Below are positions 1-55,577 of a stretch of DNA of 55,577 nucleotides, piece after piece; position 1 is the first letter of the stretch, and each line of letters opens with the position of its first letter. The stretch spans positions 1 through 55,577 of the forward strand of contig JACNKC010000090.1 in NCBI GenBank assembly GCA_014382245.1. The letters are read 5' to 3'. A program made the translations under genes and the position numbers. The notes beneath the pieces are model-generated. The model was not told the origin of the DNA, searched no databases, and was given only the letters and a program-made list of their open reading frames with translations. This DNA is from Pseudomonadota bacterium. GTDB lineage: Bacteria; Desulfobacterota; Binatia; UBA1149.

Positions 1-2
1 TG

Positions 3-902
3 AGTACGCGACGCCGAAACTCCGATGTATATCCCCGTCTGCCCATGGTGCCCTCTGTCCGAGGCGAAGCTGGTGCCTGGTATGTGATCTCGTCATCCAA
101 TGCGAATTTCGGTGGTGTAAAATTCGACAGGGATTTCATGATCAATCGCTCCGTTGATAACGGTGTCACGTGGACCTCCAAGGCTGTCCTGAACACGAGC
201 GCCGACAAGGATGTTCCCAGGGGTGGTTTCGTGGATACAGACCACGAGCGCTCTATTGCCTACGACGGCGTGTCCAAGTGGGTCGTCGCGTGGGAGTCCA
301 CGTTTGCTTACGAGGGTAAGCTGGACGGGGATCGTGACGTTTTGTTTGCGACCTCATCGGACGACTGTCCCGCTGCACCCACGCCGGCTTGTCGCAGTAC
401 CTTGGCATCGAAAAAATCCCGGCTGAAGATCAAGGACCATCGCAAGGGCAATGACGCCCTGGATTGGAAACGGAAAGGCTCTGCCACGAGCCTGGCCGAT
501 TTTGATGACCCCGTTGGCGGCACCGACTACGTGCTGTGCGTCTACGATGACGTGGGTGGGGTTTCCCGGCTGATAGCCGAACAGGATATTCCCGGTGGCG
601 AGACGTGCAAGAAGGGTGCTGCCTGCTGGACGGCCAGAGCCGGGGTCGGGTTTGACTACAAGGACTCGGCCTCTGACCACGGGGGAGTCAAGACAGCACG
701 CCTGGCCGCCGGAACAGACGGAAAGACAAAGCTGTCGATGAAGGCCAAGGGGCCTTTCGTCGCGCCGCCCAGGCTGCCGCTCGAACAGAGCCCGTCTGTG
801 GTGGTCGAGTTGCACAACCTTGATAGCGGTACCTGCTGGAGTGCGAGCTACTCTGCTAACGATCGCAACGATCCCAAAGTGTTCAAGGCGACGTCCGACT
901 GA
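3..902 (+). CDS. C-terminal part of a secreted sialidase-like (Asp-box) protein, 5' truncated
   Basis: The reading frame is open to the left edge of the window, so the true start lies outside. The first ATG in view, at 45, is not preceded by a convincing ribosome binding site. Near the N-terminal end of the visible part is an Asp-box-like motif, SVDNGVTW, typical of BNR/sialidase beta-propeller blades. The last 170 or so residues form a separate Cys-containing domain with the landmarks LCVYD, ACWTA, GFDYKD, LPLEQSP and a terminal FKATSD. I recall a similar tail on extracellular proteins of environmental deltaproteobacteria-like genomes, but cannot verify it. Substrate and enzymatic activity cannot be judged from this fragment. 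It converges with the next gene and overlaps its 3' end by 20 bases. Confidence 0.6.
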   Translation, partial: STRRRNSDVYPRLPMVPSVRGEAGAWYVISSSNANFGGVKFDRDFMINRSVDNGVTWTSKAVLNTSADKDVPRGGFVDTDHERSIAYDGVSKWVVAWESTFAYEGKLDGDRDVLFATSSDDCPAAPTPACRSTLASKKSRLKIKDHRKGNDALDWKRKGSATSLADFDDPVGGTDYVLCVYDDVGGVSRLIAEQDIPGGETCKKGAACWTARAGVGFDYKDSASDHGGVKTARLAAGTDGKTKLSMKAKGPFVAPPRLPLEQSPSVVVELHNLDSGTCWSASYSANDRNDPKVFKATSD

Positions 903-1650
903 GAAATACCCGCTCCTGCAGGGTGTCGTTTGAAGGCTCTGGCAGGTTCTCCAGCGCGAGAATTATGGCCGCGACCTTCTTCGCCACGGCGTTGCCGCCT
1001 TGGTTCTCGCGAAGCTCAACGAGCATCTGCCGCGCGTAAGGATACCCCCGGATCGCTCGCGCCATCCACTCGGCGTCAGCAGCGAGAAACTGCGAGTAGC
1101 GTTGTTCGTCGCCGGCTATGTACTCGCCGATAGCGAGCACGGCCTTCTCTCGGCGGTCAACAGAAGGCGACGCAAAGGCAGCTTCCATAAGTGATCGCGG
1201 CAGCCAGAGACGGTGGTTGCCGGTGGCTGTACTCGAGGTCTGCCTACGATTATGAACACGCGAGGTTTTTGTTCCGAGCACCTCCAGGCGGGAAACGCGC
1301 AGCTGATCGCCCTGGGAGCGCAGCCGCAGCGTGTGGCTCTCCTGTCTGAGAAGTCTCGGAAGTACCTCGTGCAGGGGCAGACGCTCATAGCTCGCTCGGA
1401 CGGGCCGGTCCGCGGCGTCGTATGACGCGAGTTCAACGCCGGCACGAATACAGAGGTCGGAGATCAACATCTTCAGCGAGCTCGACGCACCGACTAGGGT
1501 GGTGCGTTGCTCGGCATCGACCTCAATACGAATAGGCTCGGCGATCGCGGTTGCTGGGAGCTGCAGCCCGACAAACAGCGCCACGCCAGCGATCAGCGTG
1601 CTTGACCGAATCCAGTGATCGCCATGTTTCGTTATGATGTAATCGCCCAA
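883..1650 (-). CDS. Exported protein with a secretin/TonB short N-terminal (STN)-like domain
   Basis: A 255-residue protein with an N-terminal hydrophobic segment (IAGVALFVGL) ending at a signal-peptidase-like site (AIA|EP). Residues of roughly 50 to 110 resemble an STN domain: a beta-alpha-beta unit with LISDLCIRAGVELAS followed by a hydrophobic-patterned segment ending in LRVSRLEVLG. In secretins and TonB receptors this domain precedes the pore, but here no pore domain follows. The C-terminal half is a charged, probably helical region without a family I recognise. The start is TTG at 1650; no better in-frame start precedes the signal peptide, so the exact start is uncertain. It is monocistronic and convergent with the upstream partial gene. 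Confidence 0.6.
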   Translation of the reverse strand: MGDYIITKHGDHWIRSSTLIAGVALFVGLQLPATAIAEPIRIEVDAEQRTTLVGASSSLKMLISDLCIRAGVELASYDAADRPVRASYERLPLHEVLPRLLRQESHTLRLRSQGDQLRVSRLEVLGTKTSRVHNRRQTSSTATGNHRLWLPRSLMEAAFASPSVDRREKAVLAIGEYIAGDEQRYSQFLAADAEWMARAIRGYPYARQMLVELRENQGGNAVAKKVAAIILALENLPEPSNDTLQERVFLSRTSP

Positions 1651-1708
1651 TACGCACCACCGCTAATGCAACAGCAACGCTACGCCAAGGTTCCATGACG
1701 TTTTACCC

Positions 1709-1740
1709 AAACAGTTCTAGCCCTATCGTGAGGGCTGTTT
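1709..1740 (-). terminator. Possible terminator after the histone-deacetylase-like gene
   Basis: A 6-bp inverted repeat (AGCCCT, loop ATCGTG, AGGGCT at 1719-1736) lies 19 bases beyond the stop of the minus-strand gene at 1755. Flanking AAACAG and CTGTTT extend the symmetry. The U-rich tract on the minus strand is weak, so termination is only plausible. Confidence 0.3.
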
Positions 1741-1754
1741 CCGCCCTGCGTCGC

Positions 1755-2774
1755 CTACAGGCCCCAGGTCGCCCCGAGCAACTGCCTGGTTTTTTCAGTG
1801 TCGGGGCCGGCCTCGGCCTGTCCCGGCCAGCCGACGCGTTGGCCGCCGAGCACCCCCAGCACCGAGTCCACCGAACAGCTCAGCGAGGCCAGATCGTAGC
1901 CGCCTTCGAGCAGCAACATCGCACGCCCGTCGGCCGAGCTATCTGCCAGCCCAAGCAGGTCCGAGGCCATGCAGGCAAAGTCGTGCTCGTCCAGGCCAAC
2001 CTGTGCCAGGGGGTCGTCTCGGTGGGCGTCAAAGCCGGCGGACACTAGTACGAAGCCAGGATCAAACGCAGTGGCCACCGGCAGCAGCACCTCCCTGAAG
2101 GCCGACTCGTAGCCGGCCCAGTCGGCGCCGGCCGCCATCGGCAGGTTGACGGTAAATCCCTCTCCCGGGCCCTGGCCGGTTTCTCCACAGGCGCCGCTGC
2201 CCGGATACCAGGGGTACTGGTGCAACGAAACGTACATAACGCCGGGGTCGTCGTAGAAGCGGTGCTGGGTGCCGTTGCCGTGGTGGACGTCCCAGTCCAC
2301 GATCAGCACGCGTTCCACGCCGTGCACCCGTCTCAGGTGCTGGGCTACGACAGCCACGTTGTTGAACAGGCAGAATCCCATCGGGTGATCGCGCTCGGCG
2401 TGGTGCCCCGGCGGCCTGAGAGCAGCAAAGCCGTTATCTACGCGGCCCTCTACTATGGCATCGGCCAGGGCCATGGCCCCGCCCGCGGCCAGGCGGGCGG
2501 CCTCGAAGGAATCCTTGCAGGCAACCGTGTCGGCGTCGAAGCGGGTGAGCGCGGAGCCGGCGCTACCGGCCACCAACGAAACGTGCTGCTGGTCGTGCAC
2601 CGCCAGCAGCTCCGCGTCGTTGGCCGTGCGGGCCTCGACGCGCACGAGCGACGAGTGCCGCGGCTCGTTGAACAACAGGTCCAGGGCCGCCAGGCGTTCG
2701 GCGCGCTCGGGATGCCCCGCCCCGGGGTCGTGAAGACGGAACCTGTCGTCGCGAAGCAAACCGGTGATAGCCAC
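1755..2774 (-). CDS. Histone deacetylase superfamily amidohydrolase
   Basis: 339 residues spanning the whole arginase/deacetylase fold. Family signatures are all present: HPERAERL near the N-terminus, RPPGHHA, DWDVHHGNGT (zinc ligands and the active-site His pair), SAGFDAHRDDPL, and LEGGYD near the C-terminus. The family removes acetyl or related acyl groups from amines; bacterial members act on acetylpolyamines, acetoin-related substrates or protein lysines. The sequence alone does not tell which. The catalytic set looks intact, so activity is expected. The start is GTG at 2774, which begins directly at the conserved core. The gene is divergent from tatA, sharing a 112-base intergenic region. 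Confidence 0.9.
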   Translation of the reverse strand: MAITGLLRDDRFRLHDPGAGHPERAERLAALDLLFNEPRHSSLVRVEARTANDAELLAVHDQQHVSLVAGSAGSALTRFDADTVACKDSFEAARLAAGGAMALADAIVEGRVDNGFAALRPPGHHAERDHPMGFCLFNNVAVVAQHLRRVHGVERVLIVDWDVHHGNGTQHRFYDDPGVMYVSLHQYPWYPGSGACGETGQGPGEGFTVNLPMAAGADWAGYESAFREVLLPVATAFDPGFVLVSAGFDAHRDDPLAQVGLDEHDFACMASDLLGLADSSADGRAMLLLEGGYDLASLSCSVDSVLGVLGGQRVGWPGQAEAGPDTEKTRQLLGATWGL

Positions 2775-2845
2775 GCCCCCGGTCTAGCCCGGATAGCTGA
2801 CCCGGGCCAGCGGGCAGCGCGCGGTCAACCGTCTCGACCTCTACC

Positions 2846-2874
2846 TTGACAGCCACCGCCACCGCACCTAGCGT
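2846..2874 (+). promoter_or_regulatory. Putative sigma70-type promoter for tatAC
   Basis: A perfect TTGACA (2846-2851) is followed after 17 bases by TAGCGT (2869-2874), which keeps the most conserved -10 positions T1, A2 and T6. Predicted transcription would begin near 2881, only about six bases before the tatA ATG. No Shine-Dalgarno precedes that ATG, so the message could be nearly leaderless. Confidence 0.4.
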
Positions 2875-2886
2875 TAGCGCTGCACG

Positions 2887-3231
2887 ATGTTCGGCATAGG
2901 ACCCACGGAACTGATCGTAATACTGGTCATCGCCCTGCTGGTGATAGGCCCTAAGAAGCTACCCGACCTGGCGAAGTCGCTGGGCAAGGGACTGGCCGAG
3001 TTCCGGCGGGCCACATCCGACATCACCACCGAGCTCGACAACGCGCGCATCGTTGTGCAGGACCAGGTGGAACAGGCCGCCAGCGCCCACGACAAAAACA
3101 TAGACAAGAAACGCGCGCCCGCCAGTTCCCAGGCTGGGAGTTCCGAGGCTGAGAGTTCCGAGGCTGGCAAGGCTGGGCCCGATATCGACGACGACAAAGA
3201 CGGCGACGGCGACAAGCGGAACGACGACTGA
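2887..3231 (+). CDS. tatA: Sec-independent protein translocase TatA/TatB-type subunit
   Basis: A 114-residue single-span protein with the classic layout: [20 protein letters not shown] as N-terminal membrane helix, the hinge GPKKLPDL, then an amphipathic helix ([15 protein letters not shown]) and a charged, disordered tail. It assembles with TatC to export folded proteins carrying twin-arginine signals. GPKKLP plus the length fit TatA or a TatA/TatB bifunctional form; no separate second TatA-like gene is nearby. The C-terminal tail holds a three-unit Ser-Ser-Glu/Gln-Ala repeat encoded by a 15-bp minisatellite. The stop overlaps the tatC start by one base, so the two are translationally coupled. 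No clear Shine-Dalgarno is visible. Confidence 0.9.
3124..3168 (+). repeat. Three 15-bp tandem repeats inside tatA
   Basis: Units at 3124-3138, 3139-3153 and 3154-3168 differ at only a few bases and encode Ser-Ser-(Gln/Glu)-Ala-(Gly/Glu) in the disordered C-terminal tail. Copy-number change would keep the frame. Confidence 0.8.
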
Positions 3232-3998
3232 TGGCCGAGCTCGAGCTTCCGCTCAGCGGCCACCTCGAAGAACTAAGGCGCAGGCTGGGCATCGCCTTGG
3301 TCGCAACGCTGGCCGCCTTCGCCCTGTGCTACCCCGGTTCGGAGTTCTTCTTCGACCTGCTCACGGCACCACTGTTCAGCGCTGCCGAGGGAACGCCGGG
3401 GGTAAAACTCATCGGCACGGGAGTGGCCGAGGCCTTTTTCACGCGCTTGAAGGTGGCGCTGGTAGCAGCCCTGTTCGTCGCCCTGCCCGTCATCCTCTAC
3501 CAGTTGTGGTTGTTCATCCTGCCGGCGCTGCGCCTGGGAGAGATCCGCTACCTGCGCTCCTTCGTGTTCTTCGGCTCGATGTTTTTCATCGCCGGCGGCG
3601 TCTTCTGCTACCGCGTGGTGTTTCCCATCGGGTTACCCTTCTTCCTGGCCGAGTACAGCCGCATAGGCATAGAGCCCACCCTGCGCATCAGCGAGTACCT
3701 GTCTTTTACCTCGCGCATGCTGCTGGCCTTCGGACTCACCTTCGAAATGCCCATCGCGACTTTCTTCCTGGCCCGGACGGGACTGGTCACCCATGTAACC
3801 TTGCTGCAGAAAGGTCGCTACGCTGTGCTGGTCATGTTCGTGATGGCCGCCATACTGACGCCACCCGACGCCGTGTCGCAGATGCTGATGGTGCTGCCGC
3901 TGCTGCTGCTGTACCTCCTGTCGATAGGCGTGGCCTGGGCTTTCGGCCGCGATCGCAAGGCCGACACTGACAACTCCGACACCGGCAACGACGACTGA
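3231..3998 (+). CDS. tatC: Sec-independent protein translocase TatC
   Basis: 255 residues with six predicted membrane spans. It begins with the diagnostic [19 protein letters not shown]; the segment HLEELRRR is the cytoplasmic N-terminal signature that binds twin-arginine signal peptides. Further landmarks are FEMPIATFFLARTG and ILTPPDAVSQ in the C-terminal half, both typical of TatC. It is the receptor core of the Tat translocon in the inner membrane. Its ATG overlaps the tatA stop (TGATG). The C-terminus is Asp-rich and cytoplasmic. It converges with the following minus-strand gene after 20 bases, with no obvious terminator in between. Confidence 0.96.
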   Translation: MAELELPLSGHLEELRRRLGIALVATLAAFALCYPGSEFFFDLLTAPLFSAAEGTPGVKLIGTGVAEAFFTRLKVALVAALFVALPVILYQLWLFILPALRLGEIRYLRSFVFFGSMFFIAGGVFCYRVVFPIGLPFFLAEYSRIGIEPTLRISEYLSFTSRMLLAFGLTFEMPIATFFLARTGLVTHVTLLQKGRYAVLVMFVMAAILTPPDAVSQMLMVLPLLLLYLLSIGVAWAFGRDRKADTDNSDTGNDD

Positions 3999-4018
3999 CC
4001 ACAGTCGCTGCCGACCGA

Positions 4019-4363
4019 TCAGTCGCGCAGTTCGTCGAGCAGATCGCTGGACTGCAATTCGACCAGCGCGGGCGGCAGCTCAGACGCGGGCACCAGCAAC
4101 ACCTCGTCTATGTCGGCCAGCACGGCGGCCACCTGTTCGCAGGAGCCAGGCACCGCCAGTAAGGCCACCAGTGCGCGGCCCTGGCGATAGTGTGGCAGCG
4201 CGGTCCTTATAACCCCGGCGCCCTCGTAGGACTCGAGCAGGACCTTCAGGTGCACACACTCGCTGCGCGGCAGGTCGACAAACAGCAGGTACAGGCCCAG
4301 GCGCTCGCTGTAAGCGTCGGCAGGCCACGAGGATGGCGGACCGTCTTTCACAAGATTCGCCAT
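4019..4363 (-). CDS. Small DUF4911-like protein
   Basis: 114 residues from the ATG at 4363 (MANLVKDGPP). This start is preferred over a longer frame because it overlaps the preceding gene's stop in a TGATG junction. The pattern LYLLFVDLPRSECVHLKVLLESYEGAGVIRT followed by a short valine-rich strand and ALLAVP resembles the DUF4911-type domain, a small alpha/beta unit of unknown role; the assignment is from memory of the pattern. No catalytic residues stand out. It is the last gene of a three-gene minus-strand unit with a membrane-anchored zinc-ribbon protein and an AsmA-like protein. Confidence 0.6.
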   Translation of the reverse strand: MANLVKDGPPSSWPADAYSERLGLYLLFVDLPRSECVHLKVLLESYEGAGVIRTALPHYRQGRALVALLAVPGSCEQVAAVLADIDEVLLVPASELPPALVELQSSDLLDELRD

Positions 4364-4683
4364 CAGTGGTAGGCCGCGGTCACGTCGAAGTAGAGGTAGC
4401 CCTGCTCTTCGCAGCTGTCGCACTCCACGCGCACCACGCGCACGCGCCTGTCCTGGTCACCGGCGGTACCTTCGCCCAGGCTCTTCATGCGGCCGCCGCA
4501 GTGGCAACGCCGGCGCTCGATTTCGGCGTCGATCTCCTTGAACCCACTGACCTTCTTCGCGGTATCAGCGCTGCCCCCGGGCAGCATCCTGAGCTTGCGG
4601 GCGAGCAACCGGCGCCTGGCCAGCTTCCAGCCCGCGAACGACAGCGCCACGATGAGCGCCAGTCCGAGCGCAGAAAACACCAC
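4363..4683 (-). CDS. Membrane-anchored small protein with a four-cysteine knuckle
   Basis: 106 residues: one N-terminal membrane helix (FSALGLALIVALSFAGW), a basic stretch (KLARRRLLARKLR), then CHCGG and, about 30 residues on, CDSC, which together could bind one zinc ion as a ribbon. The protein ends in a short aromatic tail. I do not recognise the family. The start is GTG at 4683, directly after the stop of the AsmA-like gene, and its own stop overlaps the next gene by one base, so the three are almost certainly co-translated. A role tied to the envelope protein upstream is possible but unproven. Confidence 0.55.
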   Translation of the reverse strand: MVFSALGLALIVALSFAGWKLARRRLLARKLRMLPGGSADTAKKVSGFKEIDAEIERRRCHCGGRMKSLGEGTAGDQDRRVRVVRVECDSCEEQGYLYFDVTAAYH

Positions 4684-6732
4684 TCAGCGCCCGAAATGTG
4701 TGTAGAGCGAAGGCAGTTCCATCGGGATTTCTTCGCTCGGCAGGTCCGCCACTGGCGGGATCACGCCTACCCGGTAACGGCTGATGAAATCCTGGTCCAG
4801 CTCCACGCGCAGGGCCGACAGGGGGCCACTGATGCGCAACGGCACGCGCAGGTTCCGGTCTACACCCAGCTCCAGCACGCAGTCGAGCTCCAGGCTGGCC
4901 GGTTTCATGCCGGCTGTGGCCCTGTCGCTAACGGCCAGGCGACCGGCGCCTGACAGGCGACCACCACCGGGGCGGCCACCCTCAAGACGAACGTCCAGGT
5001 CAGCTATGAGAACGCCGTCGCCGTCGCTGACGAAGTCCATCGCCAGGCGATCAAATACCGTGGCTGCAGCAGCACCGGAAGCAAGGTCGTACGGCCTACC
5101 CTCCAGGGCTGCCCTGGCGGCACCCACCAGGTCCACACCGGCCAGCACGCCGTCGTGCAGGGCCAGGCGGCCCGCAGACTTGAGCTGACTGCGGTTGGGG
5201 CCACCGTGGTCGGCCATGGCGTCAAGTGCGCCGCTTACCTGCAAACCCTCCAGGCCGCTGACGTCGACGAGCAACGCCTCCACATCAGCGTCGTCGATGA
5301 CAACGCTCAGCCGTATATCCCGGCCCGCGGGGTTCTCCCCCCCGCTGTCCAACGATACCGCGCCACCCACCGACACCGTGCCGTCCCAGATGGCCATGTT
5401 CATGGCGTTGAGGCGGAATACATCCTTCCACCACACCAGCCCCGAGCGCGCGTCGCTGAGCGTCACCGGGCCGGCCTTGAGTTCGCGAGCCTTGAAAGAA
5501 GCCGAAAGGTCGGCGTTAATACTATGGATGGCTCCCGCAAAACTCGTGTCGGTGGCCTGCATCTGCAACCAGGGCAGCGGCGAGAGATCCACCGAGTCGG
5601 CGGTCACCTCGTAGCGCAACGCCGTGGCCTCGGGCGTGCCGGTGAGCTTGAGGGTTCCCGTCAGCGTGGTCTGCGGCACGAGCTCCCCCTCCAGTCCGAA
5701 GTCAGCCAGGAGCGCGGCCAGCTCCACGTCCTCGGCCCGCACCCTCATCGACGCCTCCGCCGACCTGCGTCGGCTCAGCCACCCCAGGGCGGTAAAGTCC
5801 TGTCCGTAAGCGCTGAGCGAGGCGCTCTTTACGCGCAGCCTGGAATCGTCCAGCGACATGGTCGACTGCAGCTCGAGGCGATCGCGGAGACCGTACATGT
5901 CCACCCCCACCGAGCCCGTGACGCCGAACAGCAGCGGCTCCGCCGGCATATCGTCGTTGCCACGCTCGCCAATGAAACCGCCACCCTTGATGTCGAGGTC
6001 AAGCTCGCCGACCAGCCACGGCGGCAACCAGTCACCGATGGCACCCCGCAGCAACTGCGGCGAGGCCCCGCTCAGGGCGACTTCAAAATCGAGGCCGTGA
6101 CCGCCCGTGGGACCGGCCCCGGCCAGCAGGGTGCCCGACGAACTCACGCTGCCGCCCCCGGCGGGCTTCGCCTCTACGGTGAACGCCAGCCCTCCATTCG
6201 CGGCAGTCCAGAAATCACCTTCCAACTGCCCGAGCTCCAGGGCCAGCGGGGGGTCGTAGCTGTTGTCCAGCAGTTGAACGCTACCGTCGATTACCGATCG
6301 TACTTGCGCGAGCAACCGCAGCACGAGCTCGCCGGTACGCGGCCCGGGTTCCCCGCTCGATAAAAGATGCTCGCCGTCCCCGTTGATCTCCAGGCGAAGC
6401 GTGGGCGCTACAACTTCTACGCCGGCGGCTTCCACCCTGCCCATGAGCAAGGGCAGCAAGCGCGGACGTATGCGTACCGACTCGGCCGTGAGCACTTCGA
6501 CGGCTGGCTGCTTGCCCCGTTCTACGCTGATGACCACGTCGCTGATCTCGGCGGCCGGACGGGGAAAGAAAACAAGGCCCGCGGTGCCATATTCGGCCGT
6601 CATCCCGGGCAACTCCTGTGCGCGTGCGGCAAAAGCCTCGAAGTCGGTCACGATACGAGTGCGCAATGACGACAGAGAAAACCCCAGCAACGCGGCCAAG
6701 GCCACGCAGGCAGCTACCAGAAGCTTACGCAT
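4684..6732 (-). CDS. AsmA-family envelope protein
   Basis: 682 residues from the ATG at 6732 (MRKLLVAACVALAALLGF). A longer frame exists upstream, but its extra 67 residues look like non-coding translation and would bury the signal anchor. One N-terminal membrane anchor is followed by a long beta-rich, periplasmic region of alternating hydrophobic strands with DxxLxxxDGxxxA-type patterns (ALHDGVLAGVDLVGAAR near the C-terminus is typical of AsmA). Such proteins form elongated hydrophobic grooves bridging inner and outer membrane and are linked to phospholipid transport. The length is in the range of the family. It heads a three-gene unit and is divergent from the crotonase gene. Confidence 0.8.
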   Translation of the reverse strand: MRKLLVAACVALAALLGFSLSSLRTRIVTDFEAFAARAQELPGMTAEYGTAGLVFFPRPAAEISDVVISVERGKQPAVEVLTAESVRIRPRLLPLLMGRVEAAGVEVVAPTLRLEINGDGEHLLSSGEPGPRTGELVLRLLAQVRSVIDGSVQLLDNSYDPPLALELGQLEGDFWTAANGGLAFTVEAKPAGGGSVSSSGTLLAGAGPTGGHGLDFEVALSGASPQLLRGAIGDWLPPWLVGELDLDIKGGGFIGERGNDDMPAEPLLFGVTGSVGVDMYGLRDRLELQSTMSLDDSRLRVKSASLSAYGQDFTALGWLSRRRSAEASMRVRAEDVELAALLADFGLEGELVPQTTLTGTLKLTGTPEATALRYEVTADSVDLSPLPWLQMQATDTSFAGAIHSINADLSASFKARELKAGPVTLSDARSGLVWWKDVFRLNAMNMAIWDGTVSVGGAVSLDSGGENPAGRDIRLSVVIDDADVEALLVDVSGLEGLQVSGALDAMADHGGPNRSQLKSAGRLALHDGVLAGVDLVGAARAALEGRPYDLASGAAAATVFDRLAMDFVSDGDGVLIADLDVRLEGGRPGGGRLSGAGRLAVSDRATAGMKPASLELDCVLELGVDRNLRVPLRISGPLSALRVELDQDFISRYRVGVIPPVADLPSEEIPMELPSLYTHFGR

Positions 6733-6733
6733 C

Positions 6734-6766
6734 GGCGCAACAACCCGTACCGCGGCAACTTGCGCC
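6734..6766. promoter_or_regulatory. Inverted repeat in the AsmA/crotonase divergent region
   Basis: GGCGCAA (6734-6740) and TTGCGCC (6760-6766) form a perfect 7-bp inverted repeat with a 19-base spacer. A second overlapping one is CGCGGC (6751-6756) with GCCGCG (6764-6769). They could be an operator for a dimeric regulator controlling either divergent gene. A TTGACT hexamer at 6770-6775 is a possible -35 for the crotonase gene, but no good -10 follows. Confidence 0.3.
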
Positions 6767-6833
6767 GCGTTGACTGTGTTCACCCGCGACGCTAACCACA
6801 AGCATGCCCGTGGTGGCGCCCGGAGGAGCAACG

Positions 6834-7640
6834 ATGTCGGACGAAAGCTTATCGTATGAAACCATAGAACTGAGCAGCACCGACCAGGGAGTAACAACCA
6901 TGCTCCTGGACAGGCCCGATGAGCGTAACGCAATGAACGTCGCCATGGGGAGGGAGATACAGCAGGCGGTCGAGAGCATCAACGCGGACCCCCACTGCCG
7001 CGTGGTGATCATAAGGGGCAGCGGGCGGGCCTTCAGCGCCGGCGGCGACCTCAAGAGCCTGGCCCACGAGGCCGGACTCGGCGGCGACGGCAGCGGCCTG
7101 GGCGGAGGGTCAAGCTTCTACCGGCTTTTTCTGTCGATAACCGAGCTGCGCGTACCCTCCATAGCGGCGATCAACGGTCACGCCATAGGCGCCGGGCTGT
7201 GCTTTGCCCTGGGCGCCGACCTGCGCGTGATGCACCAGAAAGCCAAGGTGGGCATGACCTTCGTAAAACTGGGCATCCACCCGGGAATGGCTGCCACGTG
7301 GACCCTGCCGCGACTGGTGGGCCCAGCGGTTGCCGCCGAGCTGCTCTACACCGGCCGCCTGGTTACGGCCGACGAAGCGCTGGCCATGGGACTGGTCAAC
7401 CGCACAGCGGACGAAGACTTCGACGAGGTGGTAGCCGAGTTGGCGGCGGGCGTGGCCGACAGCGGCCCGGTGGCCGTGCGGGCCGTCAAGGAAACCCTGG
7501 CCGGAACCTGGGAAAGGAGCCTCGACGAAGCCATGGAGCTTGAGTCGACTACCCAGGCCATGACCTTCAATACCGACGATGCCCGCGAGGGAATGAAGGC
7601 GATAATGGAGAAACGGTCGCCGCGCTTCGAGGGCCGCTGA
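6834..7640 (+). CDS. Crotonase-fold (enoyl-CoA hydratase/isomerase family) protein without the hydratase glutamates
   Basis: 268 residues from the ATG at 6834, chosen over an in-frame ATG at 6804 because GGAGGA lies just upstream of 6834. The crotonase fold is clear: LDRPDERNAMN, the oxyanion-hole segments AFSAGGDLKSL and NGHAIGAGL, and a C-terminal region with KRSPRFEG. By my alignment to classical enoyl-CoA hydratase, the two catalytic glutamates fall on Cys (GAGLCFALGAD) and Phe (MTFVKLGIHPG). It therefore probably binds an acyl-CoA but may catalyse isomerisation, hydrolysis or another crotonase reaction instead of hydration. It stands alone on the plus strand. Confidence 0.85.
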   Translation: MSDESLSYETIELSSTDQGVTTMLLDRPDERNAMNVAMGREIQQAVESINADPHCRVVIIRGSGRAFSAGGDLKSLAHEAGLGGDGSGLGGGSSFYRLFLSITELRVPSIAAINGHAIGAGLCFALGADLRVMHQKAKVGMTFVKLGIHPGMAATWTLPRLVGPAVAAELLYTGRLVTADEALAMGLVNRTADEDFDEVVAELAAGVADSGPVAVRAVKETLAGTWERSLDEAMELESTTQAMTFNTDDAREGMKAIMEKRSPRFEGR

Positions 7641-7655
7641 TCTTCACCAGGATAT

Positions 7656-8180
7656 TTACTGGTCGCTGACGTCGGACTCCGCGTAGTTGCTGACCAGCCA
7701 CTTGCCCTCGCTCTTTACAAGCCGCAGCAGCACCTGCTTGTCGAAGGGCTCGGCCCCCACCGGCGACACGGTAAGGCGGTACACCATCATCACCGCTTGA
7801 GCGTCGCTGGCTGAGTCGCTGGCGCCTACTCCGGGCGCGTCTCCAGCCACGGCTCCAGCGCTACCCCCGATCTGCCGATCCAGCCGGTAGTTGATACGCG
7901 GCATGCGGGTGTCGGCACCACGCTCGAACCCCTCGGTCAGGCGTATTTCTTCGCCCACCTTGCTCGCGGCCAGGCCGGTGGTCAGCAGGCTGGAGGCCTG
8001 CAGGTCGGCCAGCAGGTAATGCGCGTCGAGAAAGTCTCTCGCCGCGGCCTCCGGTGTTCCCGCTGGGGGCCCGCAGGCCGCCAGCGCCGCGGCCAGCAGC
8101 AGCGGCAAGTACAGGGCCGCCACTCCCCGGGCATTTGCGCCAGGCTCAGCTGCCGCCCTTGAATAGTTTTTCGAGTTCAC
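7656..8180 (-). CDS. Predicted lipoprotein of unknown function
   Basis: 174 residues from a GTG at 8180 preceded by GGGGGGAG at good spacing; an upstream extension in the same frame lacks such support. The signal peptide ends in a lipobox (LAAC) with the hydrophobic run LYLPLLLAAALAA, so the protein is probably an outer or inner membrane lipoprotein. After the Cys, a helical domain (EAAARDFLDAHYLLADL) is followed by a beta-rich part ending KWLVSNYAESD, which resembles the NTF2-like or DUF4878-type folds of other small lipoproteins, though I cannot confirm this. It overlaps the zinc-ribbon gene upstream by 35 bases in another frame, a sign of tight coupling. Confidence 0.6.
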   Translation of the reverse strand: MNSKNYSRAAAEPGANARGVAALYLPLLLAAALAACGPPAGTPEAAARDFLDAHYLLADLQASSLLTTGLAASKVGEEIRLTEGFERGADTRMPRINYRLDRQIGGSAGAVAGDAPGVGASDSASDAQAVMMVYRLTVSPVGAEPFDKQVLLRLVKSEGKWLVSNYAESDVSDQ

Positions 8181-8445
8181 TCTTTGCTCCCCCCGTGTCG
8201 TCGCCCGGCGAAGTAGCCGCGCTGCCCTCCCAGTAGTCACAGAAGTTTGCCACCTCCTTGTCCACCACCCTGTCGGCGGCCGGTTCGCCGCAGTCATTGA
8301 AGCGACTGGTATCGTAAAAGCGACAGGCCATGCAGCAGTGCAGCCAGGCCGAACAGCCCGGGCAACAGGTCTGCCGTCCCAGGGTCCCCTCCCACTCGTA
8401 CACCGCCGAGCAGGCCGGGCAACTTACCCGGCGCGTCTCAGGCAA
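8146..8445 (-). CDS. Small cysteine-rich zinc-ribbon protein
   Basis: 99 residues with CPAC, CCPGC and a following CCMACRFYD segment, then NDCGEP and NFCDYWEG. The first four cysteines fit a zinc ribbon. The second half (CRFYD, CGEPAADRVVDKEVANFCDY) matches a conserved small-protein pattern I have seen in many proteobacteria, of unknown function. The C-terminal 30 residues are low-complexity. The probable start is TTG at 8445, overlapping the hydrolase stop by eight bases; no ATG or GTG precedes the zinc ribbon. It lies between an alpha/beta hydrolase and a lipoprotein in one minus-strand unit. Confidence 0.65.
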   Translation of the reverse strand: MPETRRVSCPACSAVYEWEGTLGRQTCCPGCSAWLHCCMACRFYDTSRFNDCGEPAADRVVDKEVANFCDYWEGSAATSPGDDTGGAKSELEKLFKGGS

Positions 8446-9238
8446 GCTCCAGCCCCACGCTCCCGGTCAGCCAGTCCTGCAACGTGTCGAGCAGTTCTTC
8501 GAGGGCACCGGGCTCTTCAAAACGATGCCCCACGCCGGGGAATATTACTTCGCGCACCGGCCCGGCCACGGCTGCCGCCAGGCGGTGGGCCTGCTCCACC
8601 GGCACCACGGTATCGGCGTCCCCGTGCATGATGAGGGTGGGCAATTGCAGCGAAGGCAGGCGCGTGAGGAGTTCAAAACCCTCGGCGTCGTCGAGAAAAC
8701 TCGACCGCAAACTCGCGTCACCCCAGGGCCGACTGCCACTGCTGCGCCACTGCTCGCGGTCGGCCTCCGACACGCCACGCAGAAACAGCGACGACTCGGC
8801 CACGGCGGCCAGCGTTGCGACACCCGACAACTGTCCGCCCAGGATCGTGGCCGCCTTGAGCGCCACCATTCCGCCCAGGCTCGAGCCCACCATGACGCAG
8901 GGACCAGGCTCGAAGCCGAGCAGAAAATCCATCGCGCCCAGGGCGTCTTCGACCTCGCCACTCATCGTCAGGTCTTCAAAGTTGCCCTCCGAATCGCCCA
9001 CGAAGCTGAAATCAAAACGCAGTATGCCAACGCCCAGGGGCAGGAATCTTTTCACCATGGCCAGCTGCTTGGTCCCGCCGCGGGTGGATTCCATGCCGTG
9101 GCACAGCAGCAGCCACGGGCAGCGCTCACTCGAGGGACGATGAACGTCGCCCACCAGGATGTTGCCCCTGCGACCGGCAAATTCGACCCTTTCCCCGCGG
9201 AGAAACTGCTGCCTGTTACGAATGTTTTGTCGGTCCAC
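8438..9238 (-). CDS. Alpha/beta hydrolase
   Basis: 266 residues with the complete alpha/beta-hydrolase triad. The nucleophile elbow is MVGSSLGGMVAL (Ser in GSSLG), the acid is in HGDADTVVP, and the histidine is in GVGHRFEEPG. An N-terminal LLLCHGMESTRGG supplies the oxyanion hole. The sequence type is close to serine aminopeptidase-like or monoacylglycerol-lipase-like esterases; the substrate is unknown. The start is GTG at 9238. It diverges from xerC with only 15 bases between start codons, so at least one promoter must lie inside the neighbouring gene. Confidence 0.85.
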   Translation of the reverse strand: MDRQNIRNRQQFLRGERVEFAGRRGNILVGDVHRPSSERCPWLLLCHGMESTRGGTKQLAMVKRFLPLGVGILRFDFSFVGDSEGNFEDLTMSGEVEDALGAMDFLLGFEPGPCVMVGSSLGGMVALKAATILGGQLSGVATLAAVAESSLFLRGVSEADREQWRSSGSRPWGDASLRSSFLDDAEGFELLTRLPSLQLPTLIMHGDADTVVPVEQAHRLAAAVAGPVREVIFPGVGHRFEEPGALEELLDTLQDWLTGSVGLELA

Positions 9239-9253
9239 CGCAGTATTGTTACC

Positions 9254-10270
9254 ATGTCAGCAGTGGTCGTGGAACAGGCAGACTCATCTCGATCGGGCCC
9301 AGGCTGGGAAACCACCGCCCGTCGCAGACTGGAGCAGGCACGCGAAGCGGCCGGCCTGGCGAGCGACGCGCCCCTGCTGGGCGAGTTGCTCGGCTTTGCC
9401 CGCTACCTTCACGTCGAGCGCGGGCACTCGGCCAACACCGCGCGCGCCTACATGGGTGACATAGGTCGCTACGTGATATTTCTCTACGAGCGCGGCTTCA
9501 TGCAGGGCCGGTCGCCGGATTGCAACGAGCTGGTGGCCACCGGCTCGGGAGCCGTGAAGTCCTGGCTCGCCTCGCGCCTGCCCGACTGCCGTCGCAGCAC
9601 CCTGGCCCGCAACCTGTCGTCGCTCAGAACCCTGTTCCGTTTTCTTTCGAGGGACGGCCTGCTCGTCGACCCGGGCGAGGGCATGAAATCCCCGCGTGTG
9701 CCCGCCGTGTTGCCACCGTGCCTGTCGGTAGAGGACGTCGACACCCTGTTGGAGTCGACCACGGGCAGCGACGACGCCTCGCTCAGGGACCGCGCCCTGC
9801 TCGAAGTCATTTACTCCTGCGGCCTGCGTGCCTCCGAATGCGTGGGCATGAACTGGACCGACGTCAACCAGGAGCTCGGGGTGGTCAGGGTGATGGGCAA
9901 GGGCAACAAGGAACGCATAGTCCCGGTGGGCAGCCGCGCGCTCGACGCGCTGGCCCACTACCGCCACGGCTGGACGCGAAAGCGGAGCGACGTCGACGCG
10001 GTGTTCGTCAACTGGTCGGGCTCGCGCCTGAGCTCGCGCAGCGCCGGGCGCGTGCTCGACCGGCGCCTGCTCGAGTCAGGGCTGAGCGCGCGCGTGGGAC
10101 CCCACTCGCTGCGCCACTCCTTTGCCACCCACCTGCTCGAAAGTGGGGCAGACCTCAGGTCCATACAGGAGATGCTCGGGCACGCTTCACTCTCGACCAC
10201 GCAGAAGTACACCCACCTGGACATGAAGCACCTATCGGAGGTCTACGACCGCGCCCACCCGCGGGCCTGA
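9254..10270 (+). CDS. xerC: Tyrosine site-specific recombinase XerC/XerD
   Basis: 338 residues from the ATG at 9254; the much longer open frame upstream is antisense to the hydrolase and rejected. An N-terminal SAM-like core-binding domain (about 40-135, YLHVERGHSANTARAYMGDI) precedes the catalytic domain with all tyrosine-recombinase residues: R192 (SCGLRASE), H284-x-x-R287 (HSLRHSFATH), H310 (MLGHASL) and Y319 (KYTHLD). It resolves chromosome dimers at dif. Placement just upstream of hslVU matches a common proteobacterial order, supporting XerC over a mobile-element integrase. No att-like repeats are seen around it. Confidence 0.92.
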   Translation: MSAVVVEQADSSRSGPGWETTARRRLEQAREAAGLASDAPLLGELLGFARYLHVERGHSANTARAYMGDIGRYVIFLYERGFMQGRSPDCNELVATGSGAVKSWLASRLPDCRRSTLARNLSSLRTLFRFLSRDGLLVDPGEGMKSPRVPAVLPPCLSVEDVDTLLESTTGSDDASLRDRALLEVIYSCGLRASECVGMNWTDVNQELGVVRVMGKGNKERIVPVGSRALDALAHYRHGWTRKRSDVDAVFVNWSGSRLSSRSAGRVLDRRLLESGLSARVGPHSLRHSFATHLLESGADLRSIQEMLGHASLSTTQKYTHLDMKHLSEVYDRAHPRA

Positions 10271-10375
10271 ACGCGGCCTGGCCGGTCGCCGGCCACCCGC
10301 TGCACGAGCTCTGGCAACCCGAAAAAGAGGGGCCTGCTTGGATTCTTAGCCGCGAACAGGGCAACCTCTGCGGCG

Positions 10376-10899
10376 ATGCACGCAACGACCATTATCGCCG
10401 TCCGCCGCGACGACCGGGTAGCCATGGCCGGCGACGGCCAGGTGTCCACCGGTGACACCATCATGAAACACTCCGCCCGCAAGGTCCGCCGGCTGTACGG
10501 CGGCAAGGTCCTGGGCGGCTTCGCCGGGGCCACGGCAGACGCGTTTACCCTGTTTGAAAAGTTCGAAGCCAAGCTCGATCAGTACAATGGCCAGATCGTT
10601 CGCGCGGCCGTAGAGCTGGCCAAGGACTGGCGTAGCGACCGCGTATTGCGGAGGCTGGAGGCCATGCTCATCGTCGCCGACAGCGAGGCCTCGTTGCTGA
10701 TTTCGGGAGCCGGCGACGTCATAGAGCCCGACGACGGGGTTATCGCCATCGGCTCGGGCGGTAGCTACGCGCTGGCCGCCGCAAGAGCACTGCTGGACCA
10801 CTCCGAGCTGTCGGCCGCCGACACGGCCCGCGAGGCCATGAAAATCGCCGGCCGTATCTGCGTGTACACCAACGACAACATAGCCATCGAGGAACTCCC

Positions 10900-10903
<4 letters not shown>
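10376..10903 (+). CDS. hslV: HslV (ClpQ) protease subunit of the HslUV proteasome-like complex
   Basis: 175 residues starting [20 protein letters not shown]. The catalytic nucleophile of this threonine protease is the first Thr of TTI (Thr4 here), so the MHA tripeptide must be removed to expose it. Further signatures are [22 protein letters not shown] and the C-terminal [13 protein letters not shown]. It forms the double-hexamer proteolytic core in the cytoplasm and pairs with HslU. No strong Shine-Dalgarno is visible, but the start aligns with the family. Its stop overlaps the hslU GTG by four bases. Confidence 0.96.
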
Positions 10904-12252
<1,349 letters not shown>

Positions 12253-12311
12253 CTCCGGCCGGCCGGGCGAGCGCTGCCCGGCTGTACGGGTGAAAGCTGC
12301 ATAGAACACCG

Positions 12312-13211
12312 ATGAACGAGCTCATAGCAAAGGCTGAAGTGCTGCTCGAAGCGCTGCCCTACATAAAGCGCTTCGCAGGACGCACGATCGTCATCAAGTA
12401 CGGTGGCGCCGCCATGCTGTCCGATGAACTCAGGGACGGCTTTGCCGAGGACGTGGTGCTGCTGAAATCACTGGGCCTGAACCCGGTGGTGGTGCACGGC
12501 GGCGGCCCACAGATAGGCGAAGCGCTCAAGCGCAGCGGAGTCGAGACGCGCTTTGTCAGGGGCATGCGGGTGACCGACAAGGCGGTCATGGACGTGGTCG
12601 AGATGGTGCTGGGCGGCACCATCAACATGGGTATCGTATCGATGATACAAGGCCACGGCGGTCAGGCCATAGGGCTGAGCGGCAAGGACGGTGGCCTGCT
12701 TGAAGCCGTGCCGATGAAGGTCGTCGTCGAGGGCTCCAACGAAGCGGTCGACCTGGGACAGGTGGGCGAGGTGACGCGGGTGAACCCCGGGGTACTCGAG
12801 AAATTCATCTCCACCGACTACATCCCGGTCATCGCCCCCATCGGCGCGGGCAGCGACGGACTCAGTTACAACATCAACGCCGACCTCGCTGCCTCGCACA
12901 TCGCCCGTGCGCTGGGCGCGGCCAAGCTCATGCTGCTCACCGACGTAGAGGGCATACGCGGTAGCGACAGCCAGCTGTCGCCCAGGGTCTCAACCCTGCA
13001 GGCACGGGCCTGGATAGAAGGCGGCGCGATAGAAGGCGGCATGATCCCCAAGGTGGAGTGCGGGCTTGACGCCCTGGCTGGTGGCGTGAGCCAGGTGCAC
13101 ATCATCGACGGCCGGGTAAGCCATGCCGTGCTGCTCGAAATCTTCACAAACACCGGCGTCGGCACCGAGCTGGTGCTCGGCACAGAAGATGGAGCGCCCC
13201 GAGGTGGCTGA
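12312..13211 (+). CDS. argB: Acetylglutamate kinase
   Basis: 299 residues of the amino-acid-kinase family. ATG at 12312. Motifs are TIVIKYGGAAM (phosphate-binding lysine), VVHGGGPQIGEAL, SGKDGG, YNINADLAAS and the C-terminal GGMIPKVECGLDAL. It phosphorylates N-acetylglutamate, the second step of arginine synthesis. The N-terminal helix before the core (NELIAKAEVLLEALPYIKRF) is of the type that mediates hexamerisation in arginine-inhibited kinases, so feedback inhibition by arginine is likely. It heads the argBDFGH part of the block and overlaps argD. Confidence 0.97.
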   Translation: MNELIAKAEVLLEALPYIKRFAGRTIVIKYGGAAMLSDELRDGFAEDVVLLKSLGLNPVVVHGGGPQIGEALKRSGVETRFVRGMRVTDKAVMDVVEMVLGGTINMGIVSMIQGHGGQAIGLSGKDGGLLEAVPMKVVVEGSNEAVDLGQVGEVTRVNPGVLEKFISTDYIPVIAPIGAGSDGLSYNINADLAASHIARALGAAKLMLLTDVEGIRGSDSQLSPRVSTLQARAWIEGGAIEGGMIPKVECGLDALAGGVSQVHIIDGRVSHAVLLEIFTNTGVGTELVLGTEDGAPRGG

Positions 13212-14388
13212 GAAAACCCAGCCCAGTGTCGAGCTCACCGAGAACTTCGCGGTGGGCAACTACGCGAGGTTTCCCGTTGCCTTCACGCACGGCGAAGGCC
13301 GCTACCTGTGGGACGAAGACGGGCGGCGCTACCTGGATTTCTTCAGCGGCCTGGGCGTCAGCTGCCTCGGACACGGCCACCCCGCCCTGCTCGAGGCCAT
13401 CACCGAGCAGGCCGGCAAGCTGCTGCACACTTCGAACCTCTACAGCCACGCACCTGGAGCCGAGCTCGCACGGCGGCTTTGCGAACTCAGTTTCGCCGAC
13501 CGGGTTTTCCTGTGCAACAGCGGTACCGAGGCCATCGAAGCAGCCATAAAAATGGCGCGCAGGGCCAAGCCCGACCGCCACGAAATCGTGACCGCGTTCG
13601 GTTCTTTTCACGGCAGGACAATGGGCTCACTGGCGGCCACCGGGCAGCCCGCCCTGCGCGAAGGCTTCGGACCCATGCCACCGGGCTTCGTGCACGTGGA
13701 GTACGGCGATCCCGCGGCCGTAGCCGCCGCCGTGAACCCCGGCACCGCTGCCGTGCTCGTGGAGCCCATACTGGGCGAAAGCGGAGTGGTGCTTCCCCCG
13801 CCCGGCTACCTGGCCGAGCTGCGCAGTATCTGCGACCGCGAGGGCCTGCTGCTGCTGCTCGACGAGGTTCAGACCGGCATGGGCCGAACGGGAACCCTGT
13901 TTGCCTGCGAGGGCGAAGAGGTAAAACCCGATATCCTGGCCACCGCCAAGGGACTGGCCGGCGGTCTGCCGGTGGGCGCGGTGCTGGCCACCGAGCAGGC
14001 AGCAGCCGCCCTGCTGCCCGGCAGCCACGGCTCTACCTTCGGCGGTAACCCGGTAGCCAGCGCGGCTGCCCTGGCCGTGCTCGACAGCTTTAACAAGGAA
14101 GGCGTGCTGAAAAACTGCCAGGAAACAGGCGAATACCTGGCCGCCGGGCTGCGTCGCTTATTTGAGGGCCACCCTGACGTTGTCGAGGTCAGGGGGCGCG
14201 GCCTGATGCTTGGAGTCGAGTTCTCTTCGCCGACGGCGCCGCTGGTCGCAGCCGCGCTCGAGCTGGGCCTGCTCGTGAACGCGGCCGCGGGCACGGTGCT
14301 CAGACTGCTGCCGCCGCTTACCCTGACGCGCGAGGAAGCAGACGAAGGACTTGACCTGCTGGAAACGGCGTTAAAAAAGGTAAGCTGA
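13189..14388 (+). CDS. argD: Acetylornithine aminotransferase
   Basis: 399 residues from ATG 13189, inside the argB end. GTG at 13204 is an alternative; an ATG at 13123 would overlap argB by 89 bases and adds non-family residues. A class-III PLP aminotransferase: FFSGLGVSCLGHGHPAL, LCNSGTEAIEAAIKMAR, AFGSFHGRTMGSLAATG, LLLDEVQTGMGRTG, and the PLP lysine in ATAKGLAGGLPVGAV. It converts N-acetylglutamate semialdehyde to N-acetylornithine, and such enzymes often also serve as succinyl-DAP aminotransferase, which would fit the lysA-dap genes downstream. argF follows after four bases. Confidence 0.95.
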   Translation: MERPEVAEKTQPSVELTENFAVGNYARFPVAFTHGEGRYLWDEDGRRYLDFFSGLGVSCLGHGHPALLEAITEQAGKLLHTSNLYSHAPGAELARRLCELSFADRVFLCNSGTEAIEAAIKMARRAKPDRHEIVTAFGSFHGRTMGSLAATGQPALREGFGPMPPGFVHVEYGDPAAVAAAVNPGTAAVLVEPILGESGVVLPPPGYLAELRSICDREGLLLLLDEVQTGMGRTGTLFACEGEEVKPDILATAKGLAGGLPVGAVLATEQAAAALLPGSHGSTFGGNPVASAAALAVLDSFNKEGVLKNCQETGEYLAAGLRRLFEGHPDVVEVRGRGLMLGVEFSSPTAPLVAAALELGLLVNAAAGTVLRLLPPLTLTREEADEGLDLLETALKKVS

Positions 14389-14392
14389 ATAA

Positions 14393-15322
14393 ATGAAACG
14401 AGACCTTGTCACACTTGACGGCCTTTCGGCCGAAGAACTGCGAAGCCTGCTGGCGCTGGCCGCGCAGCTCAAGCAGCAACTCGCGCAGGGGCAGGCCCAC
14501 CCGCTGCTGGCCGGGCGAACCCTGGTGCTGGTGTTCGAGAAACCCAGCCTGCGCACGCGGGTAACTTTTGAAACCGGCATGTTCCAGCTGGGTGGCCACA
14601 CTGTTTACCTGGCACCCGACGACATAGGACTCGGCAAGCGCGAGAGCGTGACCGACGTCGCCCACGCGCTGTCGCAGTGGGTAGACGTCATCGCCGCGCG
14701 CACCTTCGCGCACCAGACCGTAGAAGAACTGGCCGCCGAAGCCTCGGTGCCGGTCATCAACGCGCTGAGCGACCTCGCCCACCCCTGCCAGGTAATCGCT
14801 GACCTGCTCACCATACAGGAGAGCAGGGGCAGCCTGGACGATGTGCGGGTCGCCTTCCTGGGCGACGGCAACAACGTGGTCAACTCCTGGTTGATGGCCA
14901 CGTCGAAGCTGGGTTTTGATTTCACGCTGGCCTGTCCCTCCGGCTACGAGCCCGAGGCCGGCGTGCTCGAGCGCGCGTGTGCAGCTGCTACGGGCAGCAT
15001 CACCATCACCCACGACATAGACGAGGCGGTCGAAGGGGCCGACGTTCTTTACACCGACGTCTGGACGAGCATGGGACAGGAAGAAGAAACCGCGACGCGA
15101 CTGCAGGCCTTCGCGCCCTACCAGCTCAACCAGTCGGTGGTCGACAAAGCCACCGACGGGGTTATTGTTATGCACGACCTGCCGGCTCACAGGGGCGAAG
15201 AAATCACCGACGAGGTGATCGACGGCCCCGCGTCGGTGGTCATGAGGCAGGCCGAGAACCGCATGCACGCGCAGAAGGCCCTGCTCGTGTGGCTGCTCGA
15301 AGCAACGGAGGCAGGGTCCTGA
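14393..15322 (+). CDS. argF: Ornithine carbamoyltransferase
   Basis: 309 residues. Carbamoyl-phosphate binding is marked by [13 protein letters not shown], the ornithine side by [16 protein letters not shown] and DVWTSMGQE, and the Asp/Asn loop by [12 protein letters not shown]. The HPCQ motif identifies carbamoyltransferases, and the SMGQE and C-terminal [12 protein letters not shown] (HCLP-equivalent region) indicate ornithine specificity; here the usual HCLP Cys is replaced by Asp (HDLP), a modest deviation. It makes citrulline in the cytoplasm. The stop overlaps the likely argG CTG start by three bases. Confidence 0.94.
15307..15321 (+). promoter_or_regulatory. Shine-Dalgarno and CTG start for argG
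   Basis: GGAGG (15307-15311) sits seven bases before CTG at 15319, which overlaps the argF TGA. No ATG, GTG or TTG exists in frame near the conserved ArgG N-terminus, so CTG is the best initiation codon. Confidence 0.65.
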
Positions 15323-16533
15323 ACGAGTCCATCAAAAAAATTGTACTGGCTTACAGCGGCGGGCTCGACACTTCGGTCATCCTCAAGTGGCTCGTGGAGA
15401 CCTACGACTGCGAGGTCGTGGCCTACGCTGCCGACGTGGGCCAGGGCAAGGAGCTCACCGGCCTGCGCGAGAAAGCCATGGCCACAGGCGCCTGCGAGGT
15501 CTACGTGGAAGACCTGCGAGAGGAGTTCGTCGGCGATTTTGTATTCCCCATGCTCAGGGCCGGTGCGGTGTACGAGGGGACTTACCTGCTGGGCACCTCC
15601 ATAGCGCGGCCGATCATAGCCAGGCGGCAGGTCGAGATAGCAGAAGAGACCGGCTCGGATGCCGTGTCGCACGGTGCCACGGGCAAGGGCAACGACCAGG
15701 TCAGGTTTGAGCTAACCTTCGCCGCGCTCGCGCCCCGGCTCGCCGTGGTGGCACCCTGGCGGACCTGGGACCTCAACTCGAGGACGAAGCTTTTTGCCTT
15801 TGCCGACAAGCACGGCATCGAGGTGCCGGGTACAAAAGAAAAAAGCTACAGCATGGATCGCAACGTCCTGCACGTAAGCTACGAGGGCCACGACCTCGAG
15901 GATCCGTGGTCGGAACCCGATGACGCCATGTTTCTGACCACGGTGTCGCCCGAGCAGGCCCCCGACAAGGCCGAGTACGTGGAGATCGACTACGAGCAGG
16001 GGAACCCGGTGGCCATCGGCGGCAAGCGCCTGTCTCCCTTTGAACTGCTGAGCGAAGCCAACACGGTTGCGGGACGCAACGGGGTGGGCCGGGCCGACAT
16101 CGTTGAGAACCGTTACGTGGGCATGAAATCACGAGGGGTGTACGAGACCCCGGGCGGAACCCTGCTCACGACGGCGCACCGGGCACTGGAATCCCTGGTG
16201 ATGGATCGCGAGGTCATGCACCTGAGAGATTCGCTCATCCCGCGCTACGCCGAGATGGTGTACTACGGCTACTGGTTCGCGCCCGAGCGCGAGATGCTGC
16301 AGGCCGCCATCGACCAGTCCCAGGCCCAGGTGAACGGCACCGTGAGAATGAAGCTGTACAAGGGATCGGCCCAGGTCGTGGGCCGGCGCTCGGACTATTC
16401 TCTTTATGACCCCTCACTGGCGACCTTTGAAGAGGACGACGTCTACTCGCAGGCCGACGCGGGCGGCTTCATCCGACTGAACGCACTGAGATTGAAGATC
16501 AGGCAGAAGCTGGCGCAATCGAAGCCAGGCTGA
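15319..16533 (+). CDS. argG: Argininosuccinate synthase
   Basis: 404 residues, standard for the family, if translation begins at CTG 15319 ([20 protein letters not shown]). The ATP-pyrophosphatase P-loop is [10 protein letters not shown]; further signatures are [19 protein letters not shown]-equivalent WDLNSRTKL, and [14 protein letters not shown]. It joins citrulline and aspartate using ATP. The reading frame stays open upstream into argF but has no usable start near the conserved N-terminus, and a strong Shine-Dalgarno at exactly the right distance supports CTG. Coupled to argF, it is followed by argH after 17 bases. Confidence 0.95.
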
Positions 16534-16550
16534 GAAGGCCACAGCACACG

Positions 16551-17963
16551 ATGACAAAGCAAAAAAAGAGCAGCACCCGAAAGAAAACCGCCCCGGCGGG
16601 CAGCAAGAGCTGGGGTGGCCGCTTCGGTGAGTCCACCGACCCCGACGCGCAGGCGTTTACCGCATCTATTGGTTTCGACATCCGGCTGTACCCCTACGAC
16701 ATACGGGTCAGCACGGCCCACGCACGCATGCTGGCCGCGCAGAAGATAATCAGTGCACGCGACTCAACACGCATAGTCCGAGCTCTCAAGGAGATCAGCA
16801 GCGAACTCGACGAGGGCAGCTTCGTCCCCTCGGTGGCCGACGAAGACATCCACATGGCCATAGAGCGGCGGCTGGTCGAAAAGATCGGCGCGGTGGGCGC
16901 GCGCCTGCACGCCGGGCGCAGCCGCAACGACCAGGTCGTTACCGACGTCAGGCTGTTCGTCAAGGATGCAATCGCCGGGCTCAGCGACGCCATCGCCGGA
17001 CTGCAGGCCGGCCTGCGGCAGGTGGCCAAGAACAACCAGGGCGCCATCATGCCCGGCTACACCCACCTGCAAAGGGCGCAGCCGGTGCTGCTCGGGCACC
17101 ACCTGCTGGCTTACCACGACATGCTCGAGCGCGATTCGGCACGCCTGGCCGACTGCCTCGAGCGGGTCGACGTACTGCCGCTTGGATCCGGCGCACTTGC
17201 CGGCAGCACGCTGCCTCTCAAGCCGAGGCTGGTTGCCGCCGAGCTGGGGTTCAAGCGGGTGGCGACCAACAGCATCGACGCGGTGTCGGACAGGGATTTC
17301 ATCATCGAGTTTCTCTCGGCCACCGCCATAATGTTCAGCCACCTGGGTCGCCTTGCCACCGAGATCACGCTTTGGGCTTCGAGCGAGTTCGGCTTCGTAG
17401 GCCTGCATGATTCTTTTTCGACCGGCAGCTCGATGATGCCGCAGAAAAAGAACCCCGACATAGCCGAACTGGTCAGGGGCAAATCGGGACGTATCTACGG
17501 CAACCTCGTGGCGCTGTTGACCGTGGTCAAGGGATTACCGCTGGCCTACAACAGCGACATGCAGGAAGACAAGGAAGCGCTGTTCGACAGCGCCGATACC
17601 GCCGAGCGGTCGCTGCGCATCATGACCGCGCTGCTGCAGTCGCTCAGCTTTGACACCAAAGCCATGCGGGAGGCGGCCTCCGACGGCATGCTGCTGGCCA
17701 CCGACCTCGCCGAGTACCTGGTGGCCCGCGGGCTGCCCTTCCGCGAGGCCCACGAGGTCACCGGACGCGTGGTGGCCGACTGTCTCGAGCGCGGCGTAGA
17801 CCTGGCCTCGTTGTCCAGAGATGAGCTCAAGCCCTACTCCAGCGTAATAGCCGACGACATCACCGACGTGTTCGACCCGGACAAGTCCGTGGCACGCCGT
17901 AAGGCGGGGCCGGGCACAGCCGGCAGCAACGTGGCCAGGCGGCTGCGCACGCTGGACCGTTGA
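16551..17963 (+). CDS. argH: Argininosuccinate lyase
   Basis: 470 residues of the fumarase/aspartase superfamily. The N-terminus carries a short Lys-rich extension before the conserved [17 protein letters not shown]. Signature elements are [24 protein letters not shown] (catalytic His region) and the mobile loop [12 protein letters not shown] with the catalytic Ser. The [12 protein letters not shown] segment is also typical. It splits argininosuccinate into arginine and fumarate, the last step of the pathway. Its stop overlaps the next gene's TTG start. Confidence 0.97.
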
Positions 17964-18403
17964 AAAGCAACTCGCAGCCAGCAACGCCGAGGAGGGCTCG
18001 ACTTTTGTCGGCCGGGCTTTTCTCGGCCGTGCTGCTGCTTGGCGCCTGCGGGGTGCGCACCCCGCCTCGGCCTCCGGAAAACACAGCCCCGCTGATGACC
18101 GGCCAGGCCCTGGCCACCCGCAACGGCGACGGCAGCGTTACCCTGAGCTGGAAACGACCAGGTACAAGCGTGGACGGAATGAGGCTCGACGACCTCGCCG
18201 GTTTTGAGATCGAGCGGCTGTCAACCGACGGCGAGTGGGAAGTCATAACCACGCTGGCGGTCACCGACGCCAAGCGGATCAACCCGCGTAGCGACTGGAC
18301 GCACACCGACACCACCGCCCCGCCGGGTATCCCCGATTTCAGGGTGACGCCGTTTCTCGAAGACGGGCAGAGGGGTTCGCCGCTCAAGTGTCTCAACAGA
18401 TGA
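17960..18403 (+). CDS. Small lipoprotein with a fibronectin-III-like domain
   Basis: 147 residues starting at TTG (TTGA overlap with argH). A signal peptide (RARLLSAGLFSAVLLLGAC) ends in a lipobox, and the Cys is followed by GVRTPPRPPENTAP, a proline-rich linker. The rest looks like one fibronectin-type-III beta sandwich: GDGSVTLSWKRP, LAGFEIERLS, then RSDWTHTDTTAPPG. A small lipoprotein near lysA/dapF is common in proteobacteria (the LptM/YifL-type locus), but those proteins are much shorter and lack this domain, so equivalence is unproven. Its stop overlaps the fabD ATG (ATGA). Confidence 0.7.
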   Translation: MKSNSQPATPRRARLLSAGLFSAVLLLGACGVRTPPRPPENTAPLMTGQALATRNGDGSVTLSWKRPGTSVDGMRLDDLAGFEIERLSTDGEWEVITTLAVTDAKRINPRSDWTHTDTTAPPGIPDFRVTPFLEDGQRGSPLKCLNR

Positions 18404-19344
18404 CCACCAGCGTGGTTTTTCCCGGCCAGGGTTGTCAGAAAACCGGCATGGGGCGAGATTTTCACGACGAGTTCGAGGAGGCCCGGCTGGTCTTCGAACT
18501 GGCCTCCGACACTCTCGATCTGGACATGCGAGCCCTGTGTTTCGAAGAGGACGACCGGCTGCAGCAGACCGAGTTTCAGCAGCCCGCCATCCTCACCGTC
18601 GAGTTGGCAATGCTGGAGTCACTGCGCGCGCACTTTGACCTGGCCGACAGCTGCTGGGGAGGCCACAGCCTGGGCGAGTACGCGGCGCTCGTGGCCGCCG
18701 GTGTACTGCCCACAGCCGAGGCCCTGCGGCTGTCCCGGCAACGAGGCCGGCTGATGCAGGACTGCGTTGCCTCGGACGGCGGGACAACTGTTACCGGCGC
18801 CATGCTGGCCGTCACCGCCCGCGGGCTCGACCAACAGGCACTGCTCGAGTTGGTGACCGAACTCGGCCTTGACATCGCCAACGTAAACTCAGCCCAGCAG
18901 ACCGTCATCGCCGGGGAGACCGGCGCGGTAGCCAGGGCTGGCGAAAGGATAGCCGCGCACCCTGCCCTGTCGGGCGCCAGGCTGGTTGAACTTAGGGTGT
19001 CAGCACCCTTTCATTCCCGGCTGATGGCCCCGGTGGCCGACAGCCTGCGACCCCTGCTCGAAGATTCTGCCGACGGCTGGCAACCCGAACGCGCGAGCAA
19101 GGTAACCAGCAATCACAGCGGCGGGTTCCACGAGCCGGTCGCGGCCAGGATCGTAGACGGCCTGGCCATGCAGGTCTGCTCGCCCGTGCTCTGGAACGAG
19201 AACATGCCGCTGCTCGCTGCTGCCGCCGAGCCCGTGGTCGAGATCGGCCCTGGTCGCCCGCTACGTGGCTTCTTTCGCAGCATAGGCGTAAAGGTGCTGT
19301 CGGTGAGCACGCTGGAAATCGCACGCGAGCTGCTCTCCGACTGA
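18400..19344 (+). CDS. fabD: Malonyl-CoA:ACP transacylase
   Basis: 314 residues from ATG 18400, chosen because it overlaps the lipoprotein stop as ATGA; an in-frame GTG at 18388 is the alternative. Acyltransferase motifs are all present: VVFPGQGCQKTGMG, catalytic Ser90 in GGHSLGEYAAL, catalytic His205 in SAPFHSRLM, and the C-terminal VVEIGPGRPLRGF. It loads malonyl onto acyl carrier protein for fatty acid synthesis. Its place between argH and lysA, away from other fab genes, is unusual. PFHS is the pattern of malonyl- rather than methylmalonyl-selective enzymes, as far as that rule extends outside polyketide synthases. Confidence 0.9.
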   Translation: MTTSVVFPGQGCQKTGMGRDFHDEFEEARLVFELASDTLDLDMRALCFEEDDRLQQTEFQQPAILTVELAMLESLRAHFDLADSCWGGHSLGEYAALVAAGVLPTAEALRLSRQRGRLMQDCVASDGGTTVTGAMLAVTARGLDQQALLELVTELGLDIANVNSAQQTVIAGETGAVARAGERIAAHPALSGARLVELRVSAPFHSRLMAPVADSLRPLLEDSADGWQPERASKVTSNHSGGFHEPVAARIVDGLAMQVCSPVLWNENMPLLAAAAEPVVEIGPGRPLRGFFRSIGVKVLSVSTLEIARELLSD

Positions 19345-19423
19345 AAGCCTCGACTGACTGGCCTTCCCGATTGCCCGCGACTATAGTTCGCGCTCCCGCC
19401 CCGCCCGGGGTGGGCTGCTTGAA

Positions 19424-20683
19424 ATGGAGTTTTTCAGCCGCAGGAACGGCAGCCTCTACGCCGAAAACGTCGCCCTGTCCGAGCTGGCCGGGGCGGTAGG
19501 CACGCCCTGTTACGTGTACAGCCTGGCCGCGCTCCGAACCCAGCTGGGCGCCTGGCGCGAGGGCTTCGGCGACCACCCCCACCTCGTCTGTTACTCGGTG
19601 AAGGCCAACTCCAACCTCGCGGTGCTGCGAGCGCTGGCCAACGAGGGTGCCGGCTTCGATGTCGTTTCGGGTGGCGAGCTGGCCCGCGTGCTGGCCGCCG
19701 GCGGCCAGGCCTCCAGCGTGGTGTTTTCCGGAGTAGGCAAGCAGGCCTGGGAGATCCGTGCCGCCCTGGATGCCGGCATACTCATGTTCAACGTCGAGTC
19801 GCTGGCCGAGCTCGAACTGATAAACCAGCTCGCCCTTGAAACGGGAACCACGGCGCCGGTGTCCCTGCGGGTCAACCCCGACGTCGATCCCCGGACCCAT
19901 CCCTACATCGCCACCGGATTGGCCGACAGCAAGTTCGGCATAGCCGCAGACCAGTGCGTGGAGCACTATCACCGGGCTACCGAGCTCAAGGGCATAGAGC
20001 TGCTGGGCGCCGACTGCCACGTGGGCTCGCAACTGGTGAGCAGCTCGCCGATAGAAGAAGCCGCCACGCGTATGGCTTCCCTGCTCGACCGCCTGGACAG
20101 CGCGGGAATACCGATAGGCTACGTCGACATGGGCGGCGGCCTGGGCGTGACCTACCAGGACGAGTCACCGCCGGGGCCCGACGAGTGGGCGGCCACCCTG
20201 CTACGGGTCTTCGAGGGCCGCGGGCTCACCATCGTGGTGGAACCGGGTCGCTCCATAGCCGCCAACGCCGGTGTATTGCTCACCACCGTGCTGTTTCACA
20301 AGGGCAACCAGGAGAAAAACTTCGTCGTAGTAGATGCGGGCATGAACGACCTCGCCCGCCCCTCACTGTACTCGGCGCACCACGACGTCGAGGCGGTAGA
20401 GGACTGCGATGGCGCGATCACCGCCGACGTGGTCGGTCCCATCTGCGAGAGCGGTGACTTTTTTGCGAAGGAAAGGCTGGTAGCCAACGTCCAAGCAGGC
20501 GGGCTGCTGGCGATCATGAGCGCCGGTGCATACGGTTTCGTGATGGCTTCAAACTACAACACCCGGCCGCGGCCGGCCGAGGTACTGGTCAACGGCGACA
20601 GCTGGGACCTGGTGCGCGAAAGAGAAACCGTGGAGTCGCTGTTCGCGGGCGAGGCCATCCCCGGCCACCTGTCGGGAGAATAG
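19424..20683 (+). CDS. lysA: Diaminopimelate decarboxylase
   Basis: 419 residues of the alanine-racemase-like PLP fold. PLP lysine is K60 (CYSVKANSNL); other motifs are HVGSQL, DMGGGLGV, EPGRSIAANAG, and CESGDFFAKER, which supplies the partner-subunit cysteine. It decarboxylates meso-diaminopimelate to lysine. An 80-base gap upstream holds TATAGT at 19382-19387, a good -10 element, but no convincing -35, so an internal promoter is possible. dapF follows after 13 bases. Confidence 0.96.
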   Translation: MEFFSRRNGSLYAENVALSELAGAVGTPCYVYSLAALRTQLGAWREGFGDHPHLVCYSVKANSNLAVLRALANEGAGFDVVSGGELARVLAAGGQASSVVFSGVGKQAWEIRAALDAGILMFNVESLAELELINQLALETGTTAPVSLRVNPDVDPRTHPYIATGLADSKFGIAADQCVEHYHRATELKGIELLGADCHVGSQLVSSSPIEEAATRMASLLDRLDSAGIPIGYVDMGGGLGVTYQDESPPGPDEWAATLLRVFEGRGLTIVVEPGRSIAANAGVLLTTVLFHKGNQEKNFVVVDAGMNDLARPSLYSAHHDVEAVEDCDGAITADVVGPICESGDFFAKERLVANVQAGGLLAIMSAGAYGFVMASNYNTRPRPAEVLVNGDSWDLVRERETVESLFAGEAIPGHLSGE

Positions 20684-20696
20684 CCCACTGGGTGCC

Positions 20697-21539
20697 ATGC
20701 AACTCGAGCTCGCCAAGATCCACGGCTGTCACAACGACTACCTGTTCGTCGACTGCACCCGGGCTCCGCTCAAGAACCCCGGCGAGGTCAGCCGCCGCCT
20801 GTCACCGCGCAGGGGAGCCATCGGGGCCGACGGGCTGATACTGGTCTGTCCATCCGAGGAGGCTGACTTCCGCATGGAAATGTACAACGCCGACGGCAGC
20901 CGCGGCGCCATGTGTGGCAACGGCATAAGGGGGCTGGCCAAGTTCGTCTACGAACGCGGGCTGGCGGGAACGTCCAACAGCCTGCTGGTCGAGACCGACT
21001 GCGGCAACAAGGCTCTCGAGCTGCACCTGACCGACGGCAAGGTCGAGTCGGTGACCGTGGACATGGGGCCGCCCGTTCTCGAGGGCAGGCAGGTGCCGGT
21101 CAACGCCGACGGCGAGCAGTTTGATGTGCCGCTACTGGTAGACGGGCGAAGCTGGACGGTCAGCTGCGTGTCGATGGGCAACCCCCACTGCGTGACCTTC
21201 GACGAGGACCCCGAAGGCCTTGACCTCGAACAAACAGGCCCGGCCTTCGACAGCCACGAGTTCTTTCCCTCGGGCGTCAACACCGAGTTTGCACGCGTAG
21301 ACAACCGCGGGCAGCTGACCATGCGGGTGTGGGAGCGGGGCTCGGGCGAAACCGAGGCCTGCGGCACCGGGGCCTGCGCCGTGGTGGTGGCCGCCCACCG
21401 CACCGGTCGCTGCGACAGCAACGCCACGGTGGTTCTTAAAGGCGGACAACTGTACATAGAACTGCGCGGGGATGGCCGGGTATTCATGACAGGTCCCGTC
21501 GAAGAGAGTTTCAGTGGCACGGTGAGCGTGCCTGGATGA
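20697..21539 (+). CDS. dapF: Diaminopimelate epimerase
   Basis: 280 residues with both catalytic cysteines: Cys73 in MCGNGIRGLAKF and Cys222 in EACGTGACAVVVAA. The N-terminal HGCHNDYLFVDC corresponds to the usual HGxGNDF motif, with Cys in place of the usual Gly and Tyr in place of Phe. MGNPHCVTF and FPSGVNTEF are also typical. It interconverts LL- and meso-diaminopimelate for lysine and peptidoglycan. Its presence means this organism uses a route through LL-DAP. dapA follows in the same operon. Confidence 0.96.
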   Translation: MQLELAKIHGCHNDYLFVDCTRAPLKNPGEVSRRLSPRRGAIGADGLILVCPSEEADFRMEMYNADGSRGAMCGNGIRGLAKFVYERGLAGTSNSLLVETDCGNKALELHLTDGKVESVTVDMGPPVLEGRQVPVNADGEQFDVPLLVDGRSWTVSCVSMGNPHCVTFDEDPEGLDLEQTGPAFDSHEFFPSGVNTEFARVDNRGQLTMRVWERGSGETEACGTGACAVVVAAHRTGRCDSNATVVLKGGQLYIELRGDGRVFMTGPVEESFSGTVSVPG

Positions 21540-21563
21540 ATCAGGGCAATAGGAACAACGAGC

Positions 21564-22442
21564 GTGTTTGAAGGAACCTGGACAGCACTGGTAACCCCCT
21601 TTAGCGACGGCGAGGTCAACGCCGAGGCCCTTGCCCGGCTGGTCAACCTGCAGGCCGAGGCGGGCGTTGATGGAGTCGTCCCCTGCGGGAGCACGGGCGA
21701 GTCGGCGACCCTGAGCCACGACGAACACGAGCGCGTGATCAGCGCCGTCATCGAGGCCGCCGACGGCCGGCTGAAAGTACTGGCCGGCACCGGCTCCAAC
21801 TCCACCGCCGAGTCGGTGAAGCTGACGCGCTTCGCTCGCAGCGCCGGTGCCGACGGCGCGCTGCTGATATCCCCTTACTACAACAAGCCCACCCAGGCTG
21901 GCCACGTGGTTCACTACCGCGCGGTAGCCGAGGCCGCCGACCTGCCGTTGGTGGTCTACAACATCCCCGGCAGAACGGGCGTCAACCTGCTGCCCGAGAC
22001 CCTGGCCGAGCTGGCAGCGATACCTGGCATCGTGGCGCTCAAGGACGCCGCCGGGTCCATGGACCAGGCCATGCGAACAATGCAGCTGGCCGGCGACGAC
22101 CTGACCGTGCTCTCGGGTGACGACTCGCTCACCCTGCCGCTGATGGCCCTGGGTGCCGGCGGGGTCATAGCGGTGGTCTCCAACCTGCTGCCCACGCGCA
22201 TGAAGGCGCTGGTGGACGCGGCTGCCGCGGGGCAGATGGAGAACGCGCGCAACATACACCGCGAGCTTCTCCCGCTCATGCAGGCAATGTCGCTGGAGAC
22301 CAACCCCATACCGGTGAAGACAGCCATGCAGCTTGCCGGCCGTTGCTCGGCCGAAATGCGACTACCACTTACACCCATGACGGCCGAGAACAGCTCGGCG
22401 CTCGAAGCCGTCATGCGCGGCTACGACCTGCTGCAGGGATAA
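21564..22442 (+). CDS. dapA: 4-hydroxy-tetrahydrodipicolinate synthase
   Basis: 292 residues beginning at GTG 21564 (MFEGTWTALVTPF). Schiff-base Lys160 (VALKDAAGSMD), Tyr132 (VVYNIPGRTG) and the threonine pair in GSTGESATL complete the active site; ISPYYNKPTQ is the standard motif. It condenses pyruvate with aspartate semialdehyde. The downstream TVLSGDDSLTLP is characteristic. Lysine feedback cannot be judged. Confidence 0.97.
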   Translation: MFEGTWTALVTPFSDGEVNAEALARLVNLQAEAGVDGVVPCGSTGESATLSHDEHERVISAVIEAADGRLKVLAGTGSNSTAESVKLTRFARSAGADGALLISPYYNKPTQAGHVVHYRAVAEAADLPLVVYNIPGRTGVNLLPETLAELAAIPGIVALKDAAGSMDQAMRTMQLAGDDLTVLSGDDSLTLPLMALGAGGVIAVVSNLLPTRMKALVDAAAAGQMENARNIHRELLPLMQAMSLETNPIPVKTAMQLAGRCSAEMRLPLTPMTAENSSALEAVMRGYDLLQG

Positions 22443-22454
22443 GGTGCGAGAATA

Positions 22455-23270
22455 ATGGGCAAGCTGGTAGACATAACGGTGTGCGGAGCCGGCGGACGTA
22501 TGGGCCGACGGATAGTAGCGCTGGCCGAAGAGAACGGGCTGCGGGTAACGGGCGCGCTGGAGGCACCAGGCCACCCGGCCCTGGGCCAGGACGCTGGCCT
22601 TGCGGCCGGGGTCGCGGCCAGCGGCGTCACCATCGGCGATGACCTGAAGACCTCGTGGACCAAGGGAGCGGTGATAGTGGATTTCAGTTCGCCCGCCGCC
22701 ACGCTGGCCCAGCTCGAGTTCGCGGCCGGCAACGGCGCGCCGGTAGTTGTGGGCACGACCGGGCTCGACCCGGAACAGCGCGCGCGCGCCGAAGAGCTCG
22801 CCGCACGCACGGCTACCGTGATGGCATCGAACATGAGCGTGGGCATCACTGTGCTCGACAGCCTCGTCGAGCAAGCGGTCAAAGCGCTCGGGGGCGGTTT
22901 TGATTGCGAAATCCTGGAGCTGCACCACCGCTTCAAGAAGGATGCCCCCAGCGGAACTGCCCTGTCGCTTGCCGCTACCGCTGCCGCAGCCCGAGGGCTG
23001 GAGCTGCCGGCCTCCCTGGCAACGGCCAGGGAAGGCATGATCGGCGAAAGGCCGGACGACGAAATAGGCGTGGTCGCACTTCGCGGCGGCGACGCGGTGG
23101 GCGATCACACCGTCATGCTCGTGGGGACAGGCGAAAGACTCGAACTTACGCACAGGGCCGCGTCGCGTGACTGCCTGGCCGGCGGCGCGCTCAGGGCGGC
23201 GCTGTGGGTAGCCGGACGGCAGCCGGGCCTGTACGGAATGCGGCAGGTCTGCGGCCTTGAGCCGGCTTGA
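22455..23270 (+). CDS. dapB: 4-hydroxy-tetrahydrodipicolinate reductase
   Basis: 271 residues. N-terminal Rossmann motif VCGAGGRMGRRIV, catalytic ELHHRFKKDAPSGTAL (His-His and Lys), and C-terminal GEVVGDHTV-like DAVGDHTVML with THRAASRDCLAGGAL are all family hallmarks. It reduces the DapA product with NAD(P)H. It is the last gene of the long plus-strand block; a 206-base gap follows before folK. Confidence 0.97.
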   Translation: MGKLVDITVCGAGGRMGRRIVALAEENGLRVTGALEAPGHPALGQDAGLAAGVAASGVTIGDDLKTSWTKGAVIVDFSSPAATLAQLEFAAGNGAPVVVGTTGLDPEQRARAEELAARTATVMASNMSVGITVLDSLVEQAVKALGGGFDCEILELHHRFKKDAPSGTALSLAATAAAARGLELPASLATAREGMIGERPDDEIGVVALRGGDAVGDHTVMLVGTGERLELTHRAASRDCLAGGALRAALWVAGRQPGLYGMRQVCGLEPA

Positions 23271-23476
23271 GGCCGGGAGTGGACCGTTGGCCGGCCCCCC
23301 GGATTGCCCTGGATAACCCGCCCGGCACCCGAACAGCCGATTTGCAGGCTGTGCCGATTCACGATAGACCCTCCCTTGGCTGTAACTGCTGGTAAACACG
23401 GAGATATCTTGGGCTGCCCCTCAGGGGCCACCGTGGAGCCGCAGCGAGTTTCACCCCTCCACAGCCGCGTGCGTTA
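23271..23476. other. Gap between dapB and folK
   Basis: 206 bases without a gene. It contains a short hairpin GCCCC-TCA-GGGGC (23415-23427) and GC-rich symmetric stretches but no T-run that would make a clear terminator, and no promoter with good hexamers. A folK leader or small RNA is possible; nothing identifiable. Confidence 0.3.
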
Positions 23477-24004
23477 ATGGAACACCGCGCCTACATCGCC
23501 ATCGGCAGCAACCTCGGCGACCGGGAAGACCACATTTCGCGGGCGCTGTCCGCCATCGCCGAGCTACCCGACACCAGGGTCACCGGCCGCAGTTCCCTGT
23601 ACGAGACCGAACCCCACGGCCGCGCCCGCAACTGGTTTCTTAACGCGGTGGTCGAGATCGTAACCGGCTTCGAGGCCAAGGACCTGCTCAAGGAACTGCT
23701 GGCCATCGAAACCGCCGTGGGCCGCAGGCGAGGCGCAAAAACCAAGGCCACGAAGAACCAGAACGTGTCGCGCGAGATCGACCTCGATATACTCCTCTTC
23801 GATGCCGTTGTAATGAAAACGCGGAAGCTGACGATCCCCCACCGGGAACTCACTGCCCGGCGTTTCGTGCTGCTCCCCCTGGCCGAACTGGCCCCCGGCC
23901 TGAGGCACCCGGTAAGCGAAGAGACGATTTCTTCGCTGCTGGTCGCTGCAGAAGATGACAAAAAAGTAGTTATTTACCGGCCGCCCAGTGCGGCCCGGCG
24001 CTGA
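23477..24004 (+). CDS. folK: 2-amino-4-hydroxy-6-hydroxymethyldihydropteridine pyrophosphokinase
   Basis: 175 residues. [11 protein letters not shown] at the start, [18 protein letters not shown], and the metal-binding [11 protein letters not shown] with [19 protein letters not shown] form the complete HPPK signature. It transfers pyrophosphate from ATP to the pterin in folate synthesis. The lysine-rich insert [12 protein letters not shown] before the metal site is longer than usual, though still in the catalytic loop. It stands apart from other fol genes and is followed by an aldolase after 10 bases. Confidence 0.95.
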
Positions 24005-24014
24005 CGGAGCGAAC

Positions 24015-24659
24015 ATGAAAATCTTTATCGACAGTGCCGACATGAGCGAGATTCGCGAGGCCATGTCCTGGGGAATAGTTGACGGCGCCACCACCAACCC
24101 GAGCCTTGTGGCCAAGACCGGCCGCCCGGTGGAAGAATCGCTGGTAGAAATCTGCGAACTCGTCAACGGACCGGTAAGCGCCGAGGTCATCGCGACCGAC
24201 GCCGAGGGCATGATCGCCGAGGGCCGCAAGTTGGCAGCCATGCACGAGCACGTGGTCGTCAAGTGCCCCATGACCGCCGAGGGGCTGGTGGCCACGCGCT
24301 GCCTGTCTGAAGAAGGTAAGCGGGTAAACGTCACCCTCATCTTTCAGCCCGCCCAGGCGCTGCTGGCGGCCAAGGCCGGCGCGGCCTACGTGAGCCCCTT
24401 CGTGGGACGACTGGACGACATAGGCGAAGACGGCATGGGCATGGTCGCCTCGATCGTGGAGATCTTCTCCAACTTTGATTTCGCCACCGAGGTCCTGGTC
24501 GCCTCCGTGAGGGGAAGTTTTCACGCGGTGGAAGCCGCGCGCATGGGCGCCGACGTGGCGACCTGCCCCGGGGCTGTCATACGGCAGATGATGAAACACC
24601 CGCTGACCGATCTCGGCCTGGAGCGCTTCCTGGCCGACCACCGCAAGCTCAGCGGCTGA
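24015..24659 (+). CDS. Transaldolase / fructose-6-phosphate aldolase family protein
   Basis: 214 residues from ATG 24015 ([16 protein letters not shown]), preceded by ACGGAG; an upstream start within folK is rejected. The short transaldolase subfamily is clear: [14 protein letters not shown], the Schiff-base lysine in [30 protein letters not shown], and [14 protein letters not shown]. It transfers dihydroxyacetone units or performs aldol cleavage of fructose-6-phosphate. Short members of this group can be either; the NVTLIFQ motif has Phe-Gln as in fructose-6-phosphate aldolases, leaning that way. It is likely co-transcribed with folK. Confidence 0.9.
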
Positions 24660-24696
24660 GCGAAAAACCCTCCGCCTAACGCTGGTTTTCGCCGCT
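24651..24696. terminator. Inverted repeat between convergent genes, possible bidirectional terminator
   Basis: AGCGGC (24651-24656) pairs with GCCGCT (24691-24696), and the inner GCGAAAAACC (24660-24669) pairs with GGTTTTCGC (24684-24692), apart from small bulges. The structure spans the 3' ends of both convergent genes. A-rich and T-rich inner arms favour a terminator, but no external U tract follows. Confidence 0.35.
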
Positions 24697-25131
24697 TTCG
24701 CGACGCAATTCCATCCGGGTCACCGCGGCCCCCAGCTCCAGCCGGCCAACGGCCACGGCAATGGAGAGCTTCACGCTCGGGGACGGGTCGGCCGAAGCCT
24801 CCCTGAGAAGCTTGAGAACGACCGCGTACTCGGCCAGTACCTCGTCAAAAAGCTTCAGTGACCCCCGATCGGGCCACCTGCGGCGACTTATCTCTGCAAA
24901 TTGCTGTGCTCTTTCAAGCGGGTAATCAAAACGCTCTATCTCGCCGGTGTGCAACCTGCTGCCATAGCCGGCCTGCACCATGTCGCGGCCGTCGGCCGCC
25001 AGCCCTTCGAGCAAGCCCAGGTGGGTCTCAACCAGTTCCGGGTAGCGGGTCCAGTAGCAGGACGCCAACGTCGCCAGCAACAGCAGCAGGACCAAGTAAG
25101 CCCCCGTTCGCCCTTTAGCTGCCCCCGGCAC
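24676..25131 (-). CDS. Predicted lipoprotein of unknown function
   Basis: 151 residues. The N-terminal AYLVLLLLLATLASC ends in a lipobox, giving a mature lipoprotein of about 125 residues. The remainder is mostly alpha-helical and charged (PELVETHLGLLEGLAADGRDMVQAG and DEVLAEYAVVLKLLREA) without cysteines or recognisable catalytic motifs. I do not recognise the family. It converges with the aldolase and is divergent from the PAS/receiver gene. Confidence 0.65.
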   Translation of the reverse strand: MPGAAKGRTGAYLVLLLLLATLASCYWTRYPELVETHLGLLEGLAADGRDMVQAGYGSRLHTGEIERFDYPLERAQQFAEISRRRWPDRGSLKLFDEVLAEYAVVLKLLREASADPSPSVKLSIAVAVGRLELGAAVTRMELRRESGENQR

Positions 25132-25258
25132 AGTGCCCGATACTAGCCATGATCGCTTGATTTCTCCATGAAAAGTCCTTGACCCCGTCCGGGAGCGGGC
25201 TTAACCTCAAGGTGATCAAGCCCGCGATAGCACCACTTGTGAGCGGGGGTGGACAACC

Positions 25259-26338
25259 TTGAAAGAGCTGCCCAAAGTCTACTTCGAACAACTACTCGAA
25301 AACGCCCCCGACATCGTCATAGCGGTGGACAAGCAGGGTACGATAATCTTCTACAACGACGGCGCCGCCCAGACGCTGGGCTACGAGGCCAGCGAAGTCA
25401 TGGGCGAGCACGTGGCCATGCTCTACCCCGACTCCGAGCACTCGCACGCGGTCATGGACGCCTTGCGTTCGGACGACCACGGTGGTGCCGGACTGGTGAG
25501 AAACTTCGAGACGGTGTTTGTCGACAGCAGCGGCCACAAGGTACCCGTGGCGATATCGGGTTCGATCATTTACGACGGACGTCAGCGCGAACGCGGCAGC
25601 ATAGGATTTGCCAAGGACATCTCGGCCCTCATTCACAACGAGCAACTGCACACCCTGGCCGAACTGGCGGTAAGCCTCGCCCACGAAATAAACACTCCGC
25701 TGGAAATAGTCGTAAACCAGTCGGCCATGCTCGACCGCTACCTTCAAGACAAGGCGCAGGAGGACGACTACAAGGCCGAGCATGAACGGGTCACCTCCAT
25801 CAACCGCGCACTGAGGAGAATCCAGTCGATAGTAGAGCGCGTGGGCGAGATGGCCGCCAGCGGGCAGTACGGCACCACCGAGTACCTGCCCGGTCGAACC
25901 ATGACCGACCTCGGCATGCGGGAGGAGGCTCCCTCCATCAACGGTCACGCGGGCAAGAACAGGCTGACGGGTCGACACATACTGGTGGTGGACGACGACG
26001 AAGAGCTGGTCGTTTCGATGGCCCACCTGCTCGAAGCCGAGGGCTGCCACGTGCTCACTGCCAGCTCCGGGCTCGATGCGCTCAAGCAGGTCGGCAAAGA
26101 AAAAATTGACCTCGTGCTCAGCGACGTAGTAATGCCAGACATGGACGGCTACGACTTGCTGCAGGAACTCAACAGCCGCCACAGCGACCTGCCGGTGGTG
26201 CTCATGACCGCCTACTACTACGACAAGGATCACGTCCTCAAGCGGTCCCGGGCGGTCGGTCTCAAGGACGTGATCTTCAAGAAACCGATAGACCCCAACC
26301 GTCTCGTCGAGCTCATCGACGCCCGTGTTCGCGCTTAA
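25259..26338 (+). CDS. PAS - histidine-acceptor - receiver protein lacking a kinase ATPase domain
   Basis: 359 residues starting at TTG 25259, preceded by GGGGGTGG. Domains in order: PAS (about 5-125, LLENAPDIVIAVDKQGTIIF), a dimerisation/phosphoacceptor helix with an H-box (LAVSLAHEINTPLEIVV, His142), a coiled second helix (to about 200), a short linker with EYLPGRTMTDLG, then a receiver domain (239-357) with acidic D245-D247, phosphoacceptor D289 (LVLSDVVMPDMDGYD), T317 and K341. No N, G1, F or G2 boxes of a HATPase domain occur anywhere. It must rely on another kinase, or pass phosphate from D289 to His142 as a relay or phosphatase. Partners are not encoded nearby. Confidence 0.85.
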   Translation: MKELPKVYFEQLLENAPDIVIAVDKQGTIIFYNDGAAQTLGYEASEVMGEHVAMLYPDSEHSHAVMDALRSDDHGGAGLVRNFETVFVDSSGHKVPVAISGSIIYDGRQRERGSIGFAKDISALIHNEQLHTLAELAVSLAHEINTPLEIVVNQSAMLDRYLQDKAQEDDYKAEHERVTSINRALRRIQSIVERVGEMAASGQYGTTEYLPGRTMTDLGMREEAPSINGHAGKNRLTGRHILVVDDDEELVVSMAHLLEAEGCHVLTASSGLDALKQVGKEKIDLVLSDVVMPDMDGYDLLQELNSRHSDLPVVLMTAYYYDKDHVLKRSRAVGLKDVIFKKPIDPNRLVELIDARVRA

Positions 26339-26367
26339 ACGCCGCCGGGGGTAAACCTGTCGCCGCA

Positions 26368-26991
26368 ATGGCGATACGCATAAACCGCGTTTATACCCGC
26401 ACGGGGGATGATGGGCTGACCTCGCTGGTCGGTGGCGACCGGGTTTCAAAGAACCACCCGCGGGTGGACGCCTACGGCGAAGTAGATGAGCTCAACAGCG
26501 TACTCGGCCTTGTTCGCTCGTCGCTGGGCAGCACTGGGAAGAACGGTTCGGGCATGTCCGAAGCAGACAACGCCCGCTTGCAGTCGATGCTCGGGCGGCT
26601 GCAGCAGGAGCTGTTCGACCTCGGCTCCGAACTGGCGACGCCGCCCTCGAGCTTGCGACCGGGCTCCAAGAGCATCGGCGACGAGCACATCGCGTGGCTC
26701 GAGCAGCAGGTGGACGAGCTGCAGGAAGACCTCGAGGAACTGAAATCCTTCGTGCTGCCCGGGGGAGGCGAAACCGGGGCGCGGCTGCACCTGGCGCGTA
26801 CCGTCTGCCGAAGGGCCGAGCGCAAGCTAATCGGCCTGGCCCACAACGATACCCTGCCCGCTGGCCCGGTGCGCTACCTCAACCGCCTGAGCGACCTGCT
26901 CTTCGTCATGTCGCGCTGGGCGGCCAGGAAATCGGGCATCGAGGAAACGCTGTGGCAACACGGCCTCGAAGACAGCCGCAAGGAAGACTGA
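26368..26991 (+). CDS. PduO-type cob(I)alamin adenosyltransferase
   Basis: 207 residues. N-terminal VYTRTGDDGLTSLVGGDRVSK is the ATP-binding signature; VDAYGEVDELNSVLGLV, LPGGGETGARLHLARTVCRRAERKL and LNRLSDLLFVMSRWAA are the other PduO/ATR hallmarks. It makes adenosylcobalamin, the cofactor for methylmalonyl-CoA mutase and similar enzymes, in keeping with the propionate-type carboxyltransferase at the right end of the window. A Glu-rich helix (EQQVDELQEDLEELK) is longer than in many relatives. It overlaps nothing and the MBL gene follows after six bases. Confidence 0.95.
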   Translation: MAIRINRVYTRTGDDGLTSLVGGDRVSKNHPRVDAYGEVDELNSVLGLVRSSLGSTGKNGSGMSEADNARLQSMLGRLQQELFDLGSELATPPSSLRPGSKSIGDEHIAWLEQQVDELQEDLEELKSFVLPGGGETGARLHLARTVCRRAERKLIGLAHNDTLPAGPVRYLNRLSDLLFVMSRWAARKSGIEETLWQHGLEDSRKED

Positions 26992-26997
26992 CGCAAC

Positions 26998-27684
26998 ATG
27001 AAAGAGGGTCTCTACTTCAAGCAACTCGCGATCGGCCCCATGGCCAACTACGTCTACCTGATCGGCGACAAGAGCGAGCGCAAAGCGGTGGTGGTTGATC
27101 CCGCGTGGGACATAGACGCCATACTCGCCCAGCTCGACGAGGACGACATGGAACTGGTCGGCGCCCTGGCGACCCACTACCACCCCGACCACATCGGCGG
27201 CGACATGATGGGCCACAGCATCGAGGGCCTCGACACGCTGATGGAAAAACGGCCGGTGAAGATTTATATCCACAAAGCCGAGGCGCCTTACGTGGCCCAG
27301 ACCACCGGGCTTGAGAGCAGCGACTACGTGGCGGTTGATGGTGAGACCAGCCTCGACGTGGGAAAGATTCCTGTTCGTTTTCTGCACACTCCCGGCCACA
27401 CGCCGGGCTCGCAGTGCTTCCTCGTGGACGGCAACGTCGTATCGGGGGACACGCTTTTCATCGGCGCCTGCGGGCGGGTAGACCTGCCCGGAAGCAACCC
27501 CGAAGACCTCTACTACAGCCTCAAGCAGAAGCTGTCGGCCCTGCCCGACGACACCGTCGTTTACCCCGGCCACAACTACGCGACGGACAGCAGCTCGACC
27601 ATAGGCGCCGAGAAAAAGTCCAATGTTTTCATGCGTTTTGAAAACCTGCAGCAGTTCCTCTCGATGATGGGCGTAGCCGGCTGA
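26998..27684 (+). CDS. Metallo-beta-lactamase-fold hydrolase (glyoxalase-II-like)
   Basis: 228 residues with all metal-binding motifs: THYHPDHIGGD, HTPGHTPGSQCF, SGDTLFIGACGRVDL and VYPGHNYA. The pattern is that of hydroxyacylglutathione hydrolases and persulfide dioxygenase-like proteins: PGSQCFLVDG, SGDTLF and PGHNY. The substrate is uncertain: thioester hydrolysis is the likeliest reaction. It sits in a probable operon with the corrinoid adenosyltransferase. Confidence 0.85.
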   Translation: MKEGLYFKQLAIGPMANYVYLIGDKSERKAVVVDPAWDIDAILAQLDEDDMELVGALATHYHPDHIGGDMMGHSIEGLDTLMEKRPVKIYIHKAEAPYVAQTTGLESSDYVAVDGETSLDVGKIPVRFLHTPGHTPGSQCFLVDGNVVSGDTLFIGACGRVDLPGSNPEDLYYSLKQKLSALPDDTVVYPGHNYATDSSSTIGAEKKSNVFMRFENLQQFLSMMGVAG

Positions 27685-27725
27685 GCGGACGCTGGCAGCG
27701 AACCTGGCTTACGCTCACTTAACCC

Positions 27726-27752
27726 TTGACATCACTGGGTTCAGAACATAAT
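27726..27752 (+). promoter_or_regulatory. Putative promoter of the first Cys-rich paralogue
   Basis: TTGACA at 27726-27731 and CATAAT at 27747-27752 (five of six consensus -10 bases), spaced by 15 bases, slightly short. A purine-rich AAGGAG ribosome binding site precedes the ATG at 27821. Confidence 0.45.
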
Positions 27753-27820
27753 CACGGCTGCTGTAAGCGGCGAAAGCGAGGCTTACAACAACGAAAAAAC
27801 TAAGGAGAAAATCAACTGTT

Positions 27821-29911
27821 ATGAGATCCATAAAAGTACTGTCTCTCACCACACTATTTGCGTTGACGGCCCTGTTCGGTTCGGGTCTGCTCGCGTCAGG
27901 GGCCCACGCGGCCATGACCAAGGACGAGGCCAAGTGCCGCAGCACGATCTTCAAGACGACGTCCAAGTACCAGGCCGGTGCATGGAAGGCCGTGGCGGGA
28001 TGTCACAAGGGCAAGCTCAAGGGCAAGGTTGGTGCCGGCGTTGACTGCAATGACCCCATACTAGCTGACACCAAGGGTAAGCTGGCCAAGGCTGCTTCCA
28101 AGATCCGCGATTCGCTGGGTGGAGCCAAGGACAAGTGCGCTGACAAGACAACCGGAGCCGCGCTCTCAAACGTACTGGCTGCCTACGGCCGCTGCCCCTC
28201 GCCCGGTGAAATTTCCGACGACGGTGGAGCCACGGACGGCATAGATGATTTTTCTGAACTGGCCGACTGCCTGATCGCGGTCTCGGACAGCCTCATCGCC
28301 ACCACGGCCAGCGAGGTCATGGGTGACCCGGATCACGCCTCGCTCAGCAAGGACCAGGCGAAGTGCCAGGGTACGATCGGAAAAAACACCGCCAAGTTGA
28401 TAGCGACCATCGGCAAGGAGCGTGGCAAGTGCCAGGCCGGGGCTGACAAGGCCGGCGGCGATATAGACTGGACCTGCGGCTCTTTTGACGGCAAGGGCAA
28501 AATCAGCAAATCCGGTCTGAAGTTCAAGGACGGCATAACCAAGGCCTGCCTGGGCGACGAGGAAACCCTCGACGCGCTCGATTCCTGCGGCGACACGGTC
28601 GCACAACTACAGGCCTGTGTCGTGGACACCATCGCCACCAAGGTAGGCGGCGGCATGACCGCCATGCTCTTCGAGCTGCCCGGCGTGTGCCCCGCGTCGG
28701 TAAAGGTCACCACCCTGGCCGGCTACGGACAGCAACGCACATCTACCGAGCTCAGCCTGGGCTGGACCGGACTTGCCCACGGCGTCGATGTTCTCGACGG
28801 CTGGATAGGCGAGGCCAACCTGGCCTGCGATTCGGACTGCGACAACTGCGCGGTAACCGTGCTGCCTGTGGATAAAACCCTTGGCAATTGCCGCTGCGAC
28901 AACGACCCGACCATAAGCTGCGACGAGCCCTTCGGAGCCGAAGACGCAGACGACTGCGGCGCGGGCAACGAGTGCATTTGTCGTTTCGGTCCGCCCCTGG
29001 CGCTGTCAACCGCCGGGGTCCCGGTATGCGTGCTGACCAAAATAGCCAACGAGCTGGTAGGCAGCGCAGACGCCGGAACGGCGCAGGCGAGCACCACGAT
29101 CAACGGAGAGAGCAGCGTGTACACGGGGCTAACCGTGACCCAGCCCTGCCCCACCTGCGACGGGAGCGCCTGCAACGGAGGACCGCGCGATGGCCTGGCC
29201 TGCACGGTGAACGCCGTGCACCCGACCTTCGGCAACAGCAGCTTTGACTGCCAGCCGGACCCGGGCACGCGCATACCGGGCACGGTAAAGACTACGCTGA
29301 ACACCACCACGGGGGATTCCTCCCTGGGCTTCGACCTGAGCTGCGATCCTCCATTGACCGGCACTGCCTGCGCCTGCGCGGTGTGCAGCGGCGACAGCAC
29401 GGTGGCCTGCAACTCGGACGCCGAGTGCGCGGCGGTGGGCGCCGGTGTCTGCGACAGCAACGGTGGCGGCGCAGCACGCTTTCCCAACGCCTGTGCCGAC
29501 GGCGTGTGCAGCGACTCGGGCGACGGCATACACGGAGTCTGCAACGCGAGCCCGAGCAGCCAGTTCTGCGACGGTGAACTGCGTGCCAACGGCCAGGGTT
29601 ACATACCCTGCGCCAGTGACGCCGACTGCGATGCGCTGGACCCGGAATGTGACGGTGGTGACTGCGGACTGTGCGGAGGCGGGGCCCAGCGCTCTTGCTT
29701 CCTCGACCCCGTCACGGCCTCGGGTGACCCCGGGCTGAACGGCTCGAGCCTGGTTGCAACCTGGTGCACGCCCCCCACGAGCAACTCGGCGGTCAACAAC
29801 GCCGGCGGCTCACCCGGACCGGGGCGCCTTAACGTGCGTTTCGACTTCACCGGTTACTGCCCCGATGGAGTCACCCCCTTCGAGACACCGGGCGGATCAA
29901 ACTGCCCCTGA
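27821..29911 (+). CDS. Exported Lys/Cys-rich repeat protein, tandem paralogue 1
   Basis: 696 residues. A signal peptide ends at AHA|AM, and the mature protein begins MTKDEAKCRSTI. The N-terminal 300 or so residues hold two helical, lysine-rich units with regular cysteines: one around WKAVAGCHKGKLKGK, a second around KDQAKCQGTIGKN and ERGKCQAGADKAGG. The C-terminal half is Cys-rich with CDSDCDNC-type and CNSDAECAAVGAGVCD, CASDADCDALDPEC patterns and ends GGSNCP. Around 50% identity to the next gene is apparent by eye along the whole length. No catalytic motif, membrane anchor or sorting signal is visible; a secreted or surface structural/binding role is an inference. Disulfide-rich fold expected. 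Confidence 0.85.
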   Translation: MRSIKVLSLTTLFALTALFGSGLLASGAHAAMTKDEAKCRSTIFKTTSKYQAGAWKAVAGCHKGKLKGKVGAGVDCNDPILADTKGKLAKAASKIRDSLGGAKDKCADKTTGAALSNVLAAYGRCPSPGEISDDGGATDGIDDFSELADCLIAVSDSLIATTASEVMGDPDHASLSKDQAKCQGTIGKNTAKLIATIGKERGKCQAGADKAGGDIDWTCGSFDGKGKISKSGLKFKDGITKACLGDEETLDALDSCGDTVAQLQACVVDTIATKVGGGMTAMLFELPGVCPASVKVTTLAGYGQQRTSTELSLGWTGLAHGVDVLDGWIGEANLACDSDCDNCAVTVLPVDKTLGNCRCDNDPTISCDEPFGAEDADDCGAGNECICRFGPPLALSTAGVPVCVLTKIANELVGSADAGTAQASTTINGESSVYTGLTVTQPCPTCDGSACNGGPRDGLACTVNAVHPTFGNSSFDCQPDPGTRIPGTVKTTLNTTTGDSSLGFDLSCDPPLTGTACACAVCSGDSTVACNSDAECAAVGAGVCDSNGGGAARFPNACADGVCSDSGDGIHGVCNASPSSQFCDGELRANGQGYIPCASDADCDALDPECDGGDCGLCGGGAQRSCFLDPVTASGDPGLNGSSLVATWCTPPTSNSAVNNAGGSPGPGRLNVRFDFTGYCPDGVTPFETPGGSNCP

Positions 29912-29941
29912 CTGGCGCATCGACAGCGACCCGACCCATGG

Positions 29942-29978
29942 CCCCCGCGGTGCTTACCCCACCGCGGGGGTTTGCTTT
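29942..29978 (+). terminator. Strong intrinsic terminator after paralogue 1
   Basis: Perfect 11-bp GC stem: CCCCCGCGGTG (29942-29952) and its complement (29960-29970), 7-base loop, followed by TTTGCTTT. Placed 31 bases after the stop codon of the first paralogue. Confidence 0.85.
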
Positions 29979-30069
29979 GCCTGAAAAGAATACCGGGTCC
30001 GCCCGCCGGCTGATTCAAAAAAAAATGCATCTGCACTACTTTCCCCACCCGGTTGGGGGGGGTTTGCGG

Positions 30070-30099
30070 TTGACACCACCCCCACCAGTAGACTAGATT
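30070..30099 (+). promoter_or_regulatory. Putative sigma70-type promoter of paralogue 2
   Basis: TTGACA (30070-30075) with TAGATT (30094-30099), 18-base spacer. It predicts a leader of about 110 bases before the ATG at 30218. Confidence 0.5.
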
Positions 30100-30217
30100 C
30101 GCGCAGCATACTCGAGTACCGGAGTGCCACGCGTAGCGGGGACCGCACAACGGGCGCCCAAACCACAACAACCCTTCCCGGGTATATCAGGGAAACAAAC
30201 AGGAGGAGATAAGACAC

Positions 30218-32296
30218 ATGACAAGCAAGTGGACAGGAATTGTCGCGGCCACTATCGCGGCGCTGGTACTGGCGTTTGGCGTACCGACGGCGGATGCCCA
30301 GTTGACCAAGGACGAGGCTAAGTGCCGGAGCACGATTGGCAAGAATGTGACCAAGTACGTGGCCACCGCGTGGAAGGCGGTTGGCGGCTGCCACAAGGGC
30401 CGAGACAAGGGCAAGATGGGCGCGGGGACCAATTGCAACGACCTGGGCCAGGCCGACACCAAGGGTAAACTCACCAAGGCTGCCTCCAAGCTCCGCTCTT
30501 CGGTTGGCGGCGCAAAAGACAAGTGCGCTGACAAGACCACTGGCAACCCGTTCACCAACGTGTTGGCCCAGTACGGACGCTGCCCATCACCGGCCTGGGC
30601 CACAGATGACGGCGGCGCCACCAATGGCATTGACGACTTCGCCGAACTTTCGGACTGCCTGATCGCCCTGGCCGACGCCACGGTTGAGATGGCTTCGAAG
30701 GAAATCCACGGCCTGCCCGCCAGTCCCAGCGGATTATCCAAGGAACAGCTCAAGTGCCGCGGTGCCATCTCGAAGAACGCTGGCAAGCTGGTGGCCACGG
30801 TGGGCAAAGAACGCAACAAGTGCCAGGCGACTGCCGACAAGGCACTCGGCCCGATTTCCTGGACCTGCGGATCTTTTGACGGCAAGGGTAAGATTGCCGG
30901 CACGGCAAGTAAGACCAATGCCGCGATCGCCAAGTCCTGCGACCTGTCCAAGAACGCGCTGAACTCCATCGAGTCCTGCGGCGACACGGTTGCCCAGTTG
31001 CAGGCCTGCGTGACCAACGACGTGGCTATCACTAACGGTGGCGGCACGGTGGCCATGGCCTTCGAACTGCCCGGCAACTGCCCGGCCAGCTTCCCGGTGC
31101 TGTTCAACGGTGGTTTCGGCGCCCAGCTCACCAACTCCGAACTGGACTCGGGTTACAACGGCGGTGCCCACGACGTGGACATTGTCGACGCCTTCCAGAG
31201 CGCGGTGCTTACGTCCTGCGACGCCGACTGCGCCAATTGCAATGTAACCGAAGACCCCTCGCCGGGTTATTGCCGTTGCTCCAACGACATCACGACGACT
31301 TGCGACCAGCCCTTTGCTGCCGATGTGGCAAATTGCGGTGGCAACATCTGCGACTGCTTCTTCGGACCGCCGCTGTCGCTGTCAAGTTCGGGCACACCGG
31401 TCTGCGTGATCAACCAGATCACAACCCCTCTGTCCTGCAACTGCGACGGCATCACCGGCGAGTGCAATGGCACCTGCGACATCGCGCTGGTATCGCGCCT
31501 GCACTCGGGCATTGGCCAGACCAGGCCCTGCCCGACCTGCGAGGGCGGCACCTGCAACGGCGGACCGAGAGACGGCCTGGCCTGCACGGTAGACGCCACT
31601 CACCCGGACTTCGGGCCCGGCGCCATCGAGTGCCCCCCGGACCCTGGCAGCAAGATCAGCGACCTCGCTATCTCGCTCAGCCTGACCCACGGAGTGGCCA
31701 GCATGCCGTTCGGCACGCAGTGTGACGCACCGCTCGCGGCCAGCAGCTGCGCCTGTGCTGTGTGTAGCGGTGACAGCACGGTAGGTTGTAACTCCGACGC
31801 CGAGTGCGCGGCCCTGGGTGCCGGCACCTGCGACAGCAACGGTGGAGGAGCTGCGCGTTTCCCCAACGCCTGCAGTGACGGCGTTTGCGGAGTCGACGAT
31901 GTCGCGAGCGGACAGGAAGGCTACTGCACCGGTGGCGACTCGGTCACTTTCTGCGACGACCACCTGAGGCAGAACGGCAGGGGTCTTATTCCCTGCGCCA
32001 GCAATGCTGACTGCGACGCGCTCGCTTCGGAGTGCAACGGTGGTAGCTGCGGAACCTGCACCCTGGTGCAGGGTCGTGACTGCTACCTCGATCCCATCGA
32101 GGCAGCGGGTGACCCCAGCCCCTACGGTGGCGACATGGGAGCCATATTCTGTGTGCCGCCCACCGCCAGCCCGGCCGTGAACAACGCCGGCGGCATCCCG
32201 GCGGCCGGCAGGGTTACGATCAACTTCGACTACCACGGTATGTGTTCCGACGGCGTGACCGCCTTCGAAGCGCCGGGTGGATCGAACTGCCCGTAA
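30218..32296 (+). CDS. Exported Lys/Cys-rich repeat protein, tandem paralogue 2
   Basis: 692 residues, ATG at 30218 behind an AGGAGGAG ribosome binding site. The signal peptide ends ADA|QL, and the mature N-terminus TKDEAKCRSTI is identical to that of paralogue 1. It shares the two-unit helical N-terminal half (WKAVGGCHKGRDKGK; KEQLKCRGAISKN; ERNKCQATADKA), the CGDTVAQLQACV hinge, the FELPGNCPAS linker and the Cys-rich C-terminal half ending GGSNCP. An extra loop with CNCDGITGECNGTCD is found only here. No enzymatic motif is visible. It is followed by its own terminator. Probably secreted; function unknown. Confidence 0.85.
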   Translation: MTSKWTGIVAATIAALVLAFGVPTADAQLTKDEAKCRSTIGKNVTKYVATAWKAVGGCHKGRDKGKMGAGTNCNDLGQADTKGKLTKAASKLRSSVGGAKDKCADKTTGNPFTNVLAQYGRCPSPAWATDDGGATNGIDDFAELSDCLIALADATVEMASKEIHGLPASPSGLSKEQLKCRGAISKNAGKLVATVGKERNKCQATADKALGPISWTCGSFDGKGKIAGTASKTNAAIAKSCDLSKNALNSIESCGDTVAQLQACVTNDVAITNGGGTVAMAFELPGNCPASFPVLFNGGFGAQLTNSELDSGYNGGAHDVDIVDAFQSAVLTSCDADCANCNVTEDPSPGYCRCSNDITTTCDQPFAADVANCGGNICDCFFGPPLSLSSSGTPVCVINQITTPLSCNCDGITGECNGTCDIALVSRLHSGIGQTRPCPTCEGGTCNGGPRDGLACTVDATHPDFGPGAIECPPDPGSKISDLAISLSLTHGVASMPFGTQCDAPLAASSCACAVCSGDSTVGCNSDAECAALGAGTCDSNGGGAARFPNACSDGVCGVDDVASGQEGYCTGGDSVTFCDDHLRQNGRGLIPCASNADCDALASECNGGSCGTCTLVQGRDCYLDPIEAAGDPSPYGGDMGAIFCVPPTASPAVNNAGGIPAAGRVTINFDYHGMCSDGVTAFEAPGGSNCP

Positions 32297-32347
32297 CGCC
32301 CGGCTCTATTGAGCGTCAGCACCCTGAAAGGGGCTGAACGAACGACG

Positions 32348-32383
32348 CCCCCGCAGTGGACCAACCCGCTGCGGGGGTTTTTT
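32348..32383 (+). terminator. Strong intrinsic terminator after paralogue 2
   Basis: 9-bp stem CCCCCGCAG (32348-32356) with CTGCGGGGG (32369-32377), a 12-base loop and a TTTTTT run at 32378-32383. The stem resembles the terminator after paralogue 1 (same CCCCCGC/GCGGGGG outer arms). Confidence 0.9.
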
Positions 32384-32392
32384 ATGCCGTGC

Positions 32393-35300
32393 TCAGGCGC
32401 GGGCGATGTCGCCGGCGGTAAACAGGTGGGTCAGCCAGGCGTTGGTGAGCTTCTCGAGCACACCGTTGGCACGCAGGCGATCGTTGAGGTTGGCAAAATC
32501 AACCCGGTCGAGTCGCTGGTCCTGGTTGAAGCAGGAGAACACCGGCGGCAGCTCCTCGCCGGTTTCGGGATCGATGTGCTTCTGCAGGCACTGGGCGCAG
32601 ATCTCTTTCATCATGCACTGCATGGTGGAGTTTATAGACCCCAGGGCCAGCAGGTCGGGCGACAGGAACTTCGCGTGGCTGCCACGCACCGCCTGCCCGA
32701 CGGCTGCCATCATGCGATCCGAGCCGATGGCTATAAGCCTCGAGGCCTCGGCAACATCTATGAGCGGCTCACCCATCTCGCCGGTGGCGTAAGCTTCGAG
32801 AGCCTGCAACACGTTGCCCACCGTGCTGCGGTCCTGGTCACGGCGGGGCTTTATGGGCTCGCCCTGGTCGACCGACCACACCACCACGTCGGCAGCGGCC
32901 TCGATGTCGTCCTCGTGGTAAACGTCGTCGGGGCTCTTATAGGCCGCAAAGTAGATGACCTTGTTGCCGCGCTCGCGCATGGCCCGGCCGATAGAAAACT
33001 GCACGGCGTTGCCAAGACCACCGCCGAAAAGGATCACCGTCTCGCCCGTGGGTATCTCGGTGGGCGCGCCGGTGGGGCCCATGAGCACCAGCGGGGTGCC
33101 CGGCTCCCAGGTGGCACACAGTCGCGAGCTGCCGCCCATCTCGAGCACTATGGTCGAGAGCAGGCCTTGTTCCCGGTCGACCCAGGCCCCCGTAAGCGCC
33201 ATCCCCTCGGCGGCAAGCGTGGTGCCGTTGACCTCGGTGGCAAGGGTCTCGTAGTTCTGCAGGCGGTAGAACTGTCCAGGTTCAAAGTGCCGGGTGGCAA
33301 AAGGTGCCTTGACCACGATCTCGACAATATTGGACGTGAGCCTTATTACTTCGTGCACGCGTGGCATCAGTCCTTCTTCGAGGCGAGCGGCCATGGTGTC
33401 CCAGTCGCGCTCGCGGGCGGCCTGGTCGGCGGCATCGAGTCCGGCCAGCTCGTCGGCAAAAAGATCCACTATCTGCGGGTAACCGTCGCGGGCCGAGGCC
33501 ATGGCCTTGACCACGTTGCCTGCGTAATCGGGATGGTTGTCGCCGAAGTAAGAAACCAGGCGCTGCGGGCCACCGCTGGCGCCGGACGTATGCGAGGTGA
33601 ACACCCCGGGCTTGCCCTCGAGCGGCTCATCGACCACCGGGTGGGGAGACGACCCGTTCTGGCCGGCACCGTTCTGGCCGGCGCTATCCTTCTCCATCCG
33701 AAAGCGCTTGAAGAACCTGCCGCGTTCATCCATCTCAAAACTGCCCGGATGCTCGCGCTCGTAAATCACGTTGGGCGAGGTGCCGGCAGCGACAAACAGG
33801 GCCCGGGCCGACAGCTTCACGGTCTCTCCGGTGCCGGCCCAACGACCGTCAACCTGCTCCTGCTGCTCGAACAGCAAACCGTCGAGCGCACCGTACTCGT
33901 CCTGCAGCGCCTCGGTGGGGCTGAGCGTCTCGGCGTACCAGATGCCTTCTTCCAGCGCCTTGCTCACTTCTTCGTGGTTGAGCCTGTAGGCTGGCGAATC
34001 GACCAGCCCCTTGCGGTAGGCCATCGTCACGCCGCCCCAGGACCTGAGCAGCGGCACGAAGTCGGGCAGCTCGCCGGCAGCCTCCGCACGGGATCTCTCG
34101 GCACGGATTGCGCGGCCGTGCTCGAGAAACTCGTCGAGTATGGCCGGTTCTTCGTCACCAAAGTACAACGCGCGCACGGCTTCCTCACCGTTCTCTTCAA
34201 CAAGGGTCTCGTAGCGGTCCAGCGTCTTTTCGACCTGCACCGGGTAGTAGGCCATGACCTCGGTGCTGGTGTCTATTGCTGTCAGGCCTCCACCCACCAC
34301 CACCGCTGGCAACCTAACCTGCAGGTTGGTCATCGATGATTTCTTCTGGGCACCGGTCAGCTGCAGCCCCATCAGGAAGTCAGACGCCTTGCGCACGCCC
34401 CTGATAAGGTTGTTCTTCATATTGAGAACCGTCGGCTTGCCCGCGCCGGTGGCTATGGCCACGTGGTCGAAGCCGAGCTCCCAGGCGTCTTCAATCATCA
34501 GGGTACCGCCAAAACGCACCCCGCCGTAAGCCTTGAACCTGGGCTGCCGCGACAGGCACACGCGCATGACCTGGAGAAAGTTCTTGTCCCAGCGCACGGT
34601 GATGCCGTACTCGGCCACGCCGCCGAAACCCATGAGCGGGCGCTCGTCGAGCTCCTCGTAGAGCTCCGAAAAATCGGCTATCGGTTCCGGCTCTGGACTA
34701 CCCAGTCCCTCGGGCAGGGGTTCGAGCTTGAGACCGTCGATACCGACCACGCCGAAGCCCTCCGACAGCAGGTAGTGGGCAAGGGTGTAACCGGCGGGCC
34801 CGAGCCCCACCACGAGCACGTTACGCCCGTTGTAGGGCTTGGTCTGCGCGCAGCGACGGTTGATGGGGTTCCACCTGCACAGCAAGCTGTAAACTTCGAA
34901 GCCCCAGGGCAGGTCGAGCACGTCGGTGAGCACGCGGGTTTCGATCTGCGGAATATTTACCGGCTCAAACTTCTGGTAAATGCAGCCCTTCATGCAATCG
35001 TTGCATATGCGGTGGCCGGTACCCGGCACCATGGGGTTGTCGATCATGATCAGCGCCAGGGCCGCGATGCTGTCGCCCTCGGCCTGGCAGGCGTGCATTT
35101 CCGAGATTTTTTCGTCCAGCGGACAACCGCCGAGCTCTATGCCAAGCGGGTTGCTGGCCAGGCGGCCGTCCTTGCCGAACACGCCCTTGCTGCAGGAGTC
35201 CTTGTCGCGGGTGTGGCAAAGGATGCAGTAGTCGACTTCGGACATCACCTGCTTGCGGTCGTAGCGACGGTCGGTAAGTTCAAAGCCGTCGCGACGGCGC

Positions 35301-36028
35301 ATGCTTTCGGCGGGGCCCTCCATGAGCCACGGCCGCTCGGGATCCGGGTGCTCGAGCTCCACGAGCTGGTTGAAGTCAATTTTCTCGGGGGTCTTGAAAC
35401 TGGCCCAGCCCGAGGTCAGCGATTGCTGATCGCCGTGGCCGGAGCGAACGCGACACCATAAGGCAGCATCGCCGAGAAACTTGTCGGCCAGCGCTTCACC
35501 CTCGGCCCCCTCCGACGACCAGGCGTCCAGCGCGTCGATGATTCCGTGGGCCGGCGAGTCACCCGGATCGGCCAGCAGGTCGCATACGAGGGCGGCAAAC
35601 ACGAGCTCAGCGTCGGCCGTGGTGGCCCCCGCCCCGGCTGCGAGGTCGAGCACGACCTGGTCAAAAGCGTCGGCGTCGAAGCCCTGCAGATCATCGTCGG
35701 TGACTTTTTTTACGCGCTTGCCGAGAAACTGCTTCTTGAACTGCCATAGCGGGCCCAGCTCCTTGACGCCTTCGGCCAGCTCGCCAGCGGCCGCTTCTAT
35801 GCCAAAAAGCTGCACAACGAAGGTCGATTGGCTGCCGGCCATCTCGACCAGCAGCTTGCTCTCGTCTACGGCCGAGATCTCGGCACCAGAGCGGTACTGC
35901 TCAAAACGGGCCGCGAGATCGGCGTCGGCCGCCGCCAGCCAGGAGTAGAAGCACTCGCTCAGTTCGGCCAGGCGGGCCGGGTCGAAGAGGTCCTGGTAAG
36001 AGAATCCGTCGATCTTGAGTTGCAGCAT
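32393..36028 (-). CDS. Giant fused flavoprotein oxidoreductase (NfnB/GltD-like plus FNR/PyrK-like)
   Basis: 1211 residues, ATG at 36028. Parts in order: an N-terminal helical region of unknown fold (1-260); a Cys-rich segment with C268-C271-C279, C302 and C342-C345-C349, plausible Fe-S ligands of the GltD type; a pyridine-nucleotide-disulfide-oxidoreductase-like core with FAD motif VVGLGPAGY (406-414) and second nucleotide motif VVVGGGLTAID (576-586); a low-complexity linker (AGQNGAGQNG, 783-792); then a ferredoxin-reductase-like part with FEPGQFYRLQNY (915-926), NAD-binding FGGGLGNAVQF (1001-1011) and C1138-C1144-C1147-C1166, spaced like the PyrK [2Fe-2S] site. The order matches NfnB and NfnA fused in one chain, suggesting NAD(P)H transhydrogenation or bifurcation; this is an inference. 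Confidence 0.85.
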   Translation of the reverse strand: MLQLKIDGFSYQDLFDPARLAELSECFYSWLAAADADLAARFEQYRSGAEISAVDESKLLVEMAGSQSTFVVQLFGIEAAAGELAEGVKELGPLWQFKKQFLGKRVKKVTDDDLQGFDADAFDQVVLDLAAGAGATTADAELVFAALVCDLLADPGDSPAHGIIDALDAWSSEGAEGEALADKFLGDAALWCRVRSGHGDQQSLTSGWASFKTPEKIDFNQLVELEHPDPERPWLMEGPAESMRRRDGFELTDRRYDRKQVMSEVDYCILCHTRDKDSCSKGVFGKDGRLASNPLGIELGGCPLDEKISEMHACQAEGDSIAALALIMIDNPMVPGTGHRICNDCMKGCIYQKFEPVNIPQIETRVLTDVLDLPWGFEVYSLLCRWNPINRRCAQTKPYNGRNVLVVGLGPAGYTLAHYLLSEGFGVVGIDGLKLEPLPEGLGSPEPEPIADFSELYEELDERPLMGFGGVAEYGITVRWDKNFLQVMRVCLSRQPRFKAYGGVRFGGTLMIEDAWELGFDHVAIATGAGKPTVLNMKNNLIRGVRKASDFLMGLQLTGAQKKSSMTNLQVRLPAVVVGGGLTAIDTSTEVMAYYPVQVEKTLDRYETLVEENGEEAVRALYFGDEEPAILDEFLEHGRAIRAERSRAEAAGELPDFVPLLRSWGGVTMAYRKGLVDSPAYRLNHEEVSKALEEGIWYAETLSPTEALQDEYGALDGLLFEQQEQVDGRWAGTGETVKLSARALFVAAGTSPNVIYEREHPGSFEMDERGRFFKRFRMEKDSAGQNGAGQNGSSPHPVVDEPLEGKPGVFTSHTSGASGGPQRLVSYFGDNHPDYAGNVVKAMASARDGYPQIVDLFADELAGLDAADQAARERDWDTMAARLEEGLMPRVHEVIRLTSNIVEIVVKAPFATRHFEPGQFYRLQNYETLATEVNGTTLAAEGMALTGAWVDREQGLLSTIVLEMGGSSRLCATWEPGTPLVLMGPTGAPTEIPTGETVILFGGGLGNAVQFSIGRAMRERGNKVIYFAAYKSPDDVYHEDDIEAAADVVVWSVDQGEPIKPRRDQDRSTVGNVLQALEAYATGEMGEPLIDVAEASRLIAIGSDRMMAAVGQAVRGSHAKFLSPDLLALGSINSTMQCMMKEICAQCLQKHIDPETGEELPPVFSCFNQDQRLDRVDFANLNDRLRANGVLEKLTNAWLTHLFTAGDIARA

Positions 36029-36082
36029 ATAAGTGTAAGTTGATCCGTAAGGGGTATGCCTTTCAGGCTATACGGGCGACGC

Positions 36083-36112
36083 CAGCGGCAGCGGCAGCGG
36101 CAGCGGCAGCGG
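36083..36112. repeat. Five tandem CAGCGG hexamers in the divergent intergenic region
   Basis: Perfect 6-bp repeats between the fused flavoprotein start (36028) and the MDR gene start (36273). Slippage here could vary the spacing of regulatory sites. Not translated in either neighbouring gene. Confidence 0.85.
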
Positions 36113-36272
36113 CACGGTACCACCCGCTCTTTCTAAGGGCAACAGCAAACAGCGGCCCCGGCCGCGTCCCGGCGCGTGATTTGCCCCGGCCGGTGGAGAC
36201 CGTTATTTTTCTGGATTCGTCGGTGACCGGCCCCGGGGGCGGCGCGACAAGACCACGCGGAGCAGGAAAAGC

Positions 36273-37427
36273 ATGGCAGTAAAAACCGAGGCCTGGGTAC
36301 TACACGCAGGCGAAAAAGGCGGCAGCCCGGTGAGCACCGAGTTGGTACGCGAAACTTTCGAATTCGACGAGCCCGGCCCGCAGGAAGCCCTGGTGGAGCC
36401 GCTTATCGGTTGCATGGAAGGCAACATGGGCCACGCCATCGAGCGGCGGCCGATAGACATCTGCCTGGCCCGCGGCGAAGACCGCGTGGTCATAGGCAAC
36501 GCCGGCGTGGTACGCGTGGGCAAGGTCGGAGACGAGGTCAGCACCGTAAAGGAAGGCGACACCGCCATTCTCTTCTGCAACGGCAAGGCCGATGCCCACG
36601 GCTACCCCGAGAGGATCTTTGCCTACGACGCAGAGGGCACCGTCGGCATGCTCGCGAAGCAAAGCCGCTTTGGCCAGTCGCAGCTCATTCCCCTGCCCGG
36701 CGACACGAAGTACTCGCTGGAGCAGTGGGCCGCGTTCTCGCTGCGCTACATAACGGCGTGGTCCAACTGGGAGCTGGCCTACGGCACCCTGCGCTTGCTG
36801 CTCGACAAAACCGACCTGCCCAGGCCGCGGGTGTGGGGCTGGGGTGGCGGCGTCACCATGGGCGAGCTCGGGCTGGCAAAACACGCCGGCTGCGATGTCA
36901 CCCAGGTCGCCTCTACCGACGACCGCCTGGCCATGATAGAGGCCCAGGGCATTCGCCCGGTCGACCGTCGCGAGTTCAAGGACCTGTATTTTGACAAGTC
37001 ACGTTTTCGCAAGGACGAGGACTACACCAAGGCTTACACCGCGGCCGAGAAGACCTTTCTCGCCAAGGTGCGCGACATTACCGACGGCGACATGGTGAAC
37101 ATCTTCGTCGACTTCGTCGGCGCGCCGGTGTTCAGGGCCACCCTCAAGGCGCTGGCGCGTGAGGGCGTGGTGACCACGGCAGGCTGGAAAGAGGGCATGA
37201 TGATTGAGCTGGTGCGAGCCAGCGAGTGCATCGCCCGCCACCAGCACGTGCACACGCACTACGCGCGTTACAGCCAGGGCGTGGCAGCCGTGGCCTTTGC
37301 CGAAGAGCAGGGCTGGCTGCCGCCGGCCGACGAAAACGTTTACGGCTGGGACGAAGTGCCCGACCTTTTCAAGGACTACAACGCGGGTAACACGGGCTGG
37401 TTCCCGGTCTACCGCATCAACGACTGA
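36273..37427 (+). CDS. Medium-chain dehydrogenase/reductase, crotonyl-CoA-reductase-like
   Basis: 384 residues of the MDR superfamily: an N-terminal GroES-like domain (FEFDEPGPQEALVEPLIGCMEGNMGHAIERRP) and a Rossmann domain with VWGWGGGVTMGELGLAKHAG as nucleotide-binding loop. The classical zinc ligands of alcohol dehydrogenases are not evident. The general layout, with a long N-terminal lobe and a SLRYITAWSNW segment, recalls crotonyl-CoA carboxylase/reductase-like reductases, but specificity cannot be fixed. It is first in a plus-strand run with a 3-hydroxyacyl-CoA dehydrogenase and an aldehyde dehydrogenase, so an acyl-CoA or enoyl substrate is plausible. GGAGCAGG precedes the ATG. Confidence 0.75.
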   Translation: MAVKTEAWVLHAGEKGGSPVSTELVRETFEFDEPGPQEALVEPLIGCMEGNMGHAIERRPIDICLARGEDRVVIGNAGVVRVGKVGDEVSTVKEGDTAILFCNGKADAHGYPERIFAYDAEGTVGMLAKQSRFGQSQLIPLPGDTKYSLEQWAAFSLRYITAWSNWELAYGTLRLLLDKTDLPRPRVWGWGGGVTMGELGLAKHAGCDVTQVASTDDRLAMIEAQGIRPVDRREFKDLYFDKSRFRKDEDYTKAYTAAEKTFLAKVRDITDGDMVNIFVDFVGAPVFRATLKALAREGVVTTAGWKEGMMIELVRASECIARHQHVHTHYARYSQGVAAVAFAEEQGWLPPADENVYGWDEVPDLFKDYNAGNTGWFPVYRIND

Positions 37428-37466
37428 AGCACCCGGGCTGAAACCCGCGGAGCAAGCGAGGAAAAA

Positions 37467-38351
37467 ATGGCGATTTCAAAAGTAGCAGTACTGGGTGGCG
37501 GGCAGATGGGCGCCGGCATAGCCGAGGCCATGGCCTCGCGTGGAGTAGAGGTCGTGCTCGTCAAGGCGACCCCGGGTCCGTCGGACGCGGCCAGGGCCGG
37601 GATCGAGAAGGGGCTGGCCAGGCTGGTCGACAAGGGCAAGCTCGAGCAGGCAGACGCCGACGCGGTGTTGGCACGCATAAGCTTTACCGACGACCTGTCG
37701 CAGGCCGCCGACGCCGACCTGCTCATCGAGTCCATTGTCGAAGACCTCGAGATCAAAAGAACGCGCTTCGCCGAGGCAGACGGCATCCTCAAGGAGGGGG
37801 CCATACTCGCGAGTAACACATCGACCCTGTCGATCTCCGACATGCAGGACGCGGTGTCGAGAAAGGACAGGTTCATCGGCCTGCACTTCTTCAACCCGGC
37901 CACGATGATGAAGCTGGTCGAGGTAGTAGGCACCGACTCCACCGACGCCGCCGTACTCGACGAGGTCGTGGCTTTCGTCGAACAGATCGGCAAGACACCG
38001 GTGCGGGTGAAGGACGCCACCGGTTTTATCGTCAACCGACTGCTCACCCCTTACATGGTCGACGCCGTCCGTTGCCTGGAAGCAGGACTGGCCGACATCG
38101 CCGGCATAGACGCGGCCATGCAGCTGGGAGCCAACCACCCGATGGGCCCGCTCGCGCTGGCCGACTATATAGGGCTGGACATCGTCTGCGCCATGGCCGA
38201 AAACCTGCACGAGACCTTCGGTGAACCCACCATGGCACCCACCCCCCTGCTCAAACGCCTGGTCGAAGAAGGCAAGCTGGGGCGCAAGTCGAAGCTCGGC
38301 TTTTACGACTACTCCGAGCGTCCGCCGGTGCCCAACCCCGACCTCACCTGA
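37467..38351 (+). CDS. 3-hydroxyacyl-CoA dehydrogenase (3-hydroxybutyryl-CoA type)
   Basis: 294 residues, the short single-function form. NAD-binding VAVLGGGQMGAGIAEAMASRG, the adenine-side acid in VVLVKA, then LASNTSTLSISDM, catalytic His in GLHFFNPATMMKLVEVV and the C-terminal helix domain with DATGFIVNRLLTPYMVDAVRC and GKLGRKSKLGFYDYS. It oxidises or reduces 3-hydroxyacyl-CoA with NAD(P)H. The Val-Lys pair in place of the usual Asp after the second strand may loosen NAD over NADP preference. Forty bases after the MDR gene, with a ribosome binding site GAGGAA before ATG. Confidence 0.93.
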   Translation: MAISKVAVLGGGQMGAGIAEAMASRGVEVVLVKATPGPSDAARAGIEKGLARLVDKGKLEQADADAVLARISFTDDLSQAADADLLIESIVEDLEIKRTRFAEADGILKEGAILASNTSTLSISDMQDAVSRKDRFIGLHFFNPATMMKLVEVVGTDSTDAAVLDEVVAFVEQIGKTPVRVKDATGFIVNRLLTPYMVDAVRCLEAGLADIAGIDAAMQLGANHPMGPLALADYIGLDIVCAMAENLHETFGEPTMAPTPLLKRLVEEGKLGRKSKLGFYDYSERPPVPNPDLT

Positions 38352-38427
38352 AGAGGCAGGCACCATTTTTGACACACCCGGGGCGGGGTAATAGCCTCAC
38401 TGTATTCCAACGCGAGGAGGCCCCCAC

Positions 38428-39966
38428 ATGGCCCAGCCTGCAACAGCAAACACGACCGACACCCTGGACACCCCCCCCCCGACCTTCGACATCCTGAGCC
38501 CCGTGAGCGGCCAGGTCGTAGGCAGCCTGCCGCATATGGACCGCGGACAGGTAGAAGCCGTGGTCGCGCGCTGCCGCGAGGCCCAGGCGGTCTGGGCGGC
38601 ACTGAGCTTCAGCCAGCGTGCAAGAATGCTTCGCGACTACCGCGATCTGCTCGTCTCCCGCAAGGAGGAGATCGCCGACGTGGTCATCTCGGAAACCGGC
38701 AAGCCGCGGGTAGACGTATTTGCCACCGAGCTCTTCTATATCTGTGATGGCATAGGCTACTGGGGTCGCAACGCGGCCCGCCTGCTGGCCGACCGGCAGG
38801 TGTCGACCCACCTGCTCAAGACAAAAAAGGCGATCTCGACTTACAAGCCCCGCGGCGTCATCGGCATGATCACGCCGTGGAACTTTCCGCTGACGCTGAC
38901 AATCGGCGAGGCGATCCCCGCACTGATGGCAGGTAACGGCGTGGTCATAAAACCCGCGTCGGCAACACCGTTGTGCGCCGAACTGTGCTGCCGACTGGCC
39001 GACGAAGCGGGACTGCCCGAGGGCCTGCTGGCCACCGTTACCGGTCGGGGCGGCACCGGCGATACGCTCATAGATTTTGTCGACATGGTGTCGTTCACCG
39101 GCAGCGTGGAGACCGGCCGCAAGGTGCAGATACGCTGCGCCGAGCAACTCAAGCCCACTACCATGGAGCTGGGCGGCAAGGACCCGGCCATCGTATGCGC
39201 TGACGCTAACCTTGACCGGGCCGCCAACGGCTGCGTTTGGGGCAGCATGGTCAATCTCGGCCAGGTCTGCATGTCTATCGAGAGGGTCTACGCCCACGAG
39301 GACATATACGACGAGTTCGTCGACAAGGTGGTCAACGTTGTAGGCCAGATACGCCAGGGACAGGGTGAAGATGCCGACGTGGGGTCAATAATACACCCGC
39401 CCCAGCGCGACATCGTAGAAGACCAGCTCGACAAAGCCCGCGCCAGCGGCGCCACCGTGCTCGCCGGCGGAACCCGGCCCGACATGGAAGGCTGCTGGTA
39501 CCAGCCCACGGTACTGGTCGACGTCAATCACGACATGGAGATCATGCAGGAAGAAACCTTCGGGCCGGTGATCGCGATACAGAAGGTAAAAGACGACGCC
39601 GAGGCCATCCGCCTCGCCAACGATTCGCGATTTGGTCTTTCAGCCTCGGTCTGGTCGCGCGACAAGGAAGGGGCCACCAACATAGCGCGCCGCGTGGAAG
39701 CCGGCGCCGTCTGCGTCAACGATCACATGATCCACATGCTCATACCCGAAGTGCCCATGGGCGGCATCAAGGAATCAGGCATAGGCCGGCGCAACGGCGA
39801 AGAAGGCATACGCAAGTTCTGCAGTCAGCAGACCATCGTCATCGATCGCTTCGGTACGAACAAGGAACCCATCTGGTACCCGGCACCCAAGGTGCTGGCC
39901 GGCGTCCTGCGCAAGGTTCTCAACCTGCTGTACCGGTCGAGCTGGAAGAACAAACTGGCTTCCTGA
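38428..39966 (+). CDS. NAD(P)-dependent aldehyde dehydrogenase
   Basis: 512 residues with an intact ALDH active site: PWNFPLTL (cofactor binding), GSVETGRKVQ, catalytic Glu in MELGGKDPAIV, catalytic Cys in GQVCMSIERVY, and EETFGPVIAI. Substrate unknown; overall it resembles succinate-semialdehyde or broad-range aldehyde dehydrogenases. The last 30 residues (VLAGVLRKVLNLLYRSSWKN) are amphipathic and could touch a membrane, which hints at long-chain aldehydes. AGGAGG precedes ATG 38428. A ten-base C tract (38471-38480) lies in the codons for the N-terminal PPP. Confidence 0.93.
   Translation: MAQPATANTTDTLDTPPPTFDILSPVSGQVVGSLPHMDRGQVEAVVARCREAQAVWAALSFSQRARMLRDYRDLLVSRKEEIADVVISETGKPRVDVFATELFYICDGIGYWGRNAARLLADRQVSTHLLKTKKAISTYKPRGVIGMITPWNFPLTLTIGEAIPALMAGNGVVIKPASATPLCAELCCRLADEAGLPEGLLATVTGRGGTGDTLIDFVDMVSFTGSVETGRKVQIRCAEQLKPTTMELGGKDPAIVCADANLDRAANGCVWGSMVNLGQVCMSIERVYAHEDIYDEFVDKVVNVVGQIRQGQGEDADVGSIIHPPQRDIVEDQLDKARASGATVLAGGTRPDMEGCWYQPTVLVDVNHDMEIMQEETFGPVIAIQKVKDDAEAIRLANDSRFGLSASVWSRDKEGATNIARRVEAGAVCVNDHMIHMLIPEVPMGGIKESGIGRRNGEEGIRKFCSQQTIVIDRFGTNKEPIWYPAPKVLAGVLRKVLNLLYRSSWKNKLAS
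38471..38480 (+). repeat. C10 homopolymer inside the aldehyde dehydrogenase gene
   Basis: Ten consecutive cytosines near codons 15-18. Frame is intact as read. Slippage would abolish the protein early. Confidence 0.8.
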
Positions 39967-40001
39967 GCTGCGGCTCCCTGGTCCTGGCTGGCTGGTCACC
40001 T

Positions 40002-40976
40002 TCAGGCCTGGTCGTAGTCTGCCTTTGCTTCACCCGGGCCGGCAACGACGTCGAACAGGCCACGCGCCAGCTCCACCATCTCGGCCACGCTTATCCCCCC
40101 GGGCGGAACAGCGTCACGCCAACGGGCCGGTATAGCGTCGACACCCAGGAAGGCCCCCGAGGCGGCACCCGCCATCGCGGCTATCGAGGACACTGAACCT
40201 CCCAGCGACATAGCCCGGCAGACCGTGTCGGTGTAGCTGTCGCTGTGCTCTGCAAAACACCAGGCGGCGGTAACCACCGACCCCAGTGCCGAAGAGTTGT
40301 TGCCGAGCGTCTCGATCACTGTCGCGTCGCCGCGCGAACGCCCGACCATGGCCGCGGCGGCCTTCAAGCGAGACGCGAACTCCCTCGTCCGGGTCTCGCC
40401 CGCCAGGGTCTCGAGCAGCCCAGCACCCGACAAGGCCTCGCCGGAAGCCAGCAGGGCCAGCGCCACCGTCATCGCGTGGAGCACGGCACCCTCACCGGAC
40501 AACAAGTGCTGGTGGGTAAGCCCGGCGGCTTCCTCGGCCAGCCAGCGCAGGGTCTCGGCGTCGTCGGACAGCAGCAGGCCTACCGGTGCCGATCTCAGCG
40601 CTGCCCCGTTGCCAAAGGATTCCCTGCCACCAACCGAGTGCCCGGCTTCATTCCAGTGTACGCCATCGCGCAATCTACGCAGGGCCGCGTCGCTGCCCTG
40701 CCCCCAACTCTGCTCCGGATCCCAGGCGGCCAGCATCCTGAGGGCGAGATCCTCGCCATCAAAATCCGGGGCTACGACCAGCGAGGCTGCCACGGCCGCA
40801 GTCGACAGCGCGGCGGGTCCCGGGGCGCCCGGCGTGAGCTTGGCCAGGCCCGCTACCCCACCAAAACGCCGAGCTATAGCCTCCCGGTTCAAGCCTTCAA
40901 CACGTGCGCCCATGGCCTCGCCAACGAGCATGCCGACCAGGCATCCCCCGAACGAACTTTCACTTAAATCAGTCAA
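40002..40976 (-). CDS. ADP-ribosylglycohydrolase-fold protein with substituted metal-site aspartates
   Basis: 324 residues. The fold is visible from SFGGCLVGMLVGEAMGARVEG at the N-terminus, ESFGNGAALRSAPVGLLL in the middle (family consensus GNGSxMRxxPLG), and MSLGGSVSSIAAMAGAASGAF near the C-terminus. In active DraG/ARH-type hydrolases the first metal site is a DDT motif, and the last is GGDxDT. Here APGPAALST (51-59) and GGSVSS (259-264) replace them, so the di-metal centre is probably absent. It may be a pseudoenzyme, an ADP-ribose or nucleotide binder, or a divergent crystallin-like member. It converges with aldehyde dehydrogenase and is divergent from the SDR gene. Confidence 0.75.
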   Translation of the reverse strand: MTDLSESSFGGCLVGMLVGEAMGARVEGLNREAIARRFGGVAGLAKLTPGAPGPAALSTAAVAASLVVAPDFDGEDLALRMLAAWDPEQSWGQGSDAALRRLRDGVHWNEAGHSVGGRESFGNGAALRSAPVGLLLSDDAETLRWLAEEAAGLTHQHLLSGEGAVLHAMTVALALLASGEALSGAGLLETLAGETRTREFASRLKAAAAMVGRSRGDATVIETLGNNSSALGSVVTAAWCFAEHSDSYTDTVCRAMSLGGSVSSIAAMAGAASGAFLGVDAIPARWRDAVPPGGISVAEMVELARGLFDVVAGPGEAKADYDQA

Positions 40977-41030
40977 CAGCAGCGCTTTCCTTTGCCAGTA
41001 ACTGTTTCTTTTGCAATAAACGCAGGGCGA

Positions 41031-41945
41031 ATGAAAAGGCTACTCATAACCGGGATCTCGGGCGGGCAGGGCCGGCTGCTCGCCAAAAGGCTGTCAGAGG
41101 GCTGGCAGATCACCGGCGTGGACCGCGTCCCATGGGAAGGCGCTCCCGAATACGTTGACGTAAAAACTCTCGACCTGCGCAAGAAAAAGTTCGAAGACGT
41201 ACTGCGAAAGAACCGCCCCGACGCCGTGGTACATCTTGCCTTCGTGCGTCACTTTCGCGGCAGCAACGAACTGCGCCACGAGGTCAACGTCGGTGGAACA
41301 CGCCGCTTACTCAACTCCTGCGCCCGCTACGGGGTCAAGCAGGTGGTCGTGCTCTCGAGCGCCTACGTCTACGGCGCGTTGCCCGAAAACCCCATGTACA
41401 TGGACGAGGACGGCCCTCTGAACGTGGCACGTAACTTTCCCGACATCCGCGACCTCGCCGAGGTCGAAGGCCTGGTCTCGAGTTTCCTGTGGAAATACCC
41501 GGAGATATCGACGTCGATCCTGCGGCCGGTAAACACGCTGGGCTACTACGTGCACAGCGCCATCGGCAGCTACCTCGGATTGGATATCGTGCCGACAGTG
41601 ACCGGCTTCAACCCCATGCTGCAATTCATACACGAAGAAGACGTGTGCGAGGCGCTCGCGCTGGCCATAGAAAAACAACTACGTGGCGTGTTCAACGTGG
41701 CCGGGCCGGGCGCCGTGCCCCTGAAAACTGCGATACACGAAATCGGACGGCGTCGGTTATCGGTGCCGGAACCGCTGGCCCATCTCATCATCCGGGAGCT
41801 TTTTCGCTTCCGCGTATACGACTTCCCGCCGGCGGCCATGGACTTCATAAAATACCCGTGTACGGTTGACGGCAGCCGTTTCGTAGAAGCCACGGGCTTC
41901 AAACCCCTGTTTTCACTCCGGGACGTATTCGCGAGCATGGCCTGA
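41031..41945 (+). CDS. Extended SDR / NAD-dependent epimerase-like protein without YxxxK
   Basis: 304 residues from ATG 41031, favoured over an upstream TTG at 40992 because the Rossmann strand begins right at MKRLLITGISGGQG. Nucleotide binding: TGISGGQG (G-x-x-G-x-x-G); other SDR landmarks are VVHLAFVRHF, VNVGGTRRLL, VVLSSAYVYG and a C-terminal LQFIHEEDVCEALALAI. The catalytic YxxxK expected about 25-30 residues after the SS motif is not present: the stretch IRDLAEVEGLV occupies that place. Redox or binding activity is therefore uncertain. It is first of a three-gene coupled operon with an acyltransferase and a patatin. Confidence 0.8.
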   Translation: MKRLLITGISGGQGRLLAKRLSEGWQITGVDRVPWEGAPEYVDVKTLDLRKKKFEDVLRKNRPDAVVHLAFVRHFRGSNELRHEVNVGGTRRLLNSCARYGVKQVVVLSSAYVYGALPENPMYMDEDGPLNVARNFPDIRDLAEVEGLVSSFLWKYPEISTSILRPVNTLGYYVHSAIGSYLGLDIVPTVTGFNPMLQFIHEEDVCEALALAIEKQLRGVFNVAGPGAVPLKTAIHEIGRRRLSVPEPLAHLIIRELFRFRVYDFPPAAMDFIKYPCTVDGSRFVEATGFKPLFSLRDVFASMA

Positions 41946-42856
41946 TGTTCTATTTCAACAAGGTGGCCGAACTGGCGGCGAGCGCCATGCAGTCGGGGCT
42001 GTCCCTTTCGTCGTCCTCGCTTCGCGGCTTGCCGTTCGCCGACTTATCCCGCGAACTGTCCGACAAGATCGATCAACTGCCCATTGAGCTCAACGAGTAC
42101 GGTTATGATCCCTGGGGATTCGACCCCAATGTGCTCAAGACCTCGATGATGACGGCTGCTATTCTCTACCGCCATTATTTCAGAGCCGTTTCCGTCGGCA
42201 TGAACAAGCTGCCGCCCGGCCGCATGCTGCTGGTGGGAAACCACGCTGGGCAGGTAGCCTTTGACGGCATGATGGTGGCCACGGCGATGCTGCTCGAGAC
42301 TTCGCCACCGCGGTTGGCCCGCGGCATGGGCGAGTACTGGCTGGCGACCCTGCCCTGGCTCAACGTCCTGATGGACCGCATGGGCCACTCCATCGGTACG
42401 CCGTCCACCTGCGCAGAGATGCTCAACAGGGACGAGTGCGTGCTGGTGTTTCCCGAGGGGGTTCGCGGCATGAACAAGGTGTACGCCGACGCCTACCAGC
42501 TGCAGGACTTCGGCCTCGGCTTCATGCGGCTGGCGCTGGAAACCAACACGCCGATAGTGCCGTTCGCCGTGGTCGGCTCCGAGGAGCAGGCCCCGGGCAT
42601 CGCCAACCTCGAATCGGTGGCCGCCATGCTCAACATGCCGGCCTTTCCTATCACGCTGACCTGGCCGCTGCTGGGGCCGCTGGGGATGTTGCCGCTGCCG
42701 GTGCGCTACCACATCGAGTTCGGGCAAGCCATGCACTTTGAAGGCGACCACAACGACGAGGACGACGCCATCAGCCACAAGGTGGACGAAGTGAAGGACT
42801 CCATCCAGTCCATGCTCAGGCGTGGACTGGCCGAGCGCACGAGCATCTTTCTGTGA
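41945..42856 (+). CDS. PlsC-like 1-acyl-glycerol-phosphate acyltransferase family protein
   Basis: 303 residues. ATG overlaps the SDR stop by one base. Catalytic motif is GNHAGQVAFDG (an NHxG...D variant with a longer His-to-Asp spacing than NHxxxxD), with the glycerol-phosphate-binding VFPEGVRGMNK downstream and PIVPFAVVGSEEQAPG at the acceptor side. It most likely esterifies a lipid or related alcohol at the inner membrane; two to three hydrophobic segments support membrane association. The pairing of an SDR with this acyltransferase is also known in mycobacteria, from memory. The patatin gene overlaps the stop by four bases. Confidence 0.85.
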   Translation: MFYFNKVAELAASAMQSGLSLSSSSLRGLPFADLSRELSDKIDQLPIELNEYGYDPWGFDPNVLKTSMMTAAILYRHYFRAVSVGMNKLPPGRMLLVGNHAGQVAFDGMMVATAMLLETSPPRLARGMGEYWLATLPWLNVLMDRMGHSIGTPSTCAEMLNRDECVLVFPEGVRGMNKVYADAYQLQDFGLGFMRLALETNTPIVPFAVVGSEEQAPGIANLESVAAMLNMPAFPITLTWPLLGPLGMLPLPVRYHIEFGQAMHFEGDHNDEDDAISHKVDEVKDSIQSMLRRGLAERTSIFL

Positions 42857-43740
42857 GCGACGGCGGCCGCAAGCGAATCTTCGTGATGGGTGGCGGCGCG
42901 GCTCTCGGTGCACACCAGGCCGGAGCACTGCAGTACCTCGACGAGCAGGGCATCAAGCCCGACGTACTCATCGGCAGCTCCATCGGCGTGGTGAACTCCT
43001 GCGTGTACGCCTCGGTCGGAGCGCGAGGAGTGGTGCAGGCCTGGAAAGAATTCCAGGCCTTCCCGCGAATGTTCTACCCCACCCTGCGCGACAACCCCTT
43101 TACCGGGCTGGCGCTGTCGTCGATCGACAGACTGGCGTCGGGCATAGAAGAGTTCATCGACTTTCCCGGCCTGATGGACAGCAGCATCGACCTGGAGTTC
43201 ATACTGCTCAACCTCTCGACCGGCCGCGGCGAGATGTGGTCGAAACGCCACTGCCGCGACTGGCGTGAACTTCGCACCCTGGCGCGGGCCGGCTACTCCA
43301 TCCCCCCGCTCTTTCCACCAGTGGAGTTCCAGGGCCAGCAATTCGTCGACGGTGGCCTGGCGTGGAACGTACCCCTGGGGTACGCCATCGAACTGGGAGC
43401 CACTGAGATCTACGTGCTGGCCCCGGTCAGCAGTACCCTCCCCTACCTGCCGCCAGTAGTTGGACGGGTGGCTTACCTGCGCCGCCTGGCCGACGTCTTG
43501 TTCAGGACCATCGGCAACGTGGGGCGAATTCACGCGAGCCTCGACGACGGACTATTTCACGGCGTGCCGGTAACGGTCATAGAGCCGGGCGAAGAATTCA
43601 GCGGAGCTGGGCTACGCCTGCTCTTCCATTCCAGCCCGAAAAAAGCCGAGCGCCTGCTCGCAGCCGGCTACCGGGACGCCAAGCGGGCGGTCAACCGTCC
43701 CGCCGTAGAAGCACCCGTCGGTCGTCTGCACGCCGTCTGA
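42853..43740 (+). CDS. Patatin-like phospholipase
   Basis: 295 residues from GTG 42853 (GTGA overlap). Patatin signature: FVMGGGAALGAHQAGAL (oxyanion GGG), nucleophile elbow LIGSSIGVVNS (Ser in GSSIG), and catalytic dyad Asp in FVDGGLAWNVPLG. It has no signal peptide, so acts in the cytoplasm or at the inner membrane face. It would release fatty acids from phospholipids, giving a remodelling pair with the acyltransferase upstream. No other domain is attached; the C-terminal third is helical and non-conserved. Confidence 0.9.
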   Translation: MSDGGRKRIFVMGGGAALGAHQAGALQYLDEQGIKPDVLIGSSIGVVNSCVYASVGARGVVQAWKEFQAFPRMFYPTLRDNPFTGLALSSIDRLASGIEEFIDFPGLMDSSIDLEFILLNLSTGRGEMWSKRHCRDWRELRTLARAGYSIPPLFPPVEFQGQQFVDGGLAWNVPLGYAIELGATEIYVLAPVSSTLPYLPPVVGRVAYLRRLADVLFRTIGNVGRIHASLDDGLFHGVPVTVIEPGEEFSGAGLRLLFHSSPKKAERLLAAGYRDAKRAVNRPAVEAPVGRLHAV

Positions 43741-43906
43741 GCGGCAAGCTGCGCCCGCTCTCCCCCCCGATCGGGGCAGCCCCGCCGTCGAAAAAAGCCG
43801 AAATCTGTTCACCCAGCTGCTATTCCCCTGCAGAAAGTGCTTGCCGGGGGCCTGTTTCACCAGTTACCTTGGTACGTAGGGACCGTGCGAGCGGCCCCCA
43901 GCCCAC

Positions 43907-45751
43907 ATGACAAAGCTGACTTCCAGGATAGCTCTCGTGACGGTGGCCACCGCAGCCCTGCTTCCGCTTGCGGAGCCCGACAGTGCGGCTGCGCTCAGCC
44001 GCCACGAAAACCGCTGCCGGGATCTCGTGGCCGCTACCGCCCGGCGATCGGCCAGGCTGCTGCTCAAGGCGCGCGGAAACTGCGTGCGCGGCAAAGCCTC
44101 GGGCAAATATGCACCTATCGTGGACTGTCTTCTCGACCCCGCCCCCGCGGGACCTGGCACCGGTGACGCCCGCGTAGACAAGAAGCTCGTCAGGGCCATC
44201 GACTACCGCGGAAAGCTTGACCAGCGCTGCAAGCCCGACGTCACTGCCGCTGCCATAGGCGTTGACGGACTGTGCGCAGCCGTGGCCACGCTGAGGGGCA
44301 GCGAAAACCGAACCACCGAGGCCGAGTGGCAGGCGCTGGATGCCTGCGCGGCGGACCTGGGCAAGACCATTGGCGACAACCTCGCGGCCACCATAAACAA
44401 ACCTGCCGCCGGCACACTTGGAGCCGAGGAAGCAGCCTGCCGCAGGGAGCTGGCGCTGAGGCTTCGCAAGTCGCTCGCACGGGGGCTGGCCCTGACAGGC
44501 AGATGTTTTTCGACCCTGGGCAAAGACCCGGCCCTGGGACTTAACTGCTACGCGGTGACCGGCTGGCCGGGAACAACGGCCAGCACGGGCGACACCAAGC
44601 TGGACTCCAGGATGACCAGGCCCTCACGGGCCCTGTTCCATGAGATAGACGACTTCTGCTCGGGTGATGTCAGCGCCATGGGCTTCGGCCTGGTTCTAGC
44701 CGACCCCACCGGCGGCACCTTTACCAGCAGTGATCTTTTTCACACCATCAACGACCAGCTCGCGCAGGCCCTCGCCAGCGCGGCTTCGTCTCTTTTCCCC
44801 GGCGGTCCCGAATGCGGCGACGGGGTGGTCGACCTCGGTGAACAGTGCGACGACGGCAATCGCCTGAGCTGCGACGGCTGCGACCGCAACTGCGCTCTGC
44901 CTGCCTGTGGCAACGGTGCCGCCTGTGCTCCCGAAACCTGCGACGACGGCAACACCACCGCCGAAGACGGCTGCAACGCAGTCTGCATTCCCGAAAGCTG
45001 CGGCGACGGCGTGATACAGGCCGGGCTCGACGAAACCTGCGACGACGGTAACACCAGCGACTGCGACGGCTGCGACAGCACCTGCAAGACAAGCGGCTGC
45101 GGCAGCGGCGCGATCTGCGCTCCCGAAACCTGCGACGACGGTAACACGGTGGCCAGCGACGGCTGCTCGGATACCTGCATTACCGAGTTCTGCGGCGACG
45201 GCATCATCCAGGCCGGCTTACTCGAACAGTGTGACGACGGCGCCGGCAACTCCGACGTAAACGCGGATGCCTGTCGTTCAGACTGCCTCAATCCCTGGTG
45301 CGGGGACGGAGTGACTGACCCCGCTTCGGGCGAGACCTGCGACGCGGGCAATGCCAACAGCGACTTGCTCCCCAACAGCTGTCGCTCCAACTGTCTCGTT
45401 GCTTCCTGCGGCGACGGCGTAGCCGACAGCGGCGAAACCTGTGACGACGGTAACACGGCCAACATTGATTCCTGTCTCAACAGTTGTATGCCGGCTACCT
45501 GCGGCGACGGATTTCTCTGCAGCGACGCCTCCTGTACCAGCGGCCCAGGCGGCGGACCCGAGCAGTGCGACGACGGCAACGCCAACGACGTCGACACCTG
45601 CACCAATGGCTGCACCATACAGAGCGTAAGCACCACCAGCACCACCTCGAGCACTACCACAACGTCCACCTCTTCGACCACGACCACCTCTTCGACCACC
45701 ACCACGTCGACGACCACGACCACCTCTTCGACCACGACCACCACGCTCTGA
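43907..45751 (+). CDS. Exported DUF4215 repeat protein with a Ser/Thr-rich tail and related helical N-terminal units
   Basis: 614 residues. Signal peptide ends SAA|AL, mature N-terminus SRHENRCRDLV. The N-terminal 300 residues contain two helical Cys/Lys-Arg units (KARGNCVRGKASGK; KSLARGLALTGRCF) that echo the paralogues at 27.8 and 30.2 kb. Eight DUF4215-type repeats follow (about 302-565), each with a CDDGN-like core (QCDDGNR, TCDDGNT three times, QCDDGAG, TCDAGNA, TCDDGNT, QCDDGNA) and CGDG starts. The last 38 residues are nearly only Ser and Thr. Such architectures are found on secreted or surface proteins; the tail might be glycosylated. Substrate or partner unknown. Confidence 0.88.
   Translation: MTKLTSRIALVTVATAALLPLAEPDSAAALSRHENRCRDLVAATARRSARLLLKARGNCVRGKASGKYAPIVDCLLDPAPAGPGTGDARVDKKLVRAIDYRGKLDQRCKPDVTAAAIGVDGLCAAVATLRGSENRTTEAEWQALDACAADLGKTIGDNLAATINKPAAGTLGAEEAACRRELALRLRKSLARGLALTGRCFSTLGKDPALGLNCYAVTGWPGTTASTGDTKLDSRMTRPSRALFHEIDDFCSGDVSAMGFGLVLADPTGGTFTSSDLFHTINDQLAQALASAASSLFPGGPECGDGVVDLGEQCDDGNRLSCDGCDRNCALPACGNGAACAPETCDDGNTTAEDGCNAVCIPESCGDGVIQAGLDETCDDGNTSDCDGCDSTCKTSGCGSGAICAPETCDDGNTVASDGCSDTCITEFCGDGIIQAGLLEQCDDGAGNSDVNADACRSDCLNPWCGDGVTDPASGETCDAGNANSDLLPNSCRSNCLVASCGDGVADSGETCDDGNTANIDSCLNSCMPATCGDGFLCSDASCTSGPGGGPEQCDDGNANDVDTCTNGCTIQSVSTTSTTSSTTTTSTSSTTTTSSTTTTSTTTTTSSTTTTTL
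45634..45746 (+). repeat. Ser/Thr-coding simple-sequence tail
   Basis: A block of ACC/ACG/TCG/AGC codons with recurring ACCACCTCTTCGACC-type units that encodes the Ser/Thr tail of the DUF4215 protein. Prone to copy-number change. Confidence 0.75.
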
Positions 45752-45761
45752 CCGAGCGTGG
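45741..45761 (+). other. Stem-loop containing the DUF4215 gene stop codon
   Basis: CCACGCTC (45741-45748) and GAGCGTGG (45754-45761) form an 8-bp stem with a 5-base loop TGACC, so the TGA stop is in the loop. No T tract follows, so it is not a standard terminator. Confidence 0.6.
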
Positions 45762-45797
45762 CTTGGCGTGAGTTGCCGGCGCGGCTACCATCGCCCG

Positions 45798-46937
45798 ATG
45801 CGGCTGCGCCAGCTCACAGCTACACCACCCGGACTCGTCACGGCCACGCTTATTGCTGCGGCTTCCGGGCTGGCCTCTATAACACTGCTCGCTACGACCC
45901 CTGGACAAGCCCAGGCCCACATGGGCTCTGTGAGCTACTCCACGGTGGTGGCGCGAGCAGACCTCGTTGACTACCGCTTACGTTTTGCCGCCCACCTGCT
46001 GCCCGGGCTTGAGGCCAGGCAGCCAGAAAACCCCAGCAGGCAGGAAATACTCGCGGTCGAGAAGCTTTTGGATCGCTGGTTTGAACAGCAGCTGCTGGTC
46101 GAAGTGCCGGCCGGCCGCTGCAGCCCCACCGTATCGGACATAATAGGCCCCGACCTGCAGGCCGACATCGAGATCACGGTTCGCTACTCCTGCCCGGGCC
46201 CCAGCGATTCGTTCTCGGTGGACTTCCATCTCTTTGACGACCTGCTGCCGGGCTACCGCAACATGGTCTCGCTCAAGTCGCTCTCGGGCGAAAACCGCAG
46301 CTGGGTCTTCGACCGCCACAACAGCCGCCTGTCGCTGGGGCCAAGCTTCAGCAACTCTGCCGGACGTGGCGAATCCGCGCCTGGAGCTTCGGGTTTCTGG
46401 CGATTCTCCCTGCTCGGGCTCGAGCACATACTCGAAGGATACGACCACCTGCTGTTCCTGCTCGCGCTGCTCATACCTGGTGGCACGCTGGCTCGCCTGG
46501 CCGGTATCGTAACCTCGTTTACCATAGCCCACAGCGTCACCCTGGCGCTGGCCACCCTGGGCGCGATCGTGCTGCCGCCTGTCCAGGTCGAGATCGCCAT
46601 CGCGGCGAGCATCGTTTACGTGGCTGCCGAAAATATCTGGCGCGGGCCCGGTGGCCACCGCTGGCTGGTGACCTTCATGTTCGGGCTGCTGCACGGCTTC
46701 GGTTTTGCCGGTGTACTCAAGCAGGCAGGTATAGGCAACGGCGCTGTTCTGGCGCCGTTGCTGGGCTTCAACCTCGGCGTTGAAGCGGGGCAGCTCGCTG
46801 TAATCGTCGTGCTGCTTCCCCTCCTGGCGCTGTTGAGCAGGCACAGCCGGCTACCGCTGCGCACGGCGCTTTCATGGTTCGCACTCGCGGCCGGCAGCGC
46901 GTGGCTGCTTGAGCGAATCGCGGCCCTGTTGGCCTGA
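45798..46937 (+). CDS. HupE/UreJ-like membrane protein
   Basis: 379 residues from ATG 45798; an in-frame GTG at 45768 would add ten residues and bury the signal peptide. The signal peptide ends at QAQA|HMGS. A periplasmic beta-rich domain of about 170 residues follows, then about six membrane helices carrying the HupE/UreJ motifs LEHILEGYDHLLFLLALL, TSFTIAHSVTLALATLG, FMFGLLHGFGFAGVL and LGFNLGVEAGQL. Several His/Asp residues lie in these motifs and fit a metal-transport role (nickel or similar), as proposed for HupE. The extra periplasmic domain is typical of the HupE_UreJ_2 type. No hydrogenase or urease genes are in view. Confidence 0.82.
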   Translation: MRLRQLTATPPGLVTATLIAAASGLASITLLATTPGQAQAHMGSVSYSTVVARADLVDYRLRFAAHLLPGLEARQPENPSRQEILAVEKLLDRWFEQQLLVEVPAGRCSPTVSDIIGPDLQADIEITVRYSCPGPSDSFSVDFHLFDDLLPGYRNMVSLKSLSGENRSWVFDRHNSRLSLGPSFSNSAGRGESAPGASGFWRFSLLGLEHILEGYDHLLFLLALLIPGGTLARLAGIVTSFTIAHSVTLALATLGAIVLPPVQVEIAIAASIVYVAAENIWRGPGGHRWLVTFMFGLLHGFGFAGVLKQAGIGNGAVLAPLLGFNLGVEAGQLAVIVVLLPLLALLSRHSRLPLRTALSWFALAAGSAWLLERIAALLA

Positions 46938-47001
46938 AGAGCGGACCGTGAAGGCCGGCGCTACTGGCTTAGGAAGATTTTTTCGGCAAGAATCCGCGGC
47001 T

Positions 47002-47691
47002 ATGCCAGCGCTCATGGACACACTGGATCCGCTGAAAGTACGGGCCGCGGTATTCGATCTCGGTGGCGTACTGATCAACGTGGGCGGCCCCGCGGGCCCC
47101 AGGGCCTTCGGCAGCCGCACCGGCCTGGACAAGGAGACCTGGGATCGCCTGCGACTCGAAATATTCGGCGACAACGAGGGCCCGTGGGCACGGCTCGAGC
47201 GCGCGGAGATGAGCTGGAGCGACTTCAACAGTGAACTGAGACGCCGCATAGAAGTAGAAGGCGGTCACGTCACCGTCGAACAGGCGGACGCCGTGCTGGG
47301 CGCCCCCCGCCCACTGGGAGACGAGTCGGCCGTGCGACAGCCCATGATAGAGGCCGTGAGGCGGTTGGCGGCCAGCATGCCGGTGGCCCTGCTCACCAAC
47401 AACGTGGCCGAGTGGCGACAGCAGTGGCAGAGCCTTCCCTCGCTGGGCGGCCTATTCAACGTGATCGTCGACTCCAGCGAGGTCGGCACACGCAAACCCG
47501 AACAGCGCATCTACGAACTCACGCGCGAACGACTGGCCGTGGACCACGAGGCCATCCTCTTCGTGGACGACCTGGGCATCAACCTCAAGGCCGCTCGCTC
47601 ACTGGGCTGGCAGACGGTGCTGTACACGTCCACCGAAGAAGTCGTGGCCATACTCGACCAGGTAGCGGCCAACGCGGCAACGACCAGGTAG
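47002..47691 (+). CDS. HAD-superfamily hydrolase, 3' end altered by a 26-bp duplication
   Basis: 229 residues from ATG 47002; ATG 47014 is equally possible, and an in-frame TTG at 46909 overlaps the previous gene. Motif I is AVFDLGGVLINV, where the second Asp of DxD is Gly, as in the epoxide-hydrolase-N-terminal/acyl-CoA-dehydrogenase-like HADs; motif II is ALLTNN, motif III SEVGTRKPEQRIY, motif IV FVDDLGINLKAA. The phosphatase core is complete, so activity is likely. A tandem duplication (47655-47706) shifts the frame: the last residues read NAATTR, while without it the same frame would give NAATAGD. Confidence 0.82.
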   Translation: MPALMDTLDPLKVRAAVFDLGGVLINVGGPAGPRAFGSRTGLDKETWDRLRLEIFGDNEGPWARLERAEMSWSDFNSELRRRIEVEGGHVTVEQADAVLGAPRPLGDESAVRQPMIEAVRRLAASMPVALLTNNVAEWRQQWQSLPSLGGLFNVIVDSSEVGTRKPEQRIYELTRERLAVDHEAILFVDDLGINLKAARSLGWQTVLYTSTEEVVAILDQVAANAATTR

Positions 47692-47706
47692 CGGCCAACG
47701 CGGCAA
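47655..47706 (+). repeat. Perfect 26-bp tandem duplication at the end of the HAD gene
   Basis: Units 47655-47680 and 47681-47706 are identical. As 26 is not a multiple of three, the second copy brings a TAG into frame and shortens or alters the C-terminus. Perfect identity suggests a recent event or an assembly error. Confidence 0.92.
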
Positions 47707-47723
47707 CGGCTGGCGACTGAAGG

Positions 47724-48647
47724 TCAGACCGCTCCCAGGCGCGCCCCGACCTCCAGGCCCAGGCCATCGGCCAGCTCGGCGGCCGCGGCCTTGCGTACGC
47801 CAGCGGTACCCAGCCGGGCAAAGCGTAACGCCCCGTCGGCACAGGCTACCGTCATTCCCTCGTCGTCGATGGCGAGCACCGTGGCCGCCGCTGCGCTTTC
47901 GGCCTCCACCTTGCGCGAGCCGTAAAGCCGTAGTGCTTCACCGCGCCACAGGCAGTGAGCGCCGGGCGAAGGATCGCAGCCCCTGACGAGATCGTGGAGA
48001 CCGTCGCGGGGCCTGTCGAAATCAACGCCCGCGTGCTCGTCCCGACACAGCGGATCATAGCTGGCCAGGGATTCGTCCTGTACCCTGGGCACAGCTTCGC
48101 CTGCCAACAACATCTCCACCGACTCCAGGGTCGCTGCCACACCGGTTTCGAACACCGTAGAGTAGTAATATGAGCCCGCGGTGTCGTCGGAACCGATGAT
48201 GAGTTCCTTTTCGAGATACACGGGCCCGGCATCGAGGCCGGCGTCGGGCCGAAACAGCGCCAGGCCACCGCGGGTTTCGCCACGAATGATCTGCCAGTTG
48301 ATGGCAGAGCCCCCGCGGTAGGCCGGTAGAAGCGACGGATGAAAACACAGCGACGCCAGGCGCGGGGCGTCGAGTACCTCCACCGGAATTATCTGCGTCA
48401 CGAAGGCGAGCACGGCGATGTCCACCGTGTCGGCGCGCAGGGCCGCGGCCGCGTCGGCGTCGCGATAGCTCCGCCTCTGCACGGTGTCCAGGCCCGCAGC
48501 CAGCGCGGCTTCCTTCAGCGGGTCCAGCGCCCTTCCCTCCCGATCGGGGGGCAAAGATACCGCGCTTATCTCGTGCCCCGCGGCGAGTAACCCCGCCAGC
48601 ACGTCTCGGCCGAATGCCGCCTGTCCAAGTAAAAGTATACGCGCCAT
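47724..48647 (-). CDS. Formyltransferase-fold protein resembling the 10-formyl-THF hydrolase domain of ALDH1L1
   Basis: 307 residues, ATG at 48647. Fold and motifs of the formyltransferase family: ARILLLGQAAFGRDVL, FHPSLLPAYRGGSAINWQII with catalytic His103, and DAGLDAGPVYLEKE with catalytic Asp139. By memory, these align with His106 and Asp142 of the hydrolase domain of 10-formyltetrahydrofolate dehydrogenase; the SAINW motif and the C-terminal FDRPRDGLHDLVRGCDPSPGAHC also match that subfamily better than Met-tRNA formyltransferase. The usual Asn two residues before the catalytic His is Cys here (SLCFHPS). It could release formate from 10-formyl-THF or act on a formylated sugar or amino acid. 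Divergent from etfB. Confidence 0.75.
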   Translation of the reverse strand: MARILLLGQAAFGRDVLAGLLAAGHEISAVSLPPDREGRALDPLKEAALAAGLDTVQRRSYRDADAAAALRADTVDIAVLAFVTQIIPVEVLDAPRLASLCFHPSLLPAYRGGSAINWQIIRGETRGGLALFRPDAGLDAGPVYLEKELIIGSDDTAGSYYYSTVFETGVAATLESVEMLLAGEAVPRVQDESLASYDPLCRDEHAGVDFDRPRDGLHDLVRGCDPSPGAHCLWRGEALRLYGSRKVEAESAAAATVLAIDDEGMTVACADGALRFARLGTAGVRKAAAAELADGLGLEVGARLGAV

Positions 48648-48713
48648 GTCCTGTTCCCCTGCCGGCCAACGCTTGCCCGCGCCGGGACTGTTGCCAGTTG
48701 GCGAACCCGAGGC

Positions 48714-48768
48714 AAGTCGGCGCGCTGTCGCCGGGGGGCGGTAATTCGACCGCCCCCGGTGCCGACTT
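48714..48768. promoter_or_regulatory. Long inverted repeat in the divergent formyltransferase/etfB region
   Basis: Outer arms AAGTCGGC (48714-48721) and GCCGACTT (48761-48768); inner arms CCGGGGGGCGGT (48731-48742) and ACCGCCCCCGG (48749-48759), one base asymmetric. No T tract. An operator or an RNA structure; its extent exceeds random expectation by eye. Confidence 0.4.
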
Positions 48769-48896
48769 GTATCCTAACGCGCTGCGTGGTAATTCTGCCG
48801 CATTCCATCGTCGGAACGGTTGCCCCGCGTGACCGCTTTGACCGTAGTGGGCTGGACGGTTTTCGCCGAATAGACCAGCCCTGACTGCAGGCAATC

Positions 48897-48914
48897 AGGA
48901 GGAGATAAACAGTG
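48897..48914 (+). promoter_or_regulatory. Strong Shine-Dalgarno deciding the etfB GTG start
   Basis: AGGAGGAG at 48897-48904, seven bases before GTG 48912. The same AGGAGGAGATAA box precedes the second Cys-rich paralogue at 30201. Confidence 0.8.
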
Positions 48915-49664
48915 AAGATTCTGGTGACCGCCAAGCGCGTCCCGGACCCGGAGACCACGATCAAGGTCAACGCAGACGGAACGGGAATAGAAGAGGCGGG
49001 TATCAAGTGGGTGGTAAACCCCTTTGACGAAATAGCCATTGAGGAAGCCTTGCGGATCAAGGAAGCCCAGGGTGAAGCCGAGGTCGTGATCGTTTCGGTC
49101 GGTAGCGCCGACTGCCAGGAGCAGTTGCGCACGGGGCTGGCCATGGGCGCCGACAGGGCCATCCTGGTGAGCGCCGACAACCCCGACCCCACGGCCGTGT
49201 CGCGCATACTCGAAAAAATCGTCGAGCAAGAAAGCCCCGATCTCGTTATCATGGGCAAGCAGGCCATCGACGACGATTCCAACGAGGTCGGACAGATGCT
49301 CGCGCAGAGACTGGGCTGGCCGCAGGCTACCTTTATCTCGGAGCTCGAGCTTGCCGGCGGCGGCGGCAGTGCGACCTGCGTGCGCGAAATAGACGGTGGA
49401 CTTGAGACCCTGTCGTTTCCGCTGCCCGCGGTGATTACCGCCGATCTGCGATTGAACGAGCCGCGTTATGCATCGCTGCCCGGAATCATGAAAGCGCGCA
49501 AGAAGCCCATGGAAGAGATAGACGCCTCTTCGCTGGGTATTGAACTCGGCAGGTCGGTCACCATAGTGAGTGTCCAGCCTCCCCCTGAGCGGGCGGCGGG
49601 CCGCGTGGTTGAAAGCGTAGACGAACTGATCGCCGCCCTGCAGGGCGAAGCCAAGGTACTGTAA
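48912..49664 (+). CDS. etfB: Electron transfer flavoprotein beta subunit
   Basis: 250 residues from GTG 48912. Standard EtfB motifs: KILVTAKRVPDPETTIKV, the NPFDEIAIEEALRIKE loop, IMGKQAIDDDSNEVGQMLA and PRYASLPGIMKARKKPMEEI with the recognition loop used to dock on partners. It binds AMP and shares FAD domain II with EtfA. It accepts electrons from acyl-CoA dehydrogenases. The conventional (non-bifurcating) type is likely, though the sequence does not settle this. Confidence 0.96.
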   Translation: MKILVTAKRVPDPETTIKVNADGTGIEEAGIKWVVNPFDEIAIEEALRIKEAQGEAEVVIVSVGSADCQEQLRTGLAMGADRAILVSADNPDPTAVSRILEKIVEQESPDLVIMGKQAIDDDSNEVGQMLAQRLGWPQATFISELELAGGGGSATCVREIDGGLETLSFPLPAVITADLRLNEPRYASLPGIMKARKKPMEEIDASSLGIELGRSVTIVSVQPPPERAAGRVVESVDELIAALQGEAKVL

Positions 49665-49691
49665 GCGGATCCCCGGACAAGGAGAATTCAA

Positions 49692-50657
49692 GTGGGTAAC
49701 GTACTTATTTATGGAGAGCACGCTGGCGGAAGCATCCCCAAGGCCACGGCCGTTGCAGTGGGTGCCGCGCAGCAGATCGCTGCCGCGAGTGGCGGTGACA
49801 CTATACTGGCCCTGCTGGGCAACGATCTCGGTGGAGTCAAGGACGCGGCTGCGCAACTGGGCGCAACGAAAGTCGTGTGCGTAGAAAGCGCCGACCTCGA
49901 GCACGAGACAGCCGACACCAGGACGCTGGCCATGAAAGCCGTGGCCGAGGCCACCGGCTCTGACACCGTGGTGTTTGCCGCGACGACCGCGGGCAAGGAC
50001 ATCGCCCCGCGCCTGGCGGCGTCCGCCGAGGCTGCGATCGCCAGCGACGTGACCGCCGTCAACGACGACGGCACCCTCGTCCGTCCCATGTACGCGGGCA
50101 ACGTGTTTGCCACCGTCAAGCTGGAGTCGGACTTCAAGGTGGTGTCGGTAAGAACCACCGCTTTCGAGCCCGTAGAGGGCGCGGCGGCATCGGCCAGCGA
50201 GGACCTGTCGCTGAGCATCGAAAAGCCAGCCAACGCGGTAGAGTTCGTAAAGCTCGACGCCACGGTGTCGGACCGCCCGGTCCTGACCGAGGCCGAACGC
50301 GTGGTGGCCGGTGGCCGCGGACTGAAGTCCGGAGATAACTTCACCACGGTGCTCGAGCCCCTGGTCGACGCACTGGGCGCAGCCATGGGCGCCAGCCGAG
50401 CCGCGGTGGACGCGGGCTACGTGCCCAACGACCTGCAGGTGGGCCAGACCGGCAAGGTCATCGCGCCCACGCTCTACATAGGCGTGGGCATCTCGGGCGC
50501 CATCCAGCACCTCGCGGGCATGAAAGACTCGAAGGTGATAGTTGCCATCAACAAGGACGCGGAGGCGCCGATCTTCAGTGTCGCCGATTTCGGCCTGGTG
50601 GCCGATCTCTTCGAGGCCGTACCCGAGCTGACCGAGAAGGTTAAGTCACTGGCCTGA
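49692..50657 (+). CDS. etfA: Electron transfer flavoprotein alpha subunit
   Basis: 321 residues from GTG 49692, AAGGAG ribosome binding site. The C-terminal FAD-binding domain is intact: [63 protein letters not shown] and [18 protein letters not shown]. It forms the ETF heterodimer with EtfB, passing electrons to a membrane acceptor. Its last 17 bases overlap the 3' end of the convergent Fe-S oxidoreductase gene. Confidence 0.97.
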
Positions 50658-52686
50658 CGGCCGGGGATGCCTCGATCGCGTCGGCCACTATCTCGAGCAC
50701 GTCGCGGGCCTGCACGGTCTCCTCGAGCCCCTTCCCCTTGATGCCATCGTCGAGCATGGTCATGCAGTAGGGACAGGCCGAGGCTATCACGTCCGGCTTT
50801 GTTTCGAGCAGTTGCTCGACCCTGAGCGTGTTCACGCGCTGCGTGGGTTCTTCTTCCACCCACATGCGGCCGCCACCGGCACCACAGCACATGCCAACAT
50901 TACGGCTGCGCTCGGCCTCGGCCAGTATAACTCCCGGTATGGCGGCGAGTATCTCGCGCGGGGCGTCGTAGATCTCGTTGTAGCGGCCCAGGTAGCACGA
51001 ATCGTGGTAGACGATGGTCTGGGCTGCCTCGCGGCTTATGCGCACGCTGCCGTCCTTGACCAGGCCGGCCACCAGCTCGGACGCGTGCAGCACCTCGTAG
51101 TCGCCGCCGAACTGCGGAAACTCGTTGCGGATGGTGTTGAAGCAGTGCGGGCAGTTGGTGATCACCTTCTTGACGTTGAAACCTGCCAGCACGTCGACCG
51201 CGGCCTGGGCCATGGTCTGGTACAGGTACTCGTTACCCAGGCGGCGAGCCGTGTCGCCGTTGCAGGGTTCATCGCGCCCCAGTATGGCGTAGCTCACGCC
51301 CGCAGCGTCGAGTATGCGAGCCACGGCCTGGGTGATTTTCTTCGCGCGGTCGTCGAACGAGCCCGCGCAACCCACGTAGAACAGGTACTCGGCGTCGGGC
51401 TTGTCGGCCAGGTGGGGAATGCCCAGGCCCTCGGCCCAGTCGGCCTTCTTGTCGGCGCCTATGCCCCAGGGGTTGCCCTGGGTCTCCAGGCCCTTGAAAG
51501 TGCGCGTCAACTCGGCGGGAAAACGTGCTTCTTCCTGCACCAGGTGACGCCGCATATCGACGATCTTGTCCACGTACTCTATGTGCACCGGGCAGGCATC
51601 TTCGCAGGCCCGGCAGGTAGTACACGACCAGATGACCTCGTCACTGATGCAGTTGTCACCCACTATCTTCTCGTCGTAACTCTCGTCGAGTATCGACTCG
51701 GGCTTCTCGTAAAGGTAATCGCGCAGGTCGAGCAGCATCTGCCGCGGAGCCAGCGGCTTGTCGCTGGCCGTGGCCGGACACACCGACGAGCAGCGGCCGC
51801 ACTCGGTGCAGGTGTACATGTCGAGCACCTGCTTCCAGTCGAAGTGGGCCATCTGCGAGGTACCGTAAATCTCGGCGGTCTCGAGATCCTGCTTCGACAG
51901 CGCGCCCACCGGGTCGAGCTTGCTCATGAAAACATTTGGAATGGCCGTTATCACATGAAAGTGCTTCGAGAGCGGCAACATGTTGAGGAAGGTGAGCACG
52001 ATCAGGTTATGTATCCACCAGGCCGCGTTACTCACGGTCTCGGCCGCCGACGGCCCCCCCTGGGCCAGCAGCCCCGACAGCAGGTTCGCGACAGGTTGCC
52101 AGGCCCTCTCGGCCTCGATCTCGGCGTGCCCCTTGAGGAACACCAGGCGGCCGGCGTCGTAGACCAGGCCGCTGGTGGTTATACCGGCTATGAAGCAGAG
52201 AATGAGCATGGCCTCCCAGTGAGAAGCCTCGGAAATTTTTTCCTCGGCAGGCTTGAAACCGTACAGGCGCTGCGGATGGGTGATGACCCACCGAGACAGC
52301 AGGCCCATGGCCGTCACCGCGACGACGACCTCGGTAAGGTCGCGCAGAAGCATGTAGGGGGCACCCAGCTGGTGGACACCAAGCAACGGCAGGTTTGCGT
52401 CAGGTGCCCAGCCGCGGAGGAACATGGTGGCTACCTGCCCGCCCAGTATGAGAAAGCCCCAGAACACCAGGGCGTGCATCACCCCGGCCGGCTGCTCTCC
52501 GCGGAAGAACTTGAGTTGACCTATTGCGTAAACAAGCGTGTGCTTTATTCGCTCGGGGATACGATCGACTCGCGCAAAAGGCGTGGGCTGAGCCTTGAGC
52601 AGGGGCTTGAAGCGCCGAAACATCTGCCAGGCAAAGAGCCCCGCGAAGCCTGTGAGAACCAGTGTCCAGATAATCGAGCTTGCCAT
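50641..52686 (-). CDS. Membrane Fe-S oxidoreductase (heterodisulfide-reductase-like; probable ETF:quinone route)
   Basis: 681 residues. About five N-terminal membrane helices with histidines typical of a NarI/heme-b-like anchor (residues 1-255; [23 protein letters not shown]), then two [4Fe-4S] ferredoxin motifs [12 protein letters not shown] (293-304) and [12 protein letters not shown] (355-366), then two CCG domains with NCPHCFN and ACPYCMTML plus [10 protein letters not shown]. This layout is seen in EtfD-type or HdrD/GlpC-like proteins that couple ETF or dehydrogenases to quinones. Its position beside etfBA supports the former. It is transcribed opposite to etfBA and overlaps etfA at the 3' ends. 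Divergent from the DUF192 gene. Confidence 0.88.
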
Positions 52687-52739
52687 CGTTCCCCCTCGGG
52701 TGCAGCGCTGGATAAGAAGAAGGTCTAAGATAGGACAGT

Positions 52740-53237
52740 ATGCAGCTGAAGTACAGCTTTAAGCCCGCGTTCTGCGCAATGGCCCTGCTGTTGGCGTGCT
52801 TCACCCTCGCGGGATGCAGCCACGACAGCGGCCCCGTGGTGGTTCTGCACACGGCCTCGGGCGACGTCTCTATACGCGTAGAAATAGCGACCACCCCGGG
52901 GCAGTTGCGGCGCGGACTTATGTGGCGCAGCGAGATGGCCGACGACGAAGGCATGCTGTTCGTGTTTGCCGAAGAGAAACCACGCAGTTTCTGGATGAAA
53001 AATACCCCCCTGTCCCTCGACATCATGTTTATTAACTCGAGCGGCAAGCTGGTTTCAATAGCCCGTGACACCCGGGCCTACTCCGAACGCAGCATCGCGT
53101 CGGGGGCCCCGGCCCGCTTCGTGCTCGAGGCCGTGGCCGGTTTCTGCAGCAGGCACGGGCTACGCGTGGGCGACCGGGCTACACTTCCCCCCGGCCTTCC
53201 AGGCGCCCCCGGGCGGGGCCCGTCCACCCAACCTTGA
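52740..53237 (+). CDS. DUF192 lipoprotein
   Basis: 165 residues. Signal peptide with lipobox LAGC (after LLLACFTLAGC), then a DUF192 domain: ATTPGQLRRGLMWRSEMADDEGMLFVF, PRSFWMKNTPLSLDIMFINSSGKLVSI and SGAPARFVLEAVAG. DUF192 proteins are small beta-rich exported proteins without an assigned role. The C-terminal 20 residues are Pro/Gly-rich and probably disordered. It faces away from the Fe-S oxidoreductase gene with 53 bases in between. Confidence 0.88.
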   Translation: MQLKYSFKPAFCAMALLLACFTLAGCSHDSGPVVVLHTASGDVSIRVEIATTPGQLRRGLMWRSEMADDEGMLFVFAEEKPRSFWMKNTPLSLDIMFINSSGKLVSIARDTRAYSERSIASGAPARFVLEAVAGFCSRHGLRVGDRATLPPGLPGAPGRGPSTQP

Positions 53238-53317
53238 ATTTTGCCCGCCGAAGCAGTATCAATCTTGTTTTTCGGGGCTTCGGGCACCCCCTTGGGGCAG
53301 TACCGAGCCTTCGATGC

Positions 53318-53350
53318 CGAAGCATTTACGCGAAGCATTTACGCGAAGAA
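53318..53350 (+). repeat. 13-bp direct repeats upstream of the carboxyltransferase
   Basis: CGAAGCATTTACG at 53318-53330 and 53331-53343, then a partial third copy (53344-53348). They lie between a possible upstream ATG (53314) and the accepted start (53371). Confidence 0.8.
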
Positions 53351-53370
53351 CCAGGAGAGCGGAGAACAGG

Positions 53371-54921
53371 ATGGCACTGGACCGGGTGTTAAACGAGCTT
53401 GAGCGCCGTAACGCTGCTGCCGAAGCGGGCGGCGGCGAACAGCGGATAAAGAAACGTCACGACAAGGGGCAGCTTACCGCCAGGGAGCGCATCGAACTGC
53501 TGTTCGACGTGGGCAGCTTCGTCGAACTCGACCGGCTGCGAACCCATCGCTGCGACGAGTTCGGCATGGGCGACAACAAGGTGCCCGGTGACGGCGTGAT
53601 TACCGGCTTCGGTACGGTCGAGGGCCGTACCGTGTTCTGCTACTCCCAGGACTTCACCGTACTCGGCGGCAGCCTCAGCCACACGGTGGCCGAGAAGATC
53701 TGCAAGATCATGGAAATGGCCACCTCCGCGGGCGCACCCATAGTGGGCATCAACGACTCTGGCGGCGCGCGAATCCAGGAGGGGGTGGAGAGCCTCGGTG
53801 GCTACTCGGACATCTTCTACCGAAACACCATGGCCTCGGGCGTCGTGCCACAGATATCCCTGGTCATGGGCCCCTGCGCGGGTGGTGCGTCGTACTCGCC
53901 GGCACTGACCGACTTCATAATGATGGTCGACAAGACCAGCTACATGTTCATCACCGGCCCGGAGGTAATCAAGTCGGTCACCCGCGAAGAGGTCAGCCAG
54001 GAAGATCTCGGTGGAGCCATGGCCCACAACAGCCGCAGCGGCGTGGCCCATTTCGTATCGCCCGACGACCAGGCCTGCATAGCCGACCTCAGGCGGCTGC
54101 TGTCCTTCCTGCCCTCAAACAACGTTGACGACCCGCCGCTGGCCGACGCTGGCGACCCCCAGGACCGGCTCACACCCGAGCTCGAAAACCTCATTCCCGA
54201 GAACCCTAACTCGCCCTACGACATGCACACCCTTATAGCTGCCGTGAGCGACCGCGGTAGCTTCATGGAAGCCCACGCCCATTTTGCCCTCAACGCCATA
54301 ACCGGCTTTGCGCGTATAGGTGGGCGACCGGTGGGCATAGTGGCCAACCAGCCCATGCACCTGGCCGGCTGCCTCGACATCGACGCGTCGAACAAGATCT
54401 CGCGCTTCGTCAGGTTCTGCGACTGCTTCAACCTGCCGGTGGTCACCTTTGAGGACGTGCCAGGCTACCTGCCGGGGACCTCCCAGGAATGGGGAGGCAT
54501 CATCCGCCACGGGGCCAAGATCGTTTACGCGTACGCCGAGGCCACCGTGCCCAAGATCACGGTCATAACCCGCAAGGCTTACGGTGGCGCCTACGCCGTC
54601 ATGGGCGCCAAGCATGTTGGCGCCGACCTCAACCTCGCCTTCCCCACCGCGCAGATCGCGGTGATGGGAGCCGACGGTGCGGTCAACATAATCTTCCGCA
54701 AGGAGATCAAGGAAGCCGACAAGCCGGACGAGCGCCGCAAGGAACTGGTCGAAGACTACGGCAACAAGATAGCCACGCCGTTCCGGGCCGCCGAACTGGG
54801 CTACATAGACGAGATAATTTCGCCCACCGACCTCAGGGTGCGCATAGCCCAGGGCCTGGCCATGCTGGCCAACAAGAAAGGCAGCACGCCCGCGCGCAAG
54901 CACGGTAACATTCCCCTGTGA
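53371..54921 (+). CDS. Acyl-CoA carboxyltransferase (propionyl-CoA carboxylase beta / methylmalonyl-CoA decarboxylase alpha type)
   Basis: 516 residues from ATG 53371 with GGAG at 53361-53364; an in-frame ATG at 53314 is possible but passes through the direct repeats. Two crotonase-like carboxyltransferase halves: KKRHDKGQLTARERIELLFD, VGINDSGGARIQEGVESLGGY (oxyanion), then in the second half LPVVTFEDVPGYLPGTSQEWGG and TVITRKAYGGAYAVMGAKH with GADLNLAFPTAQIAVMGADGAV. This is the propionyl/methylmalonyl-CoA type rather than acetyl-CoA AccA/AccD. The OadG-like gene that follows makes a sodium-pumping decarboxylase subunit more likely than a PCC subunit. Confidence 0.93.
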   Translation: MALDRVLNELERRNAAAEAGGGEQRIKKRHDKGQLTARERIELLFDVGSFVELDRLRTHRCDEFGMGDNKVPGDGVITGFGTVEGRTVFCYSQDFTVLGGSLSHTVAEKICKIMEMATSAGAPIVGINDSGGARIQEGVESLGGYSDIFYRNTMASGVVPQISLVMGPCAGGASYSPALTDFIMMVDKTSYMFITGPEVIKSVTREEVSQEDLGGAMAHNSRSGVAHFVSPDDQACIADLRRLLSFLPSNNVDDPPLADAGDPQDRLTPELENLIPENPNSPYDMHTLIAAVSDRGSFMEAHAHFALNAITGFARIGGRPVGIVANQPMHLAGCLDIDASNKISRFVRFCDCFNLPVVTFEDVPGYLPGTSQEWGGIIRHGAKIVYAYAEATVPKITVITRKAYGGAYAVMGAKHVGADLNLAFPTAQIAVMGADGAVNIIFRKEIKEADKPDERRKELVEDYGNKIATPFRAAELGYIDEIISPTDLRVRIAQGLAMLANKKGSTPARKHGNIPL

Positions 54922-55274
54922 GCATGGATGCCGGGGCAGTATCGGGGCCGAGCATGGCAGTGCTCGGCATAAGCATGGTATTCCTGGCACTGCTGTTGTT
55001 GATAGTCGTCATCGGCATCATGGACAGGATCCTGGCCCGGCTCAGCAGCAAAAAGGCCGGGCTGGCAACCGATGCCAAGGCGGAATCGAGCACGGTCGCC
55101 GCCGCGAGCGCGGGCGAAGAAGAGAAGAAAGACGAGATGGCGGCGGTGGCACTCGCGGCGTGGGGACTGCACCAGCGGCGTCGCGTCAGCGTGCGACCTG
55201 CCGCCAACACCAGCAGGTGGGCCGCCCTGGCGAGAGCGAAGCAACTGGCCGGCACTGGAAACCGAGGGAGATAG
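54918..55274 (+). CDS. OadG-like gamma/delta subunit of a sodium-pumping decarboxylase
   Basis: 118 residues from GTG 54918 (GTGA overlap); ATG 54924 is an alternative. One N-terminal membrane helix (MAVLGISMVFLALLLLIVVIGIMDRIL) is followed by a linker, an acidic patch, and a C-terminal helix with AAVALAAWGLHQRRR, the general layout of OadG/MmdD. It is thought to hold the complex together at the membrane. Low conservation makes the name tentative, but the coupling with the carboxyltransferase and following biotin carrier supports it. Confidence 0.78.
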   Translation: MSMDAGAVSGPSMAVLGISMVFLALLLLIVVIGIMDRILARLSSKKAGLATDAKAESSTVAAASAGEEEKKDEMAAVALAAWGLHQRRRVSVRPAANTSRWAALARAKQLAGTGNRGR

Positions 55275-55275
55275 G

Positions 55276-55577
55276 ATGGCTGTTTACAAGGTCCGCAGTG
55301 GCGGCAACGAATACGAGGTCACGGTAACCGACCACGCTGGTGGCGGGGCTACGGTAAGCGTGGACGGGCAATCCTTCGAGGTAGAGTCGGTCGGACCGGC
55401 GGTGGGGGCCCCTAACGCCGCCTTGCCGCCGGGAGGCACTCCGGCCGCGGCTCCCCCGGCCCCGGCGGGTCCCGCGCCCGCGGCCCGGGGGGGCGGGCCC
55501 GGTGCGGGCCCCCCACACGGGGGGGGTTCCCACGGGGGGGGGGAAAGCGGGCGGACCGTGGTGGCGCGGGGGAGAGG
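55276..55577 (+). CDS. Biotin carboxyl carrier protein, N-terminal part, 3' truncated
   Basis: ATG 55276 after GGGAGATAGG. MAVYKVRSGGNEYEVTVTD is the typical N-terminal strand of MmdC-like or OadA-like biotin carriers, followed by an Ala/Pro-rich linker. The biotinyl domain with its AMKM lysine would come next but is cut by the window edge. The last 90 bases are a run of G and C homopolymers, and the translation loses its expected pattern there (SGRTVVARGR where SGRTVVAPMPG would be usual), so base errors are likely. Confidence 0.65.
   Translation, partial: MAVYKVRSGGNEYEVTVTDHAGGGATVSVDGQSFEVESVGPAVGAPNAALPPGGTPAAAPPAPAGPAPAARGGGPGAGPPHGGGSHGGGESGRTVVARGR

Follow-up and report, generated by a model that had tools for sequence, protein, structure and literature searches.

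Two tandem exported cysteine-rich proteins assembled from modules that recur across an uncultured bacterial lineage

Two similar genes lie side by side in a 55,577-nucleotide stretch of bacterial DNA (contig JACNKC010000090.1; hereafter the window) from a genome of 2.94 Mb in 129 contigs (G000), and they raise the question of what kind of exported protein they encode and what such a protein might do outside the cell. An earlier note, made from the sequence alone, had described tandem secreted paralogues of about 690 residues between positions 27,821 and 32,296. The pair is real, and the ORFs lie exactly there: gene A (27,821–29,911; all features described here are on the forward strand) encodes an exported two-module protein of 696 residues and gene B (30,218–32,296) one of 692 residues. 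BLASTP aligns them over their whole length with 393 of 691 residues identical (57%, 730 bits), which is far beyond chance. By inspection, both begin with a Sec-type signal peptide. The signal peptide of A (27,821–27,910) is probably cleaved after AHA, between ASGAHA and AMTK, and that of B (30,218–30,298) after ADA, between PTADA and QLTK. The proteins end in ETPGGSNCP (A) and EAPGGSNCP (B) and have no hydrophobic segment at the C-terminus.

Each mature protein consists of an N-terminal and a C-terminal module, hereafter the N-module and the C-module. In A, the N-module (27,911–28,624) contains helical units at about 27,911–28,138 and 28,343–28,549, and is followed by an acidic C-module (28,679–29,905) that has 36 cysteines and is predicted to be beta-rich. 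In B, the N-module (30,302–31,012) has its units at about 30,299–30,526 and 30,734–30,940, and is followed by the C-module (31,070–32,290). The three shared segments TKDEAKCRSTI, CGDTVAQLQACV and CNSDAECAA are each found in both proteins. However, CGDTVAQLQACV is not the hinge it had been taken for; the alignment and the AF2 model show that it comprises the final helix of the N-module together with that module's last two cysteines. The description of the proteins as rich in lysine and cysteine likewise suits the N-module but fails for the C-module of A and B, which contains one to four lysines and has a net charge of about -35.

The two genes appear to form separate transcription units, as had been proposed, with promoter-like sites and terminators that are kept in three congeneric species. 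The promoter-like site of A (27,726–27,754) consists of TTGACA and TAATCA separated by 17 nt and is conserved amid an otherwise drifting upstream region. The corresponding site of B (30,070–30,099; TTGACA, 18 nt, TAGATT) was the only one recovered by a consensus promoter scan, which missed the A site and for which shuffled sequences gave a mean of 0.5. The putative terminator of A (29,940–29,974) is a hairpin of -27.3 kcal/mol, and that of B (32,347–32,384) is a 13-pair stem followed by a run of T. Both hairpins are GC-rich, conserved in the congeners, and fold far better than shuffled sequences (z of -3.2 for the stretch enclosing the A hairpin and -4.4 for B).

Both copies are intact, and the dN/dS values between congeners (0.14–0.27 for A, 0.19–0.39 for B) indicate that both are under purifying selection, which bears out the claim that both are kept. 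An apparent interruption of A in one congener (G001) coincides with a run of 117 N, and we attribute it to an assembly gap and not to a pseudogene. Synonymous divergence between the paralogues is high (dS about 1.0–1.3) in every segment compared. Because no patch of low divergence interrupts it, recent gene conversion between the two genes was rejected; A sequences also group with A and B with B. In a tree of 38 proteins A and B are sister clades with support of 93/98, which places the duplication before the three congeners and after this lineage had separated from the order's other families. At 57% identity the copies are not extensively diverged, as the earlier note had described them.

The genes are flanked by conserved neighbours. 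Upstream is a gene for a metallo-beta-lactamase-fold protein (PF00753; 26,998–27,684), and this same gene also adjoins the single-copy homologues that other families of the order carry. Downstream is a gene for a zinc-binding dehydrogenase-like protein (PF00107; 36,273–37,427), a neighbour also shared in five genomes (loci L021, L022, L024, L026 and L027). The common neighbours and the sister-clade tree are most readily explained if a gene that keeps the same genomic position throughout the order was duplicated in tandem, within this genus's family, to give A and B.

Neither protein matches Pfam or NCBIfam at E <= 1, and no credible match to these databases was found for 29 N-modules and 33 C-modules. 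Weak grazes of the N-module family by Aegyptin_C and other Pfam entries involved few members and were judged not credible. The PDB contains no sequence relative, plasmid and viral collections contain no relatives of B, and literature searches did not find the family. In the Binatota genome paper (PMC8262859) the terms 'cysteine-rich', 'secreted' and 'secretion' are absent. The suggestion of an uncharacterised secreted protein family thus stands, in the absence of a credible Pfam or NCBIfam match and of a sequence relative in the PDB. Searches of Pfam, NCBIfam and the PDB yielded no family that covers either module. Accessory domains that are confined to one lineage and attached to exported proteins are a known kind of element, but these particular domains are not known.

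The N-module is approximately 230 residues long and has arisen by internal duplication: a helical unit of approximately 100 residues is present twice, each time with six cysteines in fixed order. Profile-profile comparison with hhalign shows the halves to be homologous (E 1.2e-18, 33% identity) with the cysteines in register, and exactly two units are present in 94 of 102 N-module ORFs, which argues for a single folded pseudo-dimer over a repeat of indefinite length. Structure prediction, which the earlier note had suggested as a check, agrees with its two-unit helical module: AF2 run on eight sequences models the N-module of B as a duplicated helical bundle (pLDDT 80.4, pTM 0.81). Ten cysteines are invariant in an alignment of 29 homologues and twelve are at least 98% conserved among 80 N-modules; the cysteine count is even in 60 of the 80. 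The cysteines are thus probably paired in six disulfides.

In addition to the cysteines, ten lysines occupy equivalent places in the two units (positions 13, 17, 24, 55 and 62, and 143, 147, 154, 182 and 189), and these positions are 66–81% lysine across the 80 modules. On a helical wheel they cluster within 40 degrees, and those of helix 1 are 120–160 degrees away from the face formed by cysteines and hydrophobic residues. At the ten positions lysine is preferred over arginine 5.4-fold relative to the rest of the module (p 7e-44, calculated over rows that are not independent), and its dominance persists in 55 representatives that share less than 45% identity. The net charge of the N-module varies from -18 to +12. 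This variation weakens the idea of a purely electrostatic 'cationic module', since 'cationic glue' oversimplifies a module whose net charge is not conserved; we replaced that idea with a conserved lysine stripe.

The C-module, examined in 40 copies, is about 410 residues long with about 36 cysteines, almost no lysine and a net charge of about -32. The cysteine count is even in 34 of the 40 copies. GxxGxxHxxD and PCPxC motifs are near-invariant, and several aspartates are conserved. The module is also found without the N-module. AF2 run on nine sequences gave an unreliable model (pLDDT 47) that is too poor to support any function. The C-module would most plausibly be a rigid domain that binds a ligand or Ca2+.

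The tandem pair proved to be part of something larger. Although the pair is real, it belongs to a lineage-wide modular family with dozens of members per genome, and is in this respect not the natural unit of interest. All 13 genomes of the order that were searched contain the N-module, in at least 11–56 copies each; the counts are lower bounds because a limited number of candidates was scored per genome. In a sample of 297 genomes from the phylum, six gave matches and every one of them belongs to the same class; a single-unit model recovers the same six. Among 145 genomes of the class, at least 52 are matched by the unit model and at least 34 by the C-module.

The partners of the N-module are diverse. 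It is fused to PhoD phosphatase, to trypsin together with PPC, and to SMP-30/gluconolactonase-like, P-domain, RCC1-repeat, temptin-like, multihaem cytochrome, DUF4215-repeat and dockerin-like segments. By eye, it is also joined to CX3-4CH cytochrome-like domains and to an alpha/beta-hydrolase-like domain. The module is N-terminal in 67 of 80 cases and internal or C-terminal in 13; in some proteins it sits behind trypsin or multihaem domains, and in one it lies between trypsin and PPC. A signal-like hydrophobic h-region precedes all 67 of the N-terminal modules, compared with 16% of control windows.

Several known systems resemble these proteins in part. DUF4215 (PF13948) proteins and those with the Myxococcales Cys-rich repeat (TIGR04201) are likewise exported, disulfide-rich and numerous within a genome, and DUF4215 repeats occur between the N- and C-modules in paralogues. 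However, A and B themselves lack DUF4215 and do not match the repeat significantly, their modules are separate, longer domains, and TIGR04201 is grazed by only three of 33 C-modules (best E 0.0048, marginal). Like the N-module, PPC, the P-domain and dockerin are non-catalytic domains shuffled among exported hydrolases. No sequence relation to them was found, and the N-module is predicted to be all-helical with six disulfides, unlike a beta-sandwich or an EF-hand. The best structural match to the N-module in VIA-align 2 is the six-helix fold of PhoU (Z 8.6, rmsd 5.1, 184 aligned residues, 9% identity), which is also a duplicated helical bundle. PhoU is cytoplasmic. The Z score lies within the background for helical bundles, as do the fold matches to the PDB in general, and the Foldseek probability is low; we do not take this match as evidence of a relationship.

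TraA-type receptors of myxobacteria are exported, cysteine-rich proteins of the cell surface whose N-terminal domain is distinct (PMC3325183). A and B are likewise exported and cysteine-rich, with an N-terminal domain of their own. However, they have no PA14 match in Pfam and no MYXO-CTERM-like transmembrane tail or C-terminal sorting tag, and none of the tests run indicated homology.

How would such proteins leave the cell? The genome encodes gspC-D-E-F and further parts of a type II secretion system (T2SS), as well as a VKOR-thioredoxin (DsbA-like) fusion, which together make export in a folded, oxidised state feasible. A and B combine a Sec signal peptide with a T2SS encoded in the same genome, the two features looked for in type II secretion substrates. 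We propose that both proteins would be oxidised in the periplasm by the VKOR/DsbA-like system and would then cross the outer membrane through the T2SS. Once outside, the proteins might be docked through the lysine face of the N-module to an anionic partner that they share, either on the cell surface or within the extracellular matrix, and the second domain would carry out the function particular to each protein. For A and B this domain would be the acidic C-module with its approximately 36 cysteines, and the two proteins may be slightly specialised, separately transcribed copies of one ancestral gene.

We tentatively favour a role in retention or docking, in which the N-module would quite possibly be an accessory module with the lysine face as its contact, and A and B docked binding proteins that carry the C-module. 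Favouring this role is the shuffling of the N-module, at either end, onto many unrelated exported enzymes, as is seen for accessory docking domains. The two-module form found in A and B is possibly ligand-binding. Against docking, A and B carry no domain that is known to anchor proteins at a surface, and accessory domains can also contribute to the folding or stability of the proteins that bear them. A broader proposal, which we regard as rather doubtful, is that the N-module is the shared targeting or anchoring device of an extracellular protein system found throughout the class, in which exported enzymes, cytochromes and binding proteins, unrelated to one another and numbering in the dozens, are held by the same lysine-striped bundle on one polymer of the cell surface or matrix. 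The preference for lysine over arginine makes a lysine-specific, even covalent, attachment conceivable.

The N-module could instead be a pro-domain for stability or folding that has no binding partner and that helps cysteine-rich passengers to fold or shields them from proteases. Its usual location directly after the signal peptide (67 of 80) and the frequency of cysteine-rich passengers such as the C-module and DUF4215 are consistent with this. However, the 13 internal or C-terminal modules, some of which follow trypsin and multihaem domains, do not fit a pro-domain, and the lysine stripe on one helix face is conserved more strongly than stability would appear to require; we consider this explanation unlikely. 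The lysine-rich N-module and the strongly acidic C-module of A and B also suggest a structural role, with the lysine face of one molecule packing on the C-module of the next to build a polymer rich in disulfides, either a surface layer or a fibre of the matrix. The lack of a catalytic domain in A and B and the presence of two separately transcribed, selected copies would agree with such subunits. Yet the N-module also occurs with enzymes and without the C-module, and the C-module without the N-module, so that the two are not obligate partners, and the N-module net charge is not conserved. This arrangement is quite unlikely.

A function in redox chemistry or metal binding would link the cysteines of the C-module and its conserved histidine and aspartates (GxxGxxHxxD) to the cytochrome fusions. 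Several N-module proteins do carry multihaem or CX3-4CH cytochrome-like domains, and the near-invariant histidine and the several aspartates of the C-module could bind metal. However, most modules have an even number of cysteines (60 of 80 N-modules and 34 of 40 C-modules), as expected of disulfides, export passes through an oxidising compartment, and A and B match no known metal-site family in Pfam or NCBIfam. We therefore regard this function as improbable.

Whichever function applies, the modules represent two recurrent domain families of exported cysteine-rich proteins in an uncultured lineage that have no credible database entry, and a run of 'hypothetical proteins' becomes a testable system. 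If docking is indeed its role, the N-module would reveal the set of enzymes that these bacteria retain extracellularly, and might serve both as a marker and as a tool for cell-surface display, in the form of a compact tag locked by disulfides. The window itself contains a third, divergent member of the family (43,907–45,751), which consists of a signal peptide, an N-module, DUF4215 repeats and a Thr/Ser tail.

A divergent third member of the family formed by the tandem paralogues A and B is encoded in the window (43907-45751, forward strand). Its product has a signal peptide and two Lys/Arg-Cys helical units, followed by DUF4215 repeats and a long Thr/Ser tail. The 2.9-Mb genome containing the window (G000) has 68 matches to DUF4215 repeats, in 68 places, compared with 0 in 14 control genomes.

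Oriented towards gene B is a gene (32393-36028, reverse strand) for a 1211-aa redox protein with a Pyr_redox_2 core. Relatives of this protein were seen only in the two other species of the same genus, and the corresponding position in other families of the order showed none.

The helical N-module of A and B is fused to short cytochrome-c-like domains at L010, L081, L082, and L083. These domains have no Pfam match, and their candidate haem sites are the unusual CX3CH or CX4CH. At L078 and L086, a conserved pair of adjoining genes encodes a multihaem-cytochrome-like protein and a temptin-like protein, and the N-module forms the C-terminal end of both. Judged by size, the same pair occurs at L091 and L114.

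An 855-aa fusion protein (L144:965-3529, reverse strand) combines VKOR, DsbA-like thioredoxin, FGE-sulfatase-like, and AhpC/TSA-like domains, and looks like a one-protein disulfide system.
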